A DNA stretch of 64,000 bases. Origin: Chryseobacterium indoltheticum (GTDB taxonomy: Bacteria > Bacteroidota > Bacteroidia > Flavobacteriales > Weeksellaceae). The stretch lies in assembly GCF_003815915.1 (NCBI RefSeq), contig NZ_CP033929.1, positions 2,728,001 through 2,792,000 of the forward strand, given 5' to 3'. Below, piece by piece: positions 1 through 64,000 of this stretch. The notes below the pieces were generated by a model. That model saw nothing but the letters and a program-made list of their open reading frames with translations, made no database searches and was not told the DNA's origin. Made by a program: the position numbers and the translations under genes. Each line of letters begins with the position of its first letter. The stretch's first letter is position 1.

Positions 1-131
1 CTTTTCGTCATAATTCTAATTTTTAGAAAATATCTTAAAAATATTGCCCTAAATTTCAGCGTTTTAGCTTTAGTAAAGGGATTTTTAAAGATTTTTTCTG
101 TAATAATATTTTTAATTTTAAAATAAGTTCC

Positions 132-139
132 TATCTTTG
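132..139 (+). promoter_or_regulatory. -7 promoter element of the SRP RNA gene
   Basis: TATCTTTG matches the Bacteroidota primary sigma factor -7 consensus TAnnTTTG exactly and ends five bases before the first base of the SRP RNA stem. That is the spacing expected if transcription begins at about 144. No clear -33 TTG is visible in the T-rich upstream stretch. Confidence 0.75.
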
Positions 140-143
140 CAAC

Positions 144-236
144 GGCAAGTCCTAAACAACCAGCTCCTGAGAATCCTCCAGGGTGGGAACGCAGCAAAGG
201 TAATTGGTCGTAGCGGTGTGATTTAGGTAGCTTGCC
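144..236 (+). ncRNA. ffs: Signal recognition particle RNA (4.5S-type, small bacterial SRP RNA)
   Basis: This is the RNA scaffold of the signal recognition particle, which with Ffh targets nascent membrane proteins. The ends pair as GGCAAG with CTTGCC, followed inward by CCTAAA with TTTAGG. The apical part holds the conserved domain IV core: CCAGG, a GGGA tetraloop closed by GT/AC, then GCAGCA on the 3' side, as in Ffh-binding loops. Length (about 93 nt) fits the short bacterial form. A perfect -7 box lies just upstream and a strong hairpin follows, so it is probably a single-gene transcript. The identification rests on motif and pairing. Confidence 0.9.
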
Positions 237-254
237 ATTTTTTATTTTTATAAG

Positions 255-307
255 TTAAGAGATTAAGATGATTTTATTTAAATTACTTAATCTCTTAATT
301 TTTTTTG
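255..307 (+). terminator. Terminator after the SRP RNA, possibly bidirectional
   Basis: A perfect 13-bp stem (255-267 with 286-298) is followed by a run of T on the plus strand. It ends the SRP RNA transcript. The convergent MBL hydrolase gene stops at 308, so the same hairpin may also stop leftward transcription, although the minus-strand T tract is weaker. Confidence 0.8.
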
Positions 308-994
308 TTATATCTCGAAACTTTCTCCGAGTTTAGGTAAAACCAATTCAACATTCTTATCAGCAAAATGCTTCGCTGCATTATCATGATTGATTTCAAT
401 TGCCGGGAAAGTATCAAAATGACATCCGATTACTTTTGGAGTTTTCAATAATTCTGACGCTGCAAAAGCCGCTTTTCTCGCACACATTGTATAATGACCA
501 CCAATCGGAAGAATTGAAAGATCTAGATCCCCGTACAACGCCGGAAACAACTGCATATCTGCCATTACTCCTGTATCGCCAGCCAAATACACGTTTTTAC
601 CTTCAGGAAGTCTGAAAATATATCCTACAGGCACACCACCGTAGCTTCCATCAGGAAATGAACTTGTATGATGAGCCGGAACCATAGAAATTTTAAGGTC
701 ATCAATCTTTGCAGAACCTCCTAAGTTTACATCGTCTGTATTTTTAGCATTTTTGAAATACGCACAGATTTCCGGTTGACCGATAATTGTAGCTTCAGGA
801 TAATGCTGCAAAACCTCTTCTACGTCAGCAATGTGATCGCCGTGAGCGTGAGTGATTAAGATATAATCAATTTTCTGAGCCGAAATATCAAACCCTGATT
901 CTGCTTTTTTATAGTTGTAAAATGGATCACAAAGAATTGTTTTGTCTTTGTACGTGAACAAAAAACAGTTTTGTCCTAAATATTGTATTTTCAT
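308..994 (-). CDS. Metal-dependent hydrolase, UPF0173 (metallo-beta-lactamase fold)
   Basis: 228 residues, full length for UPF0173. The metal-binding motif HAHGDH is at residues 49-54, and the later AGDTGV and GCHFDTFP segments supply the remaining metal ligands expected of the MBL fold. There is no signal peptide, so it is cytoplasmic. The substrate of UPF0173 proteins is not established, so only hydrolase chemistry can be inferred. It stands alone, convergent with the SRP RNA. The start is the first Met, with MKIQYLGQN typical of the family. Confidence 0.88.
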   Translation of the reverse strand: MKIQYLGQNCFLFTYKDKTILCDPFYNYKKAESGFDISAQKIDYILITHAHGDHIADVEEVLQHYPEATIIGQPEICAYFKNAKNTDDVNLGGSAKIDDLKISMVPAHHTSSFPDGSYGGVPVGYIFRLPEGKNVYLAGDTGVMADMQLFPALYGDLDLSILPIGGHYTMCARKAAFAASELLKTPKVIGCHFDTFPAIEINHDNAAKHFADKNVELVLPKLGESFEI

Positions 995-1028
995 TTTTAA
1001 TTTATTTTTAAATTTTTACATTTAATAG

Positions 1029-1108
1029 AAATGCTTCGACAAGCTCAGCATGACATCGCTAATACTAACTGTTTTTAACAGTGTCACGCTGAGCGTAGTC
1101 GAAGCATT
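1029..1108. repeat. Palindromic intergenic element (nested inverted repeat)
   Basis: Arms of 27 and 28 bases (1029-1055 and 1081-1108) are near-perfect inverted copies with one bulge and three mismatches. They share AAATGCTTCGAC and the CTCAGC core. Between them sits a second small hairpin, ACTGTT-TTT-AACAGT. The structure resembles the REP/MITE-like extragenic palindromes common between flavobacterial genes. It may also act as terminator for the SRPBCC gene or as a 5' leader structure of the MBL gene. Confidence 0.75.
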
Positions 1109-1133
1109 TTTGTTTTAATCCTAATTATGATTA

Positions 1134-1580
1134 TTATTTCGAAGGAAATTTATCTTCAATCAATCTCAAATTAATTCCGTGTTCTAAGTAAGCTTTACAG
1201 CCATCTAAAACGGTTGTAAAACCTCCTGTATTGTCATTAATTACAGATAAAAGTCCATCTCCAGTTTCAGAATATCCGTAGCTTTTAATAATAACTAAAG
1301 TTCCTTTTTCCATTTCCTTAAACTCGTAATCTACATTGTTAGAAAACAATCCCCACTCTGTTTTTATAAGCTGATTTGGAATAATCTGAAGAACTTTTAC
1401 TTCAGATTTTGCACCGTACATTTCCCATTCCCACGTAATTATTTTACCTTCTTCTAGCTTGCCAGTTGATTTTGTAAACCAAAAATTGGTGGTAATTTCA
1501 GGGTTTATAAATGCTTCAAAAACCTCTTGAATTGGTTTTCTGATCAACATCTGAGCCTGTACAAATATTTTAGATTCCAT
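1134..1580 (-). CDS. SRPBCC-domain protein, AHSA1-like
   Basis: 148 residues covering one START/Bet v1-like (SRPBCC) domain. The N-terminal strand is followed by IRKPIQEVFEAFINPEITTNFWF, the classical helix-grip opening of AHSA1-like proteins, and the protein ends with the long C-terminal helix. Members bind hydrophobic ligands in the cavity or act as Hsp90 co-chaperone homologues, and the ligand here is unknown. It follows menA by 11 bases on the same strand and could be co-transcribed with it, but nothing suggests a role in menaquinone synthesis. Confidence 0.8.
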   Translation of the reverse strand: MESKIFVQAQMLIRKPIQEVFEAFINPEITTNFWFTKSTGKLEEGKIITWEWEMYGAKSEVKVLQIIPNQLIKTEWGLFSNNVDYEFKEMEKGTLVIIKSYGYSETGDGLLSVINDNTGGFTTVLDGCKAYLEHGINLRLIEDKFPSK

Positions 1581-1591
1581 AACAGAAAGTT

Positions 1592-2521
1592 TTAGCTAAA
1601 ATAATTAAGTCCCAAAACTGTTAAAACAGCCATCATCAAAGTAAGTATACCAACTTGCTTCAAAAATGGATCGAGCTTCTTCGGCTCTTTTACATCCATT
1701 ATATTTCTTCTCAGTTTCGCCACCGGAATCAATAAAATCATTACAATAAATACGTAATATTTCTGTAACTGAATAAAGTTGTTGATACCTAAAAATACCA
1801 GAATAAGAATCAATGGAAGCTGCAATAAAACCATTTCGTAAATCATCGCATTTCTAAAACCAATTCTTAGAGCAAAACTATTTTTTCCTGATAATCTGTC
1901 GCTTTCAATGTCACGCATATTATTCAGATTCAAAACTGCCATACTCATCATTCCGATGGCTGTTCCGGGCAAAAGAATATCCCAAGAAAAAGTTTTTGTA
2001 AACAGAAAATAACTTCCGCAAACCGAAACCAAACCGAAGAATATAAAAACGAAAATATCGCCCAATCCCATATATCCGTAAGGTTTTTTACCTACCGTAT
2101 ACCCGATTGCAGCCAGAATACTTGCCACTCCCAATCCGATGAAAATATAAAACTCATTCATATAATCAGGAATAAAAGCCAAATACAAAAGTGCGACAGT
2201 CGCTACCAGAGATAAAAAAGAGAAAAAAATGACAGCATTTTTCATCTGTTTTGCGGTAATTCTACCCGAAGCTACTGCTCTGGCTTCTGCTTCACCAATT
2301 CTTTTGGCATCGGTTCCTTTTACACCGTCTCCGTAATCATTCGCATAGTTTGATAAAACCTGATACAGCAAAGTCACCAGAAGCGCCAAAGCAAAGATTT
2401 TCCAGTCCCAAATTCCTCCATCTTCTCTGAGTCTCCATTTTGCAATGAAAGAACCCATGATAATTCCGCTTAACGAAAGCGGTAACGTTCTCAGCCTTGC
2501 GGCTTTTATCCAATCGGTCAT
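1592..2521 (-). CDS. menA: 1,4-dihydroxy-2-naphthoate polyprenyltransferase (MenA)
   Basis: 309 residues, polytopic UbiA-superfamily membrane enzyme. It attaches the polyprenyl tail to 1,4-dihydroxy-2-naphthoate, the membrane step of menaquinone synthesis. The first Asp-rich motif NDYGDGVKGTD lies at residues 61-71 and the second, NMRDIESDR, in the middle of the chain. About eight hydrophobic segments follow the start MTDWIKAARLRTLPLS, which is typical of MenA. The same pathway is served by menB about 3 kb upstream on the same strand, with three membrane-protein genes between them. Upstream lies a degenerate heptanucleotide repeat rather than a recognisable promoter. Confidence 0.93.
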   Translation of the reverse strand: MTDWIKAARLRTLPLSLSGIIMGSFIAKWRLREDGGIWDWKIFALALLVTLLYQVLSNYANDYGDGVKGTDAKRIGEAEARAVASGRITAKQMKNAVIFFSFLSLVATVALLYLAFIPDYMNEFYIFIGLGVASILAAIGYTVGKKPYGYMGLGDIFVFIFFGLVSVCGSYFLFTKTFSWDILLPGTAIGMMSMAVLNLNNMRDIESDRLSGKNSFALRIGFRNAMIYEMVLLQLPLILILVFLGINNFIQLQKYYVFIVMILLIPVAKLRRNIMDVKEPKKLDPFLKQVGILTLMMAVLTVLGLNYFS

Positions 2522-2531
2522 AAATTGATAT

Positions 2532-2559
2532 GTAATGAGTAATGAGTAATAAGTAATAC
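2532..2559. repeat. Degenerate heptanucleotide repeat, four GTAATNN units
   Basis: Four consecutive 7-base units (GTAATGA, GTAATGA, GTAATAA, GTAATAC) sit between menA and the PH-domain gene. Related heptads occur at 6413-6440 and at 12098-12153, and in hairpin form at 5461-5490. Confidence 0.7.
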
Positions 2560-2601
2560 AAAAATTGATGATTGCTGATTATTTATTGCTAATTACTAAT
2601 G

Positions 2602-4095
2602 TTAACGTATTTCTATTTTATAAATGCAGTAATTCAGCAGTTCTTTAAGCTTTGTAAAGTTTAAAGCAACCATTTTAAAGCGTCCTGCAGAGGTATAAAA
2701 AGTAATACTTCCTAAGTTTGTTTTTCTTTGCCAAAAATACTGAGAAATTTTCACAGTTTGAAGCTTTTCCACCTCAAAAGTTCGGTTATCGATGTCCCAA
2801 ATTCCTGATTTTAATCTTATAAATCTTTCGCTGTAAAACAATTTTAAATTTCTGAAAGAAATCAGAATAAATAATTCGGCTAAAACAATGTAAACAATCG
2901 CTAAAAACCAATAATTTATGAATAACTCTTGTTCAATAAAGAAAACCAGAAGCAAAGGCAAAACGATCCATCGAAAAGTGTGGACGATAATTAATCTGAA
3001 ATTAGGCTTTAAATAATCTGTAAAAACCGGATTTTCATTCCAAATTGTTGAAATCAGTTTTGCTTTTTCAGTATTATTAATTCCGGGAACTGCTGCAACT
3101 TTTTTTTCATCTTCCTCATTTTTTCCAATCTGAAGAAATTTCACAAAAGAAATGTTCATTTTCTTCTGAATCCAGTTCTGTGTTTCAGTAATAACCTGAA
3201 CTTTTGATTTGTTGACAATTGAATTTCGGGTATTAAACAAGCCGTACTCAAAAGAAAAACTTTGGTTGTTTTCGCTGATTTTAAAGTTGAAAAATTTAAT
3301 CAATGTACGAACTGTATTAATCAGAATTCCAACAATAATGACAACCACAACAATTCCAAGAATAACTGGAATAGAAAATGCCAAAAACTGAGATTCTACC
3401 GTATCATAATCTAACTGCGTTTCAAATTCAGCCTTTTTCAGCAAGTTGCTGAGTTCGGAAAAACCATAAATCATTAAACTGACCAGTGCGAAAAAACTTT
3501 GAATATAGTTCGCAGTAATTCCGTATTTTAAAATACTGAGCGTTGAAATTTTGATTGAACGAAGTTTTTCAACTTTCTGATTTTCGGTAATTTCAACATC
3601 TTCTTTTAAACCACTTTCGAGTTTTGTTTCTGTTAAAAGATATTTTTTAAGGTCAACTGCATTCTGTTTCGTCAATGCCGAAATTTTAACTTCTTTTTCA
3701 GAACTTCCGGGTGTATCGATTTCGAGTTTGTAGATATTAAAAAACCGATGAACAAAAGGCTGTGAAATATTAACTTCCTGAATATTTTCTTTTTTAATCT
3801 TAGTTACCGATGTATTGATGATTCCTTCATGAATGACGAATTCCTCGTTTTCTTCATCAATATAATATTTGAAATGATAGTATTGTAAAACCGCAGAAAC
3901 AATGAGAATTAAGAGTCCGGCAATAATGGCAAGAACAATAATCCAAGGTTCTATTTTGTCTTTTCTGACAAAAAAAAGGATAACGAAAACCCATAAGTTT
4001 TTAATCACCATTCCGATATTGTAGAGAAAAAGCAATACGATACCCGTTTTCGACTGTCTTTGAGGCTGAAAAAAAGAATTAAGCTTCTCCTCCAT
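2602..4095 (-). CDS. PH-domain membrane protein, YdbT-like (bPH2/DUF304 repeats)
   Basis: 497 residues from the chosen Met at 4095. The frame stays open to 4170, but that would overlap the upstream gene by about 90 bases. The start at 4095 (MEEKLNSFF) gives a 17-base overlap, a common translational coupling. Two N-terminal hydrophobic segments are followed by a bacterial PH (bPH2) module around YYIDEENEEFVIHEG. A second pair of segments and a second module follow, then a third pair and a last module ending ...KLQTVKISQYFW. This three-module layout matches the YdbT family. It pairs with the YdbS-like gene. YdbS/YdbT pairs protect some Bacillus against a peptide antibiotic; the role here is unknown. 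Confidence 0.82.
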   Translation of the reverse strand: MEEKLNSFFQPQRQSKTGIVLLFLYNIGMVIKNLWVFVILFFVRKDKIEPWIIVLAIIAGLLILIVSAVLQYYHFKYYIDEENEEFVIHEGIINTSVTKIKKENIQEVNISQPFVHRFFNIYKLEIDTPGSSEKEVKISALTKQNAVDLKKYLLTETKLESGLKEDVEITENQKVEKLRSIKISTLSILKYGITANYIQSFFALVSLMIYGFSELSNLLKKAEFETQLDYDTVESQFLAFSIPVILGIVVVVIIVGILINTVRTLIKFFNFKISENNQSFSFEYGLFNTRNSIVNKSKVQVITETQNWIQKKMNISFVKFLQIGKNEEDEKKVAAVPGINNTEKAKLISTIWNENPVFTDYLKPNFRLIIVHTFRWIVLPLLLVFFIEQELFINYWFLAIVYIVLAELFILISFRNLKLFYSERFIRLKSGIWDIDNRTFEVEKLQTVKISQYFWQRKTNLGSITFYTSAGRFKMVALNFTKLKELLNYCIYKIEIR

Positions 4096-4624
4096 CGTCT
4101 GTTTTTTCTTTCGAAATTGTTCCTCTGATATGATGATTAATTCCTTCAGCAATATCTTCAGGAAGCCCATTTACAGTAACATCTCCACCGCTAACTCCAG
4201 CCGTAAAAACCGAAACCGATTTTAAGCCCAATATTTTAGAAAACCAGCCCTGCTCTACTTTGATGTGCTGAATTCTGTTGAACGGAACAATAATCACGCT
4301 TCGTTTCAACCAGCCATATTGGTATACCAAATCTTTTTCACGAACTGCATATTTTCTGAATTTAAAACCGATCAGAGTATTCAGAAAAAGAAAAACAATC
4401 ATCAGAAAAATTCCGATGACAATTGCCCAAACCTGAATAAGGCTCAAATTGAAATAAAAAAAATAAAAAGCTGTAGAAACCGCTCCGATTAGAAAAACAG
4501 AAAATAAACCCAGATTAAATAAAATAATCCTGAGATATTTTGGCGATACCGAAGTCAGTTTTAAATCACTAAAATCAGGAATTTCGAAATCTAAAATCTG
4601 TGGGTTTTGAAAGTTTTGTTCCAT
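4079..4624 (-). CDS. PH-domain membrane protein, YdbS-like
   Basis: 181 residues. Two adjacent transmembrane segments (about residues 34-56 and 62-84) precede a single bPH2 domain containing the family core YQYGWLKRSVIIVPFNRIQHIKVEQGWFSKILGL. Small YdbS plus large YdbT form a conserved pair, and here the 3' end overlaps the YdbT-like start by 17 bases, so the two are surely co-transcribed. The stop of this gene is four bases before the start of nothing else upstream but follows the membrane-protein gene at 4629 closely. Localisation is the inner membrane. Confidence 0.82.
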   Translation of the reverse strand: MEQNFQNPQILDFEIPDFSDLKLTSVSPKYLRIILFNLGLFSVFLIGAVSTAFYFFYFNLSLIQVWAIVIGIFLMIVFLFLNTLIGFKFRKYAVREKDLVYQYGWLKRSVIIVPFNRIQHIKVEQGWFSKILGLKSVSVFTAGVSGGDVTVNGLPEDIAEGINHHIRGTISKEKTDDGGEA

Positions 4625-4628
4625 TAAA

Positions 4629-5264
4629 TTAAATATTGAAACTCAGTTTAGGTCTGAGCATAGCGCAGTAAATCAGCATTAGAAAACCAAAAATTAAATA
4701 GTAAGATTCTTTGGGAGAATAGTGAATAAGTTTTTGCCAAAAACCTGCATTATCATAATAATATTCATTCATATCAACATATACTACACAACTACCACTA
4801 TTATTATCTATTCCCAAAAAAGTATTTTGTGGTTTTTTATAAAGAACATATAAACTGTTGGTTTCATCCATATCAAGACCGTACATTTCCTGTTTGGTTT
4901 TTAACATTATATTGAGTAAACCAACAATATCTGCGTAAACATTTTTGTCGGAAAGCTGAAATCTTATTCCAGTTTTGTCAATATCATTTTCTTTTAACTG
5001 ATTGATTTCTTTAATGAAATTCTCTTCAGTTTTTGCATCAAAACCAGGTTTTACATTGATTGTTTTGTAACTCCATCCCTCTTTCGGAATTTGTGTATAT
5101 TCCGGAATCTTTTCTCCTTTTTTAGCTTTATAGGGAAGTCCAATATCTAACACTCTCATGCTCATTTGATAATAAACAGGAGTAGCGTAGTACAGAAACA
5201 AAAGCGGAACTAAAAGTGCACTGATAATTCCGGCAACATAATATATTTTTTTATGCTTTCTCAT
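4629..5264 (-). CDS. Membrane protein of unknown function
   Basis: 211 residues from Met at 5264 (MRKHKKIYYVAG), which directly precedes a strong hydrophobic segment. The upstream Met at 5291 would only add nine residues. Topology by eye: one N-terminal transmembrane helix (about residues 8-28), a soluble middle of about 150 residues that would be periplasmic, and a second helix near the C-terminus (SYYLIFGFLMLIYCAML). No known domain was recognised. It is first in a tight run with the PH-domain pair (4-base gap), which suggests a shared envelope role. Confidence 0.6.
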   Translation of the reverse strand: MRKHKKIYYVAGIISALLVPLLFLYYATPVYYQMSMRVLDIGLPYKAKKGEKIPEYTQIPKEGWSYKTINVKPGFDAKTEENFIKEINQLKENDIDKTGIRFQLSDKNVYADIVGLLNIMLKTKQEMYGLDMDETNSLYVLYKKPQNTFLGIDNNSGSCVVYVDMNEYYYDNAGFWQKLIHYSPKESYYLIFGFLMLIYCAMLRPKLSFNI

Positions 5265-5324
5265 TTCTAATATTTTTTTTAATATCAGCAAATTGTAAAT
5301 AAATTATTTTTAACGGTCTGTTTG

Positions 5325-5395
5325 TCATTCAGAAGGAATCTCGATACGTTGGAAATAAATAAGTTTAGATTCCTGCGGAAGACAGATCGAACGTT
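5325..5395. repeat. Imperfect inverted repeat, remnant of an extragenic palindrome
   Basis: AGGAATCT and AGATTCCT, about 40 bases apart, flank an AT-rich spacer and are embedded in CATTCAGAAGGAATCTCG-like sequence of the kind scattered between flavobacterial genes. Only one such copy was seen in the window. Confidence 0.4.
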
Positions 5396-5460
5396 GATTT
5401 CAGCTGTAATTAAAAACGGATATTCCCATAATTTTTAGAACTTCCCTAAAATTACAAAAT

Positions 5461-5490
5461 AATAGGTAATGAAATCACTCATTACCTATT
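5461..5490 (-). terminator. Hairpin downstream of menB
   Basis: A perfect 12-bp stem, AATAGGTAATGA (5461-5472) with its complement (5479-5490), encloses a six-base loop 17 bases after the menB stop. The minus-strand continuation is AT-rich but lacks a pure T run. The arms contain the GTAATGA heptad found elsewhere, so the hairpin may have grown from that repeat. Confidence 0.55.
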
Positions 5491-5506
5491 ACTTATTATT
5501 TATATT

Positions 5507-6343
5507 TTAAGAAATCCACTGGTCTTTACCAAAGTCAGGCTTTCTCTTTTCAAGGAAAGCATTTCTACCTTCTTTTGCTTCTTCAGTCATGTACGCCAAA
5601 CGAGTTGCTTCACCAGCAAAAACTTGCTGACCAACCATTCCATCGTCGGTCAAGTTCATGGCAAACTTCAACATTCTGATTGACATTGGAGATTTAGCTA
5701 AAATTTCCTGTGCCCATTCGTAAGCAGTATCTTCAAGCTCATCGTGAGGAATTACAGCATTCACCATTCCCATATCGAAAGCTTCCTGCGCATTATAATT
5801 TCTTCCTAAAAAGAAAATCTCACGTGCTTTTTTCTGTCCGACCATTTTCGCTAAATAAGCAGAACCGTAACCACCATCAAAGCTCGTTACATCAGCATCG
5901 GTTTGTTTGAAAATTGCGTGTTCTTTACTCGCCAAAGTAAGATCACAAACTACGTGAAGCGAGTGACCGCCACCAACTGCCCAACCCGGAACAACTGCAA
6001 TTACCGCTTTTGGCATAAAACGGATCAGTCTTTGAACTTCCAGAATATTCAAACGGTGTCTTCCGTCTTCACCTACATATCCTTGCTGACCTCTTGCTTT
6101 TTGGTCGCCTCCGCTGCAGAACGCCCAAACTCCATCTTTAGAACTTGGTCCTTCTCCTGAAAGCAATACCACCCCAATTGACGGATCTTCTGATGCATCA
6201 TAAAAAGCATCGTACAATTCTGAAGTTGTTTTTGGTCTGAACGCATTACGGATTTCCGGTCTGTTGAAGGCAATTCTTGCCACCCCGTTGCATTTTTTAT
6301 AAGTAATATCTTCGTATTCCTTTACGGTTTTCCACTCGATCAT
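5507..6343 (-). CDS. menB: 1,4-dihydroxy-2-naphthoyl-CoA synthase (MenB)
   Basis: 278 residues, crotonase fold. It closes the second ring of the naphthoquinone, converting o-succinylbenzoyl-CoA to 1,4-dihydroxy-2-naphthoyl-CoA. Family signatures are FNRPEIRNAFRP, the oxyanion-hole region FCSGGDQKARG, and PGWAVGGGHSLHVVCDLTLAS. The segment QTDADVTSFDGGYGSAY carries the Asp found in bicarbonate-independent MenB enzymes (M. tuberculosis type), where the E. coli type has Gly and needs bicarbonate. A good -7 box lies 18 bases upstream, so it is probably transcribed alone. Confidence 0.95.
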   Translation of the reverse strand: MIEWKTVKEYEDITYKKCNGVARIAFNRPEIRNAFRPKTTSELYDAFYDASEDPSIGVVLLSGEGPSSKDGVWAFCSGGDQKARGQQGYVGEDGRHRLNILEVQRLIRFMPKAVIAVVPGWAVGGGHSLHVVCDLTLASKEHAIFKQTDADVTSFDGGYGSAYLAKMVGQKKAREIFFLGRNYNAQEAFDMGMVNAVIPHDELEDTAYEWAQEILAKSPMSIRMLKFAMNLTDDGMVGQQVFAGEATRLAYMTEEAKEGRNAFLEKRKPDFGKDQWIS

Positions 6344-6360
6344 TTTGTAAAAATTTTCCC

Positions 6361-6368
6361 CAAATATA
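6361..6368 (-). promoter_or_regulatory. -7 promoter element of menB
   Basis: On the minus strand this reads TATATTTG, an exact TAnnTTTG match. Transcription would begin near 6356, leaving a leader of about 12 bases. Confidence 0.65.
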
Positions 6369-6412
6369 CGGAATTAGAGAGAGAATTTTATGATACTGAT
6401 CTTGAAATATGG

Positions 6413-6440
6413 GTAATGAGTAATTGGTAATAAGTAATGT
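6413..6440. repeat. Degenerate heptanucleotide repeat, four GTAATNN units
   Basis: Units GTAATGA, GTAATTG, GTAATAA and GTAATGT lie in the divergent gap between menB and the lipoprotein gene. They are the same heptad family as at 2532-2559. Confidence 0.7.
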
Positions 6441-6537
6441 ATTATATGCTTAGTTTCTTATCTGAAAATGACGGTTTTTATTAAAATAGTTCAAGAATAT
6501 AAAGTTTGATTAAGTAAATTGCATAAAAATCTAATCA

Positions 6538-7026
6538 ATGAAAATTTTCAGACTTTTTATATACGTCTCTATCATATTCTTGATTCTGTTTTCTTGTAAG
6601 AAAAATAATCCTGCTGATGTTTCGCAGCTATATGGTCTATGGAAAATCAAAAGTGACTCCATGGGAACAAGAGAAAGTTTAAATCTAAACACCGACAAAA
6701 CTTTCACTTATAAAAGTTCAGGTCATATTGCTGAATCTTTTTCTTTTGGAAAATGGGAAGTAGTAAAAGATACATTAATTTTAAATTCTGTAATGCCAAA
6801 AGAATGTTATTATGTACTTTCCTTTGATGGGAAATGCAAATCTTCACATCTATTTACAGACGAACTCATCCGTAAAACAATTCTTGAATGTGAATCTCCT
6901 GCTCTTAATAATTTTTTCATAGAGTTTGAGAATTCAAAATTTATAATTACGAAAGATTCTTTAGTCCATAAAATTACACATAAGAATTGTAAAGAAGTTC
7001 CTTACGAAATTACTTTGTATCGTTAA
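6538..7026 (+). CDS. Lipoprotein with a lipocalin-like domain
   Basis: 162 residues. A type II signal peptide runs to the lipobox LFSC with Cys at residue 20, then KKNNPADVS. The mature part begins LYGLWKIKSDSMGTRESLNLNTDKTFTYKSSG, the strand pattern of Bacteroidota lipocalin-like lipoproteins (GxWK start, then a line reporting expected content). It is exported and membrane-anchored. Cys pairs near residues 103 and 119 could form a disulphide. It stands alone between divergent and convergent genes, and its function is unknown. Confidence 0.65.
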   Translation: MKIFRLFIYVSIIFLILFSCKKNNPADVSQLYGLWKIKSDSMGTRESLNLNTDKTFTYKSSGHIAESFSFGKWEVVKDTLILNSVMPKECYYVLSFDGKCKSSHLFTDELIRKTILECESPALNNFFIEFENSKFIITKDSLVHKITHKNCKEVPYEITLYR

Positions 7027-7037
7027 TAGAAATAATT

Positions 7038-7063
7038 AAGCCAACTCTCACGAATCGACTTTT
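7038..7063 (-). terminator. Decayed copy of the hairpin that follows the neighbouring paralogue
   Basis: AAGCC-AACTCTCACGAATCGACTTTT closely resembles the intact terminator at 7680-7707 but has lost two stem pairs. It sits just downstream of the 7067 gene, in the same relation as the intact copy to the 7714 gene. The gene duplication therefore probably included the terminator. Confidence 0.6.
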
Positions 7064-7066
7064 CAA

Positions 7067-7639
7067 TTATATTTTATCTAAAATCTTTTTTGGAAGAATT
7101 TTGACTAATTGAGGCTTATAATTTTTTTCAAGAATTAAAAACTTCCAATCTTTTTTATCTTTTGAAATTGCACACGCTCTCATTTTGGCATTAATAACAT
7201 AAACTCCTTTTTTCAATAATTTTACATTACCTTGTACATATTTAATCTTCATAGCTGTTTCAATTTTATTTTGCGTCTCATCATTCATCGAACTGACATC
7301 ACATTGTAGTTTAAGACCATAATTAGTAATAGAAAAATACTCTCCATCAATTAATTCTGGTTTCTCTATCACTCCAAAATTTAAATCCTGTATATCAATT
7401 TTCAGAAGTGGATTATTATACGTCACATCCATGATTTGAGTCATCTGTTCTTTAGAAATTACCGTAAAATATTTTGGATAAATACAATCTACAGCTTGGT
7501 TCATTTTTTTTGCTTTAATACTATTAGCAAAATAAGTAAGAGATTTTTTTATCTGAATTTCCTCAAAGTTTACTTTAGCTTGAGCAAAAGAAAATATAGA
7601 TATAAGAACAAATAATGTTGTAATGAATTTATTTTTCAT
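7067..7639 (-). CDS. Secreted protein of unknown function, tandem paralogue A
   Basis: 190 residues with a type I signal peptide (MKNKFITTLFVLISIFSFAQA, cleavage after the AQA region). It is clearly homologous end to end with the next gene: shared YFANSIK/YFANTIK, YPKYFTVISKEQ/YPKFFTIVNKDQ, MTYNNPLLKIDIQDL/MTYNNPFVKIDVLDM, and the C-terminal KDKKDWKFL...PKKILDKI. Compared with its twin it has drifted more and its terminator is damaged. No known domain was recognised. The protein is probably periplasmic or outer-membrane associated. Confidence 0.7.
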   Translation of the reverse strand: MKNKFITTLFVLISIFSFAQAKVNFEEIQIKKSLTYFANSIKAKKMNQAVDCIYPKYFTVISKEQMTQIMDVTYNNPLLKIDIQDLNFGVIEKPELIDGEYFSITNYGLKLQCDVSSMNDETQNKIETAMKIKYVQGNVKLLKKGVYVINAKMRACAISKDKKDWKFLILEKNYKPQLVKILPKKILDKI

Positions 7640-7679
7640 CTTAAAAAAAAATAGTTTTTTCGGAACACAAAAGTAGTAA

Positions 7680-7707
7680 AAAAGCCGACTCTTACGAATC
7701 GGCTTTT
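7680..7707 (-). terminator. Terminator of paralogue B
   Basis: Stem AAAAGCCGA (7680-7688) pairs with TCGGCTTTT (7699-7707), followed on the minus strand by T's. It is seven bases past the stop of the 7714 gene and upstream of paralogue A, so the two paralogues are probably separate transcripts. Confidence 0.8.
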
Positions 7708-7713
7708 ACATTT

Positions 7714-8289
7714 TTACAATTTATCCAAAATCTTTTGTGGTAGAACTTTTGTCAGTTGCTTTTTATATTCTTTATCTGCAAAAACCACCTTCCAGTCTTT
7801 CTTATCTTTTGAGACGGCAACCATTTTCATTGGGGCGTTGATGATGTAAGCATCTTCTTTAGCAAGATATTCCACGCTGCCTTTACCATATTTTTTTTCG
7901 AGCATTTCTGAGACTGACTTTTTCATCTGCTCGTTCATTGAACTTACATCTGCTTTCAGCTTTAAATAATAGCTTGTAATCGAAAAATTTTCGCCTTCAA
8001 CTAACTCAGGTTTTCCTACTGAGATAAATTTCATATCCAGAACATCAATTTTCACAAATGGATTATTGTAAGTCATGTTCAGCATTTGCGTGAACTGATC
8101 CTTGTTAACAATCGTGAAGAATTTTGGATAAATAGCATCAACAGTCTGGTCTAGCTTTTTATATTTGATGGTATTGGCAAAATAAACCATCGATTTTCTG
8201 ATTGCCTGATCGTCTGTATTTACCTTTGTTTGCGTAAAAGAAAACGTAGAAATAAGAATGAATAACGATGTAATTAATTTAGTTTTCAT
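7714..8289 (-). CDS. Secreted protein of unknown function, tandem paralogue B
   Basis: 191 residues, type I signal peptide (MKTKLITSLFILISTFSFTQ), homologous over its whole length to the 7067 gene. The mature protein has alternating charged and hydrophobic strands without recognisable catalytic motifs. The repeated theme is LVEGENFSITSYYLKLKADVSSM in the middle and KEYKKQLTKVLPQKILDKL at the end. It has an intact terminator, and paralogue B seems the better preserved copy. Function is not known. Confidence 0.72.
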   Translation of the reverse strand: MKTKLITSLFILISTFSFTQTKVNTDDQAIRKSMVYFANTIKYKKLDQTVDAIYPKFFTIVNKDQFTQMLNMTYNNPFVKIDVLDMKFISVGKPELVEGENFSITSYYLKLKADVSSMNEQMKKSVSEMLEKKYGKGSVEYLAKEDAYIINAPMKMVAVSKDKKDWKVVFADKEYKKQLTKVLPQKILDKL

Positions 8290-8315
8290 CTTTAAATTAT
8301 AATTTTTTATTGAAG

Positions 8316-8348
8316 AAACCTTACAGGTTTTAAAAACCTGTGAGGTTT
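8316..8348. repeat. Palindromic element AAACCT...AGGTTT
   Basis: A 33-base near-perfect palindrome (AAACCTTACAGGTTT, TAA, and the inverse with one mismatch) lies upstream of paralogue B. It resembles short flavobacterial extragenic palindromes. It could also be an operator or a 5' leader hairpin. Confidence 0.6.
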
Positions 8349-8369
8349 AAAGATTTAAAAGTAATAAAA

Positions 8370-8395
8370 AAAACCGCCTTTCACAAGACGGTTTT
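8370..8395 (-). terminator. Terminator of the cyclophilin-FKBP gene
   Basis: Stem AAAACCGCCTT (8370-8380) pairs with AAGACGGTTTT (8385-8395) with one mismatch and a TCAC loop. On the minus strand a T run follows. Confidence 0.8.
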
Positions 8396-8416
8396 AAAAT
8401 ATTTTATCAGCGTTGA

Positions 8417-9532
8417 TTAAGGAACTTTTACCAATTCTACGTCGAAGATCAACCATGCATTTGGTGGAATAACTCCTCCTGCACCTCTTTCTCCGTAACC
8501 CATTGCTGGTGGGATCAATAAAGTAGCCGTTTCACCTTCTTTCAATAATAAGATTCCTTCGTCCCATCCTTTGATTACTCTACCTGTTCCAACAGGAAAA
8601 TCAAGAGGTTGATTTCTTTTGTATGATGAATCGAATTCCTCGCCGTTTGTTAATTTACCTGCATAATGTACAAAGACATTGTCACCTGCTTTTGGAGCTT
8701 TTCCGTCAGTTTTTTTAGTGATTTTATAGTAAAGTCCAGATTCAGTAACCTGCATTCCCTCTTTTAAACCTTCAACTAATTTCAATTGATTGGCTTTAAA
8801 TTCTTCTTCTTTCTTTACTTTTTCAGCTTCTTCTTTAGCAATAAATGCTTTGTTGTTTTCAGCAATTTTACCTTTTCCTTCGTTGAAAGTTTTTGCAGCA
8901 TCGTAACCTTTATACTCATCACCTTTGCTGAAAATACTTACTTTTTCTAGAACGATGTCAGTTTTTGGTTTATCCTGAGCTCCTTTTTCTACATTAGCGA
9001 TAGCATCGATCACATCATCACCTTTTACAACTTGACCAAAAATAGTATGTCTTCCGTCTAACCAAGGTGTAGCCACTTCAGTGATGAAGAACTGAGAACC
9101 GTTTGTGTTTGGTCCAGAATTCGCCATCGAAAGAATACCTTTTCCTGTATGTTTAAGGTCGTTTTTCTCGTCTTCAAATTTGTATCCCGGATCTCCTGCT
9201 CCAGTTCCTTTTGGATCACCTCCCTGAATCATGAAATCTTTGATTACTCTGTGGAAGATCGTTCCGTCATAAAAAGGAACTCCTTTTGCTTTTGATTTAT
9301 TATCGATTTTTCCTTCTGCAAGACCAACAAAGTTAGCCACAGTTACCGGTGATTTTTTGTCTTCAAACTTTACAATAAGGTTACCTTTTGTCGTTTGAAG
9401 ATTAGCATAAAGTCCGTCTTTAAGCCCTTCGTAAGTTTCTTTGTCTACGTTCATCTTTTTATAAATTGGAGTACAGCTTAAAAGCGAAATGCTTGCCGCT
9501 GCTAAGATTATATTTTTGTTTAAGAATTTCAT
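8417..9532 (-). CDS. Lipoprotein peptidyl-prolyl isomerase, cyclophilin-FKBP fusion
   Basis: 371 residues. The signal peptide ends in the lipobox SLLSC (Cys near residue 20), so it is an outer-envelope lipoprotein. A cyclophilin domain spans about residues 40-200 with FHRVIKDFMIQGGDP and GSQFFIT, and contains the invariant catalytic Arg. A charged alpha-helical linker (about 210-265, rich in K and E) leads to a complete FKBP domain at about 275-371 (VFVHYAGKLTNGEEFDSS, GWDEGILLLKEGE, IPPAMGYGERGAGGVIPPNAWLIFDVEL). Two unrelated prolyl isomerase folds in one chain are uncommon. It starts one base after the stop of the GldI-like gene, so the two are co-translated and probably help fold secreted proteins. 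Confidence 0.9.
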   Translation of the reverse strand: MKFLNKNIILAAASISLLSCTPIYKKMNVDKETYEGLKDGLYANLQTTKGNLIVKFEDKKSPVTVANFVGLAEGKIDNKSKAKGVPFYDGTIFHRVIKDFMIQGGDPKGTGAGDPGYKFEDEKNDLKHTGKGILSMANSGPNTNGSQFFITEVATPWLDGRHTIFGQVVKGDDVIDAIANVEKGAQDKPKTDIVLEKVSIFSKGDEYKGYDAAKTFNEGKGKIAENNKAFIAKEEAEKVKKEEEFKANQLKLVEGLKEGMQVTESGLYYKITKKTDGKAPKAGDNVFVHYAGKLTNGEEFDSSYKRNQPLDFPVGTGRVIKGWDEGILLLKEGETATLLIPPAMGYGERGAGGVIPPNAWLIFDVELVKVP

Positions 9533-10042
9533 TTATAGTACTTTTAATTTTATAATTAAAGGAATATCGTTATCAATTTTATTTTCGTCTCCGTAAGTTC
9601 CGTAAGCTAATGATGACGGAACGAGAAGTGTTACTTCTTCGCCATTCTGCATGTATCGAAGTGCATTTTCAACAGCTTTAAGCTCATCGAAATGTCCGAA
9701 TCTTGCATCATTTCTGCTTATTGATTTATCATAAATTTTAGTCTGATCAAAATCGTAAAGGTCATACGAATATGAAACTGTAGATTCATCAGGTCTTCTT
9801 TCCCGCTTATCAAAACCTTCTACTGTTGTCCAGTAATTAAGCTGTGTCGGGAAAAATTTTATGTTTTGACTTGCAATCCAATCCTGAATCTGCTGTCTTT
9901 CGATCGTATTGAGATTTTTCATGCGGTTTTTAGAAACATCCAGATCACTCTGGCTCAAAACACCGCCAACCGGTGGATGCACCGGGTTATTTCTTTTGCA
10001 GCCCAACAGGCTTAAAACTGATATGAAGACTAATTTTTTCAT
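9533..10042 (-). CDS. GldI-like FKBP-type lipoprotein (gliding-associated PPIase family)
   Basis: 169 residues from Met at 10042 (MKKLVFISVLSLLGC), which gives a proper lipoprotein signal with Cys at residue 15. The frame extends to 10078 but would put a charged preamble before the signal. The C-terminal half is an FKBP fold (VTLLVPSSLAYGTYGDENKIDNDIPLIIKLKVL), and the N-terminal part, FFPTQLNYWTTVEG, matches GldI relatives. GldI in Flavobacterium johnsoniae is needed for gliding and probably folds type IX secretion or gliding components. Its partner here is the fusion PPIase downstream. Presence of the family does not itself prove gliding. Confidence 0.75.
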   Translation of the reverse strand: MKKLVFISVLSLLGCKRNNPVHPPVGGVLSQSDLDVSKNRMKNLNTIERQQIQDWIASQNIKFFPTQLNYWTTVEGFDKRERRPDESTVSYSYDLYDFDQTKIYDKSISRNDARFGHFDELKAVENALRYMQNGEEVTLLVPSSLAYGTYGDENKIDNDIPLIIKLKVL

Positions 10043-10205
10043 AAAAACTTTTGCGAAAATAAGCATTTCGGGAATCAATTACAAAACTTGATGAATTTAT
10101 ATTTTGAAACTATTGAAAATTTCATTAAGATGCTCATATTATTAAAGATACTTTTACTTTAATGATAAAATCAATTGCTATTTTGTGAGACAATCTGGCA
10201 TAAAA

Positions 10206-10232
10206 AAAATCGGGGAAATGATCCCCGATTTT
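10206..10232 (-). terminator. Terminator of ilvE
   Basis: Stem AAAATCGGGG (10206-10215) with CCCCGATTTT (10223-10232), followed on the minus strand by more T. It lies 23 bases past the ilvE stop. Confidence 0.85.
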
Positions 10233-10254
10233 ATATTGATATTTAATTCTAAAA

Positions 10255-11325
10255 TTAAACTGTTTCTAGTGCGTGATCAACCAAAACTCTCCATCCGAAA
10301 GGATCTTCAGAAAGGTTGTTTTGCAAATTTACTAAGTCATTTTTAAGAATTACAGCAAAGCTTTCTTCGTCTGAAAGTCTAGGCAATTCCAGTTTTTCTC
10401 CATTATATCCCAAAGCCTGGAAAACAGTCGTAACAACTGCGGTTCCTACACCCCAAACCTCTTTCAAAGTTCCGTTTTTCTGAGCTTCTATAACATCTTT
10501 TACTTTGATAGGCTCTATTTTTATTTCAAAACCTCTTCTCTTAGCCAATTGAATGAAACTATCTCTTGTAACACCATCCAAAATTTTCTCTGAAGTAGGC
10601 GGCGTATAAATTGTATCGTTGATTCTTACGAAAACATTCATCGTTCCACTTTCTTCGAAATATTCGTGGGTAGCGTCATCAGTCCAGATAATCTGATCGT
10701 ATCCTTCTTCCATTGCCAATTGAGTCGGGTAGAAAGAAGCAGCATAGTTTCCTGCAGCTTTAGCAGAACCTACTCCACCACTTGCTGCTCTAGAATAATG
10801 ATCTGAAATTTTTACAGAAACAGGTTCTGTATAATACATTTTTGCCGGTGTTGCTACAATGGCAAACATATATTTATTGGCTACTCTTGCCTTTAGAGCT
10901 TCCTCAGTAGCGAAAATTAACGGCCTGATATATAGTGAATTACCTTCTCCTTGCGGGATCCATTCTCTGTCAACATCAATTAAAGCTTTCAAGCCATCCA
11001 AAAAGATCTCTTCTGTAACCTGAGGCATTGCCAGACGAGCAGCAGATTTATTGATACGTTCAAAATTCTTTTCTGGCCTGAAAAGGAAAACCTGTCCGTC
11101 TTTGTCTTTGTAAGCTTTCATACCTTCAAAGCAAGCTTGCCCATAATTCACTCCCATCATCGCAGGCGTAAACAATAAAGGCCCGTAAGGAACCAATTTT
11201 ACCTCGCCCCATTTTCCATCCTCGTACTCACAGATAATCATGTGATCGCTGAAAGTATTTCCAAAAGAGAAATTATTGGGATCGAAAGTAGAAATTCTAG
11301 AGTTTTCTGTTTTTTGAATTATCAT
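10255..11325 (-). CDS. ilvE: Branched-chain amino acid aminotransferase
   Basis: 356 residues, class IV fold (BCAT type II size). It transfers the amino group between glutamate and branched-chain 2-oxo acids, PLP dependent, in the cytoplasm. Family segments are ALYGQACFEGMKAYK-like VNYGQACFEGMKAY, RPLIFATEE, the PLP-lysine region GSAKAAGNYAASFYP, EESGTMNVFVRI, and GTAVVTTVFQALGYNG near the end. It is transcribed alone between two terminator/promoter borders and is divergent from mnmD with 84 bases between the two chosen starts. Confidence 0.94.
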   Translation of the reverse strand: MIIQKTENSRISTFDPNNFSFGNTFSDHMIICEYEDGKWGEVKLVPYGPLLFTPAMMGVNYGQACFEGMKAYKDKDGQVFLFRPEKNFERINKSAARLAMPQVTEEIFLDGLKALIDVDREWIPQGEGNSLYIRPLIFATEEALKARVANKYMFAIVATPAKMYYTEPVSVKISDHYSRAASGGVGSAKAAGNYAASFYPTQLAMEEGYDQIIWTDDATHEYFEESGTMNVFVRINDTIYTPPTSEKILDGVTRDSFIQLAKRRGFEIKIEPIKVKDVIEAQKNGTLKEVWGVGTAVVTTVFQALGYNGEKLELPRLSDEESFAVILKNDLVNLQNNLSEDPFGWRVLVDHALETV

Positions 11326-11350
11326 TTCTTAAAATTTTTATGATGTTCTA

Positions 11351-11358
11351 CAAATTTA
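11351..11358 (-). promoter_or_regulatory. -7 promoter element of ilvE
   Basis: Reads TAAATTTG on the minus strand, an exact TAnnTTTG match, giving a leader of about 20 bases to the ilvE start. Confidence 0.7.
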
Positions 11359-11389
11359 ACATAATTTTCCAAATATAAAAATTTTAGAT

Positions 11390-11397
11390 TAAATTTG
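11390..11397 (+). promoter_or_regulatory. -7 promoter element of mnmD
   Basis: Exact TAAATTTG on the plus strand, mirrored by the ilvE element 32 bases away. It overlaps the first possible TTG codon at 11395, which therefore cannot be the start if this promoter is used. Confidence 0.65.
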
Positions 11398-11409
11398 AAA
11401 AAAAATACC

Positions 11410-12084
11410 TTGGAAAGAGAGATTAAGACCACCAATGACGGTAGTAAAACTTTGTTTATCAATGAATTAAACGAAAACTATCATTCCCATCACGGAGCGC
11501 TTCAGGAAGCTGAACATGTATTTATTAAAAATGGATTAAATTTAATAAATGATTACGAAATTAACATTTTAGAACTCGGTTTTGGAACAGGTTTGAATGT
11601 TTTGGTAACAATTAATGAATATTTAAAAACTGATAAAAATCATATCATCAACTATTTTACGCTTGAAAAATATCCAATAAATGAAGCTGAAATTGAAAAC
11701 TTGGCGTATTTTGAGCTTTTTGATAACCCTGAATTAAAAAATATTTATCAGAAAATTCATCAATCAGAATGGGAAAAATCAGTAGAAATTACTAAAGGTT
11801 TTTATCTTCATAAGATTCAATGTGATTTTTTTGATCTTAAAAACATTGATTTACCGAAGATTAGCCTTGTGTATTATGATTGTTTCGGCGCAAGAGTACA
11901 GCCGGATCTTTGGGAAAAGCCTTTATTTGAAATGGTTTCCAACAAAATGAATGTAAACGGACTGTTAACGACCTACTCTTCTAAAGGAAGTGTAAGAAGG
12001 GTTTTACAAGACCTCAATTTTAAAGTTGAAAAAAAACAAGGGCCTCCGGGAAAACGAGAAATGATTAATGCAATAAAGTTATAG
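11410..12084 (+). CDS. mnmD: tRNA mnm5s2U34 methyltransferase domain protein, MnmD type
   Basis: 224 residues from TTG at 11410 (LEREIKTTNDGSKTLF). It is the DUF752/MnmC methyltransferase domain without the FAD oxidase part, which in Bacteroidota and Bacillus acts as stand-alone MnmD. It transfers a methyl group from SAM to the aminomethyl group on the wobble uridine of certain tRNAs. The SAM-binding motif I is ILELGFGTGLNVLV. GLLTTYSSKGSVRRVLQ and the C-terminal GPPGKREMINAIKL are family hallmarks. The frame is open to a TTG at 11395, but that lies inside the -7 box and the family normally begins at M/LxREI, so I chose the second TTG. Confidence 0.85.
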   Translation: MEREIKTTNDGSKTLFINELNENYHSHHGALQEAEHVFIKNGLNLINDYEINILELGFGTGLNVLVTINEYLKTDKNHIINYFTLEKYPINEAEIENLAYFELFDNPELKNIYQKIHQSEWEKSVEITKGFYLHKIQCDFFDLKNIDLPKISLVYYDCFGARVQPDLWEKPLFEMVSNKMNVNGLLTTYSSKGSVRRVLQDLNFKVEKKQGPPGKREMINAIKL

Positions 12085-12097
12085 GCTATAATTTATA

Positions 12098-12153
12098 AAT
12101 GATTAATGATTAATGATGAATGATGAATGATCAATGATTAATGATTAATGATG
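12098..12153. repeat. Heptanucleotide tandem repeat, eight AATGATN units
   Basis: Eight uninterrupted 7-base units AATGAT followed by T, T, G, G, C, T, T, G lie between mnmD and the Nudix gene. Only the seventh base varies. The tract is intergenic, so copy-number change would not shift a frame but could alter spacing to the downstream promoter. Confidence 0.9.
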
Positions 12154-12261
12154 AAGGATAAGTTATTGAACATAGAAAGTCTTTAATTTTGTTAAAACTC
12201 ATAATCTATAACTCTAAACTTCTAACTATTTTCCCTATTTTAGCTAAGCAAATTATTATTT

Positions 12262-12678
12262 ATGATTGACAATATTAATGTAAGAGTGTATGCATGTGTT
12301 GTAAAAGACAAAAAAGTTCTTACACTTTTTGAGGAATATGCAGGTGAAGCTTTAATGAAATTTCCCGGTGGCGGTTTGGAGTACGGAGAAGGATTGATAG
12401 ATTGCCTGAAGCGTGAATTTGAGGAAGAATTGAATGTGAATATTGAAGTTGTGGAACATCTTTATACTCAGGAAGATTTTTTAGTATCGCGTTTCAAAGA
12501 AAACGAACAGCTCCTTACTATATATTATATGGTAAACATAATTAATGAAGAAGACTTTATCATTCTCGATCCCTGTATTGAGAAAATAGACTGGATTCCT
12601 ATTGAATCAGTAGAAAATCCTTTCAATTTGCCTATCGACAAAATTGTATTTGATAAACTGAAAGAAAAATTCCTGTAA
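12262..12678 (+). CDS. Nudix hydrolase
   Basis: 138 residues. The Nudix box occupies residues 36-59, reading GGGLEYGEGLIDCLKREFEEEL then NV. It keeps the catalytic E residues in REFEEE; the usual final Gly is replaced by Asn. Such enzymes hydrolyse nucleoside diphosphates linked to another moiety, and the substrate cannot be predicted from this sequence. Cytoplasmic, single gene, with the stop codon lying inside its own terminator stem. Confidence 0.85.
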   Translation: MIDNINVRVYACVVKDKKVLTLFEEYAGEALMKFPGGGLEYGEGLIDCLKREFEEELNVNIEVVEHLYTQEDFLVSRFKENEQLLTIYYMVNIINEEDFIILDPCIEKIDWIPIESVENPFNLPIDKIVFDKLKEKFL

Positions 12679-12698
12679 ATATTTACAGGATTTTTTTT
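12671..12698 (+). terminator. Terminator of the Nudix gene
   Basis: The perfect 20-base palindrome TCCTGTAAAT/ATTTACAGGA (12671-12690), which contains the stop codon, is followed by eight T's. The convergent DUF4294 gene ends in the T run. Confidence 0.85.
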
Positions 12699-13404
12699 AT
12701 TTTGATACTCTAAAATCGGTTGCTCCGGGATACGGTTGCAAATAACCTGAATTCCAGTTTGATTGCAACAGTGATTCTAAAAATTCATCCGTTCTGTTCT
12801 TATGAGGATTGTATTGATCTTTCAAATCTATATCAGCCATTTTCCCTTTTACATTCCACCAAAATGCGCTCCATCCGCCACGTAATTCCTTGATGATTTC
12901 GTAGACATTTTTTCCGGTTGCCCTGTTCATTAATTTAGCAAAAACCTGACCTTCTGTAGTTGTAAGATCTCTCAATTGTTTTTCATATTGATCGGCCAGC
13001 ATATTTTGTCTGTCTTTTACATATTTTCTTTTTGCAGCGGTATCAAGATTATTCATTTCTCCCTGAATATCTCTGTATTGCTGTAACGCAGTTAAAAATA
13101 ACGGATAAACCCTGTATAATTTTTTATTTAAAAAGAAATAATAATTTTTATCGAGTTGATTATTAAATTTAGGCTTGTTCAAAAGAACCAGCTCATCCAT
13201 CACAACGACAGTTTCACCGTTGATTTCGTAGAACTTAGCTTTTTGCCTTGCATCGTAGTAGTATTTATTGCCAAACTCATCAGTTTTCAATTCTTCCGGA
13301 GGATATTGGCTTAAAGGTTTGATACTTATAGAATCTTTCTGCTGCCCGAAAATACCGATCACAAAAAACAAGAGAAAAAGACAGACGATTTTATGAAATT
13401 TCAT
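12697..13404 (-). CDS. Exported DUF4294 protein
   Basis: 235 residues from Met at 13404 (MKFHKIVCLFLLFFVIGIFGQ), giving a clean type I signal peptide. The open frame to 13440 would add a non-signal preamble. The DUF4294 core is KYYYDARQKAKFYEINGETVVVMDELVLLNKPKF and the following LDKNYYFFLNKKLYRVYPLFLTALQQY, then a helical part ending in a domain with LYELIKELRGGWSAFWWN-like KNVYEIIKELRGGWSAFWW. Function unknown; confined to Bacteroidota as far as I recall. Divergent from the M42 peptidase gene. Confidence 0.8.
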   Translation of the reverse strand: MKFHKIVCLFLLFFVIGIFGQQKDSISIKPLSQYPPEELKTDEFGNKYYYDARQKAKFYEINGETVVVMDELVLLNKPKFNNQLDKNYYFFLNKKLYRVYPLFLTALQQYRDIQGEMNNLDTAAKRKYVKDRQNMLADQYEKQLRDLTTTEGQVFAKLMNRATGKNVYEIIKELRGGWSAFWWNVKGKMADIDLKDQYNPHKNRTDEFLESLLQSNWNSGYLQPYPGATDFRVSK

Positions 13405-13456
13405 TATTTTTACACGTATTATAACAAAATTTGACAACAAAAATCATTCCCTTTAT

Positions 13457-14533
13457 ATGAAATTCGAAAAGAAATCTTTGAAATTTTTAGAGAAATACTT
13501 AAACACTTCATCGCCAACAGGTTATGAGCATAACGGGCAAAAAGTCTGGATGGACTATATTACTCCATACGTAGACAAAGTAGAAGTTGATCATTATGGA
13601 ACCTGCTACGGAATTATCAATCCTGAAGCAGAATTCAAAGTGGTAATCGAGGCTCACGCTGATGAAATTTCCTGGTACGTAAACTATATTACTGATGACG
13701 GGTTGATCTACGTTATCAGAAACGGAGGTTCGGATCAAACCATTGCACCTTCTAAAGTAGTTCATATCCACGGTGAAAAAGGAATTGTAAAAGGTGTCTT
13801 CGGATGGCCGGCAATTCACACAAGAAGCACTAATCAAAATGAACCGACTCCAAAAATTGACAATATTTTTATCGATTGTGGAGCGATCTCAAAACAGGAA
13901 GTTGAAGACTTAGGAATTTTTGTAGGGTGTATGATTACGTATCCTGATGAATTTTTCGAAATGAACGATCGCTATTTTGTCTGCAGAGCTTTAGATAACA
14001 GAATCGGAGGGTTTATGATCGCAGAAGTTGCAAGACTTTTAAAAGAAAACAAAAAACAAATTCCTTTCGGTTTATATATCACCAATTCTGTACAGGAAGA
14101 AGTTGGTCTTTACGGAGCAGATATGATTGCAGATACTATAAAACCTAATATTGCAATCGTTACAGATGTTACCCATGATACGACAACACCAATGATTGAA
14201 AAGAAAAAAGAAGGTGATCAGAAGTGTGGTGACGGCCCGGTTGTGTTTTTTGCTCCAAGCGTACATCACACAATCAGAGAATTGATTATCGACACTGCAA
14301 AAGCAAAGAAAATACCTTTCCAAAGAGCAGCAGCAAGCAGAGCGACAGGTACAGATACAGATGCTTTTGCGCACTCTAACGGCGGTGTGCCAAGTGCTTT
14401 GATTTCCTTACCTTTGCGCTACATGCATACAACGGTAGAAATGGTCTCTAAAGAAGATGTCGGAAATGTGATTCAACTGATTTACGAGACACTTTTGAAG
14501 ATAAAACCAGAAATGAAGTTGAAGTATCATTAA
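13457..14533 (+). CDS. M42 family metallopeptidase (deblocking aminopeptidase/glucanase-M type)
   Basis: 358 residues, complete. Di-metal aminopeptidase fold. Metal ligands and catalytic residues are seen in VIEAHADEISW, FVCRALDNRIGGFM, NSVQEEVGLYGADM, IVTDVTHDT, and the C-terminal MHTTVEMVSKEDV. Family members form large tetrahedral or dodecameric cytosolic aminopeptidases that trim peptides. It is followed two bases later by a small membrane-protein gene and then rpe, on the same strand, so the three may be one operon. Confidence 0.9.
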   Translation: MKFEKKSLKFLEKYLNTSSPTGYEHNGQKVWMDYITPYVDKVEVDHYGTCYGIINPEAEFKVVIEAHADEISWYVNYITDDGLIYVIRNGGSDQTIAPSKVVHIHGEKGIVKGVFGWPAIHTRSTNQNEPTPKIDNIFIDCGAISKQEVEDLGIFVGCMITYPDEFFEMNDRYFVCRALDNRIGGFMIAEVARLLKENKKQIPFGLYITNSVQEEVGLYGADMIADTIKPNIAIVTDVTHDTTTPMIEKKKEGDQKCGDGPVVFFAPSVHHTIRELIIDTAKAKKIPFQRAAASRATGTDTDAFAHSNGGVPSALISLPLRYMHTTVEMVSKEDVGNVIQLIYETLLKIKPEMKLKYH

Positions 14534-14534
14534 A

Positions 14535-14834
14535 ATGAAGAATCCATTATATTATTTAGTCCGAAAGCCAACTATAATATCAATTACAACTGTGCTGTTT
14601 TTTATTTACATCACTTTTTTAATGATATACAAACTTTTTAATCCACCAAAGATAGGCTCCGGATATAATATGATTCTTGAAATGCTATTAATTTTCAGCA
14701 TAGTACCTGTTATATTATTTATAATTGACAGATTACTGGTTATTAAAATTAATAATATCAAGTTAACAATCATTGAAACAATAGTGATTGGGAGTATTCT
14801 CTCATATTATTTTGTGTTTGTCAATCCATTTTAA
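14535..14834 (+). CDS. Small membrane protein of unknown function
   Basis: 99 residues, very hydrophobic, with three likely transmembrane helices (about residues 13-32, 47-68 and 78-97). It starts one base past the M42 stop, which argues for a real, translationally coupled gene even though no family was recognised. Its codon use and AT content match its neighbours. Confidence 0.55.
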   Translation: MKNPLYYLVRKPTIISITTVLFFIYITFLMIYKLFNPPKIGSGYNMILEMLLIFSIVPVILFIIDRLLVIKINNIKLTIIETIVIGSILSYYFVFVNPF

Positions 14835-14868
14835 AAGATAGAAATAAAGTAAATTATAAAAAGTAAAA

Positions 14869-15519
14869 ATGAAAACTAAGCTTATTGCTCCTTCCCTTTT
14901 ATCTGCAGACTTCGGGAATCTGCAAAGAGACATTGAAATGCTGAATAATTCTCAAGCCGACTGGTTGCACATTGATGTGATGGACGGAAGATTTGTTCCA
15001 AACATTTCGTTCGGTTTTCCGGTAATGAAAACAATTCAGCAATATGCGAAGAAATTTGTAGATGTGCATTTGATGATTGTAGAACCTGAAAAATACGTTG
15101 AAGAATTTATCGATTATGGTGCCAATCTGGTCTCTGTACATTACGAAGCGTGCACACATCTTCACAGAACAATTAACCTTATTCAAAGTAAAGGTGCAAA
15201 GGCGGGTGTAGTTCTTAATCCTTCTACTCCGGTTTTGATGCTGGAAGATATTATTGCAGATGTCGATTTGGTATTATTAATGAGTGTAAACCCAGGTTTT
15301 GGCGGACAAAAATTCATTGAAAACACGTATAAGAAAATCGCTGAAACGAAAGATCTTATTTTGAGCAATAATTCCACAGCTCTTATTGAAGTTGATGGTG
15401 GAGTTAATTTAGACAACGCTTCAAAATTGTTTGAAGCCGGTGCAGATGTATTGGTTGCCGGGAATGCAGTTTTCTCTACTGAAAATCCTGAGAGAACTAT
15501 TGAGCTTTTGAAAATTTAA
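14869..15519 (+). CDS. rpe: Ribulose-phosphate 3-epimerase
   Basis: 216 residues, (beta/alpha)8 barrel. It interconverts ribulose 5-phosphate and xylulose 5-phosphate in the pentose phosphate pathway. Signature elements are LLSADFGNLQRDIEML, WLHIDVMDGRFVPNISFG (metal ligands His and Asp), VDVHLMI, MSVNPGFGGQKFIE, and the phosphate-binding IEVDGGVNLDN and AGADVLVAGNAVF. Length and start match the family. It ends a possible M42-rpe operon, with a terminator 11 bases later. Confidence 0.95.
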   Translation: MKTKLIAPSLLSADFGNLQRDIEMLNNSQADWLHIDVMDGRFVPNISFGFPVMKTIQQYAKKFVDVHLMIVEPEKYVEEFIDYGANLVSVHYEACTHLHRTINLIQSKGAKAGVVLNPSTPVLMLEDIIADVDLVLLMSVNPGFGGQKFIENTYKKIAETKDLILSNNSTALIEVDGGVNLDNASKLFEAGADVLVAGNAVFSTENPERTIELLKI

Positions 15520-15529
15520 ATAAAAAAAA

Positions 15530-15555
15530 GGCAGTCTTATCAACTGCCCTTTCTT
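15530..15555 (+). terminator. Terminator of rpe
   Basis: Stem GGCAGT (15530-15535) with ACTGCC (15543-15548), then CTTTCTTCT. An A run precedes it. Confidence 0.65.
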
Positions 15556-15875
15556 CTCATTAATGAGAGATTATATGGTTATTAGTTTTCTTCTTTTTAC
15601 TGATGACAGCTAATCTGATCAGCTGTTTTAATATGATATAAAGGTGGTAAAATAAATTATATCAACCTATCCGTAAAAACACGGAATTTTTAACTAATAA
15701 TATTTATCTTAATGTCTAATCTTAGAATAATTCAAAATTGATTATCATAAATTCAATGACTATATAATTATTTAAAATCAATCTAAATAATTGTTTTTAT
15801 AAAATTGTAATTTAAATTATGTTTTTTTAGGACTAAATGGCAGATAAAATGATTGTCAAAACATGAGCATAAAAA
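15553..15875 (+). other. Gene-free tract between rpe and ndk with a possible small transcript
   Basis: No coding frame of note. The 15-mer ATGGTTATTAGTTTT at 15575-15589 recurs exactly at 16498-16512. Sixteen bases later a weak hairpin (ACAGCT 15606-15611 with AGCTGT 15621-15626) is followed by four T's. The arrangement (shared 15-mer, then a hairpin with T's) parallels the candidate small RNA at 16470-16536. The rest is plain AT-rich sequence in which I see nothing. Confidence 0.4.
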
Positions 15876-15899
15876 AAATCCGGAAATTATTCCGGATTT
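15876..15899 (-). terminator. Terminator of ndk
   Basis: Stem AAATCCGGAA (15876-15885) with TTCCGGATTT (15890-15899) and a four-base loop, followed on the minus strand by a T run. Confidence 0.85.
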
Positions 15900-15918
15900 C
15901 TTATTTAGTAGATTTTAC

Positions 15919-16335
15919 TTAGAAAATCTCTCTTCCTGAGAAATGAAATTGAGCTTCAATTAATGCATTTTCGTTAGAGTCTGAACCGTGCACAGCATTC
16001 TCTCCGATGCTTCTGGCAAACATTTTTCTGATAGTTCCTTCAGCCGCTTCAGCAGGATTTGTAGCTCCAATTAAAGTTCTGAAATCTTCAACTGCATTGT
16101 CTTTTTCTAAAACCGCAGCAACAATAGGACCTGAACTCATAAAGTCAACCAATTCTCCGTAAAAAGGTCTTTCTGCATGTACTTCGTAGAATTTTTTAGC
16201 ATCAGCAACAGTAAGTTGAGTTAATTTTAATGCTTTAATTTTGAATCCTCCTTCTGAAATTTTTCCTAAAATAGCACCGATATGACCGTCAGCAACTGCA
16301 TCTGGCTTAATCATTGTAAATGTAATGTTTGACAT
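15919..16335 (-). CDS. ndk: Nucleoside diphosphate kinase
   Basis: 138 residues. It moves the gamma phosphate from ATP to other nucleoside diphosphates through a phosphohistidine. The active-site His is residue 116 in NAVHGSDS, and the phosphate-binding FTMIKPDAV is at residues 6-14. [16 protein letters not shown] and [14 protein letters not shown] are conserved. Cytoplasmic and transcribed alone from the -7 box at 16360. Confidence 0.96.
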
Positions 16336-16359
16336 AACTGAATATTTTTTTTAATGGCG

Positions 16360-16367
16360 CAAAATTA
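16360..16367 (-). promoter_or_regulatory. -7 promoter element of ndk
   Basis: Reads TAATTTTG on the minus strand, an exact TAnnTTTG match, 24 bases upstream of the ndk start. Confidence 0.65.
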
Positions 16368-16443
16368 CGAAAAATATCCAAAATATAATTTTAATTTAAT
16401 TTTAACACTAAATAACTTTTATTAACAAATTTCAAAAACATTT

Positions 16444-16460
16444 TTGGCACAGTAATTGTT
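16444..16460 (+). promoter_or_regulatory. Sigma-54-like promoter element
   Basis: TTGGCAC then AGTAA then TTGTT: GG at 16446-16447 and the -12 doublet at 16458-16459 are 12 bases apart, as in -24/-12 promoters, but the second doublet is GT rather than GC. No TAnnTTTG overlaps it. It lies about 12 bases before the candidate small RNA. Confidence 0.4.
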
Positions 16461-16469
16461 ATTATTAAT

Positions 16470-16536
16470 TCGATTCTCATGTTTAATTTGAGTTTTCATG
16501 GTTATTAGTTTTTACCCAGCTTCGGCTGGGTTTTTT
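16470..16536 (+). ncRNA. Candidate small RNA or leader-peptide transcript
   Basis: There is no gene on the plus strand here, yet a textbook terminator is present: CCCAGC-TTCG-GCTGGG (16515-16530) followed by six T's. Upstream is a sigma-54-like element with TSS predicted near 16470, giving an RNA of about 67 nt. It contains the 15-mer ATGGTTATTAGTTTT (16498-16512), also present at 15575. A short frame starting at 16498 (MVISFYPASAG...) runs through the stem and could be incidental. The remainder of the 16336-16664 gap shows nothing else. Confidence 0.45.
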
Positions 16537-16664
16537 ATTTATAACAATAGGTGTTTAAAATTGTAAAATTCGTAAGTTTATAATAAGAATAAACTTAATA
16601 AAATAATTAATTGCTTCAAAATCAATCAAAGAAATAAATTAAAGTTAAAAAAAAACGGTGAAAA

Positions 16665-17594
16665 TTATTTATTGTGAGAGTTTTCTTCTGCCTCATCCAT
16701 GAGCTTTACATAGGTAGAATATCGCGTAGGCTGAATTTCTCCGGTTTCCAGAGATTCTAGAACAGCACACTTTGGCTCATTCACATGCATGCAATTGTGA
16801 TATTTACACTCCTCCCTTTTCTTGAATATTTCGGGGAAATAATGCTGAACTTCTTCTTTTTCAATATCAATCATCGCAAACTCACGTACACCAGGAGTAT
16901 CAATCACGTTTCCACCAAAGTCCCAAAAATGCATCTGAGCAAAAGTTGTGGTATGTTTTCCTTTGAGATGAGTGTCAGAAATTTCTGAAGTTCGCAAATT
17001 AAGGTTTGGCTGCATCGCATTTACCAATGTGGATTTACCGCAACCCGAGTGACCAAAAAATACAGAAGTTTTATCTTTCAGTATGTCAACAAGATCATCC
17101 AAATTAAGTTTAGAATAAGAAGATATTTCCAAAGTTTGATACCCAATTTCGTTATATAGAAATTCAATATCTTTTACAATTTCAGATTCTTCTTCTGACA
17201 AAACATCCATTTTGTTAAACAAAATAAGCGGCTTTATATTATAAGCCTCGCAGCAAGCGAGAAATCGGTCAAGAAAACCGAGAGATGTTTCGGGATGTTT
17301 TAATGTAAAAATAAAACACGCCAAATCGATATTTGAAGCAATTATGTGTGCTTCTTTTGAAAGGTTTACGGATTTTCGAATCAGATAGTTTTTTCGGGGC
17401 TCTATTTTTGTGATCCAGGCAACATCATCCTGTTCAAGCTGAAATTCAACAAAATCACCAACAGCCAAGGGATTTGTAAGTCTGGTTTTTATCAGTTTAA
17501 ATTTTCCACGAATTCTCGCTTCAAAAATTCTTCCGGTTTCTGTTTCCAAAACCTGATACCAACTTCCTGTAGATTTAATGATTTTTCCTTTCAT
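16665..17594 (-). CDS. rsgA: Ribosome small subunit-dependent GTPase A
   Basis: 309 residues. A late 30S assembly GTPase with circularly permuted G motifs, all visible in order: G4 NKMD (127-130), G1 P-loop GHSGCGKST (181-189), G2 region KGKHTTT, G3 DTPG (232-235). An N-terminal OB fold covers residues 1-75. The C-terminal zinc knuckle uses C263, C268, H270 and C276. Cytoplasmic. A perfect -7 box lies so close that the leader would be only about six bases. Confidence 0.95.
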   Translation of the reverse strand: MKGKIIKSTGSWYQVLETETGRIFEARIRGKFKLIKTRLTNPLAVGDFVEFQLEQDDVAWITKIEPRKNYLIRKSVNLSKEAHIIASNIDLACFIFTLKHPETSLGFLDRFLACCEAYNIKPLILFNKMDVLSEEESEIVKDIEFLYNEIGYQTLEISSYSKLNLDDLVDILKDKTSVFFGHSGCGKSTLVNAMQPNLNLRTSEISDTHLKGKHTTTFAQMHFWDFGGNVIDTPGVREFAMIDIEKEEVQHYFPEIFKKREECKYHNCMHVNEPKCAVLESLETGEIQPTRYSTYVKLMDEAEENSHNK

Positions 17595-17604
17595 ACGATA
17601 ACTG

Positions 17605-17612
17605 CAAATATA
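17605..17612 (-). promoter_or_regulatory. -7 promoter element of rsgA
   Basis: Reads TATATTTG on the minus strand (exact TAnnTTTG). Its end is 10 bases from the ATG at 17594, implying a near-leaderless mRNA. Confidence 0.6.
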
Positions 17613-17701
17613 AGGAATTAGGTTTTAGATATAGGATTTAGTTTATATCACATTTGTTGAGTTATAAATTCTAAATCCTAATATCTTTTTTAAAACCAAT
17701 C

Positions 17702-18781
17702 TTATTTATTAATCATAATATTGTTTTGAACCTCAATAGATTCTTCGTGAATTGCTTTGAATACTTTTTCAATAAAATCTTGTGACATTCCTGTTTCTGA
17801 AGCTTTTTGTGCAGCATATTCGGTAATCACTTTCCAACGGTCGGGCTGGAAAATAGCAATATCATTCTCTTTTTTTAGTTTTCCGATTTTTTCAGAAATT
17901 CTCATTCTTTGGGAAAGCAATTCGATAACCTGAAAATCAAGATCAGAAATCAAGGTTCTGTGTCTGCCCATTTCATCATCGAAGCCAGCCAATCCTGTGC
18001 TTCTTACTTTAAGATTAGAAATCATCTCACCCAAAACTTCCGGAGTAATCTGTTGTGAAGCATCACTCCATGCTTCATCAGGATTATAATGTGATTCAAT
18101 AATAGCGCCCTGGTAACCTACATTCAAAGCTTCCTGAGTGATTCCTGCCAATCCTGTACGGTTTCCACAAATGTGTGAAGGATCAATTAAAATAGGAATA
18201 TTGGGAAACTGACTTTTAAAGTCTAATGCAATCTGCCAGTTTGGGTTGTTTCTGTATTTTGTTTTTTGGTATGTAGAAAAACCTCTGTGAATGGCTCCCA
18301 GATTTTTAATATTCTGCCCCAAAAGCCTTTCTAAAGCACCAATCCATAAAGCTAAATCAGGATTTACAGGATTTTTTACCAAAACTATTTTTTCAGTTCC
18401 TTTTAATGCTTCTGCAATTTCCTGAACGGTAAAAGGGTTCACTGTAGAACGTGCACCGATCCATAAAATATCAACATCTGCTTTCAATGCAGCATCTACG
18501 TGATGAGCATTGGCAACTTCAGTTGCGGTTTTAAAACCATATTCTTCCTTTACTTTTTTTAGCCAGTTTAGACCAATTACGCCAACACCTTCAAAGCCAT
18601 TCGGTTTTGTTCTTGGTTTCCAGATTCCTGCACGGAAAATAGGAACTTGTGCATGGGTTGCTTTAATTCTTTTGGCTGTTTCCAGCATTTGCTGCTCGCT
18701 TTCTGCGCTACATGGCCCGGCGATGATGAGTGGCTGCTGAAACTGATTAATCCAGCTGTTTTCCAAATCTGTTAAATTCAT
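17702..18781 (-). CDS. Bifunctional DAHP synthase / type II chorismate mutase
   Basis: 359 residues. The N-terminal two thirds form the 3-deoxy-7-phosphoheptulonate synthase barrel (AGPCSAESEQQM, RAGIWKPRTKPNGFEGVG, WIGARSTVNPFTVQEI, LVKNPVNPD, IHRGFS, DPSHICGNR), which starts the shikimate pathway. The last 90 residues are an AroQ-type chorismate mutase helix bundle (RHRTLISDLDFQVIELLSQRMRISEKIGKLK), which takes chorismate towards Phe and Tyr. This fusion order is typical of Bacteroidota and may allow feedback control. Single gene with a 356-base upstream gap. Confidence 0.93.
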   Translation of the reverse strand: MNLTDLENSWINQFQQPLIIAGPCSAESEQQMLETAKRIKATHAQVPIFRAGIWKPRTKPNGFEGVGVIGLNWLKKVKEEYGFKTATEVANAHHVDAALKADVDILWIGARSTVNPFTVQEIAEALKGTEKIVLVKNPVNPDLALWIGALERLLGQNIKNLGAIHRGFSTYQKTKYRNNPNWQIALDFKSQFPNIPILIDPSHICGNRTGLAGITQEALNVGYQGAIIESHYNPDEAWSDASQQITPEVLGEMISNLKVRSTGLAGFDDEMGRHRTLISDLDFQVIELLSQRMRISEKIGKLKKENDIAIFQPDRWKVITEYAAQKASETGMSQDFIEKVFKAIHEESIEVQNNIMINK

Positions 18782-19137
18782 ATTGTTGTAAATTTATATT
18801 TTTAAATTAAAGTCAATAGTATATGTATTATAAAATTTATTTTTATAATTCTTTCAAAAAAATGTCGTTCAAAAATTGTTGTGAAATCAGGAATCTAAAA
18901 TTGAGTCCTTATATTTTTTTAAGAAAGAAATTAAATTAGCTATACCAATAAAATCGATAATAACTTCTAAAATTTCTATAATAAAAAGAGGCAAAAGAAA
19001 GATAACTGCTTAAGAAATAAGCAGGTGTAGTATTGATTTTTGTAGCAAAATCAGAGGTATATGGAATTTTGGAATGTTCCACTTTTATACTATAATTTAT
19101 CTTTTGTTTTGTAAATATTTAGCAAATATATAAAAAA
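18782..19137. other. Gene-free tract, nothing recognised
   Basis: AT-rich spacer between the DAHP synthase start and the dnaX tau tail. I found no conserved promoter box, hairpin with T run, or short frame with family character here. Confidence 0.5.
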
Positions 19138-19770
19138 TTATGACAAATCAAACTTCATCAGATCATCAAGATCTTTTAATAATGGATTCATCTCTACAAA
19201 TTTCTCGAAGATTTTCTTTTTGGTAACAATTTCTATCTTAAGATTTTCGTGATCTTTTTTAAATTCAAAAACTATAGAATGGTTGTTAACTTTGTGTTTA
19301 AAATGATTAAAAAACTCTATACTTATCTTGTCAAACTCTCCTTTTGCAGAATCTGAAGGATAAGAAATCTGGATTATTTTTTCGTCTATTTTGTGGAGCT
19401 TAAAAGCTTTTATGGCATTGAAAACTATCGGATCTTTGGTACGAAGTTGCTTTAGAAGTTCTGCCCATTCATTTTGAAGATCAGTTTCTGTAAAGTGATG
19501 TTCTGGCAGATTATCTGTGTTAACAATAACAGATTTCTCGGTTTCATCAGTTTTTTCTTCTTTGTTTATAAAAGAATTGATACTAAATCCTGAAGAGATG
19601 TTAGGCTTTGATAGTGGTTTTGAAGCTTTTTTAATAACTTCTAAAGGTGGCTGTTCAGGCGTAGGTTGAGGCTGAGCTTTTATTTCAACTTCCTGTTTTT
19701 TCTCCAGAGTTTGGGTAGGCAACTTAACTTCCTGTTTCTCATTGAGGAAAGGAGCTAATATTATAAACTT
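19138..19770 (-). CDS. dnaX: Tau-specific tail of DnaX, reached by -1 frameshift at the A10 run
   Basis: This frame is open without a stop from the slippery A run (19769-19778) to 19138, about 210 residues. It is in the -1 frame relative to the upstream dnaX frame. It begins KFIILAPFLNEKQEVKLPTQTLEKK and lacks any ATG near its 5' end (only a TTG at 19722). A Pro/Lys-rich linker (residues about 20-60) leads to an alpha/beta domain with EWAELLKQLRTKDPIVFNAIKAFKLHKID, then DDLMKFDLS. This is the layout of tau C-terminal domains, which bind the polymerase alpha subunit and helicase. As an independent gene it would have no normal start. Full tau would be about 569 residues. Confidence 0.8.
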   Translation of the reverse strand, partial: KFIILAPFLNEKQEVKLPTQTLEKKQEVEIKAQPQPTPEQPPLEVIKKASKPLSKPNISSGFSINSFINKEEKTDETEKSVIVNTDNLPEHHFTETDLQNEWAELLKQLRTKDPIVFNAIKAFKLHKIDEKIIQISYPSDSAKGEFDKISIEFFNHFKHKVNNHSIVFEFKKDHENLKIEIVTKKKIFEKFVEMNPLLKDLDDLMKFDLS

Positions 19771-20846
19771 TTTTTTTTAGCTGTTTCGCCACCGGCTGAA
19801 AGAGACGATAATTGCATTAAGGCAATTTCTACGGTAAGTCTGGGGTTTTTTGAGTTTTTATAATTGATATCTGCGTGATTGCAGATTTCGATTCCGTCGA
19901 TTAGATTTTGCGGACTCCATTTTTGCCCCTGCTCTACGAATTTTACTTTAGTCTGCTCACCGACTTCAATTAAATCTATTGTTGAAGAATTTTGAGCCAT
20001 CATCAGATCTCGGAAATGGTTTCCAAGTCCGGCAATAAATAAATGTGGATCAAAACCTCTTTTTACAATTTCGTTAAAAGCAAAAAGTATTTCCGGAATT
20101 TTATTTTCTTTAGCAAGATCAACAATTTTCAAATATTGATCATAATCTAAAATATTGAGTACTTCAGCAGCTTTTGCAAGAGTAATATTTTTTTGAGAAA
20201 AAGTAGAAAGTCTGTCAAAAATCGAAAGAGCATCTCTCAATGCACCATCAGCCTTTTGTGCAATCAGATACAATGCATCATCTTCGTACTTTACATTTTC
20301 TTTTTCTGCAATACCTCGTAAATGTTGCTGGATATCAAGAATCGTGATTCTCTTAAAATCATAAATCTGACAACGCGATAAAATAGTTGGAATAATTTTA
20401 TGCTTTTCGGTTGTTGCCAAGATGAATATAGCATGAGCTGGAGGTTCTTCTAATGTCTTAAGAAATGCATTAAATGCAGCGGAAGACAACATGTGAACCT
20501 CATCAATGATATACACTTTGTATTGCCCAACTTGCGGTGCAAAACGTACCTGATCAATCAGTTCACGAATATCATCAACAGAGTTATTGGATGCCGCATC
20601 AAGCTCATAAATATTATAAGCAAAACCATCCTCGGAGACAGAACCGTCTTTTTCGTTGATTTTTCTTGCCAGAATTCTGGCACATGTAGTTTTACCAACG
20701 CCACGCGGCCCACAGAACAAAAGAGCCTGAGCCAACTGATTTTCTTCAATAGCGTGTTCTAAAGTATCTGTGATATGAGATTGCCCAACAACGGTATCAA
20801 ACTGTTGAGGGCGGTATTTTCTTGCAGATACGATAAAATTTTCCAT
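19761..20846 (-). CDS. dnaX: DNA polymerase III clamp-loader subunit gamma (DnaX, short form)
   Basis: 361 residues. AAA+ ATPase that loads the sliding clamp. Walker A GPRGVGKT at residues 46-53, Walker B IIDEVHML, sensor LATTEKHKI, and the SRC motif ILSRCQ are present, with the collar domain in the last 120 residues. The four-Cys zinc module that usually sits between Walker A and B is absent, with only KINEKDGSVSEDG in its place. In frame 0 the protein ends ETAKKKSL right after the A run, giving gamma; a -1 shift gives tau. The -7 box ends five bases before the ATG. Confidence 0.95.
   Translation of the reverse strand: MENFIVSARKYRPQQFDTVVGQSHITDTLEHAIEENQLAQALLFCGPRGVGKTTCARILARKINEKDGSVSEDGFAYNIYELDAASNNSVDDIRELIDQVRFAPQVGQYKVYIIDEVHMLSSAAFNAFLKTLEEPPAHAIFILATTEKHKIIPTILSRCQIYDFKRITILDIQQHLRGIAEKENVKYEDDALYLIAQKADGALRDALSIFDRLSTFSQKNITLAKAAEVLNILDYDQYLKIVDLAKENKIPEILFAFNEIVKRGFDPHLFIAGLGNHFRDLMMAQNSSTIDLIEVGEQTKVKFVEQGQKWSPQNLIDGIEICNHADINYKNSKNPRLTVEIALMQLSSLSAGGETAKKKSL
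19769..19778 (-). other. Slippery A10 run for dnaX gamma/tau production
   Basis: Ten consecutive A's on the coding strand, read as GCT AAA AAA AAA AGT TTA TAA in the gamma frame. Slipping back one base, or one extra A added by RNA polymerase, gives AAA AAG TTT ATA and continues into the tau tail. A weak hairpin (TTTC...GAAA) about 25 bases downstream could help. E. coli uses ribosomal -1 shifting at A AAA AAG and Thermus uses transcriptional slippage on an A run in dnaX; which applies here is not decidable from sequence. Confidence 0.8.
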
Positions 20847-20850
20847 TGCC

Positions 20851-20858
20851 CAAAAGTA
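20851..20858 (-). promoter_or_regulatory. -7 promoter element of dnaX
   Basis: Reads TACTTTTG on the minus strand (exact TAnnTTTG). With the usual spacing, transcription would begin at or next to the A of the ATG, so the mRNA may be leaderless. Confidence 0.6.
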
Positions 20859-20934
20859 AGAAATATAGTTTTAATTTAAAAGTTTTAGTTTTCAAATTTT
20901 AGTAAACTCATTTTTACTTTTGGGTAACAGAATG

Positions 20935-21558
20935 TTATTTACTGTAAGCGTAGTCTATAATATCTACCAGTGCTTTTTCAATCTTCTTTCTACCTTCCTC
21001 AGTTTTCATCTCAATTCCGCAGAAAGTATTTCCGTTGTAACCGGTGTAAAGATTCAAATGATAAATACCAGCTACCAAGATTGCTGTAATAGCTCTGTAC
21101 TCTTCAGCTTTATCACCAAAATGAGGATCTGTAATGTTTTTGAAGAGCTCTTCTCCTACTTCTTCTCTCTGATCCAGAAGTTTTTTAAGAACAGGTCTGC
21201 TCTCAGACATTTCCCAAACTAAGATCTTCTGTAGTTCTTTATTTTTCTTTAAGCTTTCAAACTGGTTTAGAATCGCCTGTTTAGACATTTCTTTTCCACC
21301 GTCAGATAAATCAATATCACTTGCTGGCTCAAATTTGCTCCAGTAATCTTGTGATTTAATGTATTCATCAATTAATTTGTCTGTGCTTCCGAAATATTCA
21401 TAGATTAGTTTTTTATCAAAACCGGCAACAGCAGCAATTTTGCTCACCATTAATCCTGAATATCCTTTAGTTTTCAAAATCTTCCCTACTGCATTCAGTA
21501 GTTTTTGTTTTGTTTTTTCTTTGTCTCTAATCGGACCTTGTACAACTTTTCTGGGCAT
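20935..21558 (-). CDS. TetR/AcrR-family transcriptional regulator
   Basis: 207 residues. The N-terminal helix-turn-helix spans about residues 12-58: KTKQKLLNAVGKILKTKGYSGLMVSKIAAVAGFDKKLIYEYFGSTDKLI, a standard TetR pattern. The rest is the helical ligand-binding and dimer domain, without informative motifs. No obvious target gene adjoins it. Its divergent gap of 587 bases could hold operators, but no palindrome stood out near the start. Confidence 0.85.
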   Translation of the reverse strand: MPRKVVQGPIRDKEKTKQKLLNAVGKILKTKGYSGLMVSKIAAVAGFDKKLIYEYFGSTDKLIDEYIKSQDYWSKFEPASDIDLSDGGKEMSKQAILNQFESLKKNKELQKILVWEMSESRPVLKKLLDQREEVGEELFKNITDPHFGDKAEEYRAITAILVAGIYHLNLYTGYNGNTFCGIEMKTEEGRKKIEKALVDIIDYAYSK

Positions 21559-22117
21559 CGTTTCAATTTATTTGCTAAAAAGCAATTATTTAATATTTAA
21601 AAATCTTACACAACATCTAATCTTTTGTTTATAAAAGTCTTAGAAGGTTTTCTTTAGTTATAAATATACATCTCTTGAGGGAGAATTGTATAAGATATAT
21701 TTCTATTAACTACGATTTTTTTCATCATCCGGTTTTACTCTGTAAGAAACAAACAAATTATTTTTTTATATTTCAGTTTTTTGTCAAATAAAGATTGCAA
21801 AAATAATGCATCTAAATTAAATAATGATTATAAAATAATATCAATTATTCAATAAATTTAAAATATGGATATAATATAATCATAATTTATACTAATTAAA
21901 AATTACAATCATAATAAAAACATTTTACTGTAAATGATATAGTGAATTAAAATAATTCACAATTCTTAATTAAAATTACGTTTTTTTTCAATATCAAATT
22001 AAAATTTAAAATAGATGTTTTATTGTTTTTTTTAAGCACCTCTGTACTGTTGCATGTTTAGTGCCATTCTCACTTTTTATTATAACTTCTTTTAATTGTT
22101 TTACTGTTTCACGAATG
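21559..22117. other. AT-rich gene-free tract with an orphan sigma-54-like site
   Basis: No coding sequence recognised. A small hairpin GTGAATT-ATTTT-AATTCAC lies at about 21941-21961. On the minus strand TGGCAC-TAAAC-ATGCA (GG at 22065-22064, GC at 22053-22052, 12 bases apart) is a good -24/-12 match. It would direct transcription leftwards toward the TetR gene with a leader of nearly 500 bases. It may be chance. Confidence 0.4.
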
Positions 22118-22125
22118 TATCTTTG
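22118..22125 (+). promoter_or_regulatory. Promoter of the MBL-fold gene at 22146
   Basis: TATCTTTG is an exact TAnnTTTG, and TTG at 22096-22098 lies 19 bases upstream, the proper -33 spacing. TSS near 22131 leaves a leader of about 15 bases. Confidence 0.75.
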
Positions 22126-22145
22126 CGACCTGCAATTCAATTTAA

Positions 22146-22871
22146 ATGAAAATTATTCCTATAAAAGAAGGTAATTTTATTGCCGATCAATCTAAAAATT
22201 TTAAAATTCTCGAAGGAAATCCGCATTCCAAAGGAATTAAAATGTCTATTCAGGCTTTTTTAATCATAACCGAAAATGATTATATCCTTTTGGATACAGG
22301 CTTAGGCTGGAAAAATAATGAAGGTGAATTGATAATAAATGAAGTTTTAGAAAAAGAAAATGTTCAGAATACCCAAATTACGAAGGTTCTTCTTTCTCAC
22401 TTACACAAAGATCATATTAACGGAACTTTAGTGAGAACAGATTCGGGTTTTGAATCTAATTTTCCTAATGCTAAAATTTATATTCAAAAAAGAGAACTAG
22501 ACTTTGCCTTTGAGAGCCGTGGAAATCCATCATTCGATTTTGAAATTTTAGAAGCACTCATTCAGCAACCGAATATTGTCTGGATGAATGATGATCAGGG
22601 AAAAATAAATAATGAGATTTATTATGAAGTAGTAGGCGGTCATACCCCTTTTTTGCAGGTTTTCAAAATTGTTGAGAATAATGAAATTGCTTTTTATGGT
22701 GCCGATAATCTGCCACAAGAATCTTATTTAAAATATCATGTTGCTTACAAAAGTGATTTTGATGGTAAAAAAGCAATGCAGCTCCGCATAAAATGGCAAA
22801 AAGAAGCCATTGAAAATAACTGGAAAATTCTTCTCTATCATGATCTTGAAAAGAGTATTTTGCGGTTATAA
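22146..22871 (+). CDS. MBL-fold metallo-hydrolase
   Basis: 241 residues. Metal-binding HLHKDH at residues 85-90, followed later by GGHTPFLQVF (third His) and FYGADN (bridging Asp), and YHD near the C-terminus. The domain starts with FLIITENDYILLDTGLG. There is no signal peptide, so it is cytoplasmic. The layout resembles lactonase/glyoxalase II-like hydrolases; the substrate is unknown. Single gene with its own promoter and shared terminator. Confidence 0.85.
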   Translation: MKIIPIKEGNFIADQSKNFKILEGNPHSKGIKMSIQAFLIITENDYILLDTGLGWKNNEGELIINEVLEKENVQNTQITKVLLSHLHKDHINGTLVRTDSGFESNFPNAKIYIQKRELDFAFESRGNPSFDFEILEALIQQPNIVWMNDDQGKINNEIYYEVVGGHTPFLQVFKIVENNEIAFYGADNLPQESYLKYHVAYKSDFDGKKAMQLRIKWQKEAIENNWKILLYHDLEKSILRL

Positions 22872-22876
22872 TTCAT

Positions 22877-22908
22877 AAAACTCCTGCAAAAATATGTACA
22901 GGAGTTTT
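22877..22908. terminator. Bidirectional terminator
   Basis: Stem AAAACTCCTG (22877-22886) with CAGGAGTTTT (22899-22908) lies between the convergent MBL and aldo/keto reductase genes and serves both strands. Confidence 0.85.
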
Positions 22909-22918
22909 ATTGTAAAGC

Positions 22919-23866
22919 TTAATATTGACTCACTTTATTTAAAAGCTCAACATCTTCAGAACCTAGTTTTAACTCAGGAGCAGCAAATAAAGTTTTCAGT
23001 TGAGATTCGCTGGTTGCGCTTACAATTGGAGCTGTTACTAAAGAATTTGCTAAAAGCCAAGCTAATGCAACAGAAGCCTGAGTGGTTTCTAATCTAGTAC
23101 TGATTTCATCTAATGCTTTTACAACATTCAAACCTTTGTCATCTAAATATTTTCTGACGCCCTCTCCTCTTGCGCTTTTATTCAGATCATCTTCACTGCG
23201 ATATTTTCCGGTAAGAAAACCTGCCGCCAAAGACCAGTAAGTAAACACACTCAAGTCGTATTCTTTGACAAGATCAGCATATTGAGATTCAAATTTTTCT
23301 CTTTCAAGCAAATTATAATGTGGCTGTAATGCAACATATTTAGGAAGGTTATTTTTCTCTGCAACTTCAAAAGATTCTTTCAGTCTTTCAGGTGAAAGGT
23401 TTGATGCAGCAATATATCTCACTTTTCCAGCTTTAATAATTTCATCATATGCTTCTAAAGTTTCTTCAACAGGAGTTTTCTGATCGTCAAAATGTGTATA
23501 ATAAAGATCAATATGATCGGTCTGAAGTCGAGCAAGAGACTCATCAACCGACTTTAGGATATGCTTTTTACTTATATCAAAACCATGTTCTTTGGTTTCT
23601 GAACCTACTTTCGTTGCAATTACAAGATCATTTCGATTGTTTCTTTCTTTCATCCATTTTCCGATAATTTCTTCTGACTGACCGCCTTTTCCATTTACCC
23701 ACCATGAATAGGTGTCGGCTGTATCAATAAAATTAAAACCTCCAGCTGTAAACTGATCCAAAATATCAAAAGACTCTTTTTCATTTAAAGTCCATCCAAA
23801 AACATTTCCGCCAAAATTGACAGGTGCTACCAAAAGATCAGTATTCTTTATTTGTCTTTTTTCCAT
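22919..23866 (-). CDS. Aldo/keto reductase
   Basis: 315 residues, (beta/alpha)8 barrel, NADPH-dependent. The catalytic tetrad is visible in order: Asp and Tyr in FIDTADTYSWW, Lys in VIATKVGS, His in LYYTHFDD. The NADPH-binding end reads SATSESQLKTLFAA. It is similar in length and order to YajO/Tas-like members, which reduce aldehydes and ketones of uncertain physiological identity. Single cytoplasmic gene. Confidence 0.9.
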   Translation of the reverse strand: MEKRQIKNTDLLVAPVNFGGNVFGWTLNEKESFDILDQFTAGGFNFIDTADTYSWWVNGKGGQSEEIIGKWMKERNNRNDLVIATKVGSETKEHGFDISKKHILKSVDESLARLQTDHIDLYYTHFDDQKTPVEETLEAYDEIIKAGKVRYIAASNLSPERLKESFEVAEKNNLPKYVALQPHYNLLEREKFESQYADLVKEYDLSVFTYWSLAAGFLTGKYRSEDDLNKSARGEGVRKYLDDKGLNVVKALDEISTRLETTQASVALAWLLANSLVTAPIVSATSESQLKTLFAAPELKLGSEDVELLNKVSQY

Positions 23867-24024
23867 AAACAGATTATTTTATTAAAGTAAGCTAATTTAA
23901 GAACAACCTTTTGAAAAGTCGCTTCACAATTCAGTTTTAATAAAAATGCAGTCAATAGAAAATTTCGATAAACAATTAAACTAAATCTTGAGTTAAAAAA
24001 TATTAGGAATAAGATAATTTGTTT

Positions 24025-24032
24025 TAAATTTG
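24025..24032 (+). promoter_or_regulatory. -7 promoter element of the riboswitch-CLC-F unit
   Basis: Exact TAAATTTG, ending 13-15 bases before the aptamer's first paired base, so the transcript begins just before the riboswitch. Confidence 0.7.
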
Positions 24033-24044
24033 CTTTTTCGAACA

Positions 24045-24128
24045 AAGGAAATGGTGTCTTCCTTACCCAACCGCATTATAAAAGCTGATGGCGCCTGATT
24101 AGTTGAATGTTTTACCATTTAATCAGGC
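24045..24128 (+). promoter_or_regulatory. Fluoride riboswitch (crcB motif) with expression platform
   Basis: Aptamer elements in order: stem AAGGAA (24045-24050) with TTCCTT (24059-24064), loop strand ATGGTGTC, the conserved AACCGC (24069-24074), then GCTGATG (24084-24090) and GGCGCC (24090-24095). GGTGTC (24053-24058) can pair with GGCGCC through GU wobbles as the pseudoknot. GCCTGATTA (24093-24101) also pairs perfectly with TAATCAGGC (24120-24128). That hairpin ends four bases before the ATG at 24133 and shares three bases with the pseudoknot strand. The two structures exclude each other, so fluoride binding would free the start region. The downstream gene is a CLC-F exporter, as expected. 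Confidence 0.88.
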
Positions 24129-24132
24129 TATT

Positions 24133-25428
24133 ATGTTTAAAAAAGATAAAAAATCGGTTTTCAGAATTCTTCTTATTTTAATTCGTTTATTTTTCAGAAA
24201 ATTCCCTTCTGTATTTTTTGTCGTGAAATGGCTTTTCATTACTGCACTTATCGGAGTTTTTATAGGAGGTGCATCTGCTTTTTTCTTAAAAACTTTAGAA
24301 TGGGCAACGCAGTTCAGAGAAAATCATGTTTGGATTATTGTTTTTTTACCTTTGGGTGGATTTTTGGTCGGCTTACTCTATTATTATTTTGGAAAAGATG
24401 TTGAAGCGGGCAACAATTTATTATTAGAAACCATTCAGCAGCCTGCAAAAACAATTCCCTTTTCAATGGCGCCAATGGTATATTTGGGAACAATAATTAC
24501 GCATTTTTTCGGAGGTTCTGCAGGACGTGAAGGAACAGCTTTACAAATGGCAGCAGCAATTGCGGATCAGTTTTCAAAGCCATTGAGACTTTCAGCAGAC
24601 GATCGGAAAATTTTAATTATATCAGCGATTGCAGCAGGATTTGGGTCGGTTTTCGGAACACCATTTGCCGGAGCAATCTTCGGATTAGAGGTTTCTCTCA
24701 CAGGAAGAATAAAGTATAAAGCTTTATTGCCTGCTATCTTTGCCTCAGTTATTGCTGATTGGGTTACCAAATCATTAAACACTCATCACACCGAATATTT
24801 CATCAGTTTCGTACCTGAAATTTCATTGCTAAATATTTTATATGCTGTTATTGCAGGAGTATTTTTCGGTATTTGTGCTGCGTTTTTTGGTAAGACAATT
24901 CATAAAACAGGAGATTTTTTTAAATCTAAAATTTCTTATCCGCCATTGCGACCATTTATAGGAGGAATCATTATATTATTATCAGTCTGGTTAATTGGAA
25001 CGACAAAATATCTTGGTTTAGGAATTCCCACGATTTTGGATTCTTTTTCAGAACAACTTCCGGCTTATGATTTTGCGTTAAAAATCATTTTTACAATTAT
25101 TACACTGGCATCCGGTTTTAAAGGCGGTGAAGTAACTCCGTTATTTTTCATTGGTGCAACATTAGGAAATGCTCTGGGACATTTTATCCCTTTGCCTTTA
25201 GCGCTTTTAGCAGGAATGGGGTTTGTTGCAGTTTTTGCGGGAGCAACCAATACGCCGCTTGCGTGCAGTATAATGGCTATTGAATTGTTTGGAATTGAAT
25301 GCGGAATTTATGTTGTTATCGCATGCGTTGTTTCATATTTACTATCGGGGCAAAACAGTATTTACAAAAGCCAGATTATCGGTACACCTAAACATAGAAG
25401 ATATTGGAAAAGAGATGAATATCTTTAA
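24133..25428 (+). CDS. CLC-F fluoride/proton antiporter (EriC-F type)
   Basis: 431 residues from ATG at 24133. The frame continues to a TTG at 24103, but that lies in the riboswitch hairpin. It is a polytopic CLC-fold transporter. Instead of the chloride-channel motifs GSGIP and GKEGP it carries GNNLL (residues 93-97) and GREGT (131-135), the two signatures of the fluoride-selective CLC-F clade, which exports F- in exchange for H+. The inverted-repeat second half includes GFKGGEVTPLFFIGATLG. The fluoride riboswitch immediately upstream gives independent support. It protects the cytoplasm from fluoride. Confidence 0.93.
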   Translation: MFKKDKKSVFRILLILIRLFFRKFPSVFFVVKWLFITALIGVFIGGASAFFLKTLEWATQFRENHVWIIVFLPLGGFLVGLLYYYFGKDVEAGNNLLLETIQQPAKTIPFSMAPMVYLGTIITHFFGGSAGREGTALQMAAAIADQFSKPLRLSADDRKILIISAIAAGFGSVFGTPFAGAIFGLEVSLTGRIKYKALLPAIFASVIADWVTKSLNTHHTEYFISFVPEISLLNILYAVIAGVFFGICAAFFGKTIHKTGDFFKSKISYPPLRPFIGGIIILLSVWLIGTTKYLGLGIPTILDSFSEQLPAYDFALKIIFTIITLASGFKGGEVTPLFFIGATLGNALGHFIPLPLALLAGMGFVAVFAGATNTPLACSIMAIELFGIECGIYVVIACVVSYLLSGQNSIYKSQIIGTPKHRRYWKRDEYL

Positions 25429-25433
25429 ATAAA

Positions 25434-25464
25434 CTAAGACCGAAGTGTATGAGTTCGGTCTTAG
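25434..25464. terminator. Bidirectional terminator
   Basis: Perfect 11-bp stem CTAAGACCGAA (25434-25444) with TTCGGTCTTAG (25454-25464) between convergent genes. Confidence 0.75.
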
Positions 25465-25473
25465 ATATAAGGT

Positions 25474-27282
25474 TTATTTTAGCAATTCCGGGATTATAAT
25501 TTGTTGTAAACCAGATTTAAAATCTTCTAACTGTTTTTTTATCTTTTCTTTTTGTGAGGAAAAGAAAGAGTTTTTCTCAAAAAGGTCTTCGTAATAATGT
25601 ATTCCTTCTAAAAGATTAGATTTAAAAGTTTTCCATTTTTTAATTTGAGAATTATTGAGTTCTGCCGAAAAATTTAAAATTTCATTCCTTAAATGATCAA
25701 CATACATTTTCAGTTCATTAATAAACATATTCGGTCGGTCGGTTTCAGGAAGAATATTTCCATTTCCATAAATATGCTGAATCATTTCCGAGAGAGAAAC
25801 TTCTTTATCAAAATAAGCCAGATTCGGTCCCGGACAAACAACAACACCTTGTTTTTCACCTTTTATTTCAATTCCATTTTCTAAATATGCTGAATTTACC
25901 AAACCTACACAAAGACAGGCTTTATCAGTGATTTCTCTTTTTTTAGACTCAAATTGTTTCTGAGTAATTTCACCTTTTAAGGCTTCAAGATCCTTAAGTT
26001 TAATATCCTGATATTTTTTTGAAGCTGTACAAATACCTTTTGGAGAATATTCTTTGCTTAATGCCAATAATTTTTTAGGACATGAGCTGCCAAATTTATT
26101 TTTGGCTTCTTTGTAGTGTTTTAATATTTCATTTGAAGTACCTTTTACCGTATTAAAAGGAACTCCCAAAGGCGAAATATTACTCAGATAATAATCATCT
26201 TGCTTCGATTGTGCCAAAAGATCACGCGTTTCACGATCTACTGAAGTCGCTTCGGGAACCAATAAAAAGGGCGAGCCCCAACCAATACTGTCAACCTCGT
26301 AATTTTCAAGAAGAAAATCATGTTCCTCAGAAGTTCCTACTCCACCCTGAGCGGTAATTTTCATTTCTAAAGGCTCAGCCGGAATATATTTTTCTTTCTG
26401 CTCCAGCGCTTTAATCATCAGAGAATGTGCTGAAGAAATCAATTCATTTTTCTTTAATCTAAATTCTTCCATGATCGGGCCAAGCAATAAACCTTCTGTT
26501 GCAAAAGCATGTCCGCCACAATTAAGTCCGGATTCAACTCTGTATTCTGAAACCCAAAGCCCTTTTTTAGCCAAAAAATTCCCCTGAATCATCGCAGAAC
26601 GAAAGTCACTTACTTTAAGAATAATTTTCTTTTTTATATAATTATCAGAATCTGGAAAAAAGTCATTAAATTCTTCAATATAACTGTACAATCGGGGATT
26701 CATTCCAGCAGAAAGCACCATTGACGAAGCTATTTTACTTTGGGCAAACCCTCTGAGAGAAGCATGTGCATCATTGTAAATCACAGGAAGCTGCTTATTG
26801 TTGAGATAATTATCTTTATCAACTTTGGTCATAATATTGACATCAATACTTCCGGGAGTAAGATTTTTCTCAATAAAATTTTTAATATTTGAAGTAATAG
26901 AATCTTTCTGATTCAGTATATTCTGTAAACCACTTTTAAGCTCTGATGTATTAGGCAACATAGCCATGAAATTTTTCAGGGCATCGGTGTTTTTAGAAAT
27001 TTCATCTTTAAAAGATTCAAATTTTTCTGTAACAATATCATCCATCATATCCAGATAATCTGTAATTCTTTTGGCTCTGTAATCTTCGGTTTTTGAAGAA
27101 ATTCCAAAATAATTAAGATTAAATTTTTTACTGTAGAAATTTTTCATCTTCTCTACAATTTCGTCATCGATGATTGATATAACTGAAGAAATTCCGTACT
27201 GTGCAACACGAATCGGGCTGTCAATCGTGTAAGATAATCCCATGACAGGGATATGAAAACTGTGTAAAGGCTTATTAATCAT
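25474..27282 (-). CDS. Large conserved protein of unknown function
   Basis: 602 residues from Met at 27282 (MINKPLHSFHIPVMGLSYTID); an ATG at 27294 is possible. Cytoplasmic, with no signal or membrane segment. The N-terminal VMGLSYTIDSPIRVAQYGISSVISIIDDE and the central GLNCGGHAFATEGLL and AQGGVGTSEEHDFLLENYEVDSIGWGSPFLLVPEATSVD suggest a TIM-barrel related to 2-nitropropane dioxygenase/nitronate monooxygenase-like flavoproteins, but this is only impression. Several Cys (CLCVG, SCPKK, CPGPN) could bind metal. I recall similar long proteins in other flavobacteria without assigned role. It stands alone with its own promoter and terminator. Confidence 0.6.
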   Translation of the reverse strand: MINKPLHSFHIPVMGLSYTIDSPIRVAQYGISSVISIIDDEIVEKMKNFYSKKFNLNYFGISSKTEDYRAKRITDYLDMMDDIVTEKFESFKDEISKNTDALKNFMAMLPNTSELKSGLQNILNQKDSITSNIKNFIEKNLTPGSIDVNIMTKVDKDNYLNNKQLPVIYNDAHASLRGFAQSKIASSMVLSAGMNPRLYSYIEEFNDFFPDSDNYIKKKIILKVSDFRSAMIQGNFLAKKGLWVSEYRVESGLNCGGHAFATEGLLLGPIMEEFRLKKNELISSAHSLMIKALEQKEKYIPAEPLEMKITAQGGVGTSEEHDFLLENYEVDSIGWGSPFLLVPEATSVDRETRDLLAQSKQDDYYLSNISPLGVPFNTVKGTSNEILKHYKEAKNKFGSSCPKKLLALSKEYSPKGICTASKKYQDIKLKDLEALKGEITQKQFESKKREITDKACLCVGLVNSAYLENGIEIKGEKQGVVVCPGPNLAYFDKEVSLSEMIQHIYGNGNILPETDRPNMFINELKMYVDHLRNEILNFSAELNNSQIKKWKTFKSNLLEGIHYYEDLFEKNSFFSSQKEKIKKQLEDFKSGLQQIIIPELLK

Positions 27283-27352
27283 TATTTTAAACAATAATAT
27301 TTTACTTTCATGTTGATGAAAGCGATAATGATCTGAAAACCTGTATTCTCTA

Positions 27353-27360
27353 CAAAAGTA
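27353..27360 (-). promoter_or_regulatory. -7 promoter element of the 25474 gene
   Basis: Reads TACTTTTG on the minus strand (exact TAnnTTTG), giving a leader of about 65 bases. Confidence 0.5.
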
Positions 27361-27485
27361 TATAATTAAGATAAGCTATGCAAAAAATAGTGAAGATGAT
27401 ATGAAGATGCAAGTGCAGACTATTGATTGAATATAATTTTTTTTATAAAATCAATCAAAGATTAGGTACCACATAAGTAATGTGA

Positions 27486-27500
27486 GGCATAGTATTTGCA
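27486..27500 (+). promoter_or_regulatory. Sigma-54-like promoter of the 27541 gene
   Basis: AGGCAT-AGTAT-TTGCA: GG at 27486-27487 and GC at 27498-27499, exactly 12 bases apart, with the TTGCA of the -12 consensus. Predicted TSS near 27510 and leader of about 30 bases. No TAnnTTTG element was found in the same gap on this strand. Confidence 0.5.
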
Positions 27501-27540
27501 ACTTGTAGATTATACATAATTAATACCAGCACCCAATAAT

Positions 27541-27960
27541 ATGAAAGTTACAGACCTAAAAATTAAAAATCTTGTTGAATACAGAAATGAGATTTTTACA
27601 ATAACAGAGATTTTTCAGAATGAAAGTGATTATTTTGTTAAGATTGAAAATGAAAATCACTCTCTTTCTGTACCTGCAGAGCAAATCAGCCCTATTCAGA
27701 TTACAGAATATTGGCTAGAGAAATTTGGCTTCTTGAAAACATATGCTTCAGATGACCATATTATTCGTTACGAAAGACCCGAATCTTTCATTAAGTATGA
27801 TATTGACTTAAACTCCAAGAAGATTTTTGAAGGTTTAAAAATTTATGGAAATTCGATAAGATGTAAATATATACACGAATTCCAAAATATCTTCTCTTGT
27901 CTTTTTGGTAAAGAAACTACAGTTTTTATGAAGAGCTCTTTTCACAAAGCTGCTGTTTAA
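27541..27960 (+). CDS. Conserved protein related to a phage-associated Bacteroidota family
   Basis: 139 residues, cytoplasmic. The arrangement (short SH3-like N-terminal half IKNLVEYRNEIFTITEIF, then ISPIQITEYWLEKFGFLKT, then a C-terminal YIHEFQNIFSCLFGKE) matches, from memory, small proteins common in Bacteroidota prophages and mobile regions (…ITEEWLLKFGF…YVHQLQNLYFALTGEE). No other phage gene is present, so it would be a stand-alone or stray member. It has a sigma-54-like element upstream and a terminator downstream. Function unknown. Confidence 0.6.
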   Translation: MKVTDLKIKNLVEYRNEIFTITEIFQNESDYFVKIENENHSLSVPAEQISPIQITEYWLEKFGFLKTYASDDHIIRYERPESFIKYDIDLNSKKIFEGLKIYGNSIRCKYIHEFQNIFSCLFGKETTVFMKSSFHKAAV

Positions 27961-27991
27961 GAACTGTTCGATTAAATTCAGATATTCAAAG

Positions 27992-28019
27992 ATCCCCGGC
28001 TAAATGTCGGGGATTTTTT
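27992..28019. terminator. Bidirectional terminator
   Basis: Stem ATCCCCG (27992-27998) with CGGGGAT (28008-28014), then six T's, between the 27541 gene and the convergent YetF-like gene. Confidence 0.8.
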
Positions 28020-28725
28020 ATGTTATTCTTATTTTATTAGAAGCCTCTACCCAATTGATTTTGCTGCAATTTTTACAGATTCCTGCATTCCCTTCTTCTT
28101 TTTTTTCGGTATAGCCACAAAATGTACAAGAAAAATAACCTTCTTTTTTGATATACCTTGTCGGATAATCCAAAGAATTCAACATAATAGGAAGCCCATA
28201 TTTCACATCTTTATCTTCATAAAAGAAAACGCTGATCTCCCCGGAAACTTCTTCAATAGCAAACTCAATTTGACCTAAATGTGAAATTCCTTTCACTCTT
28301 AATTCTGCAAAAAACTCATCGCTGCCCAGATTTTCTTTTTTAAAGTTATCAATGGCAAAAACGCCGTGCTCAATAAGGCATAATGCTTTACCTTCAAATA
28401 AATTTTCTATTTTTTTGAATCTGCCTATTAATGCTGTAATTGTAGAATATAAAATGATGATTACCAAAAAAACAAGCATCGATGAAACAATTCCTACTTC
28501 TTTATAAAACATAGGATCACCTGCGGCAGAGCCTAAACCAATAATTACCACTAACTCGAAAATAGAAAGCTGTTTCACTCCTCTTTTTCCTAAAACACGG
28601 AGACTTACAATGATGGTAAGAAACATAATGATGGTTCGGAGAACTATTTCCAGGAGAAATCCCCAGTCTTCGGTACCTAAAAACAATTCTTTCCAGGTAA
28701 AGTTTAATAAAGTAGCTATAAGCAT
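28018..28725 (-). CDS. DUF421/YetF-like membrane protein with C-terminal zinc ribbon
   Basis: 235 residues. Three transmembrane helices in the first 100 residues (WGFLLEIVLRTIIMFLTIIVSLRVLGKRGVKQLSIFELVVIIGLGSAAGDPMF is the DUF421 core). The cytoplasmic YetF domain follows, ending EVSGEISVFFYEDKD. Unusually, residues 196-235 add a four-Cys ribbon (C200, C203, C217, C220), as in rubredoxin-like modules. A second, shorter YetF homologue without the ribbon lies at 47027-47539. Function of YetF proteins is uncertain. Confidence 0.82.
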   Translation of the reverse strand: MLIATLLNFTWKELFLGTEDWGFLLEIVLRTIIMFLTIIVSLRVLGKRGVKQLSIFELVVIIGLGSAAGDPMFYKEVGIVSSMLVFLVIIILYSTITALIGRFKKIENLFEGKALCLIEHGVFAIDNFKKENLGSDEFFAELRVKGISHLGQIEFAIEEVSGEISVFFYEDKDVKYGLPIMLNSLDYPTRYIKKEGYFSCTFCGYTEKKEEGNAGICKNCSKINWVEASNKIRIT

Positions 28726-29026
28726 GATTTAATTTTAGATTCAGAGATTCAAAAAATACGCCACGGAAAAACTGAGATAAGCAAAACGCAAACCGGATTC
28801 TTTTAGATATTACCTTTTCGAAAAAAGCTCAACAATATAATTTTGTTGAGCATTATAATAAACAAATTATGCTTTAAAACGTAATTCTGAGAATCTTCAG
28901 GGTTTGTGGATTTCTCCGGACAGATAAAACAGCTTAAAATCATTTAAACAAGATAAACATCTAAAGCTGAATCGAAATGGAAGGTACATTGGAAAAAGCC
29001 AATCCCAGTGCTAACGATTGCTGATT
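28726..29026. other. Gene-free tract with one hairpin
   Basis: A stem GCTCAACA (28827-28834) with TGTTGAGC (28844-28851) is the only structure seen. It lacks a good T run on either strand. No frame of note. Confidence 0.45.
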
Positions 29027-29347
29027 TTAGTGATGTCTTGTTCCTTTTTGATGATATGAAACCTGTTGACTTGCATTGTAATTATCATTAAGATGTCGTT
29101 CATTAAAACCAGGTTCCACATGATTCTGAACAGGTACATTATTTTCTGGAGTTTCTAAACGTAATTTTCTTCCGTTTTTATAAACATCCCCTTCAGCAGT
29201 GCGATACATTTGATTTTCTTTATATTTATTTCCATCAGGTGCAGTAAATATTTGATTTTTGTTTGCTCTGTTTTTTCTTTTGTGGTTTAAAAAAACTAAA
29301 ACTCCACCCGCTACAACTCCTAAAGCAATTTTTACTGAATTTTTCAT
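29027..29347 (-). CDS. Small membrane-anchored protein of unknown function
   Basis: 106 residues. An N-terminal hydrophobic helix (KIALGVVAGGVLVFL, residues 6-20) is followed by a basic patch (NHKRKNRANKN) and a hydrophilic tail with two similar segments, APDGNKYKENQMYRT and AEGDVYKNGRKLRL. The positive-inside rule places the tail in the cytoplasm. No family recognised. It has its own -7 box at 29373-29380. Confidence 0.6.
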   Translation of the reverse strand: MKNSVKIALGVVAGGVLVFLNHKRKNRANKNQIFTAPDGNKYKENQMYRTAEGDVYKNGRKLRLETPENNVPVQNHVEPGFNERHLNDNYNASQQVSYHQKGTRHH

Positions 29348-29372
29348 ATAATTAATATTTCTTCAGATAAAA

Positions 29373-29380
29373 CAAAAGTA
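29373..29380 (-). promoter_or_regulatory. -7 promoter element of the 29027 gene
   Basis: Reads TACTTTTG on the minus strand (exact TAnnTTTG), with TSS near 29368 and a leader of about 20 bases. A TTGGCA just upstream imitates a -24 element, but the housekeeping match is better. Confidence 0.6.
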
Positions 29381-29420
29381 TTGCCAATAATAACTGATGT
29401 GGTATCTCTAAATTTTTATT

Positions 29421-29507
29421 TAAAAAAAAGACTGTCAACTAAACATTGACAGTCTTAAAAAACTTGAGTTAAAAACATAGATACAAATATTGGATTGATA
29501 CATCTAT
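29421..29507 (-). ncRNA. Candidate small RNA on the minus strand
   Basis: A strong terminator (AAGACTGTCAA 29429-29439 with TTGACAGTCTT 29446-29456, then eight T's on the minus strand) ends at 29421, although no minus-strand gene ends here. A TATTTTTG element (29519-29512) upstream predicts a start near 29507, giving about 86 nt. A short frame beginning ATG TAT CAA within it has 22 codons and no family resemblance. Confidence 0.4.
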
Positions 29508-29511
29508 ACTT

Positions 29512-29519
29512 CAAAAATA
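29512..29519 (-). promoter_or_regulatory. -7 element of the candidate small RNA
   Basis: Exact TAnnTTTG (TATTTTTG) on the minus strand, 55 bases before the terminator stem. In sequence this AT-rich, chance matches are possible. Confidence 0.35.
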
Positions 29520-29635
29520 TAAATATTGGTTTTATTTTTTTATGATCTAACGCATAAAAGCAATATGATGATATTAATCAACAATTAAAGGTCAAATTTT
29601 TACATAGATTTCTTTTTAACTCCGATAGGAAACAC

Positions 29636-29643
29636 TAATTTTG
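29636..29643 (+). promoter_or_regulatory. -7 promoter element of the redox operon
   Basis: Exact TAATTTTG with TSS near 29649 and a leader of about 25 bases. The four genes from 29675 to 34841 follow with gaps of 6 to 14 bases and no internal terminator. The rest of the 29348-29674 gap holds the candidate small RNA. Confidence 0.7.
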
Positions 29644-29674
29644 CGTCTCATATTTAGAATAAATAAAAATAACA

Positions 29675-31153
29675 ATGAAAAAGATACTTTATTCTGCTTT
29701 ATTACTTTTTTCTGTAATAATCAGTGCTCAAAAAAACACATTATTACAAGCAGATTTCTGGAAATCTAAACCCAATGTTGAAAAAGTAAAGCAGGAAATT
29801 GCCAACGGAAACAATCCGTCTGAGTTCAACGGAAGTACTTTTGATGCAGTTTCTCTTTCACTTACCAATAAAGCTCCTCTGGAAACTGTAAAATTTCTTC
29901 TTGAACAAAAAGGAAATTCTGTAGATAAACTGACGCATGACGGTAGAATTTATCTTCACTGGGCTGCAATGGCTGGAAATCCGGAAATCATTGAATATTT
30001 TATTTCTAAAGGTTCTGATGTAAACAAATTAGATACGAAAGGTTTAACGCCTCTTGCATTTGCTGCTATGTTTGGTTTAAATGATCCTAAAGTTTATGAA
30101 ACGTTTTTCAAGGCTGGCGTAGATCCCAAACATCAATATAAAAACGGAGCCAATATTTTACTTTTGGCCATAGGAAATGACAAAGACGGATCATTACAAA
30201 AACTATTCACCTCAAAAGGTCTATCTATTAAAGATACAGATGAAACAGGAGCAACTGCTTTTGACTATGCTGCAAGTTTCGGGAATATAGAACTTTTAAA
30301 ATCATTAAAGAATCAGGGAGTAAAAGCTTCAGATAAAGCTTTGATTAATGCTGCTCAGGGAACAAGAGCCGTTACAAATCCGCTTTCTGTTTATCAATAT
30401 TTAATTGGTGAAGTAAAACTGAATCCTTCTGCAACAAATGCAAACGGAGCAACCTCTTTACAGATTATTGCAAGAAAAAATAATCAAAAAGAAATCATCG
30501 ATTATTTAATCAGCAAAGGAGTTGATGCCAATAAAGCCGACAGTGAAGGAAATAATGCATTAATCATCGCTTCAGGAGGGCGAGATCTTGAAAATGTAAA
30601 AGCAATTACAGCAAAAACTAAAAACATTAATGCTGTAAATTCTAATGGAGAATCTGCTTTAACACAGGCTATCCAAAGTGGTTCTGCGGAGATCGTTAAC
30701 TTTTTAATTTCAAATAAAGCAGATGCAAAAATTGTTGATGCGAAAGGAAATAATTTAGCTTACTATTTAATTCAGTCTTACAGACCCGGACCACAAAAAG
30801 GAGCAGATGAATTTTCAGAAAAATTAAATATTCTTAAATCAAATAATGTAAATGTTACTGCTTCGCAAAAAGACGGTAATACACTACTCCATTTAGCGAT
30901 TGCAAAAAACGATCTTAATCTTTTGAAAAAATTGAGCGATCTTAAAATAGATGTTAATTCTGCTAATAAAGAAAACATGACTCCACTTCACAAAGCGGCT
31001 TTGGTGGCAAAAGATGATCAGGTTTTGAAATATTTGGTTTCATTAGGTGCTAATAAGAGTATCAAAACAGAATTTGACGAAACTGCTTACGATCTTGCTT
31101 CAGAGAATGAAAGCTTAAAAAATAATAATGTATCAATAGACTTTTTAAAATAA
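29675..31153 (+). CDS. Exported ankyrin-repeat protein
   Basis: 492 residues with a type I signal peptide (MKKILYSALLLFSVIISAQ). Roughly 11-12 ankyrin-type repeats fill the rest, with clear units such as DGRIYLHWAAMAGNPEIIEYFISKGSDVNKLDTKGLTPLAFAA, EGNNALIIASGGRDLENVKAI, NGESALTQAIQSGSAEIVNFLISNKADAK and ENMTPLHKAALVAKDDQVLKYLVSLGA. Ankyrin solenoids mediate protein binding, here in the periplasm. It leads the operon with DUF2271, PepSY-reductase and ApbE, so its partner may be one of these. Confidence 0.88.
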   Translation: MKKILYSALLLFSVIISAQKNTLLQADFWKSKPNVEKVKQEIANGNNPSEFNGSTFDAVSLSLTNKAPLETVKFLLEQKGNSVDKLTHDGRIYLHWAAMAGNPEIIEYFISKGSDVNKLDTKGLTPLAFAAMFGLNDPKVYETFFKAGVDPKHQYKNGANILLLAIGNDKDGSLQKLFTSKGLSIKDTDETGATAFDYAASFGNIELLKSLKNQGVKASDKALINAAQGTRAVTNPLSVYQYLIGEVKLNPSATNANGATSLQIIARKNNQKEIIDYLISKGVDANKADSEGNNALIIASGGRDLENVKAITAKTKNINAVNSNGESALTQAIQSGSAEIVNFLISNKADAKIVDAKGNNLAYYLIQSYRPGPQKGADEFSEKLNILKSNNVNVTASQKDGNTLLHLAIAKNDLNLLKKLSDLKIDVNSANKENMTPLHKAALVAKDDQVLKYLVSLGANKSIKTEFDETAYDLASENESLKNNNVSIDFLK

Positions 31154-31159
31154 TATTAT

Positions 31160-31645
31160 ATGAAATATTTTAAAATTCAGGCTTTAGGAATTTTAATGGC
31201 ACTATTTTGTTCAAGTTTTGCCAATGCTCAAGCTTCAAAATATAAATGTATGCTTCAGTTGACCAGTTATGGCGGTGAAGGAGCTTATGTTGTTGTGTCT
31301 TTAATCAATCCAAAAGGAGGTTATGAAAAGACGCTTTACATGATGGGACCCGATGCAAAATGGCACGATACATTGAAGGAATGGCATAAGTTTCAGAGCA
31401 AAAAGCCTGTAAAATTAAATGCAATTACCGGAGCTTCTGTAGCAGATGGAGACAGAAGTATTTCTACGTTTTCGATTGAAGATAAATATCTGAACAAAGG
31501 GTATAAAGTGCGTTTTGAAACCGCCGTAGAAGATAAAAAATACAATGTAGCCGATTTAGAAATTCCTTTCACAACAGATGCAATTATCAAAAAAACAGAA
31601 GGAAAAGGCGGATACATTAGATATGTAAAACTCAATAAGCTTTAA
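31160..31645 (+). CDS. DUF2271 protein, probable flavinylated periplasmic electron carrier
   Basis: 161 residues, signal peptide MKYFKIQALGILMALFCSSFANAQ. The mature DUF2271 domain contains NAITGAS at residues 87-93. This matches the ApbE acceptor pattern (D/N-x-x-T/S-G-A-T/S), in which the last Thr/Ser carries FMN by a phosphoester bond; here Ser93 would be the acceptor. ApbE is encoded in the same operon and the next gene encodes a membrane flavoprotein. The flavinylation itself is an inference. Confidence 0.82.
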   Translation: MKYFKIQALGILMALFCSSFANAQASKYKCMLQLTSYGGEGAYVVVSLINPKGGYEKTLYMMGPDAKWHDTLKEWHKFQSKKPVKLNAITGASVADGDRSISTFSIEDKYLNKGYKVRFETAVEDKKYNVADLEIPFTTDAIIKKTEGKGGYIRYVKLNKL

Positions 31646-31659
31646 AAAAAAACCTGCAA

Positions 31660-33855
31660 ATGACCTTATCAATTTGGAGGTATGCCCACTTAACTTTAGC
31701 AATACTGACTTTTTTATTCTTAATTGTAGCTTCTACCACGGGAATAATCTTAGCTTACGATGCTGCACAGGAAAAAACTCAGCCTTATCGCGTTGATGAT
31801 TTCAGTAATATAAACCTTGCACAGTCTTTACCGGAGCTGCGCAAGGTTTTTCCGGAAATTACAGAGATCAGTGTTGATCATAATCAGTTTGTAACCCTTG
31901 AAGGAATAGATGATAATGGTGAAAATATCAAAGCATACATCGATCCTGTAACCGGAAAAATCCTGGGAAAACCGGTTGAGAAAAGTAAATTTATCAATTG
32001 GATAACCTCACTGCACCGATCTTTATTTTTAAAAGAAACCGGAAGATTTGCGGTGGGAGTTATTTCTTTTTTATTAATGATCATCAGTATTTCAGGGCTT
32101 ATTTTGATTATCAAAAGACAAAACGGAATTAGACACTTCTTTTCTAAAATTAAAAAAGTTTTCTTCTCTCAATATTTTCATGTTGTTTCCGGTAGAATTT
32201 TATTGGTTCCTATATTTGTAATTTCTTTAACAGGAACTTATCTTTTTATGCATCGTTTTGAATTGATACCAAAAGGAAAAAATGAAAACATTGCTCATAA
32301 AATCACCAATTCTGAAACTCAGATAAAGTTAGCTGACTTCCCTATTTTTAAAGAAACAAAACTCAGTAAAGTCAAGAAAATAGAATTTCCTTTTATTGAA
32401 GATGATTCCGAAGAATTTTTTGTTTTAAAACTGAAAGACAGAGAAATTACCGTTAATCAAATTAATGGCGAAATTGTAAAAGAAGAAAAATATCCGCTGA
32501 CTATTATTTATGAAAATCTTAGTCTTACACTTCATACAGGTCGTGGAAGCGTTGTTTGGTCAATCGTTTTAGGGCTTTCTTCCGTTGGAATTTTACTGTT
32601 TATCTATTCAGGTTTTGTCATTACTTTTAAGCGAACCAAAAATAAAATCAAAAATAAATACAAATCTGAAAATGCGGAAATTGTCATTTTTGTAGGTTCA
32701 GAAAATGGTTCGACTTTAGGTTTTGCCAATAAAATTCATTCTCAACTCTTATCAGACGGAAAAAAATCATTTATTACAGAGCTTAATCAATACAAATTTT
32801 ATCCTAAAGCAGAGCAGTTTATCATTTTTACTTCAACTTATGGTTTGGGTGATGCTCCGACTAACGCTTCCAACTTTAAAAAACTTTTAAAAGAATTCCC
32901 TCAAAATCAAAGTGTAAAATATTCTGTAGTTGGTTTTGGATCAAAATCTTACGAAGATTTTTGTGGTTTTGCGATTGAAGTTGACCAGTTATTATCCGAA
33001 CAAAACTGGGCAGAACCTCAACTTGAAATTTTTACAGTCAACGATAAATCAGCAGCAGAATTTACAGAATGGGCAAAGCAATGGAGCTATGAAACAATGA
33101 TTCCTTTGGCAACTGCACCGTCTTTATACAGTGAAAAAGTTCCTTCTTTAAAAAGAATGAAAGTCATTGGAAAAAGTGAAATTGTTGATGAAGTAACTAC
33201 TTTTAAAGTGATTTTAAAACCTAATTCTTTAGTGAAATTTAAGTCTGGAGATTTGCTGGCAATTTATCCTGAGAATGACCATAAAGAGAGATTCTATTCT
33301 ATCGGAAAAGTAAATGGAGCCATTCAGTTGGTTGTAAAACTTCATGAAAATGGTATCGGTTCAGGATTTTTACATCGTTTAAATGAAAATCAGGAAATAA
33401 AAGCCAGGATTATTAAAAATTCCGAATTCCATTTTCCTAAAAAGGCTTCTGAAGTCATTATGATTGCCAATGGAACCGGAATTGCACCATTTTTAGGAAT
33501 GATTGATGAACAAACCGGAAAAACAAAAACTCATTTGTATTGCGGTTTCAGAAAATCAAGCGAGCTGACTGTTAATTACGAATATTTTGCTCATGAAAAC
33601 ATTAAAAAAGGGAAATTAACGTCTTTTAATTTGGCATTTTCTAGAGAAGAAAAATCTCAATATGTAATGGATTTGGTTGAAAGAGATGCCGAATTGTTTA
33701 CCAATTCATTAGAAAACGGAGGTTTCATCATGATTTGCGGAGCATTAAAAATGCAGCATGATGTGGAAGATACTTTAAGAAAGTTGTGCACCTTAAAAAA
33801 TAAGGATTACGAAACTTACAAACTAAACGGACAGATTTTAACCGACTGTTATTAA
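31660..33855 (+). CDS. PepSY-TM / flavodoxin / ferredoxin-NADP reductase-like fusion
   Basis: 731 residues. The N-terminal 335 residues form a PepSY_TM unit with four transmembrane helices (near 10-30, 127-152, 180-200, 293-318) and periplasmic PepSY folds. The cytoplasmic part is a flavodoxin domain (about 340-480) with the FMN loop GSENGST, then an FAD domain (RFYSIGKVNG) and an NAD(P)-binding domain (NGTGIAPFLGMID, CGFRKSSE, MICGALKMQHDVEDTL). It is thus a CysJ-like diflavin reductase fused to a membrane electron path. Likely function: moving electrons from NADPH across the membrane to periplasmic acceptors such as the DUF2271 protein. Iron or another terminal acceptor is possible but not shown. 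Confidence 0.9.
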   Translation: MTLSIWRYAHLTLAILTFLFLIVASTTGIILAYDAAQEKTQPYRVDDFSNINLAQSLPELRKVFPEITEISVDHNQFVTLEGIDDNGENIKAYIDPVTGKILGKPVEKSKFINWITSLHRSLFLKETGRFAVGVISFLLMIISISGLILIIKRQNGIRHFFSKIKKVFFSQYFHVVSGRILLVPIFVISLTGTYLFMHRFELIPKGKNENIAHKITNSETQIKLADFPIFKETKLSKVKKIEFPFIEDDSEEFFVLKLKDREITVNQINGEIVKEEKYPLTIIYENLSLTLHTGRGSVVWSIVLGLSSVGILLFIYSGFVITFKRTKNKIKNKYKSENAEIVIFVGSENGSTLGFANKIHSQLLSDGKKSFITELNQYKFYPKAEQFIIFTSTYGLGDAPTNASNFKKLLKEFPQNQSVKYSVVGFGSKSYEDFCGFAIEVDQLLSEQNWAEPQLEIFTVNDKSAAEFTEWAKQWSYETMIPLATAPSLYSEKVPSLKRMKVIGKSEIVDEVTTFKVILKPNSLVKFKSGDLLAIYPENDHKERFYSIGKVNGAIQLVVKLHENGIGSGFLHRLNENQEIKARIIKNSEFHFPKKASEVIMIANGTGIAPFLGMIDEQTGKTKTHLYCGFRKSSELTVNYEYFAHENIKKGKLTSFNLAFSREEKSQYVMDLVERDAELFTNSLENGGFIMICGALKMQHDVEDTLRKLCTLKNKDYETYKLNGQILTDCY

Positions 33856-33866
33856 TTTTAAAACAC

Positions 33867-34841
33867 ATGAAGAGTCTGAAAAGTTTTTCTCATTTATTTC
33901 TGATCCTGCTTTCTTCATCAGTATTTTCCCAGGTTCAAAGAAGCAGATTGGTTACTTTAATGGGAAGTAAATTTGAAATTACTTTGGTAGATAAAGATTC
34001 TCTTTCAGCAGAAAAAAATATTGATAAATCTGTAAGCGAAATCCGTAGAATTGAAAATTTAATTTCAGAATGGAATCCGGAAACTCAAATTTCGGAGGTC
34101 AACAGAAATGCCGGAATAAAGCCTGTGAAAGTTGACGCAGAAGTTTTTGCTTTAACTGAAAAGGGAATTTATTTTTCTCAATTGACTGACGGAGCTTTTG
34201 ACATCAGCATTGTCGCAATGGATAAAATCTGGAAATTTGATGATTCTATGAACGAGTTACCCTCTGAAGAATCAATCAGAAATTCGGTAAAAAATGTGGG
34301 ATATCAAAATATTATTTTAGATAAAAGCAATTCGACTATTTTTCTGAAAAATAAAGGAATGAAAATAGGTTTTGGGTCGATAGGAAAAGGCTATGCAGCT
34401 GATAAAACCAGAGAATTGATGAAAAGTTTTGGAGTAAAAGCAGGCATCATCAATGCTTCAGGAGATATTTCAACCTGGGGCACACAGCCTGACGGAACAC
34501 CTTGGGCGATTGGAATTAATAATCCATTTAGAGATGATACAATTGCAGCAGTCCTTTATTTAAAAGAGAATGCTGTTACCACTTCAGGAAGTTATGAAAA
34601 GTATGCCGAGATTAATGGAAAAAGATATTCCCACATCATGAATCCCAAAACGGGATATCCTTCAACCGGATTAACCAGCGTCACCGTTGTAGGTTCGAAT
34701 GCAACAATGGCAAACGGCTTCAGTACTTCAATAATGGTTTTAGGAAGAAAGAAAGGTTTAAAACTAATAAAAAAGTTCCCCGATTATCAATATTTACTGA
34801 TCACTGACGCAGGGAAAATTATAAAAAAGCTCACTGAATAG
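33867..34841 (+). CDS. apbE: FAD:protein FMN transferase
   Basis: 324 residues with a signal peptide (MKSLKSFSHLFLILLSSSVFSQ). ApbE transfers FMN from FAD to Thr/Ser of partner proteins outside the cytoplasm. Family landmarks are RLVTLMGSKFEITL, ISEWNPETQISEVN, GAFDISIVAMDKIWKF, GFGSIGKGYAADKTRELM, IINASGDISTWG, and KRYSHIMNPKTGYPS. Last gene of the operon and probably the modifier of the DUF2271 protein. Confidence 0.94.
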   Translation: MKSLKSFSHLFLILLSSSVFSQVQRSRLVTLMGSKFEITLVDKDSLSAEKNIDKSVSEIRRIENLISEWNPETQISEVNRNAGIKPVKVDAEVFALTEKGIYFSQLTDGAFDISIVAMDKIWKFDDSMNELPSEESIRNSVKNVGYQNIILDKSNSTIFLKNKGMKIGFGSIGKGYAADKTRELMKSFGVKAGIINASGDISTWGTQPDGTPWAIGINNPFRDDTIAAVLYLKENAVTTSGSYEKYAEINGKRYSHIMNPKTGYPSTGLTSVTVVGSNATMANGFSTSIMVLGRKKGLKLIKKFPDYQYLLITDAGKIIKKLTE

Positions 34842-34845
34842 ATAT

Positions 34846-34887
34846 AAATATGCCATTCTAAATCCGGAATGGCATATTTATTTTTTC
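34846..34887. terminator. Terminator of the redox operon (bidirectional)
   Basis: Stem AAATATGCCATTC (34846-34858) with GAATGGCATATTT (34867-34879), followed by T's; the convergent SemiSWEET gene ends nearby. Confidence 0.85.
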
Positions 34888-34900
34888 TCAGTGTAAAGTG

Positions 34901-35161
34901 TCAATTTTTATTTTTGTGAATAAAATAACTAATTAGTAGCGTAAGGTTAACGAGTACAGCAAAAGAATTCGACAAAATAATGGGTAGCTCGTTTTGCTCA
35001 AACCCATACCAAACCCACAGCGAAAGCCCTGTAATAAGAATAACAAGCATTAGCCAGGAAATATCTTCTACGTTTTTTGTTTTGAGAACTTTAATCAGCT
35101 GCGGCATTGATGCGATGGCGGTTAAAGCGCCTGCAATTAGCCCTAAAATTTCTACATCCAT
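34901..35161 (-). CDS. SemiSWEET-family sugar transporter
   Basis: 86 residues from Met at 35161 (MDVEILGLIAGALTAIASMPQLIKVLKTK), exactly the usual SemiSWEET size. The frame upstream to 35197 would overlap the SDR gene. Three transmembrane helices and the PQ-loop Pro-Gln at residues 20-21 in SMPQL define the fold, which works as a dimer moving sugars through the inner membrane. The SDR gene stops 10 bases upstream, so they form one transcript. Confidence 0.88.
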   Translation of the reverse strand: MDVEILGLIAGALTAIASMPQLIKVLKTKNVEDISWLMLVILITGLSLWVWYGFEQNELPIILSNSFAVLVNLTLLISYFIHKNKN

Positions 35162-35171
35162 TTTTTTTAGT

Positions 35172-35924
35172 TTATCCGTTAAAGATAATTCCACCATTTG
35201 GATGTAAGACTTGTCCGGTCATTTGCGCAGAAGCATTGGTTGCCAGAAAAAGGTACGACGGCGCAATCTCTTCAGTGCTCGCATTTCTCTGCAAAGGTGG
35301 TTTATTTTGATCTTCCTCTTCTTCGCCAAATGTCTCTTTGGTAAGCGGTGTTGCAACTGGTCCGGGAGCCACGGCATTTACCCTTATTCCTTTCTGTTTT
35401 GCCTGTAACGCCAAAGATCTTGTAAAAGAAACAATAGCTCCTTTTGTCGCTGAGTAATCTAATAATTCTTCATGCCCCTGATAAGCGACTGCAGAGGTTG
35501 TGTTAATAATAGAACTTCCCTCTTTCAGGTATGGGAAAACAGCTTTTGTAAGAAGAATCATCCCGATAATATTTGAGTTAAAAGTAGTGCGAATATCCTC
35601 TTCCTTTAGCTTTGTAATATCATCATTTGGAAATTGAATTCCTGCGTTATTGACTAAAATATCAATACCACCCCACTTTTCTACTACTTTTGATGTTGTC
35701 TCCTGACAAAAACTATTATCATTAACATCTCCTTTAAAAATCATGCATTGGCGACCCAAATACTCAATTTCACTCTTTGTTTTTTCAGCATCTTCAACAT
35801 CTGAGTGAAAAATAATAGCAATATGAGCGCCTTCTTCAGCAAAAAGTAAAGCTACTGATTTTCCTATCCCGCTATCTGCTCCGGTAATTAAAACTGTTTT
35901 ACCATTAAGTTGTAATCTGTTCAT
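35172..35924 (-). CDS. Short-chain dehydrogenase/reductase
   Basis: 250 residues from Met at 35924 (MNRLQLNGKTVLITG); the longer frame to 35972 starts with an unlikely AT-rich preamble. NAD(P) site TGADSGIG at residues 14-21, NNAG, catalytic Ser in SIINTTSAVAYQG and the Tyr-x-x-x-Lys in YSATK, with the closing VLHPNGG typical of YghA/FabG-like SDRs. The substrate is unknown. Co-transcribed with the SemiSWEET gene, which could hint at sugar or polyol metabolism. Confidence 0.9.
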   Translation of the reverse strand: MNRLQLNGKTVLITGADSGIGKSVALLFAEEGAHIAIIFHSDVEDAEKTKSEIEYLGRQCMIFKGDVNDNSFCQETTSKVVEKWGGIDILVNNAGIQFPNDDITKLKEEDIRTTFNSNIIGMILLTKAVFPYLKEGSSIINTTSAVAYQGHEELLDYSATKGAIVSFTRSLALQAKQKGIRVNAVAPGPVATPLTKETFGEEEEDQNKPPLQRNASTEEIAPSYLFLATNASAQMTGQVLHPNGGIIFNG

Positions 35925-36057
35925 ATTTTTGTGGTTATGGTTTAAAATAAAATTCAGCATAAAATTATACACTGAATTTTTTTATTTCTTAACCACAGTA
36001 AAGCAAATTGTATGCTTTTATGATAGAAAACAATGATAAAATGAAAGATGTGGTATT

Positions 36058-36675
36058 TTATTTTAAATTGACCATCCCGTCTGAGAGCTGCTGCCATTGT
36101 ATTTTTGATGCGCCAACCATTCCACCAAAAGCTATAAACATATTTTTTATACTGCTGATGATATCTGTATTTTGATTAGGTTTCTCATTTCTCCCGTAAA
36201 TCGCCATTTTTATATAATCGGTACCTTTTGAAATTACAAACGTGGAAGTAGTGCACAGCGAATGGTAATGTACCGTTTTACCTGCAAATTCATTTCCTGG
36301 TAATTTTGAAGGACGGCATTGCATCATTAGGCGATTGGGATTACTTTTATCGATCATATCAATGCGTACCCATTGATAATCGGCTGATTCAGTTTTATTG
36401 CTTTCTGACAATAGAATTTTAATATAATCTCCTATTATAGGTGATCTTTGTACTGGGTTTCCCGAAGAATCACATAGCGTAAATGCTACATTAATTTCTT
36501 TACAATAAGATCCCCATTTATTTATTTCAAAGAAACGTTCTTTAAGTGCGTTATATTTTACTTCGGCTTCCTGTGCGTTTTGAATTTTTTGGATACTTTC
36601 GGTATCATGGAAACTGCCTTTTATCTGCAAAGGAATTCCAGGAACCCTCTTTGCCTTCATTGATTTTACCTGCAT
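36058..36675 (-). CDS. Soluble protein of unknown function
   Basis: 205 residues, no signal or membrane helix. It begins MQVKSMKAKRVPGIPLQIKG; a second Met at residue 6 is possible. The sequence mixes a helical stretch (KIQNAQEAEVKYNALKERFFEINKWG) with beta-rich parts (VNAFTLCDSSGNPV-like VAFTLCDSSGNPVQRSP, YQWVRIDMIDKSNPNRLMMQCRPS). No family recognised with confidence. It is an isolated gene with a long AT-rich upstream region, which may point to strong regulation. Confidence 0.55.
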   Translation of the reverse strand: MQVKSMKAKRVPGIPLQIKGSFHDTESIQKIQNAQEAEVKYNALKERFFEINKWGSYCKEINVAFTLCDSSGNPVQRSPIIGDYIKILLSESNKTESADYQWVRIDMIDKSNPNRLMMQCRPSKLPGNEFAGKTVHYHSLCTTSTFVISKGTDYIKMAIYGRNEKPNQNTDIISSIKNMFIAFGGMVGASKIQWQQLSDGMVNLK

Positions 36676-37108
36676 TAATTTATTATAGTATAATTTGTTG
36701 AAATTTTTTTCTCTTTATAGCGTATAGTGATTATTAAATTCACTAAAAGCTATAGCATAATATTCTTCTGTAAGTTTGATACAAAAATAATATATATCAC
36801 ATTGAAATGAAAATATTTGTGTTTTTTAATTGTCTTTAAATAGATAATGATTACTAATTTCTGAGAATCAAGATATTAAATTAATAATATGCAATATTTT
36901 AAACTGATTTTTCGCATTGTACAATAGTTTAAAAATAGTAAATTTTATTGATATTAAAAACATTTTGTATGATTTTATTTGTTTAATGTTTAATTATTTT
37001 GTCATTTTATAATTTATTTAATAATATTATAAACGATTAAAAATGATTAATAAAAAATAATAAGTGAAAATTTTTACAATTAATTCATACATATATTATT
37101 ATTTTGAG
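36676..37108. other. AT-rich gene-free tract, nothing recognised
   Basis: Upstream region of the 36058 gene and of the candidate small RNA. No promoter box with proper spacing to 36675, no hairpin with T run and no meaningful short frame seen. Confidence 0.45.
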
Positions 37109-37116
37109 TATATTTG
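37109..37116 (+). promoter_or_regulatory. -7 element of the candidate RNA at 37122
   Basis: TATATTTG, an exact TAnnTTTG match; no convincing -33 TTG. Chance occurrence is possible in this AT-rich tract. Confidence 0.4.
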
Positions 37117-37121
37117 AAATG

Positions 37122-37187
37122 AAAATTTTTTTTTCATCATTTGTGTTTTTATTAAACCCTCCGACTCGGAGGGTTTAATTTTTTCCT
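37122..37187 (+). ncRNA. Candidate small RNA or leader-peptide transcript
   Basis: A strong orphan terminator, ATTAAACCCTCCG (37151-37163) with CGGAGGGTTTAAT (37167-37179), is followed by TTTTTTCC, with no plus-strand gene upstream. The TATATTTG box predicts a start near 37121. An overlapping 19-codon frame from ATG 37120 (MKIFFSSFVF... ) stops inside the 3' arm of the stem. If the RNA starts at 37121 this ATG would not be used, so a non-coding RNA is simpler. Between 37188 and 37329 nothing was recognised. Confidence 0.4.
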
Positions 37188-37329
37188 ATACTTTCCGTTT
37201 CTATTCGTCAAACTTATTTTTAAACTTTATACATTTTATAGTGTATACAAATAGCTGCTTTTTTGAAATTCTCAAAAAAATATTTTCATAACTTACAGAT
37301 TAAATTACCAACACTACAAATTTTTAATT

Positions 37330-38100
37330 ATGAGAATAGGTTTAATAGGATTTGGAAAAGCCGGAAAAGCAGTGGCAAACGTAATATTGCAAAACCCTGA
37401 ATTTAGTCTTGAATGGGTTTTAAGGAGCAGCAGGAATATGGAAAATACATCTGTAAAAGAATTACTTGATGTAAAATCCAATGATAAGGCTCTTGTATTT
37501 TCTGAACAAAGTATAGAGATCAATGAACATTTTAGTAAACATCCGGTAGATGCAATTATAGATTTTTCTTCTGCAGAAAGTATTTATAAATATGGAAAAG
37601 CTGCATCTGAACAGAAAATAAAAATTATTTCTGCAATTTCTCATTATGGAGATGAGGAAATAAAACTTTTAAAGGAACTTTCCAAAATAAATACGGTTTT
37701 CTGGTCACCGAATATAACTTTAGGTGTCAATTATCTTTTATTTGCAGCAAGCCTTCTGAAAAATATCGCTCCAGATGTAGATATAGAAGTTGTTGAAGAG
37801 CATTTTAAAGCAAAAAGCGGTGTCTCAGGAACCGCAATTAAAATAGCAGAAACTTTAGATATAGAGAAAAATAGCATCAGCTCAGTCCGTGCGGGAGGAA
37901 TTGTGGGAAAACATGAGGTAATCTTTGGATTTCCTTATCAAACAGTGCGTTTGGTTCATGAATCAATTTCCAGAGAAGCATTCGGAAGCGGTGCACTCTT
38001 TGTGGCAAAACAACTCAAAAACTACTCAAAGGGACTTTATAATTTTGAAGATATCCTCAGGCCTTTCTTCTTTGGTGATGCCAAAAATAATCTTTCATAA
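37330..38100 (+). CDS. DapB-like dihydrodipicolinate reductase homologue with altered active site
   Basis: 256 residues. N-terminal Rossmann motif GLIGFGKAGKAVA (residues 4-16), IIDFSSAES and the SPNITLGVNYLL segment follow DapB. The catalytic segment, normally E-HH-x-x-K-x-D-x-PSGTA, here reads EEHFKAKSG-VSGTA (156-169). One His is kept, the second is Phe, Lys is kept, and the Asp-x-Pro is lost with a one-residue deletion. RAGGIVGKHEVIFG matches the later DapB strand. It may be a divergent paralogue with another substrate, or a low-stringency DapB. Single gene. Confidence 0.78.
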   Translation: MRIGLIGFGKAGKAVANVILQNPEFSLEWVLRSSRNMENTSVKELLDVKSNDKALVFSEQSIEINEHFSKHPVDAIIDFSSAESIYKYGKAASEQKIKIISAISHYGDEEIKLLKELSKINTVFWSPNITLGVNYLLFAASLLKNIAPDVDIEVVEEHFKAKSGVSGTAIKIAETLDIEKNSISSVRAGGIVGKHEVIFGFPYQTVRLVHESISREAFGSGALFVAKQLKNYSKGLYNFEDILRPFFFGDAKNNLS

Positions 38101-38217
38101 AAACTATTCTTATTATGAAATATAGTTAATTTTTCAATTTATATAGAGTTTTAATTGTTAGATTCCGTAAATATAAAATAGAGGCTTCAATTAAAAATAT
38201 TCGCATTTTTATAAAAA

Positions 38218-38231
38218 GGCACACAATATGC
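38218..38231 (+). promoter_or_regulatory. Sigma-54-like promoter of the small membrane protein gene
   Basis: AGGCAC-ACAAT-ATGC: GG at 38218-38219 and GC at 38230-38231, 12 bases apart, close to TGGCAC-N5-TTGC. Predicted TSS near 38242 leaves a leader of about 25 bases to the ATG. Confidence 0.5.
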
Positions 38232-38254
38232 TTATAACAAGATATAAACCTTAA

Positions 38255-38437
<183 letters not shown>

Positions 38438-38460
38438 AAAAAATAATTAATAAAATTAGA

Positions 38461-38490
38461 AAAGCTGAATAGTAATATTCAGCTTTTTTT
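38461..38490 (+). terminator. Terminator of the small membrane protein gene
   Basis: Stem AAAGCTGAAT (38461-38470) with ATTCAGCTTT (38477-38486) followed by a T run. Confidence 0.85.
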
Positions 38491-38742
38491 TAGGCTAATT
38501 ATAGAATTTTATTATTAAAAATTTTCGAGCATCTAGCAAAATATATTCAATTTAAGTTTTAATTCGCCATAGAAATCTGTACGAGACAAAATATAAAGTT
38601 AAAAATTAACCAAGCCATCAAACACTTAAACTAATTAATATTCAATTAATTAAAATTATTGTTTTTGATATTCTATCCTAATTATTATGTCACGATTTAT
38701 AAATAGCCCCCACAATAAGTTGTTGATGAAATTTTATGATGA
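38491..38742. other. AT-rich spacer, nothing recognised
   Basis: Part of the 524-base gap between the small membrane gene and the TPR/AraC regulator. The second half of the gap contains the candidate small RNA. Confidence 0.4.
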
Positions 38743-38750
38743 TATATTTG
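38743..38750 (+). promoter_or_regulatory. Promoter of the candidate small RNA at 38755
   Basis: TATATTTG (exact TAnnTTTG) with TTG at 38720-38722, 20 bases upstream (another TTG at 38723-38725), so both elements are at the usual spacing. Confidence 0.55.
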
Positions 38751-38754
38751 TTAC

Positions 38755-38935
38755 AGATAAAACAAGACACTTAAATCATTCATATATAATAACTTTTCAT
38801 CATTCAGTTTTCATGTAGAACATCAGGGTTCTGACAATCTAGGAAAAAGAACCCTGTTCTCTACAATTCTAAATTAGACACCAGTATCACATTCTATTAA
38901 TAGAAAAACCGAATCTTCTTTGAAGGTTCGGTTTT
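38755..38935 (+). ncRNA. Candidate small RNA convergent with the TPR/AraC regulator gene
   Basis: From the promoter above, about 180 nt to the bidirectional terminator. It contains an imperfect hairpin, TAGAACA..CAGGGTTCT (38817-38833) with AGAACCCTG..TTCTCTA (38849-38864), and no coding frame. Its 3' end abuts the 3' end of the regulator mRNA. Confidence 0.4.
38905..38935. terminator. Bidirectional terminator of the regulator gene and candidate RNA
   Basis: A 14-bp stem (AAAACCGAATCTTC with GAAGGTTCGGTTTT, one wobble, TTT loop) and T-rich flanks on both strands. Confidence 0.8.
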
Positions 38936-38961
38936 CATTTGAATACGTTTAACGTTTACAG

Positions 38962-40668
38962 TTAAGAATTATTTTGATCTTCGAGTTCTTTAATTCTCTT
39001 TTTAATAAAATCAGCTGGTCTTATCCCATTTTGTTCAAGGAAAATATTTGAGAAACTTTGTCTGTTGCTAAAACCGGCAGCTGAAGCAATAGACTCAATA
39101 GAGTACTTTCTCCACTCTTTATCATGATAAATCTTCTGGGTTGCGTAGTTGATTCTTAAAGCATTAATATAAGTGTTGAAATTGCTTCCTTTATATTCGT
39201 TGATAACTTGTGAAAGATAAGATGTGTTTGTTTTAAACTGTTCTGCGAGCTTCTTAAGCGTTATTCCCTGTTCCAAATAACCTTGTTTATTTTCGAATGT
39301 ATGAATATCATTGAGAAGCTTTTCTACAATACTGCTATCAAACTTTATATTTTTATCCCCCGAATCAATTACTTCAGATTTTACAGGAGCATCAACTACT
39401 TCATTCTGATTACTTTCTTCAAGCTTTATTAATAATTCGTTATAGTTTATTTGGATATTCCTTTGTTTTCGGATTCTGAAGTACATTACAATTCCTAATG
39501 CTATAATAATTGCTAAACAAATAAATATGAGTAATTTACTATAAGAATTAGTTTTCTCTAAATTTTCTTTTGTTTCTAAAAGCTTCTTTGTATCATATTC
39601 TTTATAAACGCGCGTAGAAAGATGTTTAAAATCTGACGAAATTACACTATCTACCTTAAGAAGCTGATTGGTATAATATAACTCCTCTTTATGATTATTA
39701 CCTTTTCGATAATATTCGATTAATTCTTCATAATTGCTTCGTAATTCTGGAAGAATAAATTTATTTTTATTGAATATAGAGTCTACTTTTCTGTAATTTT
39801 CCACTTCAAGATTTTGATCACCCAGAAGCTCATAACTTTTACCTTTATAAAAATAAATATATGAAGCCCATGTAAAATCATTAACCTTGAGTAGTTCAGG
39901 TAGAGCTTTATCAAAATAATAAATTGCTTTTTTGTAATTTTTATTTTTAAATTCAGAAACGCCTAAACTTTTTGTAAAATAACTTTTTTCTAAGTAAAAT
40001 TCTTTTGTCTTTGGAGTTTTTTCTGCTGCTTTTTTTAACAAACTAGCGGCTTCTGCATTCTTACCGAGCATTTGATAACAAATAATCGCCTGATGTAAAG
40101 AATTTAAATAACCTTTGGTACTATTAAAAACTTGATTTTCATTAATATCTCCATCAATCTTGGTTTCAAAAAAATTGATACATTGTTCAAATATTTCAAG
40201 AGCTTCATCATAGTAGCCTAAATAACTTTTTACAACACCTATATGGTAAATATTCTGGTATTTTAAATATTCATTTTTAGAATCCTTTAGATATTCATAT
40301 GCTTTTAGATATTCTTCTAGAGCATATTGGAATTTTCTTTGGTTAAAATAATAAATAGCACCTTTACTTAAAAATGCTTGTCCAATAAGATCATTTTTTC
40401 CAGATTTTTTAGCGACAATTAAAGCACTATCTGCATAAATCATTTTATGCTTTTCGGAGTATAGGATTGCATCTTTATAGGCCTGAAAAAGTTCGGAATA
40501 GTTGTTTTCTGATTTCGCTTTTTTAATATATTGATTTACAAATACAAATGCCTTAGGATCATTTTCCTCATAAGCCCAGTACTTTTCTCTAAGCTTTGAG
40601 TAATAATCTTGCGAATACATCATATTAATAATGAAGAAGCAACTAAACGTAAAAATTCTTTTAATCAT
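38962..40668 (-). CDS. Membrane-anchored TPR sensor with cytoplasmic AraC-type DNA-binding domain
   Basis: 568 residues. Signal peptide 1-19 (MIKRIFTFSCFFIINMMYS), then about 350 residues of TPR-like helical repeats (for example FQYALEEYLKAYEYLK, YYDEALEIFEQCINFFE, NYKKAIYYFDKALPELL) that would lie in the periplasm. One transmembrane helix is at about 379-397 (LLIFICLAIIIALGIVMYF), followed by a short coil and an AraC/XylS helix-turn-helix domain at about 460-560 (TLKKLAEQFKTNTSYLSQVINEY, SIESIASAAGFSNRQSFSNIF). The single chain thus can sense outside and bind DNA inside. It is divergent from two small lipoproteins with PRDGxHW repeats; a regulatory link is an inference. Such TPR/AraC proteins are frequent in Chryseobacterium. 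Confidence 0.88.
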   Translation of the reverse strand: MIKRIFTFSCFFIINMMYSQDYYSKLREKYWAYEENDPKAFVFVNQYIKKAKSENNYSELFQAYKDAILYSEKHKMIYADSALIVAKKSGKNDLIGQAFLSKGAIYYFNQRKFQYALEEYLKAYEYLKDSKNEYLKYQNIYHIGVVKSYLGYYDEALEIFEQCINFFETKIDGDINENQVFNSTKGYLNSLHQAIICYQMLGKNAEAASLLKKAAEKTPKTKEFYLEKSYFTKSLGVSEFKNKNYKKAIYYFDKALPELLKVNDFTWASYIYFYKGKSYELLGDQNLEVENYRKVDSIFNKNKFILPELRSNYEELIEYYRKGNNHKEELYYTNQLLKVDSVISSDFKHLSTRVYKEYDTKKLLETKENLEKTNSYSKLLIFICLAIIIALGIVMYFRIRKQRNIQINYNELLIKLEESNQNEVVDAPVKSEVIDSGDKNIKFDSSIVEKLLNDIHTFENKQGYLEQGITLKKLAEQFKTNTSYLSQVINEYKGSNFNTYINALRINYATQKIYHDKEWRKYSIESIASAAGFSNRQSFSNIFLEQNGIRPADFIKKRIKELEDQNNS

Positions 40669-40894
40669 CAGATATTTCTAAGAAATTTTATTCAAAAATA
40701 CATAAAAACTATTTATTATAAGCTATTGCGGGGTAACCAGAGTAATTATTTAACATATCATTTATTTAAATTTTTGTATTTTTGTAGGGTAAAAATTTAT
40801 AAATCGTACCGAGATATATTTGCAATTATATATATATTTAACTATTTTCGAACAGCTTATTAAGAACAAATATAATCATTAATCCTAGAATAAA
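40669..40894. promoter_or_regulatory. Divergent promoter region of the regulator and the PRDGxHW genes
   Basis: Exact TAnnTTTG boxes occur on the plus strand at 40777-40784 (TATTTTTG) and 40815-40822 (TATATTTG), and on the minus strand at 40867-40874 (TATATTTG). The facing boxes overlap the region where the regulator could bind, with leaders of 70-190 bases. No clear palindrome was found for an AraC operator. Confidence 0.45.
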
Positions 40895-41218
40895 ATGAAA
40901 ACAAAATTTATTGTACTCAGCCTCATAGCAGTGGGAATCTCCACAATTAGTTGTAGGCAAGATGATGAAAACCCAGTAGAGGATACTTTTGAGTCATCTT
41001 TAAAACAAAATTCTAATGAAGAACTTCAAAAAAATAGTGGTGATTCTTTGGTAGTAGAAGGTCTGGAAACTGACCCTCCAAGAGACGGAACACATTGGAA
41101 AGTAGATGATGCCAATGAAACAAAAAAAATTGATTCTCTATCATTACTTTTTGAAGTTAATACAGATAATGGACCAAAAGATATTCCAAGAGATGGTACT
41201 CACTGGAAAGGAAAATAA
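40895..41218 (+). CDS. Small lipoprotein with two PRDGTHWK repeats
   Basis: 107 residues. Lipoprotein signal MKTKFIVLSLIAVGISTISC (Cys20), then an acidic, Asn/Gln-rich segment without fold. PPRDGTHWK at residues 61-69 and PRDGTHWK at 98-105 near the C-terminus are separated by a 28-residue linker. The repeats are the most conserved part shared with the next gene. This resembles precursor proteins from which short peptides could be released, but could equally be a binding module. It has its own terminator. Confidence 0.75.
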   Translation: MKTKFIVLSLIAVGISTISCRQDDENPVEDTFESSLKQNSNEELQKNSGDSLVVEGLETDPPRDGTHWKVDDANETKKIDSLSLLFEVNTDNGPKDIPRDGTHWKGK

Positions 41219-41237
41219 AACTAAAATTTTGATAATA

Positions 41238-41269
41238 AAAAAACCTGCTAATTATTCAGCAGGTTTTTT
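41238..41269 (+). terminator. Terminator after the first PRDGxHW gene
   Basis: Stem AAAAAACCTGCT (41238-41249) with AGCAGGTTTTTT (41258-41269). Confidence 0.85.
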
Positions 41270-41374
41270 GTATTTTAATTCTGGAAATTAAAATTATTTT
41301 GTCAAATCAATTCTATAGACATCTGTATATTATTATTTTTAGTATATTAGAAGTATTAAATTTTTAAAACCAAC

Positions 41375-41728
41375 ATGATGAAAAAAAAGATTATCTCAAT
41401 CAGTCTGATCGCAATTGCCCTTTGTAGTATTTCTTGTAGAGAAACTGAAGAAATGTTAATAGAAAATGAGCAACCACAAATAGCTTTAAAGCTACAAGAA
41501 AGTCAAGAACCATCTAAAACTGGAATTAATTCTACAGTTGTTGACTATAAACCAATAAAAATTAGTTTTTTAGGTGCTGATAATAAGGACTGTCCACCCC
41601 CACCACCACCACCCCCGCCCAATCCTAATACTCCTAGAGACGGCGCACATTGGTTGACTTCTGACACAGATAATTGCCCAGATCCTCCAAGAGACGGTAG
41701 TCATTGGAGAATGGGAGCAAGAAATTAA
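41375..41728 (+). CDS. Small lipoprotein with polyproline and two PRDGxHW repeats
   Basis: 117 residues (or 116 from the second Met). Signal ending SISC (Cys21), acidic spacer, then a nine-Pro run (74-82), PRDGAHW at 87-93 and PPRDGSHW at 104-111, closing RMGARN. The region after the Pro run carries three Cys (73, 101 and the lipid Cys 21). It is paralogous to the previous gene in signal peptide, architecture and motif, despite low identity elsewhere. The variable sixth residue (T, A, S) suggests that PRDG and HW are the functional core. Confidence 0.75.
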   Translation: MMKKKIISISLIAIALCSISCRETEEMLIENEQPQIALKLQESQEPSKTGINSTVVDYKPIKISFLGADNKDCPPPPPPPPPNPNTPRDGAHWLTSDTDNCPDPPRDGSHWRMGARN

Positions 41729-41733
41729 ACATA

Positions 41734-41766
41734 AAAAAACTTGTTGATAAATTCAACAAGTTTTTT
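41734..41766. terminator. Bidirectional terminator
   Basis: Stem AAAAAACTTGTTGA (41734-41747) with TCAACAAGTTTTTT (41753-41766), serving the second PRDGxHW gene and the convergent TPR gene. Confidence 0.85.
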
Positions 41767-41814
41767 TATGTAATGTGATCTAAAAAGTTGTGATTTTATA
41801 TAAATCTTTTAAGA

Positions 41815-42867
41815 TTACTTAGCTTTAGCCTGAAGCTCAGCTTCTTTAGCTTTCATTTCAGCAACTTTTGTCTGATTTTTCAACATTCCGTAAATGTCTT
41901 TTAAAACACCTACTGCATCGATGTTATTAGGACTTGCCTGATACCATTTCTCAGCGTGAGGTAAAGCTTTATTGAATCTCTCTTTTCTTGCCTCAATTAA
42001 TGTTGTCGCTTTATCCGGATCTGATTTTCTTATTGCATTGATTTCTTCAACCGCTTTAGAATCGTCACCAATAGTTGTATAAACTAAGTTTTGATAAGCG
42101 TTATCCTTTAATTTAGTATCAGTAGAAGCCAATTCAATTGCTTTGTTAAATGAAACAACAGCATCAGCCTCTGTAGCGGGAGTTTTTGATTGCAAAACTC
42201 CTAAGTTATACCAATTTGTAGCATCATTAGGATTCTTAGCTAACTGCTCCTTAAGATTTGACATGAATTGATCTGTCTTACCTGTTGCGTATAAAGCTGA
42301 ACCATGATACTCTTTTAATTTAGCATTATTAGGATATTTAGCTAAACCTTTTTCGATTAATGCCAAAGCTTCGTCATTTTTCTTTGCATTTAAAAGCAAT
42401 GTTGACAAAGTTTCATATAAATCTGGCTCTACACTTTTAGTTTGCTCGGTTTTAAAATCAGAGTAATCTTTTGATGAGCTTTTCTTCAACAAATCCCATG
42501 TAGCTTTATCATAAGCAGATACCTGCCCTGTTTTATTTTCTTTTGCCGTATAGGTTGTCTGAACTCCCGTATACCCAGAATTGATTAAATCAGTATAAAT
42601 TTTAATCGATTCATCCAAGTTATTTGCCAATGCATAACTTAAACCAGCATAATACTTATATGTTTTATCTTCTTGACCGTTTGCTTTAAGCAAATCATAA
42701 AGTTCTATGAACTTGGGTCCTGCAACCGTATAATTTTTTGCATTATACGCATCCATCGCTGCTTTATTAGTAGCCTGAACCTGAGCATTTACATCTTTTT
42801 TCTCTTCTTTCTGCCCAAAAGCAAAAACAGAAGAAACGATTGCTATACCTAAAATTAGCTTTTTCAT
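41815..42867 (-). CDS. Exported TPR-repeat protein
   Basis: 350 residues with a signal peptide (MKKLILGIAIVSSVFAFGQ) and tetratricopeptide repeats through most of the chain (NYTVAGPKFIELYDLLKANG, NDEALALIEKGLAKYPNNAKLKEYHGSALYATGK, DATNWYNLGVLQSKTPATEADAVVSFNKAIEL). The C-terminal part, AEKWYQASPNNIDAVGVLKDIYG, is a further repeat. It would be a periplasmic scaffold; partner unknown. It follows gyrA by 24 bases and is probably co-transcribed with it. Confidence 0.85.
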   Translation of the reverse strand: MKKLILGIAIVSSVFAFGQKEEKKDVNAQVQATNKAAMDAYNAKNYTVAGPKFIELYDLLKANGQEDKTYKYYAGLSYALANNLDESIKIYTDLINSGYTGVQTTYTAKENKTGQVSAYDKATWDLLKKSSSKDYSDFKTEQTKSVEPDLYETLSTLLLNAKKNDEALALIEKGLAKYPNNAKLKEYHGSALYATGKTDQFMSNLKEQLAKNPNDATNWYNLGVLQSKTPATEADAVVSFNKAIELASTDTKLKDNAYQNLVYTTIGDDSKAVEEINAIRKSDPDKATTLIEARKERFNKALPHAEKWYQASPNNIDAVGVLKDIYGMLKNQTKVAEMKAKEAELQAKAK

Positions 42868-42891
42868 AAATAAGAATTTTATTATTTTTTA

Positions 42892-45483
42892 TTATTCTTC
42901 AGAATCTGAATTTTCAGTTTCATCAACCGGATTTTCATTTTCTACATTATTTTCTGTTTGTGTGGAAGTGTCTTCTTCAGTTGGAATATTTTCCACAGAC
43001 TCTTCTCCTTCAATTATATCCTCTTCCACATCTTTATCCATTGCAACTTTTGCGATCGCTGCAATCTCATCATTCTTTTTAAGATTGATCATTCTTACCC
43101 CTTGAGTATTTCTACCCATCACACGCATTTCATCCATATTCATTCTGATAGCAACACCAGATTTATTGATAATCATCAACCCATCTTCGTCTGTAACATT
43201 TTGAATAGCAATAAGATTACCTGTTTTTTCAGTAATATTTAATGTAATAACACCTTTTCCGCCTCTGTTGGTAATTCTGTAATCTTCAACCGCTGTTCTC
43301 TTACCATATCCTTTTTCAGATACGACAAGAACTGTATCATTTTCCAGATCGTTCACAACAATCATACCAATAACCTCATCATTCTCCTCCATCGTAATAC
43401 CACGAACACCGATAGATCCTCTACCCACTTCTCTTACTTTTTCTTCAGGGAAACGAATACATTTACCATTTTTAGTAGCGATCATGATCTGAGATTCACC
43501 GTTAGTAAGATAAGCACTTAGCAATTGATCGTTTTCTCTGATCTCAATAGCGTTGATACCATTTACCCTAGGTCTTGAGTAAGCTTCTAGAGATGTTTTC
43601 TTAATCGTACCGTTTTTAGTAATCATCACCACACTCATTTGGTTGATGTAATCTACATCTTTCAAATCATTGGTTCTGATATATGCTTTAATCTTATCAT
43701 CCGGCTCGATGTTGATTAAGTTTTGTACTGCTCTTCCTTTTGCCGTTTTAGAACCTTCAGGAATTTCAAATACTCTTAACCAATAACATTTCCCTTTTTC
43801 TGTAAAGAACAACATATATTGGTGATTGGTTGCAGAAACGATATACTCCAAGAAATCTGAATCTCTCGTTGTTGCCGCTTTATTACCAACACCACCTCTA
43901 CTTTGAATTTTGTATTCTGAAAGCAATGTTCTCTTCACATATCCTGCGTGAGAAATGGTAAGAACAACCGCTTCGTTCGGGATAATATCTTCGATAGACA
44001 TCTCACCTCCTGAATAATCGATTTCTGTTCTTCTTTCGTCGCCGTATTTTTCCTTTATTTCAATTAATTCATCCTTAATAATTTGGAATCTTCTTGGTTC
44101 ATTAGCCAAAATATCTTCTAAATTATTAATCTCTTTCATAATAGCATCGTACTCATCGCGGATCTTATCAAGCTCCATTCCTGTAAGACGAGCCAAACGA
44201 AGATCAAGAATTGCCTGAGCCTGAATTTCTGATAATTCAAATGCCTCAATCAAACCTTCTTTAGCACCTTGCGGATTGGCACTGTGACGAATAATTGCAA
44301 TCGCTCTGTCTAAAGAATCCTGAGAACCGATCACCTTCATGAAACCTTCAAGAATGTGGGCTCTTTCTTTAGCTTTTCTAAGCTCGTACTCTGTTCTTCT
44401 TACAATCACCACATGTCTGTGCTCAACAAAATGGTGAATAATGTCTTTTAAATTCAACTGCTCTGGTCTTCCGTGTACTAAAGCGATGTTGTTTACACTG
44501 AAAGACGTTTGTAGTGAAGTATATTTATATAATAAATTCAGAACAACATTAGGAATTGCGTCATTTTTTAATTCATAAACGATACGCATCCCGTTTCTGT
44601 CTGATTCATCTCTGATCTCATAGATACCCGGAATTTTTTCATCTTTTACCAACTCAGCAGTTCTGGCAATCATTTCAGCTTTGTTTACCTGATAAGGTAT
44701 CTCTGTTACGATGATTGCATTTCTGTTGTGTACTTCCTCGAAGCTTACTTTTGCTCTAAGAACCACTCTTCCTCTTCCTGTATGGAAAGCATCTCTTACC
44801 CCGTCGTATCCATAGATGATTCCACCCGTAGGAAAATCCGGAGCAACAATATGCTGCATCAACTCGTCGATCGTAATTTCTCTGTTATCAATATATGCAC
44901 TGATTGCATCTACAGCTTCAGAAAGATTGTGAGGCGCCATATTCGTCGCCATACCTACCGCAATACCAGAAGTACCGTTTACCAAAAGATTTGGGATTTT
45001 TGTAGGCATTACGCTCGGTTCAGTTAAGCTGTCATCAAAGTTATTTTGAAAGTCAACCGTTTCTTTATCAAGATCTGATAAAATTTCGTCTGAAACTTTT
45101 TTAAGCCTTGCTTCGGTATAACGCATTGCTGCAGGCGGATCACCATCCATCGAACCGAAGTTACCCTGACCGTCAACCTGTGGATAACGTAAACTCCAGG
45201 GCTGAGCCATTCTTACCATTGCGTCATAAACTGAAGAATCTCCATGTGGGTGATATTTACCTAAAACATCCCCAACAATTCTTGCTGACTTCAAATATTT
45301 TCTGTTTGAGAAGACCCCCAAACCATACATACCATAAAGCACTCTTCGGTGTACTGGCTTAAGACCATCTCTTACGTCCGGTAATGCTCTCGAAACAATA
45401 ACCGACATCGAATAATCAATGTAAGATGATTTCATTTCATCAACAATGTTGATAGGAATTAATCTCTCTCCTTCTTTTTGCAT
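42892..45483 (-). CDS. gyrA: DNA gyrase subunit A
   Basis: 863 residues. Introduces negative supercoils with GyrB. The catalytic Tyr is residue 122 ([10 protein letters not shown]), same number as in E. coli. The quinolone-determining segment reads [10 protein letters not shown] (78-87), so positions 83 and 87 are Ser and Asp, the sensitive type. Six C-terminal beta-pinwheel blades include a GyrA box QSRGGVGN. The last 45 residues form an acidic tail rich in E, D, N and T ([14 protein letters not shown]...), usual for flavobacterial GyrA. Confidence 0.96.
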
Positions 45484-45605
45484 ATATAAGTTTTATTGTA
45501 ATGATAATCAGACTTTTAAAAATTGGTCTGAAAACTATTTATTTTGAATAATTAATAACGTGCTAAGTTACAAAATTTTTACCGATTTTTGCCTGAGAAA
45601 TCAAG

Positions 45606-45613
45606 CAAAATTA
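45606..45613 (-). promoter_or_regulatory. Possible -7 promoter element of gyrA
   Basis: Reads TAATTTTG on the minus strand (exact TAnnTTTG), giving a leader of about 118 bases. The leader can form a small hairpin (CAGAC...GTCTG near 45510-45531). Confidence 0.4.
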
Positions 45614-45632
45614 TCTTAAAAAATATTAAAAT

Positions 45633-45947
45633 ATGAGTGTATTAAGTATAACTTTTCACTGCGTAAAAACCAGCCTGGACGAGTGGGAAAACTATGTGGA
45701 TGAAACTTTAGTTTTAATGACAGAAAACCTGATGGATGTTGATAAGTATATCTTATCTGAAGTGCACAGTGATTTTATAGACGAAGGTAAAAATTACAAT
45801 CTTCTTTTGATTTTTGATGATGAAGAAAAAAGAACAGAATTTATGGAAAGTGAATTATTAAACATCACTGAAAGAATTGAAACAAAGTTCGGACAAGACG
45901 TGATGATTTTTAACACCTCATTGAATCCTAAGAAGAAGAAATTTTAA
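45633..45947 (+). CDS. DUF4286 protein
   Basis: 104 residues, soluble, no signal. It matches the small alpha/beta ferredoxin-like DUF4286 family (MSVLSITFHCVKTSLDEWENYVDETL at the start; DKYILSEVHSDFIDEGKNYNLLLIFDDEEKR). Function not established. Divergent from gyrA and ends in a hairpin shared with the convergent lipoprotein gene. Confidence 0.8.
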   Translation: MSVLSITFHCVKTSLDEWENYVDETLVLMTENLMDVDKYILSEVHSDFIDEGKNYNLLLIFDDEEKRTEFMESELLNITERIETKFGQDVMIFNTSLNPKKKKF

Positions 45948-45960
45948 GTATAAATCATAA

Positions 45961-45984
45961 AAAAGCCCTGAAATCAGGGCTTTT
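45961..45984. terminator. Bidirectional terminator
   Basis: Stem AAAAGCCCTG (45961-45970) with CAGGGCTTTT (45975-45984), T-rich on both outer sides. Confidence 0.85.
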
Positions 45985-45987
45985 ATT

Positions 45988-46218
45988 TTAGTGTCTACCG
46001 TGGTGACCTTTATGTTTTCTTCGTCCGTTATCATGCTTATCATAATAATAAACTCTCTTTTTAGCATGTCCCGGAGCGTAATACCTTGCACTTCCGCCAT
46101 AAACTTTCTTGGCCTGACCAGGGGGAAGTCTTCTGCCGTGATGTTCGTGAACGACACAAGAAACAAGCATAGTACCGATTACCATCACTGCTCCAACTAT
46201 CTTTAATAACCCTTTCAT
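45988..46218 (-). CDS. Tiny lipoprotein with PPGxxKK motifs, copy 1
   Basis: 76 residues. Lipoprotein signal MKGLLKIVGAVMVIGTMLVSC (Cys21), then HEHHGRRLPPGQAKKVYGGSARYYAPGHAKKRVYYYD and a basic His-rich tail. PPGQAKK and APGHAKK are two copies of the motif common to three short lipoproteins in this 2.5-kb stretch. The family is carried in databases, as I recall, under odd names such as quinol oxidase subunit 4, which the sequence does not support. Role unknown. It has a sigma-54-like element upstream. Confidence 0.75.
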   Translation of the reverse strand: MKGLLKIVGAVMVIGTMLVSCVVHEHHGRRLPPGQAKKVYGGSARYYAPGHAKKRVYYYDKHDNGRRKHKGHHGRH

Positions 46219-46252
46219 AAATCTTACTTTTTATTTTTCTGAGATTTATGAC

Positions 46253-46269
46253 TACAATCATAATGCCAA
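46253..46269 (-). promoter_or_regulatory. Sigma-54-like promoter of PPGxxKK copy 1
   Basis: On the minus strand TTTGGCAT-TATGA-TTGTAG: GG at 46267-46266 and GT at 46255-46254, 12 bases apart, with TTG at the -12 side. The doublet is GT instead of GC. TSS near 46243, leader of about 25 bases. Confidence 0.45.
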
Positions 46270-46306
46270 AAAAGTATTAGCTCAATAATATCAAATAATC
46301 AGACTA

Positions 46307-46459
46307 TTATTTATTTCGATTGCTCGGATGATGTTCTTTTAATTTTTCAACTTTTTTATCGTGCCCGGGAGGCATCGGTCTTCTGCCTGGATGTGGAATA
46401 CAGGAAGAAATAAATCCTGCTGTAATGATGATAGCGATTGTATTTTTCAGAAGTTTCAT
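46307..46459 (-). CDS. Tiny lipoprotein with PPGxxKK motif, copy 2
   Basis: 50 residues. Signal MKLLKNTIAIIITAGFISSC (Cys20), then IPHPGRRPMPPGHDKKVEKLKEHHPSNRNK. It shares the SC lipobox, GRRPMPPG and KK with copies 1 and 3 but is the shortest and has only one motif. It has its own matching promoter-like sequence at the same distance. It starts 21 bases after that element's predicted TSS. Confidence 0.7.
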   Translation of the reverse strand: MKLLKNTIAIIITAGFISSCIPHPGRRPMPPGHDKKVEKLKEHHPSNRNK

Positions 46460-46489
46460 ACACTTTGATTTATAATTATGCTGTAATCA

Positions 46490-46506
46490 TACAATCAAAA
46501 TGCCAA
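46490..46506 (-). promoter_or_regulatory. Sigma-54-like promoter of PPGxxKK copy 2
   Basis: On the minus strand TTTGGCAT-TTTGA-TTGTATG: GG at 46504-46503 and GT at 46492-46491, 12 bases apart. Nearly identical to the element of copy 1 in both sequence and distance to the ATG. Confidence 0.45.
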
Positions 46507-46528
46507 AGGAGTTCTGTAATTTTAATGT

Positions 46529-47023
46529 TTAAAATACATTCGGACTTCTTCTTTCCAACATAACAAGATCTTTCCATTCACCGTGAAGCTGACCGACTTT
46601 TTCTCTTTTACCTACCATTCTGAATCCGTTTTTCTGATGAAATTTTATGGATGCTTCATTTTCAGGAAAAATATTTGACTGTAAAGTCCAGAATCCGTGG
46701 TTTTCACTATCGAGAATCAGTTTTTTCAAAAGAACCGAACCCAAACCTTTCCCAACATACTTATTATCAAAATAAATACTTACTTCGGCAACACCTCTAA
46801 AGCAATCTCTTTTACTTACAGGTTTTAAAGCACACCATCCAATCACTTCACTGTTGTCATCTTCCAAAACCCATCGGCAGTCATTTAGAAAACTTGTATT
46901 CCAGGATTCTACGCTTGGCAGCTCAGTGTCGAAAGTGGCAATTCCGCTATCAATTCCCTGTTGAAAGATTTCTAAAACTCTGGTATCGTCATGCGGAAGC
47001 ATTTCTCTTATCTCGTAATTCAT
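46529..47023 (-). CDS. GNAT acetyltransferase, phosphinothricin acetyltransferase-like
   Basis: 164 residues, single GNAT domain. Acetyl-CoA binding loop DNKYVGKGLGSVLLKKLI, then LQSNIFPENEASIKFHQKNGFRMVGKREKVGQLHGEWKDLVMLERR, the pattern of PAT/MnaT-type N-acetyltransferases that act on phosphinothricin, methionine sulfone or sulfoximine. In wild bacteria these usually detoxify amino-acid analogues. The start is three bases after the YetF-like stop, so they are co-transcribed. Confidence 0.85.
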   Translation of the reverse strand: MNYEIREMLPHDDTRVLEIFQQGIDSGIATFDTELPSVESWNTSFLNDCRWVLEDDNSEVIGWCALKPVSKRDCFRGVAEVSIYFDNKYVGKGLGSVLLKKLILDSENHGFWTLQSNIFPENEASIKFHQKNGFRMVGKREKVGQLHGEWKDLVMLERRSPNVF

Positions 47024-47026
47024 TTT

Positions 47027-47539
47027 TTAATGATATTTTCTTTTATTTTTTCTTTTAATTCTGGAATAATGAGTCTGTTGATCATCTTTATCTTCAGAAA
47101 TCACACTGATATTTCCGTCTACTTCCAAAATAGCAAGCTTTACATTTTCCAGCGTTTCTACTCCATGCTCCCTGATTGCTTCATTCAGTTCATCAAAAGT
47201 AATTTTCACTTTTCTCAAAGCAACCTGATCCACGTTCCCATCTTTCACCAAAATTACAGGATCTGCTTCCATAAAACTTGCAAAACCACGATTGGCAAAC
47301 ATTAATCTTTTTAATGTAAAATTAGCAGCAAATAAAACAAGCGCCGCTACAATTCCACCTTCTAAGGACGTATTTTCACCAACCATTGCATTCTGTACGG
47401 CGTTTGAAATCAACAAAAGCAAAACTACATCTCCTGCGTTGAGTTGTGAAAGCTGATTTTTCCCAAACAAACGGATTGCGATTACCATAAAAAGGTAAAC
47501 GCAGAGCGAACGGACAACGACATCAAGAATAGGATTCAA
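47027..47539 (-). CDS. DUF421/YetF-like membrane protein, short form
   Basis: 170 residues. Three transmembrane helices (about 5-25, 37-55, 60-80) and the cytoplasmic YetF domain (MEADPVILVKDGNVDQVALRKVKITFDELNEAIREHGVETLENVKLAILEVDGNISVI). It lacks the zinc ribbon of the homologue at 28018. It forms a two-gene unit with the GNAT gene. Confidence 0.85.
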   Translation of the reverse strand: MNPILDVVVRSLCVYLFMVIAIRLFGKNQLSQLNAGDVVLLLLISNAVQNAMVGENTSLEGGIVAALVLFAANFTLKRLMFANRGFASFMEADPVILVKDGNVDQVALRKVKITFDELNEAIREHGVETLENVKLAILEVDGNISVISEDKDDQQTHYSRIKRKNKRKYH

Positions 47540-47581
47540 AGTATAGAAAATTTAGATCAAATGTATACAATTAGCGGAAAT

Positions 47582-47607
47582 AAAAAAACTGCTTTTTCAA
47601 GCAGTTT
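47582..47607 (-). terminator. Terminator of the 47638 gene
   Basis: Stem AAACTGCTT (47586-47594) with AAGCAGTTT (47599-47607); the minus strand continues with T's. Confidence 0.8.
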
Positions 47608-47637
47608 AAAGAAAATCATATCGTTTGTTTATTTTAA

Positions 47638-48042
47638 TTATCTATTGTTGATGTCTACTCTTACAGGCATTACAAAAGATGAAGCCAGCATATTTTCATT
47701 CAGCTTGTTGGCATCCACTTTATACTGAAGATGAGAAAGCACATTTTCTATTTCCTTACTTACATTTTTGCAGTCACCTTTTGAACGAACATTTACAATT
47801 TTACCGTTTTCTGCAATATCAAACTTCACTTCCGAGTTTACAATTCCTTGCTTGTAATCTGAGCTGGTAAAATCAAAATTATCCATCAAAAGACTTCTGA
47901 TTTCGTTGAATGCATCATTTTTATTTAACTGCACTTCCTGAATCGTATTGTTTGATGTTGTCTGAGCTTTTACGTTACCTGCGATTGCTGTTAATCCTAA
48001 TGCGAAAAGAGAAGAAACAAATATTTGAATTTTATTTTTCAT
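47638..48042 (-). CDS. Exported protein with a TonB C-terminal-like domain
   Basis: 134 residues from Met at 48042 (MKNKIQIFVSSLFALGLTAIAGNVKAQ), a clean signal peptide. The mature part resembles the TonB-C fold (VNSEVKFDIAENGKIVNVRSKGDCKNVSKEIENVLSHLQY), which in Bacteroidota often appears as small periplasmic proteins without a TonB membrane anchor. It has a promoter preceded by two 11-base direct repeats that could bind a PhoB/OmpR-type regulator. Confidence 0.72.
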   Translation of the reverse strand: MKNKIQIFVSSLFALGLTAIAGNVKAQTTSNNTIQEVQLNKNDAFNEIRSLLMDNFDFTSSDYKQGIVNSEVKFDIAENGKIVNVRSKGDCKNVSKEIENVLSHLQYKVDANKLNENMLASSFVMPVRVDINNR

Positions 48043-48090
48043 AACCATTTGATTTTAAATTATATATTAAACTTGTTTTGAATTCTAAAT

Positions 48091-48118
48091 CAAAGATATA
48101 AAAAATTATTCATACAAA
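48091..48118 (-). promoter_or_regulatory. Promoter of the 47638 gene
   Basis: On the minus strand TTTG (48118-48115) and TATCTTTG (48098-48091, exact TAnnTTTG), separated by 16 bases. TSS near 48086, leader of about 45 bases. Confidence 0.65.
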
Positions 48119-48124
48119 TTTCAC

Positions 48125-48151
48125 ATTGAGTTAACATTGAGTTAACATTGA
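48125..48151 (-). promoter_or_regulatory. 11-base direct repeats abutting the promoter
   Basis: ATTGAGTTAAC occurs twice head to tail (48125-48135, 48136-48146) with a third partial copy (ATTGA). An 11-base period is typical for PhoB/OmpR-type response regulators. The repeats end six bases upstream of the -33 TTTG. They could also be a simple duplication. Confidence 0.5.
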
Positions 48152-48253
48152 AATATAAAATATTGATATTCAATTAATTATACTTTAAAAATAATTGAAT
48201 TATTAACATTGGAAATTAAATTAGCTTTAAATTAAAATCACTTTTAAACAGAA

Positions 48254-48280
48254 AAAGCTACAAACATCAGTTGTAGCTTT
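48254..48280 (-). terminator. Terminator of PPGxxKK copy 3
   Basis: Stem AAAGCTACAA (48254-48263) with TTGTAGCTTT (48271-48280), followed by T's on the minus strand. Confidence 0.8.
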
Positions 48281-48298
48281 ATATAATTCTGTAATTAC

Positions 48299-48478
48299 TT
48301 ACTTATTTTGTCCCGGAGCAAATGGTTTTGCAGATTTTGTCCCAAAAACCTTTTTAGCTTGCCCAGGAGGCATAGGTTTTGATTTTGAAGCTTTAACATG
48401 CGTTGATGACCTTACTTCACAAGACACAATGGTCAACGAAAAAGCCATTAGAGCTAAATAAATTTTAATTGATTTCAT
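48299..48478 (-). CDS. Tiny lipoprotein with PPGxxKK motif, copy 3
   Basis: 59 residues from Met at 48478 (MKSIKIYLALMAFSLTIVSC, Cys20); the longer frame to 48514 lacks a signal start. Then SKPMPPGQAKKVFGTKSAKPFAPGQNK with two motifs, PMPPGQAKK and FAPGQNK. It is the member most like the usual family. Its start is 10 bases past the predicted TSS of a sigma-54-like site that lies inside the end of uvrA. Confidence 0.75.
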   Translation of the reverse strand: MKSIKIYLALMAFSLTIVSCEVRSSTHVKASKSKPMPPGQAKKVFGTKSAKPFAPGQNK

Positions 48479-48498
48479 AAGATTTTTTTTTAGATAAG

Positions 48499-48514
48499 GC
48501 AAGTATGAGACCAA
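48499..48514 (-). promoter_or_regulatory. Sigma-54-like promoter of PPGxxKK copy 3
   Basis: On the minus strand TTGGTC-TCATAC-TTGCC: GG at 48512-48511 and GC at 48500-48499, 12 bases apart, with TTGC intact. It overlaps the last codon region of uvrA (stop at 48516), so copy 3 can be transcribed apart from uvrA. Confidence 0.5.
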
Positions 48515-48515
48515 G

Positions 48516-51344
48516 TTACATCTCCTTCTTCAAATACTTCCCTGTCAAACTTTTCTTCGACTTGATTATCTCTTCAGGAGTTCCTTTAGCAATAATCTCT
48601 CCGCCATATTTTCCACCTTCCGGTCCAACATCAATAATATGATCTGCCAATTTGATGACATCCATATTATGTTCGATGATGATGAATGAATTTCCTAATT
48701 CTACCAACTTATTGATGGCATCCATTAAGATTTTTACATCTTCAAAATGAAGTCCCGTTGTCGGTTCATCAAGAATATATAAAGTATTTCCTGTTTGTCT
48801 TTTTGCTAATTCTGTTGCCAGTTTTATACGCTGGGCTTCACCTCCGGAAAGTGTAGTCGATTGCTGTCCCATTGTAATGTAACCCAAGCCAACATCCTGC
48901 AAAGTTTTCACTCTTGCAAAAATCTTAGGAATCGGCTGGAAGAAATCTACCGCTTCATCAATCGTCATATCCAACACATCGGAAATCGATTTTCCTTTAT
49001 AACGAACTTCCAAAGTTTCTCTGTTGAAACGTTTTCCGTTGCAGGTTTCACAATGAACGTATACATCCGGTAAAAAGTTCATTTCAATTACTTTCAAACC
49101 TCCTCCCTGACAAGTTTCACATCTTCCACCTTTTACGTTGAAAGAAAATCTTCCAGGTTTGTAACCACGAATTTTAGATTCAGGCAATTCTGAAAATAGA
49201 TTTCTGACATCGGTAAACATTCCTGTGTACGTTGCAGGATTTGAACGTGGCGTTCTACCAATCGGTGTCTGGTCTACATCTACGATTTTATCAATATTAT
49301 CAAGACCTTCCACTTTTTTGTATGGCAAAGGCTCCTGAACGGCTCTGTAAAAATGTTTGTTCAGAATCGGATATAAAGTTCCATTAATTAAAGAAGATTT
49401 TCCACTTCCTGAAATTCCTGTAACTACCACCAATTTTCCTAAGGGAATTTCAAGATTTACATTTTTAAGATTGTTTCCTGTAGCACCTTTTAGGACGATA
49501 CTTTTCCCATTTCCTTCTCTTCTTACTTCCGGAATGGCAATTTTTCTTTTTCCGGTAATATAATCTGCGGTAATTGTATCAGCGTTTAGCAAATCTTTCG
49601 GTTTTCCCTGCCAAAGAATTTCGCCACCAAATTTTCCGGCTCTCGGACCAATATCTAAAACCTCATCGGCTTCCATGATCATATCTTTGTCGTGCTCTAC
49701 AACCAAAACAGAGTTTCCGATATCACGAAGATTTTTTAATGAATTAATCAGTCTTTCGTTATCTCTTTGGTGCAATCCGATACTTGGTTCATCCAGAATA
49801 TAAAGTACATTTACCAACTGAGAACCAATTTGTGTTGCCAGACGAATCCTTTGAGATTCTCCACCAGAAAGGGTTTTTGAACTTCTGCTCAAACTTAAAT
49901 AATCTAAACCTACATCCAGTAAAAACTGAAGTCTGGTTTCGATTTCTTTTAAGATTTCATGCGCAATAATCGAATTTTTTTCTGAAAATTTATCTTTTAC
50001 ATCGTCCAACCATTCTTTTAAGTCTGATAAACTCAAACCGTTGACCTCAGCGATATTTTTCCCATCGATTTTAAAACTCAAACTGGAAGGCTGAAGACGA
50101 GCTCCTTTACATTCCGGGCAAGTTTCTTCCGTTGTAAAATGTCTTTCCAGCAAAATTGCTTCGTAAGATTCTCTTTCCTCAATCAATTCTTCCATAAAAG
50201 GAATCAAACCATCAAAATTGATTTTAATTTTTTTGGAAATTCCTGCGTATTTTAAATCTTTATTAAATTCTTTGTTACAACCATGATAAATATAATCCAA
50301 CGCTTCTTCCGGAATATCTTTAAAAGGTGTCGCCAATCCTAAACCGAAAATTTCAAGAATATTTTTGATTTGAGAAAGTATATATTTATTAGATTTAATA
50401 TCTTCCAATGGCAACAAACCACCCTGATTGATAGACAATTTGGGATTTTCAACAAAATAATCGGTGTTGATCTTTTTAATCGTTCCTAAACCTTTACAGC
50501 TTGGGCAACTTCCCTTTGGTGAGTTGAAAGAAAAAGTATTCGGTTCGGGTAAAGCTAATGAATGACCAGTTTCGGCATCCATTAAATTTTTTGAAAAATA
50601 TTCGATCTCTGTACTTCCCAATTTTTGAATTCCGATTAAGCCTTCGCCCATATCCATTGCCGTGCGCAAAGATTTTTCCATTCTGGCTTCTGAGGCACTT
50701 TCTCCGATTATCCAACGGTCTATTACGATGTCGATATCGTGGGTTTTGTAACGGTCAAGTTTTAGATCATATTCAATATCCGTCAATTCACCATCAATTC
50801 TTGCCTGTCCGTATCCTTTTTTGGCCATCTGAACAAAAAGTTCGTGATAATGCCCTTTTCTGGAACGAACAACGGGCGCCATCAACATGATTTTTTCGTT
50901 CTTATAATTTTCTTTAATGGCATCAAGAATCTGATCTTCGGTATAGCTTACCAACTTTTTTCCTGTCGTTTGGGAATAAGCATCAGAAACTCTCGCATAT
51001 AAAAGACGCAGGTAATCGTACAATTCTGTTACCGTTCCTACGGTAGAACGGGGGTTTTTGTTGGTCGTTTTCTGCTCAATCGCAATAACGGGTGAAAGAC
51101 CTTCGATCTTATCAACATCAGGACGTTCCAAACCACCCAAAAACTGTCTTGCATAGGCAGAAAAAGTTTCGATATAACGACGCTGTCCTTCCGCAAAAAT
51201 CGTATCAAAAGCCAATGATGATTTACCGCTTCCCGAAAGCCCGGTGATTACTACCAATTCGTTGCGTGGAATTTTTACGTTGATGTTTTTAAGGTTATGT
51301 TCACGAGCTCCGTAAACTTCTATATATTCGGTTGATTTACTCAT
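48516..51344 (-). CDS. uvrA: Excinuclease ABC subunit A
   Basis: 942 residues. Damage-recognition ATPase of nucleotide excision repair. Two ABC modules: Walker [10 protein letters not shown] (near residue 34) and GISGSGKSS, signatures [12 protein letters not shown] and [12 protein letters not shown]. Zinc modules are visible as [16 protein letters not shown], and CETCQGGG...[26 protein letters not shown] and [18 protein letters not shown] are conserved. Its promoter is at 51380; nothing unusual about the gene. Confidence 0.97.
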
Positions 51345-51379
51345 AATTTGATGTGACTTTACCTGAAAATCACGCTGTG

Positions 51380-51387
51380 CAAAATTA
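51380..51387 (-). promoter_or_regulatory. -7 promoter element of uvrA
   Basis: Reads TAATTTTG on the minus strand (exact TAnnTTTG), giving a leader of about 30 bases. Confidence 0.65.
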
Positions 51388-51538
51388 CGGAATTTTATGG
51401 AATTTATAGTGTTAAAAAATGTTAGTAATTTTGATTTAATTAAGTAAAAAATTTGAGTTTTAATTCTTTCTAAATTTAGAAATGATTAAAAAAAATATTC
51501 TCGTTTTTACTTAAATTTACAGTGATTTAAATTTAACC

Positions 51539-52108
51539 ATGAACAGACTACGCGAGCACATTGAAGAAATTATTTCTCTTACAGATGAAGAATTCGATTA
51601 TATAAAAACTTTTTTCACCTTTAAAAATGTTCGAAAAAATCAGTTTTTGGTGCATGAAGGTGACGAAGTAAAATTTGAATTTCTTACGTTAGACGGAATT
51701 TATAAAGTTTTTTATATTGACGGAAACGGAAAAGAGCACATTCTACAATTTGCGAAGAAAGATTGGTGGATGACCGATTATATTGGATTTTTTAAAGAAA
51801 AAAATGCAACGATGTTTGTAGAATGTCTGCAGGATGGAGCTGTTGCGTGTCTCACTTTAGAAGGCAGAGAAAAATTAGCTTCAGAATTTCATAAAATGGA
51901 ATATTTCTTCAGAGCAAAGCTTACCAATGGTTATATCGCATTGCAACAGAGAATCATTCTTTTACTATCGAGTACCCCTCAACAACGCTATGAAGAATTT
52001 TCAAAATTGTATCCGGATCTTATCTCTCAAATTCCCAAAAAATATGTTGCTGAATATTTGGGAGTAAGCCGTGAAACTTTAAGCAGGCTATATTCAAACA
52101 ATAAATAA
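51539..52108 (+). CDS. Crp/Fnr-family transcriptional regulator
   Basis: 189 residues. Cyclic-nucleotide-binding-like beta roll at about residues 15-125 (FTFKNVRKNQFLVHEGDEVKFEFLTLDGIYKVFYIDGNGKEHILQF) and a C-terminal winged helix (IPKKYVAEYLGVSRETLSRLYS). There is no Cys cluster for an iron-sulphur centre, and the cNMP-binding Glu/Arg pair is not preserved, so the signal is unknown. Divergent from uvrA, single gene. Confidence 0.85.
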   Translation: MNRLREHIEEIISLTDEEFDYIKTFFTFKNVRKNQFLVHEGDEVKFEFLTLDGIYKVFYIDGNGKEHILQFAKKDWWMTDYIGFFKEKNATMFVECLQDGAVACLTLEGREKLASEFHKMEYFFRAKLTNGYIALQQRIILLLSSTPQQRYEEFSKLYPDLISQIPKKYVAEYLGVSRETLSRLYSNNK

Positions 52109-52148
52109 ACTTTTGAGTATAATTCTAATAAATCAGATTATAAATACA

Positions 52149-52190
52149 AAATTCCGAAAAACTTAGATCAATTAAAGTTTTTCGGAATTT
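52149..52190. terminator. Bidirectional terminator
   Basis: Stem AAATTCCGAAAAACT (52149-52163) with AGTTTTTCGGAATTT (52176-52190), T-rich after it. Confidence 0.85.
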
Positions 52191-52220
52191 CTTTTTATTA
52201 TTGAGAGTTTTAACTCTTTT

Positions 52221-53147
52221 TTATTTCACAAACGAATTGTAAGAATTAAGAACAGATTCATACGCCGAATCCATTTCGTTAATATTACTGTCTGCAATTC
52301 TTCCGGTAGATTTGGAATCTCTGATCAGTTTTCTGTATTTATCTAAAAAGTCAGCGGCTTTTTTATTTACATTTTCAAACTCAGTTTTTTTGTAAGCATA
52401 TTGCTGTTCTTTTACATTAAAAACTTTTTGGGTATTAATAGCTACCACTTTCTCAAACTCATCATACTTTTTCTGAGCTTCAGCTTCATTAAATCCTCCT
52501 GTATACTGCTTGTCTAACACATCCATTACGGAATCCATAGAAGTCATCAAAGTTTTAGAAGAAAGTATAAATTCTTTCATAGGATGATCTTTAAGAATCA
52601 CTTCTTCTGCTGTATCGGTTGCAGGTTTTATTTTCGTTAAAACATTTTCACCTGCAGTAAAAAACGCCTGCGCTTCGGCATCAATATCTTTTTGAAGCGC
52701 CTCTGCTTTCGCTCCTTTGTCGTCTTTGTAGTCTTCGGAAGTAATATATGATTTCAGCTCTTCATATTTTTTTTCAATGCTTTCTCTTTTTGCTTTATAT
52801 GTATTGAAATCTGTTTCTATAATCGTTTTATCATTTTCAAATCCGGAAGGAATTCCTTTTATCTTACTGAGTGAATAATCCATAGACCCAATCACAACCG
52901 GCATACTGTAAACTGTTTCACCTTTAGATTTTTTAACTGCTGCTTCAGCATATTTTACGATATTTTCAATGTGTCTTGAAGAAGTTTTGTAAGAATCTAA
53001 GAAGTCATTATTAAAATCTATTATAGCCTGAGATTCATTTTCTCCGGCTTTCAGAACGGCATTTCCTATTTTATCCATTCCTTTTTTACAGCTTACACTT
53101 GCTGCACTCAGCGACAAAGCCAGTGCAACCATCATTACTTTTTTCAT
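52221..53147 (-). CDS. DUF3829 (YiiG-like) lipoprotein
   Basis: 308 residues. Signal MKKVMMVALALSLSAASVSC (Cys20). The rest is strongly helical with long charged stretches (NFNDFLDSYKTSSRHIENIVKYAEAAVKK-like, FEKVVAINTQKVFNVKEQQYAYKK), as in DUF3829. It follows tssF by 22 bases on the same strand, so it is the third gene of the TssE-TssF unit and may be part of the envelope complex; function unproven. Confidence 0.82.
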   Translation of the reverse strand: MKKVMMVALALSLSAASVSCKKGMDKIGNAVLKAGENESQAIIDFNNDFLDSYKTSSRHIENIVKYAEAAVKKSKGETVYSMPVVIGSMDYSLSKIKGIPSGFENDKTIIETDFNTYKAKRESIEKKYEELKSYITSEDYKDDKGAKAEALQKDIDAEAQAFFTAGENVLTKIKPATDTAEEVILKDHPMKEFILSSKTLMTSMDSVMDVLDKQYTGGFNEAEAQKKYDEFEKVVAINTQKVFNVKEQQYAYKKTEFENVNKKAADFLDKYRKLIRDSKSTGRIADSNINEMDSAYESVLNSYNSFVK

Positions 53148-53169
53148 ATTTTATAGTTGGGGTTTAAAA

Positions 53170-55047
53170 TTAATTTTCAAAAAAATCGGTGTCTTCGTTG
53201 CTTATTTTCACGAGATATTCTATTCCGTCGATTGCTTTTGCTACAATTTGGTTTCGCAAAATGTTGGCCATATTTTCCCAATACATTCTTCCGTAAAAAG
53301 AATAATTGTTGGGCACAATTTCTACTTCTACAGTTCTTACAAAACCTTCTTTGGGCTTGTTGCTGATCATGGTTCCGCGTTTTACACGAACGTCTTTCAG
53401 CTCGTCTTTTAAAACCATTCGGCAGTAATTCTTAACGTCTTCCAGAGAAATTATTTTATCTCTCGTCGTTAAAGCATATTTGTAAGCCTGAATACTGTCT
53501 GAACCTTTCTGCTCTTCTGCTCCGCCGATTGTTTCAGTCAGCAAAATCATAGATTGCGACTTTAACTGGTTGGAAAGTTCGGTTCCGGGACGCATATGAT
53601 TGGCAAAAGTGCAATGTGTAATCCAAAATGCAGCGTAGGTGTGATCTGTTTTTTCTACAGGTTCCATGATCACGTAGTTGAGTTCCTGTCTGATGTTTCT
53701 TTTGGCGTTGTTTACTTTCTGCACCATCGATTTCATCTTATCAGACATTTCTCCCAGCATGCCTTTCACATTATCTCTGTTTAGCAAAGAAAATGCTGCA
53801 ATTTCATCTCTGGTGAGCTCAAGAACGTTTGAAATCATATCAACTGCATTTCTGTTATTGAAACGTTCCATTCCGCCTTTTCGTACGGTATATAAACCTT
53901 TTTTAAGATTATCTGAAGGAGTGAAAGGAATTTCGGTGTATTTCCGTCCTTCTCCGTCCTGAACCTCATCTACATACAGAAAATGCTCAGCTTCTTCGGT
54001 AATCAACGGGATATTATTTCCCATAATATCTAAGCTGTATTCTGTTTTTTTCCAGCCACGATTGTATACAGGAAAGGCATTCAGCACAAAAGTAAAATTG
54101 TCTAAAATTTCTGCCGAAAACTGCGGCGGAAACTCAAAAGTAAGCCACAGATATTCTTTTCCGCCCAGGTATTTTTCAATCTCTTCTTTTCCTTTCAAAA
54201 AATTTAAGTCTTCCGGAAGTTCTCTAATGAAAAGATCTCTTGACAGACCTATAACTTCCACAAATTTGTGACTGTAGATACTTTTGATATCGTCAATAAT
54301 TTTTGTTTTTATCGACTGCTCATGAAATATCTGTTCATAACCTTCTGCTTCCTTATTTTTCACATAAGTTATCCCTTCTTTGATAAACATTGGATTTCCG
54401 TTGCTTGAAACGGTGCTGTAAGGCAATAGCTTATATACAAAATCAAGATGCTCGAAAGCTGGGTTTGAGCAATAAATGCTTAATGTCTTCGGAAATTTTT
54501 CGTTAGTAAATTTCGAAACATCAATTCCGATGGTTACTTTCCTGTAATCTTCCGGTCTTCCCTGAAATCTGGAAATTGGAATTTTATTGAGTCTTTCATC
54601 TAAACTGTAACATGTATTTCCTACAAACATAATTGCAGTTTGTGCTTTGTTTGTTCGTACGCTTCCAATCGGTGTAAAAGGAATGTTCAGCTGTTTATCT
54701 GATTCCGATTTTACAGTGGAATTCATGTGTTTTCTGAAAAAAAACTCGGTATGCTCAAGCAATATCTCAGATGACTCAAATGGCGAAGTATAAGCCAAAG
54801 CGTGAGCCGGAATAGGATGTGTATAAATGGACGGTGTTAACAGCTTAGCAAGTTTTTCTAAGATTCTTGCATTAACAGTCTGAATTTCGTTATTCGCTTT
54901 AAAAATTTCGGTGCTGAATGCATCAATCAATAATTTTACAAAAGGGTCTAATGACTGTGGACTTTTCAGTCCCCAAACTTTTGTAGCATTCTGAAGCATT
55001 CTCGCTTTTACGGATTCTTTGGAATAAATATTCTGATCTAAGTTCAT
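53170..55047 (-). CDS. tssF: Type VI secretion baseplate subunit TssF (Bacteroidota type)
   Basis: 625 residues. It starts MNLDQNIYSKESVKARMLQNATKVWGLKSPQSLDPFVKLLIDAFSTEIFKANNEI, as do TssF/VasA-like proteins, and continues with LLTPSIYTHPIPAHALAY, a large baseplate protein forming the wedge with TssE, TssG and TssK. No membrane segment. In the Bacteroidota type (T6SSiii) TssF is divergent from the Proteobacteria form. TssE directly precedes it; the other core genes (TssB, C, D, G, I, K, H) are not in this window. Confidence 0.85.
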   Translation of the reverse strand: MNLDQNIYSKESVKARMLQNATKVWGLKSPQSLDPFVKLLIDAFSTEIFKANNEIQTVNARILEKLAKLLTPSIYTHPIPAHALAYTSPFESSEILLEHTEFFFRKHMNSTVKSESDKQLNIPFTPIGSVRTNKAQTAIMFVGNTCYSLDERLNKIPISRFQGRPEDYRKVTIGIDVSKFTNEKFPKTLSIYCSNPAFEHLDFVYKLLPYSTVSSNGNPMFIKEGITYVKNKEAEGYEQIFHEQSIKTKIIDDIKSIYSHKFVEVIGLSRDLFIRELPEDLNFLKGKEEIEKYLGGKEYLWLTFEFPPQFSAEILDNFTFVLNAFPVYNRGWKKTEYSLDIMGNNIPLITEEAEHFLYVDEVQDGEGRKYTEIPFTPSDNLKKGLYTVRKGGMERFNNRNAVDMISNVLELTRDEIAAFSLLNRDNVKGMLGEMSDKMKSMVQKVNNAKRNIRQELNYVIMEPVEKTDHTYAAFWITHCTFANHMRPGTELSNQLKSQSMILLTETIGGAEEQKGSDSIQAYKYALTTRDKIISLEDVKNYCRMVLKDELKDVRVKRGTMISNKPKEGFVRTVEVEIVPNNYSFYGRMYWENMANILRNQIVAKAIDGIEYLVKISNEDTDFFEN

Positions 55048-55070
55048 AAAATTTTATTACAAATAAATAT

Positions 55071-55511
55071 TTAATCGATGGACATCGGGCTTAGAAAAAG
55101 TTCGGTAGAAAAACTGAAACGCTCGCCTGTAGCTTCCATTTTTGCATTGATCCCTATTTTTACTTTTTTCTTGATCTCCGTATGTTCTTTGGTATCATAG
55201 TTATGCTCTACAAATCGTATGTGAGCATCAATTTGTGGCTGTACAATTCGTGGTTCGTATTGCAAAATCTGTCTTTTAAGACTTTTAATAAATACATTTT
55301 CCCAAACTGCTGATGTTACGCCATTATCGAATTCCAGATTCCAAACATCGTTTCCGTAGTTGTCATCATATCTGTTTTCCCCTTTTTTCGTCGTGATCAA
55401 AAGCATGATATTGTGTGCTATGCTTTCTCCCATATCGCAGGTATCGATACTTCCACCTTCGGACATGAGTGTAGACGGTACAAAAGGCATTCTGTAATTT
55501 GGTGTGTCCAT
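55071..55511 (-). CDS. tssE: Type VI secretion baseplate subunit TssE (gp25-like)
   Basis: 146 residues, GPW/gp25 fold (GESIAHNIMLLITTKKGENRYDDNYGNDVWNLEFDNGVTSAVWENVFIKSLKRQILQYEPRI). gp25/TssE forms the baseplate ring that seeds the sheath. First gene of a tssE-tssF-DUF3829 unit with gaps of 23 and 22 bases. No promoter with a TAnnTTTG box was found just upstream, and the gap holds 400 bases of plain sequence. Confidence 0.86.
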   Translation of the reverse strand: MDTPNYRMPFVPSTLMSEGGSIDTCDMGESIAHNIMLLITTKKGENRYDDNYGNDVWNLEFDNGVTSAVWENVFIKSLKRQILQYEPRIVQPQIDAHIRFVEHNYDTKEHTEIKKKVKIGINAKMEATGERFSFSTELFLSPMSID

Positions 55512-55920
55512 AAGTGATATTTCGTTATTTCTCTTTGGTGCTATTTAAAACGAAATACCAAATTAAACATTTTTGAGAAATAATACCTTATGGATTATTA
55601 AAATTATTGTTAAAAAGGAGAGTTTCGAAAACCTGTGAGAATTAATTGATGTGATTTATATCGTTTAGCTCAGTTTGGGATAGGAAATACTAATAATTGT
55701 TTTGCATAAATTCGGAAAGATTTTTAACGCAAAGATTTATTGCTAATTTCTGATTTTAAGAAGCAAAGGCAAATAAATTGCTTCGCTAAGCTTGACAAAA
55801 AGATTTATAAATTATTTGTAGATGCATCTTTGCTTGTAATAGAAATCAAGTATAATAAATTGATAATAAGTTTTATTGAGATTACTTATTTGCTCTGCTT
55901 ATTGTAATGACGGGATATTT
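55512..55920. other. Gene-free tract upstream of tssE, nothing clear
   Basis: AT-rich spacer. No coding frame, no strong hairpin and no exact -7 box near the tssE start. A diverged TTGCTAATTTCTGATTTTAAGAAGCAA stretch is not a terminator. Confidence 0.45.
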
Positions 55921-56037
55921 TTAGCCCTGATTGAACGGTTTGTTTGAGCTCTTTTCGTTATTTTTTTGGCGGCGGCTTTGCCACCGCCAAAAAAAATAAC
56001 GAAAAAGCGAGTAGTGAAAGCAGGAAAGAGCTTCAAA
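55921..56037. repeat. Flavobacterial extragenic repeat with a G+C-rich hairpin
   Basis: A central 53-base palindrome, TTTCGTTATTTTTTTGGCGG...CCGCC...AATAACGAAA (55952-56004), sits inside outer repeats GAGCTCTTT and AAAGAGCTTC. The flank starts TAGCCCTGATTGAACGG and closes GTGAAAGCAGGAAAGAGC. This frame (TAGCCCTGATTG...hairpin...AAAGCAGGA) is one I recall from many flavobacterial intergenic regions. It is the G+C-richest spot in the local AT background. Only one copy in this window. Confidence 0.65.
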
Positions 56038-56090
56038 TAAAAAAAATTGATATTGTCTTCAACATAGACAAATAGCTTTTCCAACAGTAA

Positions 56091-57509
56091 CTATTCTGCT
56101 TTTTTATTTCTATTGATAAGATAATAAACGGGAAGCCCGAGAAGTACGATCAAAAACCCCGGCCAGGTATATTGCTGTTTATAAATTAAAAGTAATACGC
56201 AAAAAGCTGTTCCAATTAATAAGTAAACTATTGGAGTGACCGGATATAACCAGGTTTTGTAAGGTCGTTCAAGGTTAGGTTGTTTAATTCTAAGATAAAT
56301 TACTCCGAAAACAGTAATCATATAAAACAAGACGATGACAAACGAAATCATATCTAAAAGATTTCCATATTGTCCACTCAGACAAAGTATTGAAGCCCAA
56401 ACTCCCTGCATCCAAAGTGCATTTCCGGGAACCTGATTCTTGTTGTTATTTACTGCAGATTTAAAGAAAAGACCATCTTTCGCCATAGTTTGAAAAACTC
56501 TTGCGCCAGCCAAAATTAATCCGTTGTTACAACCAAATGTTGAGACCATCACCAAAACAGCGATAATGACGGTTCCTGCACTTCCAAAAATATTCTGTGA
56601 AGCAGCAACTGCTACTCTATCATTAGCCGCAAATGCAATTGAATCTCTGTCTAAAGCATTGATGTAAACGAAATTGACAGCAATATATAAAAGCATCACT
56701 GCAGAAGTTCCCAGAATCATTGCTTTTACGACATTCTTTTTCGGATTTTCTATTTCACCTGAAACAAAAGTTACGCTTTCCCAAGCGACCGAACTAAATA
56801 CCGATCCTACCATTGCAGCAGCGATTCCGCCCATTAAAGTCATTCCTGATATAGGCTCCCAACCCGACTGCAAAAAAATCCCTTTAGCATCTTGTTTTAA
56901 ATTATTGAAAGAATTGGTTCCAAAGCTGAAATTTTCAGCTAGATGTGAGGCATCTACCAAGATGAATCCCAAGGCAATCAAACCCAGCAACGCTACTATT
57001 TTTGATCCTGTAAAAACATTCTGAAGTATTTTTCCACTTTCTACGCCTCTTGTATTGATGTACGTCAGCAAAATAATGACCGCGATTGCCAAAATCTGAA
57101 TCCAGGTAATCTGAAATGTTCCGCTTTGAAAAATCGGAGCTGCATTATTCAATTCCGGGACCAGATAGGCTGTAAATTTTCCGAATGCCATTGCAACGGC
57201 CGCAATAGTTCCTGTCTGAATGACTGTAAAGAGTCCCCATCCGTATAGAAAACCCATTTTTTTACCGAAAATCTCTGTAAGATAGGTGTATTGCCCTCCA
57301 GCTTTAGGAAAAAGCGACGATAATTCACCATAGCTTATCGCTGCAGCAACAGTCATTATTCCGGTGATTACCCAAACGATAATCATCCAGTATCCCGAGC
57401 CCAGATTTCGCATCATATCGGCGCTTACGATAAAAATTCCGCTTCCGATCATTGAGCCCATCACCAGCATAATGGCGTCCCATAATTTTAGTTTTTTCTG
57501 CATATTCAA
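56091..57509 (-). CDS. APC-family amino acid permease
   Basis: 472 residues, 12 transmembrane helices. The APC start MNMQKKLKLWDAIMLVMGSMIGSGIFIV with the unwound GSGIF of helix 1, then ISYGELSSLFPKAGGQYTYL, are characteristic. The remaining helices follow the LeuT-like order. It imports or exchanges amino acids; the substrate is not predictable. Single gene with a promoter 11 bases upstream. Confidence 0.9.
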   Translation of the reverse strand: MNMQKKLKLWDAIMLVMGSMIGSGIFIVSADMMRNLGSGYWMIIVWVITGIMTVAAAISYGELSSLFPKAGGQYTYLTEIFGKKMGFLYGWGLFTVIQTGTIAAVAMAFGKFTAYLVPELNNAAPIFQSGTFQITWIQILAIAVIILLTYINTRGVESGKILQNVFTGSKIVALLGLIALGFILVDASHLAENFSFGTNSFNNLKQDAKGIFLQSGWEPISGMTLMGGIAAAMVGSVFSSVAWESVTFVSGEIENPKKNVVKAMILGTSAVMLLYIAVNFVYINALDRDSIAFAANDRVAVAASQNIFGSAGTVIIAVLVMVSTFGCNNGLILAGARVFQTMAKDGLFFKSAVNNNKNQVPGNALWMQGVWASILCLSGQYGNLLDMISFVIVLFYMITVFGVIYLRIKQPNLERPYKTWLYPVTPIVYLLIGTAFCVLLLIYKQQYTWPGFLIVLLGLPVYYLINRNKKAE

Positions 57510-57519
57510 GTATTGCGTT

Positions 57520-57527
57520 CAAATATA
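57520..57527 (-). promoter_or_regulatory. -7 promoter element of the APC permease
   Basis: Reads TATATTTG on the minus strand (exact TAnnTTTG), leaving a leader of only about 6 bases. Confidence 0.6.
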
Positions 57528-57621
57528 AATAAATATGCAATGGTTTTTAGATTTTGTTTGCAATTTATAAATGATTGTTATTTATCAAGTTTATAATCAT
57601 TTTAAATTCAAATTTTATTAT

Positions 57622-57629
57622 TAATTTTG
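57622..57629 (+). promoter_or_regulatory. -7 promoter element of the DUF4920 gene
   Basis: TAATTTTG, exact TAnnTTTG. It contains the TTG at 57627 that opens the longest frame, so the true start must be the downstream ATG at 57645. Confidence 0.65.
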
Positions 57630-57644
57630 AAGAAAATATTAGTA

Positions 57645-58157
57645 ATGAAATTTAAGGCAATATTAGTTTTAGCAGCAGTAAGCGTATCAACTTTGGCTTT
57701 TGCTCAGGAAGCAAAGAAAAAAATGGGTCCACCGGAAGGTAATGCAATCGTTGGAGATACTTATGGTTCAGCCGTAACTTCTACTGCAGAATCTAAAGCT
57801 ATTTCTGTTGAAAAATTGGGCAAAAAGCTTAAAAAAGAAAATAAAAAAGTTGAAAACGTTGCTGTAAAAGGTAAAGTAACAGATGTTTGTGAGAAAAAAG
57901 GATGTTGGTTAACCATTCAAACTGAAGATAATTCTCAGTTTTTTGTAAAAATGAAAGATTATGCATTCTTCGTTCCAACTGCTTTAAAAGGAAAAACGGT
58001 TGTATTAGACGGAACTGCTGAAAGAAAAGTAACGTCTATTGACGAGCAGAAACACTACGCAGAAGATGCTAAAAAACCTCAGGCAGAAATTGATGCAATC
58101 ACTCAGCCTAAAGAAGAAATTAGATTTGTAGCCAACGGAATTAAAGTGGTAAACTAA
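57645..58157 (+). CDS. Exported DUF4920 protein
   Basis: 170 residues from ATG at 57645 (MKFKAILVLAAVSVSTLAFAQ), with a signal peptide. The mature domain holds VAVKGKVTDVCEKKGCWLTIQTEDNSQFFVKMKDYAFFVP, the OB-fold core of DUF4920 with two Cys (about residues 82 and 87) that may be redox or metal linked. Members occur in Bacteroidota; function unknown. Single gene with a shared terminator. Confidence 0.85.
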   Translation: MKFKAILVLAAVSVSTLAFAQEAKKKMGPPEGNAIVGDTYGSAVTSTAESKAISVEKLGKKLKKENKKVENVAVKGKVTDVCEKKGCWLTIQTEDNSQFFVKMKDYAFFVPTALKGKTVVLDGTAERKVTSIDEQKHYAEDAKKPQAEIDAITQPKEEIRFVANGIKVVN

Positions 58158-58228
58158 AACTAACCTTGTCATCTGAGCTAAACAAAATAGAAATATTTCT
58201 CTAATCGCCCTGACGACAATTAAAATAA

Positions 58229-58258
58229 AAAAAGCGGAACAATTGGTTCCGCTTTTTT
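58229..58258. terminator. Bidirectional terminator
   Basis: Stem AAAAAGCGGAAC (58229-58240) with GTTCCGCTTTTT (58246-58257) between convergent genes; the M14 stop begins at 58258. Confidence 0.85.
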
Positions 58259-59367
58259 TAGTCTTCTATCTTAAAATTGACTTCTGCTTCCAATTTAGGA
58301 TATTTGGTATCGGAAATATATCTTTTCCCGGTACAGTCAATTTCCAGCCAGCCTTTTCTTTTCTTCACATCTCCCGCTTCCACAACAAAAGGGATAAATG
58401 ATATTTCATCTTTACCCTCTTCAAAAACTTCTTTGTACTGAACTGCAATATCCAAAATACATTCGTGCTCAGTATTTAACTTTACGTTTCTGTAAACAAC
58501 GTCATAATGTGTTTCCTGATTCTCGGGAATCTCTTCATAAGCTTCCCAGCCTGTCGTGTCAGAATTGAGCTCACTGATTGCTTTTAAAGCATAGTATAAA
58601 GAAATAGTATAATATTTTCTTGTTTCTTTTCTCGAATAATCATCTACGAAATGTCCGCCTTCAAAAAGAATGGTGGGCATTCCTGATTTTATAAAATTAT
58701 CGCCTGTAGAAGTAGGATAGAACTCATCGGAATATCTTCCGATCTGATTCGGAATTAATTCCTTTAAATGATTGTAAACATAGGCAATCACTGCCATACA
58801 TTTCTTTCTGTTATCGGTAACGGTACGCTCAATATTTTCTGAAGGTGCCAAAAAGGATAGTGTTGCCGGATGAATTCCGTCTGTAGTGAAAATAGTTCGC
58901 TGCTCGTGAAGGTTCAGTGCATAATCGTATTTTTTTGAAGCAGCCAGATTCTTAAGGAACTTAATCTCTTTACTCGCTTCATTATGAAAATCTCTGTTGA
59001 GATCTATTTCTGATGCAGTAAGTCTCGTCCATATTTCAGAACCATCGGGGTTTAGCATGAAAATAAAGTCTAAACTGATCTTGCTGAAAAGCTCATTCTT
59101 CACATCCGGAGAATTATCTAAACTTTTCCATAGATCGAGCATTGCATGTGTAGCGTTAGATTCATTACCATGCATTTGTGACCAAGCCAGAATATTGATT
59201 TTACCCGTTCCAACACTTAGCTTATAAATAGGTTTATCTAAAAAAGACCTTCCGATCTCTTTAATATAATCGCTGAGATGCGTCTGTAAGTAAGAAAATA
59301 ATTTTTCAGGGGAAATATAGCGATTAGGAAAATCAGGATTTGCAGTGTAGAAATGTTCAAAATTCAT
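58258..59367 (-). CDS. M14-family metallocarboxypeptidase
   Basis: 369 residues, no signal peptide. Zinc ligands His and Glu in QMHGNESNATHAM, third ligand His in YDYALNLHEQ, and the catalytic Glu near TILFEGGHF. NPDGSEIWTR and LNRDFHNEAS are family landmarks. A C-terminal beta domain ends the chain. Probably cytoplasmic or non-classically exported; the substrate could be peptides or modified amino acids. Confidence 0.85.
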   Translation of the reverse strand: MNFEHFYTANPDFPNRYISPEKLFSYLQTHLSDYIKEIGRSFLDKPIYKLSVGTGKINILAWSQMHGNESNATHAMLDLWKSLDNSPDVKNELFSKISLDFIFMLNPDGSEIWTRLTASEIDLNRDFHNEASKEIKFLKNLAASKKYDYALNLHEQRTIFTTDGIHPATLSFLAPSENIERTVTDNRKKCMAVIAYVYNHLKELIPNQIGRYSDEFYPTSTGDNFIKSGMPTILFEGGHFVDDYSRKETRKYYTISLYYALKAISELNSDTTGWEAYEEIPENQETHYDVVYRNVKLNTEHECILDIAVQYKEVFEEGKDEISFIPFVVEAGDVKKRKGWLEIDCTGKRYISDTKYPKLEAEVNFKIED

Positions 59368-59388
59368 TCAATAATAATTTACATTCCT

Positions 59389-59396
59389 CAAAATTA
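59389..59396 (-). promoter_or_regulatory. -7 promoter element of the M14 gene
   Basis: Reads TAATTTTG on the minus strand (exact TAnnTTTG), with a leader of about 17 bases. Confidence 0.65.
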
Positions 59397-60086
59397 AACA
59401 TTTTGCTTTTAAAAATAAAATTAACATTTGTAACTTAGTTAAACATTGTAAATTGTCAGTTTGTCTGTTAGTAAAATTGTGGATTAATAATAATTTAATG
59501 AACTATATCTATATGTTTGTTTTTCAATTATTTATAATTTTTATATAAAGTTATAAAACATATCTACTTTAAGTGTTTATAAGCCTAATTTATCAAAAAT
59601 GAGTGTAATTAACTTAAACAGATTTATTGTGGAAAAGATATATAACCATGACCTATATACAAATGTTAATTGTGGATAAAGTGGATTACAGATTGAAAAA
59701 TTCAGCTTAGATTTGGTTTAAAATAAAACTTCTAACGTAGATTAAAAAACATAGTATTTAACAAGAGTATTATATCTTAAATATTGTTAAAAGCGCTTAT
59801 CCATAACAATTGACAGCAGTAATATTTCAATTTATAGAGAGGGGTAAGCTTAAAAGAGGCATTTAAGCGATATATAAACCGTCTCCTACTCCATTGTTCT
59901 TTAAATAAGGTATAAAAGTCCTGTAAATGGTACAAATAGAGAATTTAGCTATACTATAAAGAAGCTTATAATTCTTCAATTTCTATTATTCGTTTTACTT
60001 CATCCTTTACTTTAAGTAAGTATTTATCAGAAAATTATTGTGGAAATTTTGTTTAATAATTTATCACAATAAATTTTATCAATACT
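59397..60086. other. Gene-free AT-rich tract with DnaA-box-like sequences (candidate oriC)
   Basis: No gene in about 850 bases between the M14 and HTH genes. DnaA boxes (TTATCCACA) are represented by an exact match TGTGGATAA at 59671-59679. One- or two-mismatch versions are at 59478-59486 (TGTGGATTA), 59628-59636 (TGTGGAAAA), 59798-59806 (TTATCCATA) and 60039-60047 (TGTGGAAAT). The AT-richness suits an unwinding element. Genes to the left are mostly on the minus strand, consistent with a fork leaving to the left, but only three genes to the right are seen. It could also be a DnaA-titrating site. Confidence 0.5.
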
Positions 60087-60198
60087 GTAAATAACTGGAA
60101 TATAGTTGTTTATAGTTATTTACTTTTGTATATCTCATAAGTTTTTACAGTTTACATTTGTACTTGTGTGATGTAAATTTATTATTTACATTTGTAAA
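60087..60198 (+). promoter_or_regulatory. Operator/promoter region of the HTH gene
   Basis: Inverted repeat GTAAATAACT (60087-60096) with AGTTATTTAC (60114-60123), and TTTACA-TT-TGTAAA (60185-60198), a perfect 14-base operator-like palindrome; a truncated version, TTTACATTTGTA, lies at 60151-60162. Three exact -7 boxes: TACTTTTG (60121-60128), TACATTTG (60153-60160) and TACATTTG (60187-60194). The palindromes overlap the boxes, so the HTH protein may repress its own gene. Confidence 0.55.
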
Positions 60199-60219
60199 AG
60201 CAATTTTTCAGCTTATTGT

Positions 60220-60753
60220 ATGAGTTTAAATGAAAGAATTTCAAAAGTTATAGAGTATTCAGGTTTTACTCCATCGGAATTTGCAGATGAGATCGATGTA
60301 CAGCGTTCGTCAATTTCTCATGTGACTTCCGGAAGAAATAAGCCTTCCTTAGAATTTATCATTAAAATAAAATCTCGTTTCCCGGAAATCTTATGGGACT
60401 GGTTGGTGAATGGTGATGGTGAAATGTTGAAGTCTGAACTTCCCGATACTGAAGAAACAGTAACAGAAGAAAAATTGAAACCAACTTCTCTTCCCGACTT
60501 ATTTACGATGATGAATGACGACAAAGATTTTGGCAGTGAAGAACCTGTGCCTGAAAAAACAGTCGCAATCGAGAGTCCTCCAGAATCAATTAAAACATAT
60601 CAAAGTAAAGCAAATGAAAAAATATTCGATTCTCAGCGATTAGAAAAATCAAACGAAAAAATCATTAATCAAGTTATTGAAAATCAGACTATTAAGATAA
60701 AACGTATTGTATTATTTTATGAAAATGGAAAATTTGAAAGTTTTGAGCCATAG
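60220..60753 (+). CDS. XRE-type helix-turn-helix regulator
   Basis: 177 residues. N-terminal HTH at residues 3-58 (NERISKVIEYSGFTPSEFADEIDVQRSSISHVTSGRNKPSLEFIIKIKSRFPEILWDWLVNGDG), as in phage-repressor-like proteins. The middle is acidic and disordered, and the end VIENQTIKIKRIVLFYENGKFESFEP is a conserved-looking tail. No partner gene adjoins. Its upstream region has promoter and operator candidates, and the DnaA-box-like cluster sits beyond them. Confidence 0.85.
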   Translation: MSLNERISKVIEYSGFTPSEFADEIDVQRSSISHVTSGRNKPSLEFIIKIKSRFPEILWDWLVNGDGEMLKSELPDTEETVTEEKLKPTSLPDLFTMMNDDKDFGSEEPVPEKTVAIESPPESIKTYQSKANEKIFDSQRLEKSNEKIINQVIENQTIKIKRIVLFYENGKFESFEP

Positions 60754-60787
60754 GAACTAAATTTCACTCACTATTTTCGGAAACAAA

Positions 60788-60814
60788 AAAGCTCGGTTAA
60801 AATAACCGAGCTTT
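60788..60814. terminator. Bidirectional terminator
   Basis: Stem AAAGCTCGGTTA (60788-60799) with TAACCGAGCTTT (60803-60814) between convergent genes. Confidence 0.85.
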
Positions 60815-60833
60815 ACATATTTTAAATAGAAAA

Positions 60834-62000
60834 TTATTTTCTTCTTCTGTCTAATTCTTTCTTAATTAAACCCAATTCTCTTCCGGTTTGTCCGGCAACA
60901 GACGTGTTTTCTCTGGCTCTTCTGGTAAGATATGGAACAACATCTTTTACAGGTCCATAAGGCAAATATTTAGCTACATTATAGCCTTTATCAGACAGAT
61001 AGAAACTAATGTTATCGCTCATTCCATAAAGCTGTCCAAAATAGATGTGAGGATTGTTATTTTCTAATCCTTTGGCTTTCATTTTATCCATAACCAGCTC
61101 AGATGAAACCTCGTTGTGAGTCCCAAAGAACGCAGAAACTTTATCGAGATGATTCATTACAAAATCTATTCCGGCATTGTAATTTTTATCAGAAGCATCT
61201 TTGGTTGGCTGAATAGGATCTGCATATCCTTTTTCTGCAGCTCTCGCTCTTTCTTTTTCCATGTAAGCACCACGAACAATTTTGTAACCGATAAAATAAT
61301 TCTTTTCTCTTGCTCTCTGAAGATTTTGCTCCATATATTCAAGACGTCCGGTTCTATACATTTGGATAGTATTCCAGACAATTGGTTTTTCCTGATTATA
61401 TTTTTCCATCATCTCTTCGCAAAGCTGATCTGCCGCACCCTGCATCCAGGTTTCTTCTGCATCAATCATTACTTTTTTATCATGTTCATGACAAAGTTTG
61501 CATACCTCATCGAATCTTTTTACTACTCTCGCCCATTCTTCTTTTTGACTTGAAGTAAGCTCAGATCCGTTTCCGACAGCTTCATACAAATCAATTCTTC
61601 CGAATGCGGTGGGTTTGAAAACGATAAAAGGAATAGCAGGATTTCCTACAGAAAATTTAATAATATCCTTAATTTCCTGACACACTGCATCAAAAGTTTC
61701 CTCATCTTCTTTGCCTTCAATTGAGTAATCGAAAATACTTCCAACGCCTCTTTTGAAAAGCTGTTTCACTGCTTTCATGCTTTCTTCACGCGTTTCACCA
61801 CCTACAAACTGCTCAAATAATGTATTTTTTACAATTGCATTGACAAATGGGAAATTATTGTGAACGGTAAAATTCAGGACAGAAGTTCCAAGATTTGTCA
61901 AAGCTGGCTGTTCAATCATTTTAAACATCCAATAGGCTTTTCTTAGTTGTGCATCAGTTTTATCGGCAAATGCAACTTTAGTATCGTTGAAAATGGGCAT
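60834..62000 (-). CDS. Proline dehydrogenase (single domain)
   Basis: 388 residues, PRODH barrel without the P5C dehydrogenase or DNA-binding parts of long PutA. It oxidises proline to pyrroline-5-carboxylate and passes electrons to quinone through FAD. Recognisable parts are VFKPTAFGRIDLYEAV, VMIDAEETWMQGAADQL, NTIQMYRTGRLEYM, YKIVRGAYMEKERARA, FGTHNEVSSELV, LYGMSDNISF and LPYGPVKDVVPYLTRRARENT. Complete. Separate from P5C dehydrogenase. Confidence 0.93.
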   Translation of the reverse strand: MPIFNDTKVAFADKTDAQLRKAYWMFKMIEQPALTNLGTSVLNFTVHNNFPFVNAIVKNTLFEQFVGGETREESMKAVKQLFKRGVGSIFDYSIEGKEDEETFDAVCQEIKDIIKFSVGNPAIPFIVFKPTAFGRIDLYEAVGNGSELTSSQKEEWARVVKRFDEVCKLCHEHDKKVMIDAEETWMQGAADQLCEEMMEKYNQEKPIVWNTIQMYRTGRLEYMEQNLQRAREKNYFIGYKIVRGAYMEKERARAAEKGYADPIQPTKDASDKNYNAGIDFVMNHLDKVSAFFGTHNEVSSELVMDKMKAKGLENNNPHIYFGQLYGMSDNISFYLSDKGYNVAKYLPYGPVKDVVPYLTRRARENTSVAGQTGRELGLIKKELDRRRK

Positions 62001-62023
62001 TCCTTTTTGTTAATTTAATTTTG

Positions 62024-62031
62024 CAAATGTA
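62024..62031 (-). promoter_or_regulatory. -7 promoter element of proline dehydrogenase
   Basis: Reads TACATTTG on the minus strand (exact TAnnTTTG), with a leader of about 19 bases. Confidence 0.65.
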
Positions 62032-62063
62032 AGAATAACCTGAGCTTTTTTAAAGCTTTTTTT

Positions 62064-62993
62064 CTACAATTTACCTTCAATTCCGTTCAACAGCATTGCA
62101 AGAATTCCGATGAAAACCCAGAAACGTAAAATATTGAGCGTAAGAAACTTAGTTCGTCTTGATGAATTTAAGAGAAGATAAATACAGATAACCATTACAA
62201 ACAGACCCCCGGTAAAATAATAAGACATAAAACCTGAAATTCCGGTTTTGGTAATAAGCTTCATCGAAACTGCCATTGTGATGATCAGTAAAGAAATAAG
62301 TATGATCTTGGTATTCTTGCTTTTAAAATAGTTGGGGATTGTGGTATAACCAAAAGCTTTATCAACACTTTTGGTTAAAGTATCTTTTACAATATCTATA
62401 CATAAAAGAAACAAAAACAGAAAAACAGCCATTAAAAAAACTTTCTTTGAAAAAGTCTGGTAATACACCATCATCCCGAAAAACGGGTATAACGTCAAAC
62501 TAACAAAAGTAAGATTATTAAGAATTAGAATTCGGCTCAGTTTATGACTGTAAAACCACATAAAGAACTGATAAACAACAAAGAAAATTAAAACTCTGTA
62601 AGAAATATAAGTTGCTACTCCGAGCGAAATTACCGTTAAAGCCAAATAAACATACAGAAAATATTTCTGCTGAATAAAGCTCTGAATTCTTGTACGGAAC
62701 GGCTTTACAATATGATCTTTTTCAAAATCGTAAAACTGATTGATGATTCCGCCTGCAAGTACGCTTAAAACAGTACAGAAAATGATGCCGTGAACTTTGA
62801 AATCGAATACGAATTTGCTGAAGGATTCTTCCTGATTAAAAAGAAAAAAAGTAGAAACGTATAATGCAAAAGTAAGTAAAGCAGCCACAAAAAATCTAGC
62901 TCCCAAAAGAAAGCCTACCAATTGCGAAAACCTGTAAAACAGAGATTTGGAAACAAAATTTTTCTGTTGGAAACTTTCTTTTTCAGAATTCAT
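62064..62993 (-). CDS. UbiA-family prenyltransferase
   Basis: 309 residues, eight or nine transmembrane helices. First motif N85-QFYD-FEKD93 (N-x3-D-x3-D), second DIVKDTLTKSVDKAFGYTTIPN. In flavobacteria similar proteins are called geranylgeranylglycerol-phosphate geranylgeranyltransferase-like, but the substrate cannot be fixed here. The stop of the GHMP kinase gene is 11 bases upstream, so the pair is one operon and serves isoprenoid metabolism. Confidence 0.82.
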   Translation of the reverse strand: MNSEKESFQQKNFVSKSLFYRFSQLVGFLLGARFFVAALLTFALYVSTFFLFNQEESFSKFVFDFKVHGIIFCTVLSVLAGGIINQFYDFEKDHIVKPFRTRIQSFIQQKYFLYVYLALTVISLGVATYISYRVLIFFVVYQFFMWFYSHKLSRILILNNLTFVSLTLYPFFGMMVYYQTFSKKVFLMAVFLFLFLLCIDIVKDTLTKSVDKAFGYTTIPNYFKSKNTKIILISLLIITMAVSMKLITKTGISGFMSYYFTGGLFVMVICIYLLLNSSRRTKFLTLNILRFWVFIGILAMLLNGIEGKL

Positions 62994-63004
62994 TCCCGAG
63001 CATT

Positions 63005-63931
63005 TTAAAATCTGTAAATCACTTCTTTCTGGAAGCCATCAAGCATTTTTTCTGCTTTTTCGTAGTCTTTGGTGAAACCTAAAATATAGCCACCACCGCC
63101 ACTTCCGCAAAGTTTCAGGTAGTAAGCATTAGAATCTAAACCTTTTTTCCAGATGTTGAAAATACTTTCAGGAATCATTGGACGAAAATGTTCGTAAGCC
63201 CAATGAGAAAGCTTTTTGAGGTTTCTAAAAAACGGGTTCATATCTTTTTTAAGGAAAGAATCGATACAAGCGTTGTTGTAACGAATAAACTCTTCTTTCA
63301 GCGTTTTGCGGAAACCTTCAGTCTTCATTTTTTCAAAGAAAATCTGAATCATCGGTCCTGTTTCACCGGTAATTCCTGAATCAATCAAAAATATTGCACC
63401 TTTCCCTTCTTCACCTTTTGGAATGGCTACTTTATCTAAATTTTCTTTATTTTCGATAAGAATAGGAAGATTCATGTAGCAGATTAAAGGATCCATTCCT
63501 GAACTTTTACCATGAAAGTAGCTTTCCATTTCGCCAAAAACGGCTTTTATATTTTTAAGATTATCTTTTGAAATACTGTCAGGATCATGTTTTGTGAAGC
63601 TATATTTTTCGAAAATTGCGGCAACCAAAGCACCTGAACTTCCCACTCCATATCCCTGAGGAATATTAGAATCAAAGAAAAGTCCGTTTGAAATATCATC
63701 TTTTAGACGGTTTACATCTATTTTGAATTGCTCGGGAAGACTTAAATTTTCAAGAAAATCAGCGTATTTCTGTAAATGCTCGTTTGATTTTTTCTCAAAT
63801 TCTGATTCTGAGTCTGAAAACTTAAGAGCGCCTTTATAAAAGCTGTAAGGAACTACAAGACCTTGCGAATCTTCTATCATTCCGTATTCTCCGAAAAGGA
63901 TAATTTTAGCGTAAAATAAAGGGGTCGTCAT
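63005..63931 (-). CDS. GHMP kinase, mevalonate kinase-like
   Basis: 308 residues. Opening motif AKIILFGEYGMIEDSQGLVVPYS, ATP loop PQGYGVGSSGALVAAIF at residues 91-107, and the third motif KLCGSGGGGYILGFT near the end. YFHGKSSGMDPLICYMNLP carries the catalytic Asp region. It resembles mevalonate kinases of flavobacteria, which use the mevalonate pathway; diphosphomevalonate decarboxylase and other genes would be expected outside the window. Upstream promoter at 63952. Confidence 0.85.
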   Translation of the reverse strand: MTTPLFYAKIILFGEYGMIEDSQGLVVPYSFYKGALKFSDSESEFEKKSNEHLQKYADFLENLSLPEQFKIDVNRLKDDISNGLFFDSNIPQGYGVGSSGALVAAIFEKYSFTKHDPDSISKDNLKNIKAVFGEMESYFHGKSSGMDPLICYMNLPILIENKENLDKVAIPKGEEGKGAIFLIDSGITGETGPMIQIFFEKMKTEGFRKTLKEEFIRYNNACIDSFLKKDMNPFFRNLKKLSHWAYEHFRPMIPESIFNIWKKGLDSNAYYLKLCGSGGGGYILGFTKDYEKAEKMLDGFQKEVIYRF

Positions 63932-63951
63932 CTTGTGTAAATATCTTTATG

Positions 63952-63959
63952 CAAAGTTA
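63952..63959 (-). promoter_or_regulatory. -7 promoter element of the mevalonate kinase operon
   Basis: Reads TAACTTTG on the minus strand (exact TAnnTTTG), with a leader of about 16 bases. Confidence 0.65.
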
Positions 63960-64000
63960 CTATTATTCTGCTGAATATTAACAAATTTTGAGCCATTGTA

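Follow-up and report, generated by a model that had tools for sequence, protein, structure and literature searches.

A conserved lipoprotein tail beside a membrane TPR-AraC regulator in Chryseobacterium points to a possible ligand-receptor pair, as yet undescribed, with probable control over a small RNA

The locus lies within a 64-kb stretch of Chryseobacterium indoltheticum DNA, which we call the window. Its core is a gene for a membrane regulator that is divergent from two small lipoprotein genes:

38962 to 40668, minus strand: TPR/AraC membrane regulator gene, 568 aa (ORF, domain matches and model)
39001 to 39249, minus: AraC-type HTH (HTH_18), residues 474-556 (profile match)
39478 to 39540, minus: putative TM segment at residues 377-397, with RIRKQR after it (sequence reading; within helix 360-421)
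39631 to 40605, minus: TPR superhelix, residues 22-346 (model secondary structure)
40255 to 40488, minus: residues 61-138, holding most of the top motif-covarying columns (co-change and ML tests)
40895 to 41218, plus: lipoprotein 1, 107 aa, the proposed ligand (lipobox ..ISCRQ)
41078 to 41098, plus: first PRDGTHW of lipoprotein 1 (DNA pattern match)
41186 to 41206, plus: second PRDGTHW of lipoprotein 1 (DNA pattern match)
41238 to 41269, plus: terminator-like hairpin separating lipoproteins 1 and 2
41375 to 41728, plus: lipoprotein 2, 117 aa (lipobox ..ISCRE)
41633 to 41653 and 41687 to 41707, plus: two motif copies of lipoprotein 2 (DNA pattern match)

Profile searches of the regulator gave HTH_18 (E 1.8e-11; 44.6 bits against a cut-off of 33.6, which places its HTH in the AraC type) and TPR_2 (E 4.5e-9). 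In its predicted structure (mean pLDDT 90.5) an N-terminal helix (residues 2-18) is followed by TPR-type helices at 22-346 and by a long helix (360-421) that carries the hydrophobic stretch, after which comes the HTH. The signal peptide, TM segment and orientation were read by eye from the sequence, and the first two indicate that the TPR superhelix is probably periplasmic. The one-chain order of signal peptide, TPR, TM and AraC domain, divergent from two lipoproteins, that had been described in the initial annotation was borne out by the ORFs, both domain matches and the model; the initial observation is thus confirmed, and the phenomenon is wider than first described.

The DNA pattern of PRDGxHW has four matches in the 4.25-Mb genome, all inside the two lipoprotein genes (reversed-pattern control, 0), which confirms the two copies per lipoprotein noted earlier. 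PRDGxHW is nevertheless a narrow version of the broader P-x-[KR]-[DN]-x-x-x-W, and, although conserved, it is not the sole well-conserved part as had been claimed, since the lipobox Cys-Arg is also invariant among eight close lipoproteins. Neither lipoprotein matched a family above curated cut-offs, with weak PHROGs matches only. Across the family the motif occurs once in 123, twice in 20 and three times in 3 of 146 lipoproteins, a lipobox is present in 151/151 (script, loose criterion), and the linker from anchor to motif is fairly constant in length (44.4 ± 8.0 residues) and poorly conserved in sequence, whereas the C-terminal motif is conserved.

The membrane regulator family of Chryseobacterium and its relatives usually adjoins such a lipoprotein, so that the linkage on which the earlier proposal leaned holds in most cases: starting from the lipoprotein, the regulator is adjacent and divergent at 90 of 94 places, and starting from the regulator, the motif lipoprotein or a close variant is found at 66 of 80 loci in named genomes, with 12 loci lacking one and two cut off. 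The result that was to count against the proposal, motif proteins lying mostly apart from TPR/AraC genes, did not arise. No protease or exporter gene was constant among the downstream gene clusters examined.

Do the two proteins also change together? When substitutions are traced on the tree of the regulator, those at the variable positions of the motif fall together with substitutions in helices of three consecutive TPRs. For motif positions -3 to -1, seven of the top ten co-changing columns lie within residues 61-140, a concentration reached by 0/1000 simulations, which gave each branch a share of the motif changes that matched its share of all changes in the regulator and so fall short of a full evolutionary model; the pair of motif -2 and A104 has 10 co-changes where 2.1 are expected. 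For control positions in the signal peptide, between 0 and 4 of the ten best columns fall in the same region, motif -8 has a weak excess there (four of the top ten, p 0.035) and motif -5 and -6 have none. Taken alone, the highest z reached significance in this test neither for -3 (p 0.52) nor for -3 to -1 combined (p 0.107).

Each run of the ML test covered 210 columns, namely every second variable column plus columns preselected from the co-change test, and because of that preselection its ranking is not fully blind. With D at -4 as the trait, residues 134 and 138 headed the ranking, with likelihood ratios of 35.8 and 29.7 where the next column had 18.6, and the pair in the window, D at -4 with Q138, is one of three exceptions to the association of D with K/R138. 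For T or not at -2 the outcome was mixed (F41 came first and E425 fourth, with G101, Y134 and I104 also among the top five), and for a basic residue or not at -3 there was no TPR-groove signal, I249 and K261 coming top. Whole-domain distances gave no separation (partial r 0.36 for the motif and 0.45 for the signal-peptide control), with permutations reaching the observed value in 120/499 cases within tight HTH clusters and 0/499 within looser ones; since the signal peptide of the lipoprotein does as well as the motif here, we do not accept a mirror tree of whole domains as evidence that the proteins interact. At the level of single columns, the lipoprotein tail and the outward-facing pocket of the regulator seem to have evolved together.

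A second set of features, on either side of the regulator gene, concerns promoters and a putative small RNA:

38696 to 38704, plus: TTTATAAAT core, proposed operator of the small RNA (shared-element search)
38720 to 38750, plus: small RNA promoter, TTG at -33 and TATATTTG at -7 (38743-38750)
38755 to 38938, plus: putative small RNA of about 184 nt, transcribed towards the regulator gene (conservation, promoter, terminator; ends predicted)
38905 to 38935, plus: small RNA terminator hairpin, possibly common to the regulator transcript
40796 to 40804, plus: TTTATAAAT core, proposed operator of lipoprotein 1 (shared-element search)
40820 to 40850, plus: lipoprotein 1 promoter, TTG at -33 and TATTTTCG at -7
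40883 to 40889, plus: TCCTAGA in the lipoprotein 1 leader, complementary to a small RNA loop (TCCTAG in 10/10 own-clade loci)

The pattern TTTATAAAT-N15/16-TTG occurs exactly twice in the 64 kb (about 0.15 expected per strand), and in both cases it is the same N15 element, preceding the small RNA promoter and the lipoprotein promoter. Both TTTATAAAT sites are present in 10/10 loci of the clade. AraC-type regulators bind half-sites in direct repeat close to the -35/-33 box, and in 6/6 small RNA loci of the sister clade TTTATAAAT stands in tandem with a 22-bp period; by pattern, the operator core was found in only 16 of 88 loci, most other clades having no match. The conserved 17-mer of the lipoprotein promoter has one match in the genome at ≤1 mismatch, as does its reversed-pattern control.

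The initial annotation had suspected a small RNA at 38755-38935, and the suspicion gains support from a conserved, non-coding stretch with a promoter and a terminator. From the -7 box (numbered as in PMC6847099) we place +1 at about 38755. Could the stretch instead be only the 3' UTR of the regulator or a DNA element, with no RNA gene? That 37000-43000 has no Rfam match at the gathering score (a permissive search gave weak matches only) would suit such a reading, as would an RNAalifold covariation term of only -0.03 with 3/27 pairs changed on both sides. We nonetheless hold it to be very unlikely: promoter, hairpins and terminator all lie on the plus strand, opposite the regulator, a second copy is found elsewhere in the same genome, and the extra copies are, in the flanks seen, far from any regulator copy. 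A minus-strand match to BTnc049 in the permissive search (E 0.3) was taken as chance. Among six other clades, five have poorly conserved 3' flanks (5-17% invariant columns), and the 3' flank of clade D, 64% invariant among four close loci, is tentatively taken for coding sequence.

Two blocks of the small RNA are complementary, in the right order, to lipoprotein 1: the 8-base GTTTTCAT with the start and the 7-base TCTAGGA with -12. The duplex energy was reached by 4/500 shuffles, lipoprotein 1 ranks only 6th of the 48 gene starts in the window by the same energy, and no such blocks were seen in the sister-clade alignment. That the small RNA represses lipoprotein 1 is offered as a suggestion only.

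We consider it somewhat more likely than not that these elements form an extracytoplasmic ligand-receptor circuit, in which the TPR groove would sense the lipoprotein tail and the regulator would activate the lipoprotein and the small RNA. The ligand would be the small lipoprotein, with its linker of about 45 poorly conserved residues and its short tail, and the regulator would span the inner membrane so that its TPR superhelix faces the periplasm. The tail may bind helices of the first TPRs, and the signal would then pass via the TM helix to the HTH, which would bind the TTTATAAAT site just upstream of the -33 box. So bound, it would activate the lipoprotein promoter and, in its own clade, the small RNA promoter beside the regulator gene; the ligand would thus promote its own production, and the RNA might act as a brake. 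As the trigger we lean towards the amount of tail reachable from the inner membrane, set by lipoprotein supply, location or export, over a diffusible peptide. The earlier proposal, that a periplasmic TPR domain senses the lipoprotein motif as a peptide or on its carrier and controls the divergent genes, finds partial support in linkage, motif-TPR helix co-variation and the common promoter element; as to a free peptide, a lipid anchor and a fairly constant linker suit a tethered ligand at least as well.

Other readings of the pair have to be weighed. If the tail left after cleavage of the lipoprotein, entered the periplasm of neighbouring cells and bound the TPR domain there, it would be a cell-to-cell peptide signal; up to three motif copies per protein recall multi-copy precursors, and the TPR fold is common to peptide pheromone receptors. 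This strikes us as quite improbable, because the lipobox in every member and the fairly constant distance from anchor to motif suggest that the anchor matters, and because a constant protease or exporter gene is missing from the downstream clusters seen. Might the bound tail instead keep the regulator inactive until its loss, for example by surface export, releases it? Co-variation carries no information on sign, and the residues after the lipid cysteine may resemble the export signal of surface-exposed Bacteroidota lipoproteins (a polar or positive residue, then acidic residues, at +2 to +6), at least two acidic residues at +2 to +6 being present in 98/116 unique family members and in 15/46 other lipoprotein-like ORFs, a control that includes some false calls and SusD-type proteins. 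The proposed site, however, lies just upstream of -33, a usual activator position of AraC-type regulators, and we think negative control by the tail unlikely.

The two proteins need not touch at all: an ordinary regulator and its target could co-vary simply because their genes are linked and have been inherited together. Over whole domains, the regulator co-varies with the signal-peptide control no less than with the motif, and the ML test gave no support for -3 and only some for -2. Against this stand the clustering of single-column signal in residues 61-140, seen with motif changes but absent with signal-peptide positions, the lead of residues 134 and 138 in the -4 test, and the conservation of the C-terminal motif but not of the linker. 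We judge an absence of contact improbable.

If the ligand-receptor reading is right, a TPR receptor outside the cytoplasm reads a protein tail, dozens of related pairs become available for deciphering a recognition code, a membrane TPR-AraC family with no known input in the literature searched gains a named ligand, and a small RNA of the Bacteroidota can be assigned both a promoter element and a candidate for its regulator. More tentatively, and with slightly less than even confidence, we propose an undescribed Gram-negative class of membrane TPR-AraC receptors, each with a lipoprotein of its own whose C-terminal tail, P-x-[KR]-[DN]-x-x-x-W, it reads; in this class up to three differently tuned pairs, as seen per genome, would be distinguished by tail residues near W and matching TPR-helix residues. 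Each would control its own lipoprotein and probably neighbouring genes that differ between clades, one lineage having added a small RNA regulon, and the cell or its neighbours would thereby monitor lipoprotein delivery.

In openly licensed PMC literature, judged by title and the start of the abstract, we found no description of the regulator-lipoprotein pair. Kinship to RRNPP receptors, as first suggested, extends to the TPR fold, which is common to peptide-bound NprR and Rap proteins and is generic, and not to the architecture: RRNPP receptors (Rap, NprR, PlcR) are cytoplasmic, bind secreted peptides after their import and in many cases have an N-terminal XRE-type HTH, whereas here there are a signal peptide, a TM segment, a C-terminal AraC-type HTH and a lipoprotein as proposed ligand. 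In NlpE-Cpx and RcsF-Rcs the sensor lipoproteins are folded and the output runs through a two-component system or a phosphorelay, in contrast to the one chain and C-terminal motif here. The DNA-binding domain of CadC belongs to a different family and occupies the opposite end of the protein, and we know of no lipoprotein ligand of this kind for it. The regulator does resemble CadC, which is likewise a membrane regulator made of one chain and has a TPR domain within its periplasmic sensor (PMC9214523). The co-component systems VtrA/VtrC and ToxR/ToxS (PMC9214523) also pair a transcription factor anchored in the membrane with an envelope protein encoded next to it; their partner is downstream, in the same orientation and of lipocalin-like fold, whereas here it is divergent (at 90 of 94 places) and offers a short tail, and the DNA-binding domain is another. 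Should the preferred trigger hold, there would also be a likeness in function to lipoprotein monitoring by NlpE-Cpx and RcsF-Rcs, in which an outer-membrane lipoprotein informs an inner-membrane system (PMC6538781 and others).

The genome around the window is a single contig of 4.25 Mb. In the window, the regulator and its two small lipoproteins are placed as follows.

38962-40668, minus strand: regulator, 568 aa, with TPR and AraC-type HTH matches
40895-41218, divergent from the regulator: lipoprotein 1
41375-41728, divergent from the regulator: lipoprotein 2

The predicted structure of the regulator is confident (mean pLDDT 90.5). The PRDGxHW DNA pattern has four genome-wide matches, every one inside the genes of lipoproteins 1 or 2, and the single other close full-length paralogue of the regulator in this genome is likewise paired with a lipoprotein carrying the motif, P-x-[KR]-[DN]-x-x-x-W near the C-terminus (W as position 0, P as -7); two distant TPR/HTH proteins of the same genome lack a motif lipoprotein.

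The initial annotation had asked how often PRDGxHW-type lipoproteins flank TPR/AraC genes; counted from the lipoprotein, they mostly do. Of 148 genus genomes, the window's own among them, five contain the exact DNA pattern, and in all five the regulator is divergent from lipoprotein 1; the far-side genes vary, except for one gene common to G059 and G139. A profile built from eight lipoproteins found 99 places in 65 of 146 genus genomes; 94 were inspected (the window's two and three second lipoproteins adjoining a first were excluded), and 90 of these have an adjoining divergent regulator, 86 found by script and four with regulators not starting at ATG. Included in the 90 are L128, L133 and L134, where the regulators are distant and the tail lacks W. 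The four unlinked places are two signal-peptide-only matches (L131 and a second match at L095) and two motif-lipoprotein fragments (L087, G142:C2:18248-19112) on one small contig of 27.8 kb with no regulator nearby. At L070 (G073:C4:236570-236815), one of the 90, the regulator match is split in two beside an intact lipoprotein, and from its sequence this regulator may be broken. The regulators of L061, L067, L097 and similar loci apparently use GTG or some other non-ATG start codon.

Counting from the regulator, a named-genome scan retained 80 of 115 related loci, spanning Chryseobacterium, Epilithonimonas, Cloacibacterium, Elizabethkingia, Kaistella, Pedobacter and others. At 66 of the 80, a short protein encoded divergently carries the motif or a near variant of it (55 identified by pattern and 11 by reading, some of the latter deviating from [KR][DN]); two loci end at a contig edge and 12 lack a motif lipoprotein (L207, L208, L219, L222, L223, L225, L229, L233, L234, L236, L238 and L242). 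The upstream regions of ten of these 12 are similar, and carry what we take for an efflux-type gene. Family and order searches gave 52 loci that were read, some overlapping the other locus sets; 26 had at least 37% identity, and 21 of these had a motif lipoprotein, the tail of one (L150) ending in Y, with one of the five misses cut off. Distant regulators at L167, L168, L169, L170, L171 and L194 lie opposite short secreted proteins whose C-termini read PPRD, PPPRK, PPKK or PPRK, which may be an earlier or truncated version of the tail, and those at L165, L175, L176, L177 and L178 lie opposite lipoproteins that lack the motif and are about 230-246 aa long.

What is conserved in the partner is the tail. 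The 175 pairs collected reduced to 151 distinct regulators after removal of duplicates and to 146 with an alignable motif (L128, L133, L134, L164 and L169 were dropped). Of the 146, 140 have K or R at -5 and 128 have D or N at -4; P at -7 is universal (146/146), this proline and the aromatic at 0 arising partly by construction of the search, and -3 to -1 are variable. The stretch from lipid cysteine to motif is poorly conserved and fairly constant in length (mean 44.4, sd 8.0, quartiles 41 and 48.75, range 12-82). Up to three different pairs were seen per genome, as in G135, G139, G140 and G144.

Do the two partners change together? Changes in motif residues and regulator columns were mapped by parsimony onto the regulator tree. 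For -3 to -1, seven of the top ten columns (I68, Q138, A104, L69, D93, F61 and K65) fall within residues 61-140, a concentration matched by 0 of 1000 simulations; signal-peptide positions, used as a control, placed 0-4 of their top ten there. The strongest single pairing was -2 with A104: the 21 branches on which the motif residue changed carry 10 of the 21 changes in that column, where 2.1 would be expected. Position -4 co-changed with Y134 (6 of 11 column changes against an expected 1.0) and with Q138 (6 of 15 against 1.3). The majority of co-changing residues lie on model helices 57-70, 92-110 and 133-149, each of them probably the A helix of one of three TPRs in a row; in TPR domains the concave face is lined by the A helices. 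When -4 was coded as D or not D in a likelihood test of correlated evolution, residues 134 and 138 came first and second among 210 columns, with ratios of 35.8 and 29.7 against 18.6 for the third. With D at -4, Y134 is present in 90 of 91 sequences and K or R138 in 88 of 91; with N or S (45 sequences), F134 is present in 34 and Q138 in 28. The window's own pair has Y134 yet Q138, one of three exceptions at 138. By whole-domain distances, motif and signal peptide could not be told apart; the observed value was reached by 120 of 499 permutations when these were confined to tight HTH clusters, and by 0 of 499 when confined to looser ones; the highest single z was not significant (pooled p 0.107 for -3 to -1, 0.52 for -3). 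In the likelihood test the -3 trait gave no TPR-groove signal and the -2 trait a mixed result. In our reading, co-variation is well supported at -4 and for the residue region, but weakly for single -3 pairings.

In the intergenic alignment, TTTATAAAT and its surroundings form a conserved block ahead of the lipoprotein promoter. A pattern of TTTATAAAT (at most one mismatch), 14-17 nt, TTG, 18-23 nt and TANNTT(T/C)G is present at both the lipoprotein promoter and a second promoter past the regulator 3' end in all ten own-clade loci, and anywhere in these regions in 16 of 88 loci tested. TTTATAAAT-N15/16-TTG occurs exactly twice in the 64-kb window, at 38696 and 40796 (about 0.15 expected per strand). 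The promoter form fits the Bacteroidota consensus TTTG/TANNTTTG (PMC6847099).

The second promoter opens into a non-coding stretch, the proposed small RNA (sRNA), which is 92-95% identical among L043, L044, L047 and L048, whereas their divergent intergenic region is 72-86% identical; more distant loci show 76-86% where aligned. An internal hairpin and a terminator are predicted, with both-side changes in 3 of 27 predicted pairs and a covariation term of -0.03. The sRNA model matched 12 of 146 genus genomes, ten strongly, necessarily so because it was trained on those ten loci, and two weakly (G091 and G110). Four additional copies (L288-L291) are located apart from the regulator: the own genome and G057 have one each and G041 has two. 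Three of the four have the same promoter pattern.

G000:C1:2131049-2131265: additional sRNA copy in the own genome (L289), sRNA model match

Past the regulator, a sister clade (L052-L055, L057 and L065) shows a related arrangement, in which the core recurs in tandem at a 22-bp spacing in 6/6 loci and a hairpin of its own is present. This related arrangement is absent at L056 and L095, and five of six other clades showed no comparable conservation in the regulator 3' flank. At 38267-38437 (+), between dapB and the sRNA, lies a gene for a small lmo0937-family membrane protein (NF033488, 58.2 bits).

On balance, we lean toward a mechanism in which the lipoprotein tail would occupy the TPR groove, and the tail-bound regulator would then switch on the lipoprotein and sRNA promoters. 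Is the tail sensed on its carrier, or as a released free peptide? Release seems less likely; the lipid anchor and the linker length speak for a tail that stays tethered and is sensed within the envelope. The mature lipoprotein has an acidic N-terminal stretch that resembles the surface export signal (PMC5080379), so that export could withdraw the tail from the sensor. The regulator is not a member of RRNPP, having a membrane anchor and a C-terminal AraC HTH, and it differs from co-component systems as described in that its partner is divergent; the circuit would work like a blend of the two. Among titles and abstract starts of the openly licensed literature we found no published description of such a pair.

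Ligand supply may also be set at the RNA level in many clades, to judge from the leaders. In 59 of 88 lipoprotein genes, GGCCGGGATAA (at most two mismatches) lies 25-39 nt ahead of the start; it is in none of the 17 leaders of own- and sister-clade loci. In 38 of the 47 distinct cases a 7-mer (GGGATAA, GAGATAA or similar) can pair fully with codons just past the start, against 11% in a shuffled-codon control; constraint on the coding sequence there is a possible alternative source of the match. Such pairing would place the start codon in a hairpin loop. Together with the precedent of F. johnsoniae, where mRNA structure tunes initiation (PMC6847099), it suggests possible RNA control. Example loci with the predicted leader hairpin are L117, L062 and L075; the L117 GGCCGGGATAA locus had no Rfam match. 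The own genome has a single exact copy of the 11-mer.

G000:C1:1781624-1781634: exact GGCCGGGATAA, at a second lipoprotein elsewhere in the genome

Downstream of the lipoprotein, 47 of 88 loci (e.g., L058, L071 and L120) have a gene cluster, the representative of which gives a MauE (PF07291) match; it frequently includes small secreted proteins, a number of them DUF6520-like, and a 55-aa protein without a Pfam match. This MauE-type cluster is possibly cargo of the circuit.
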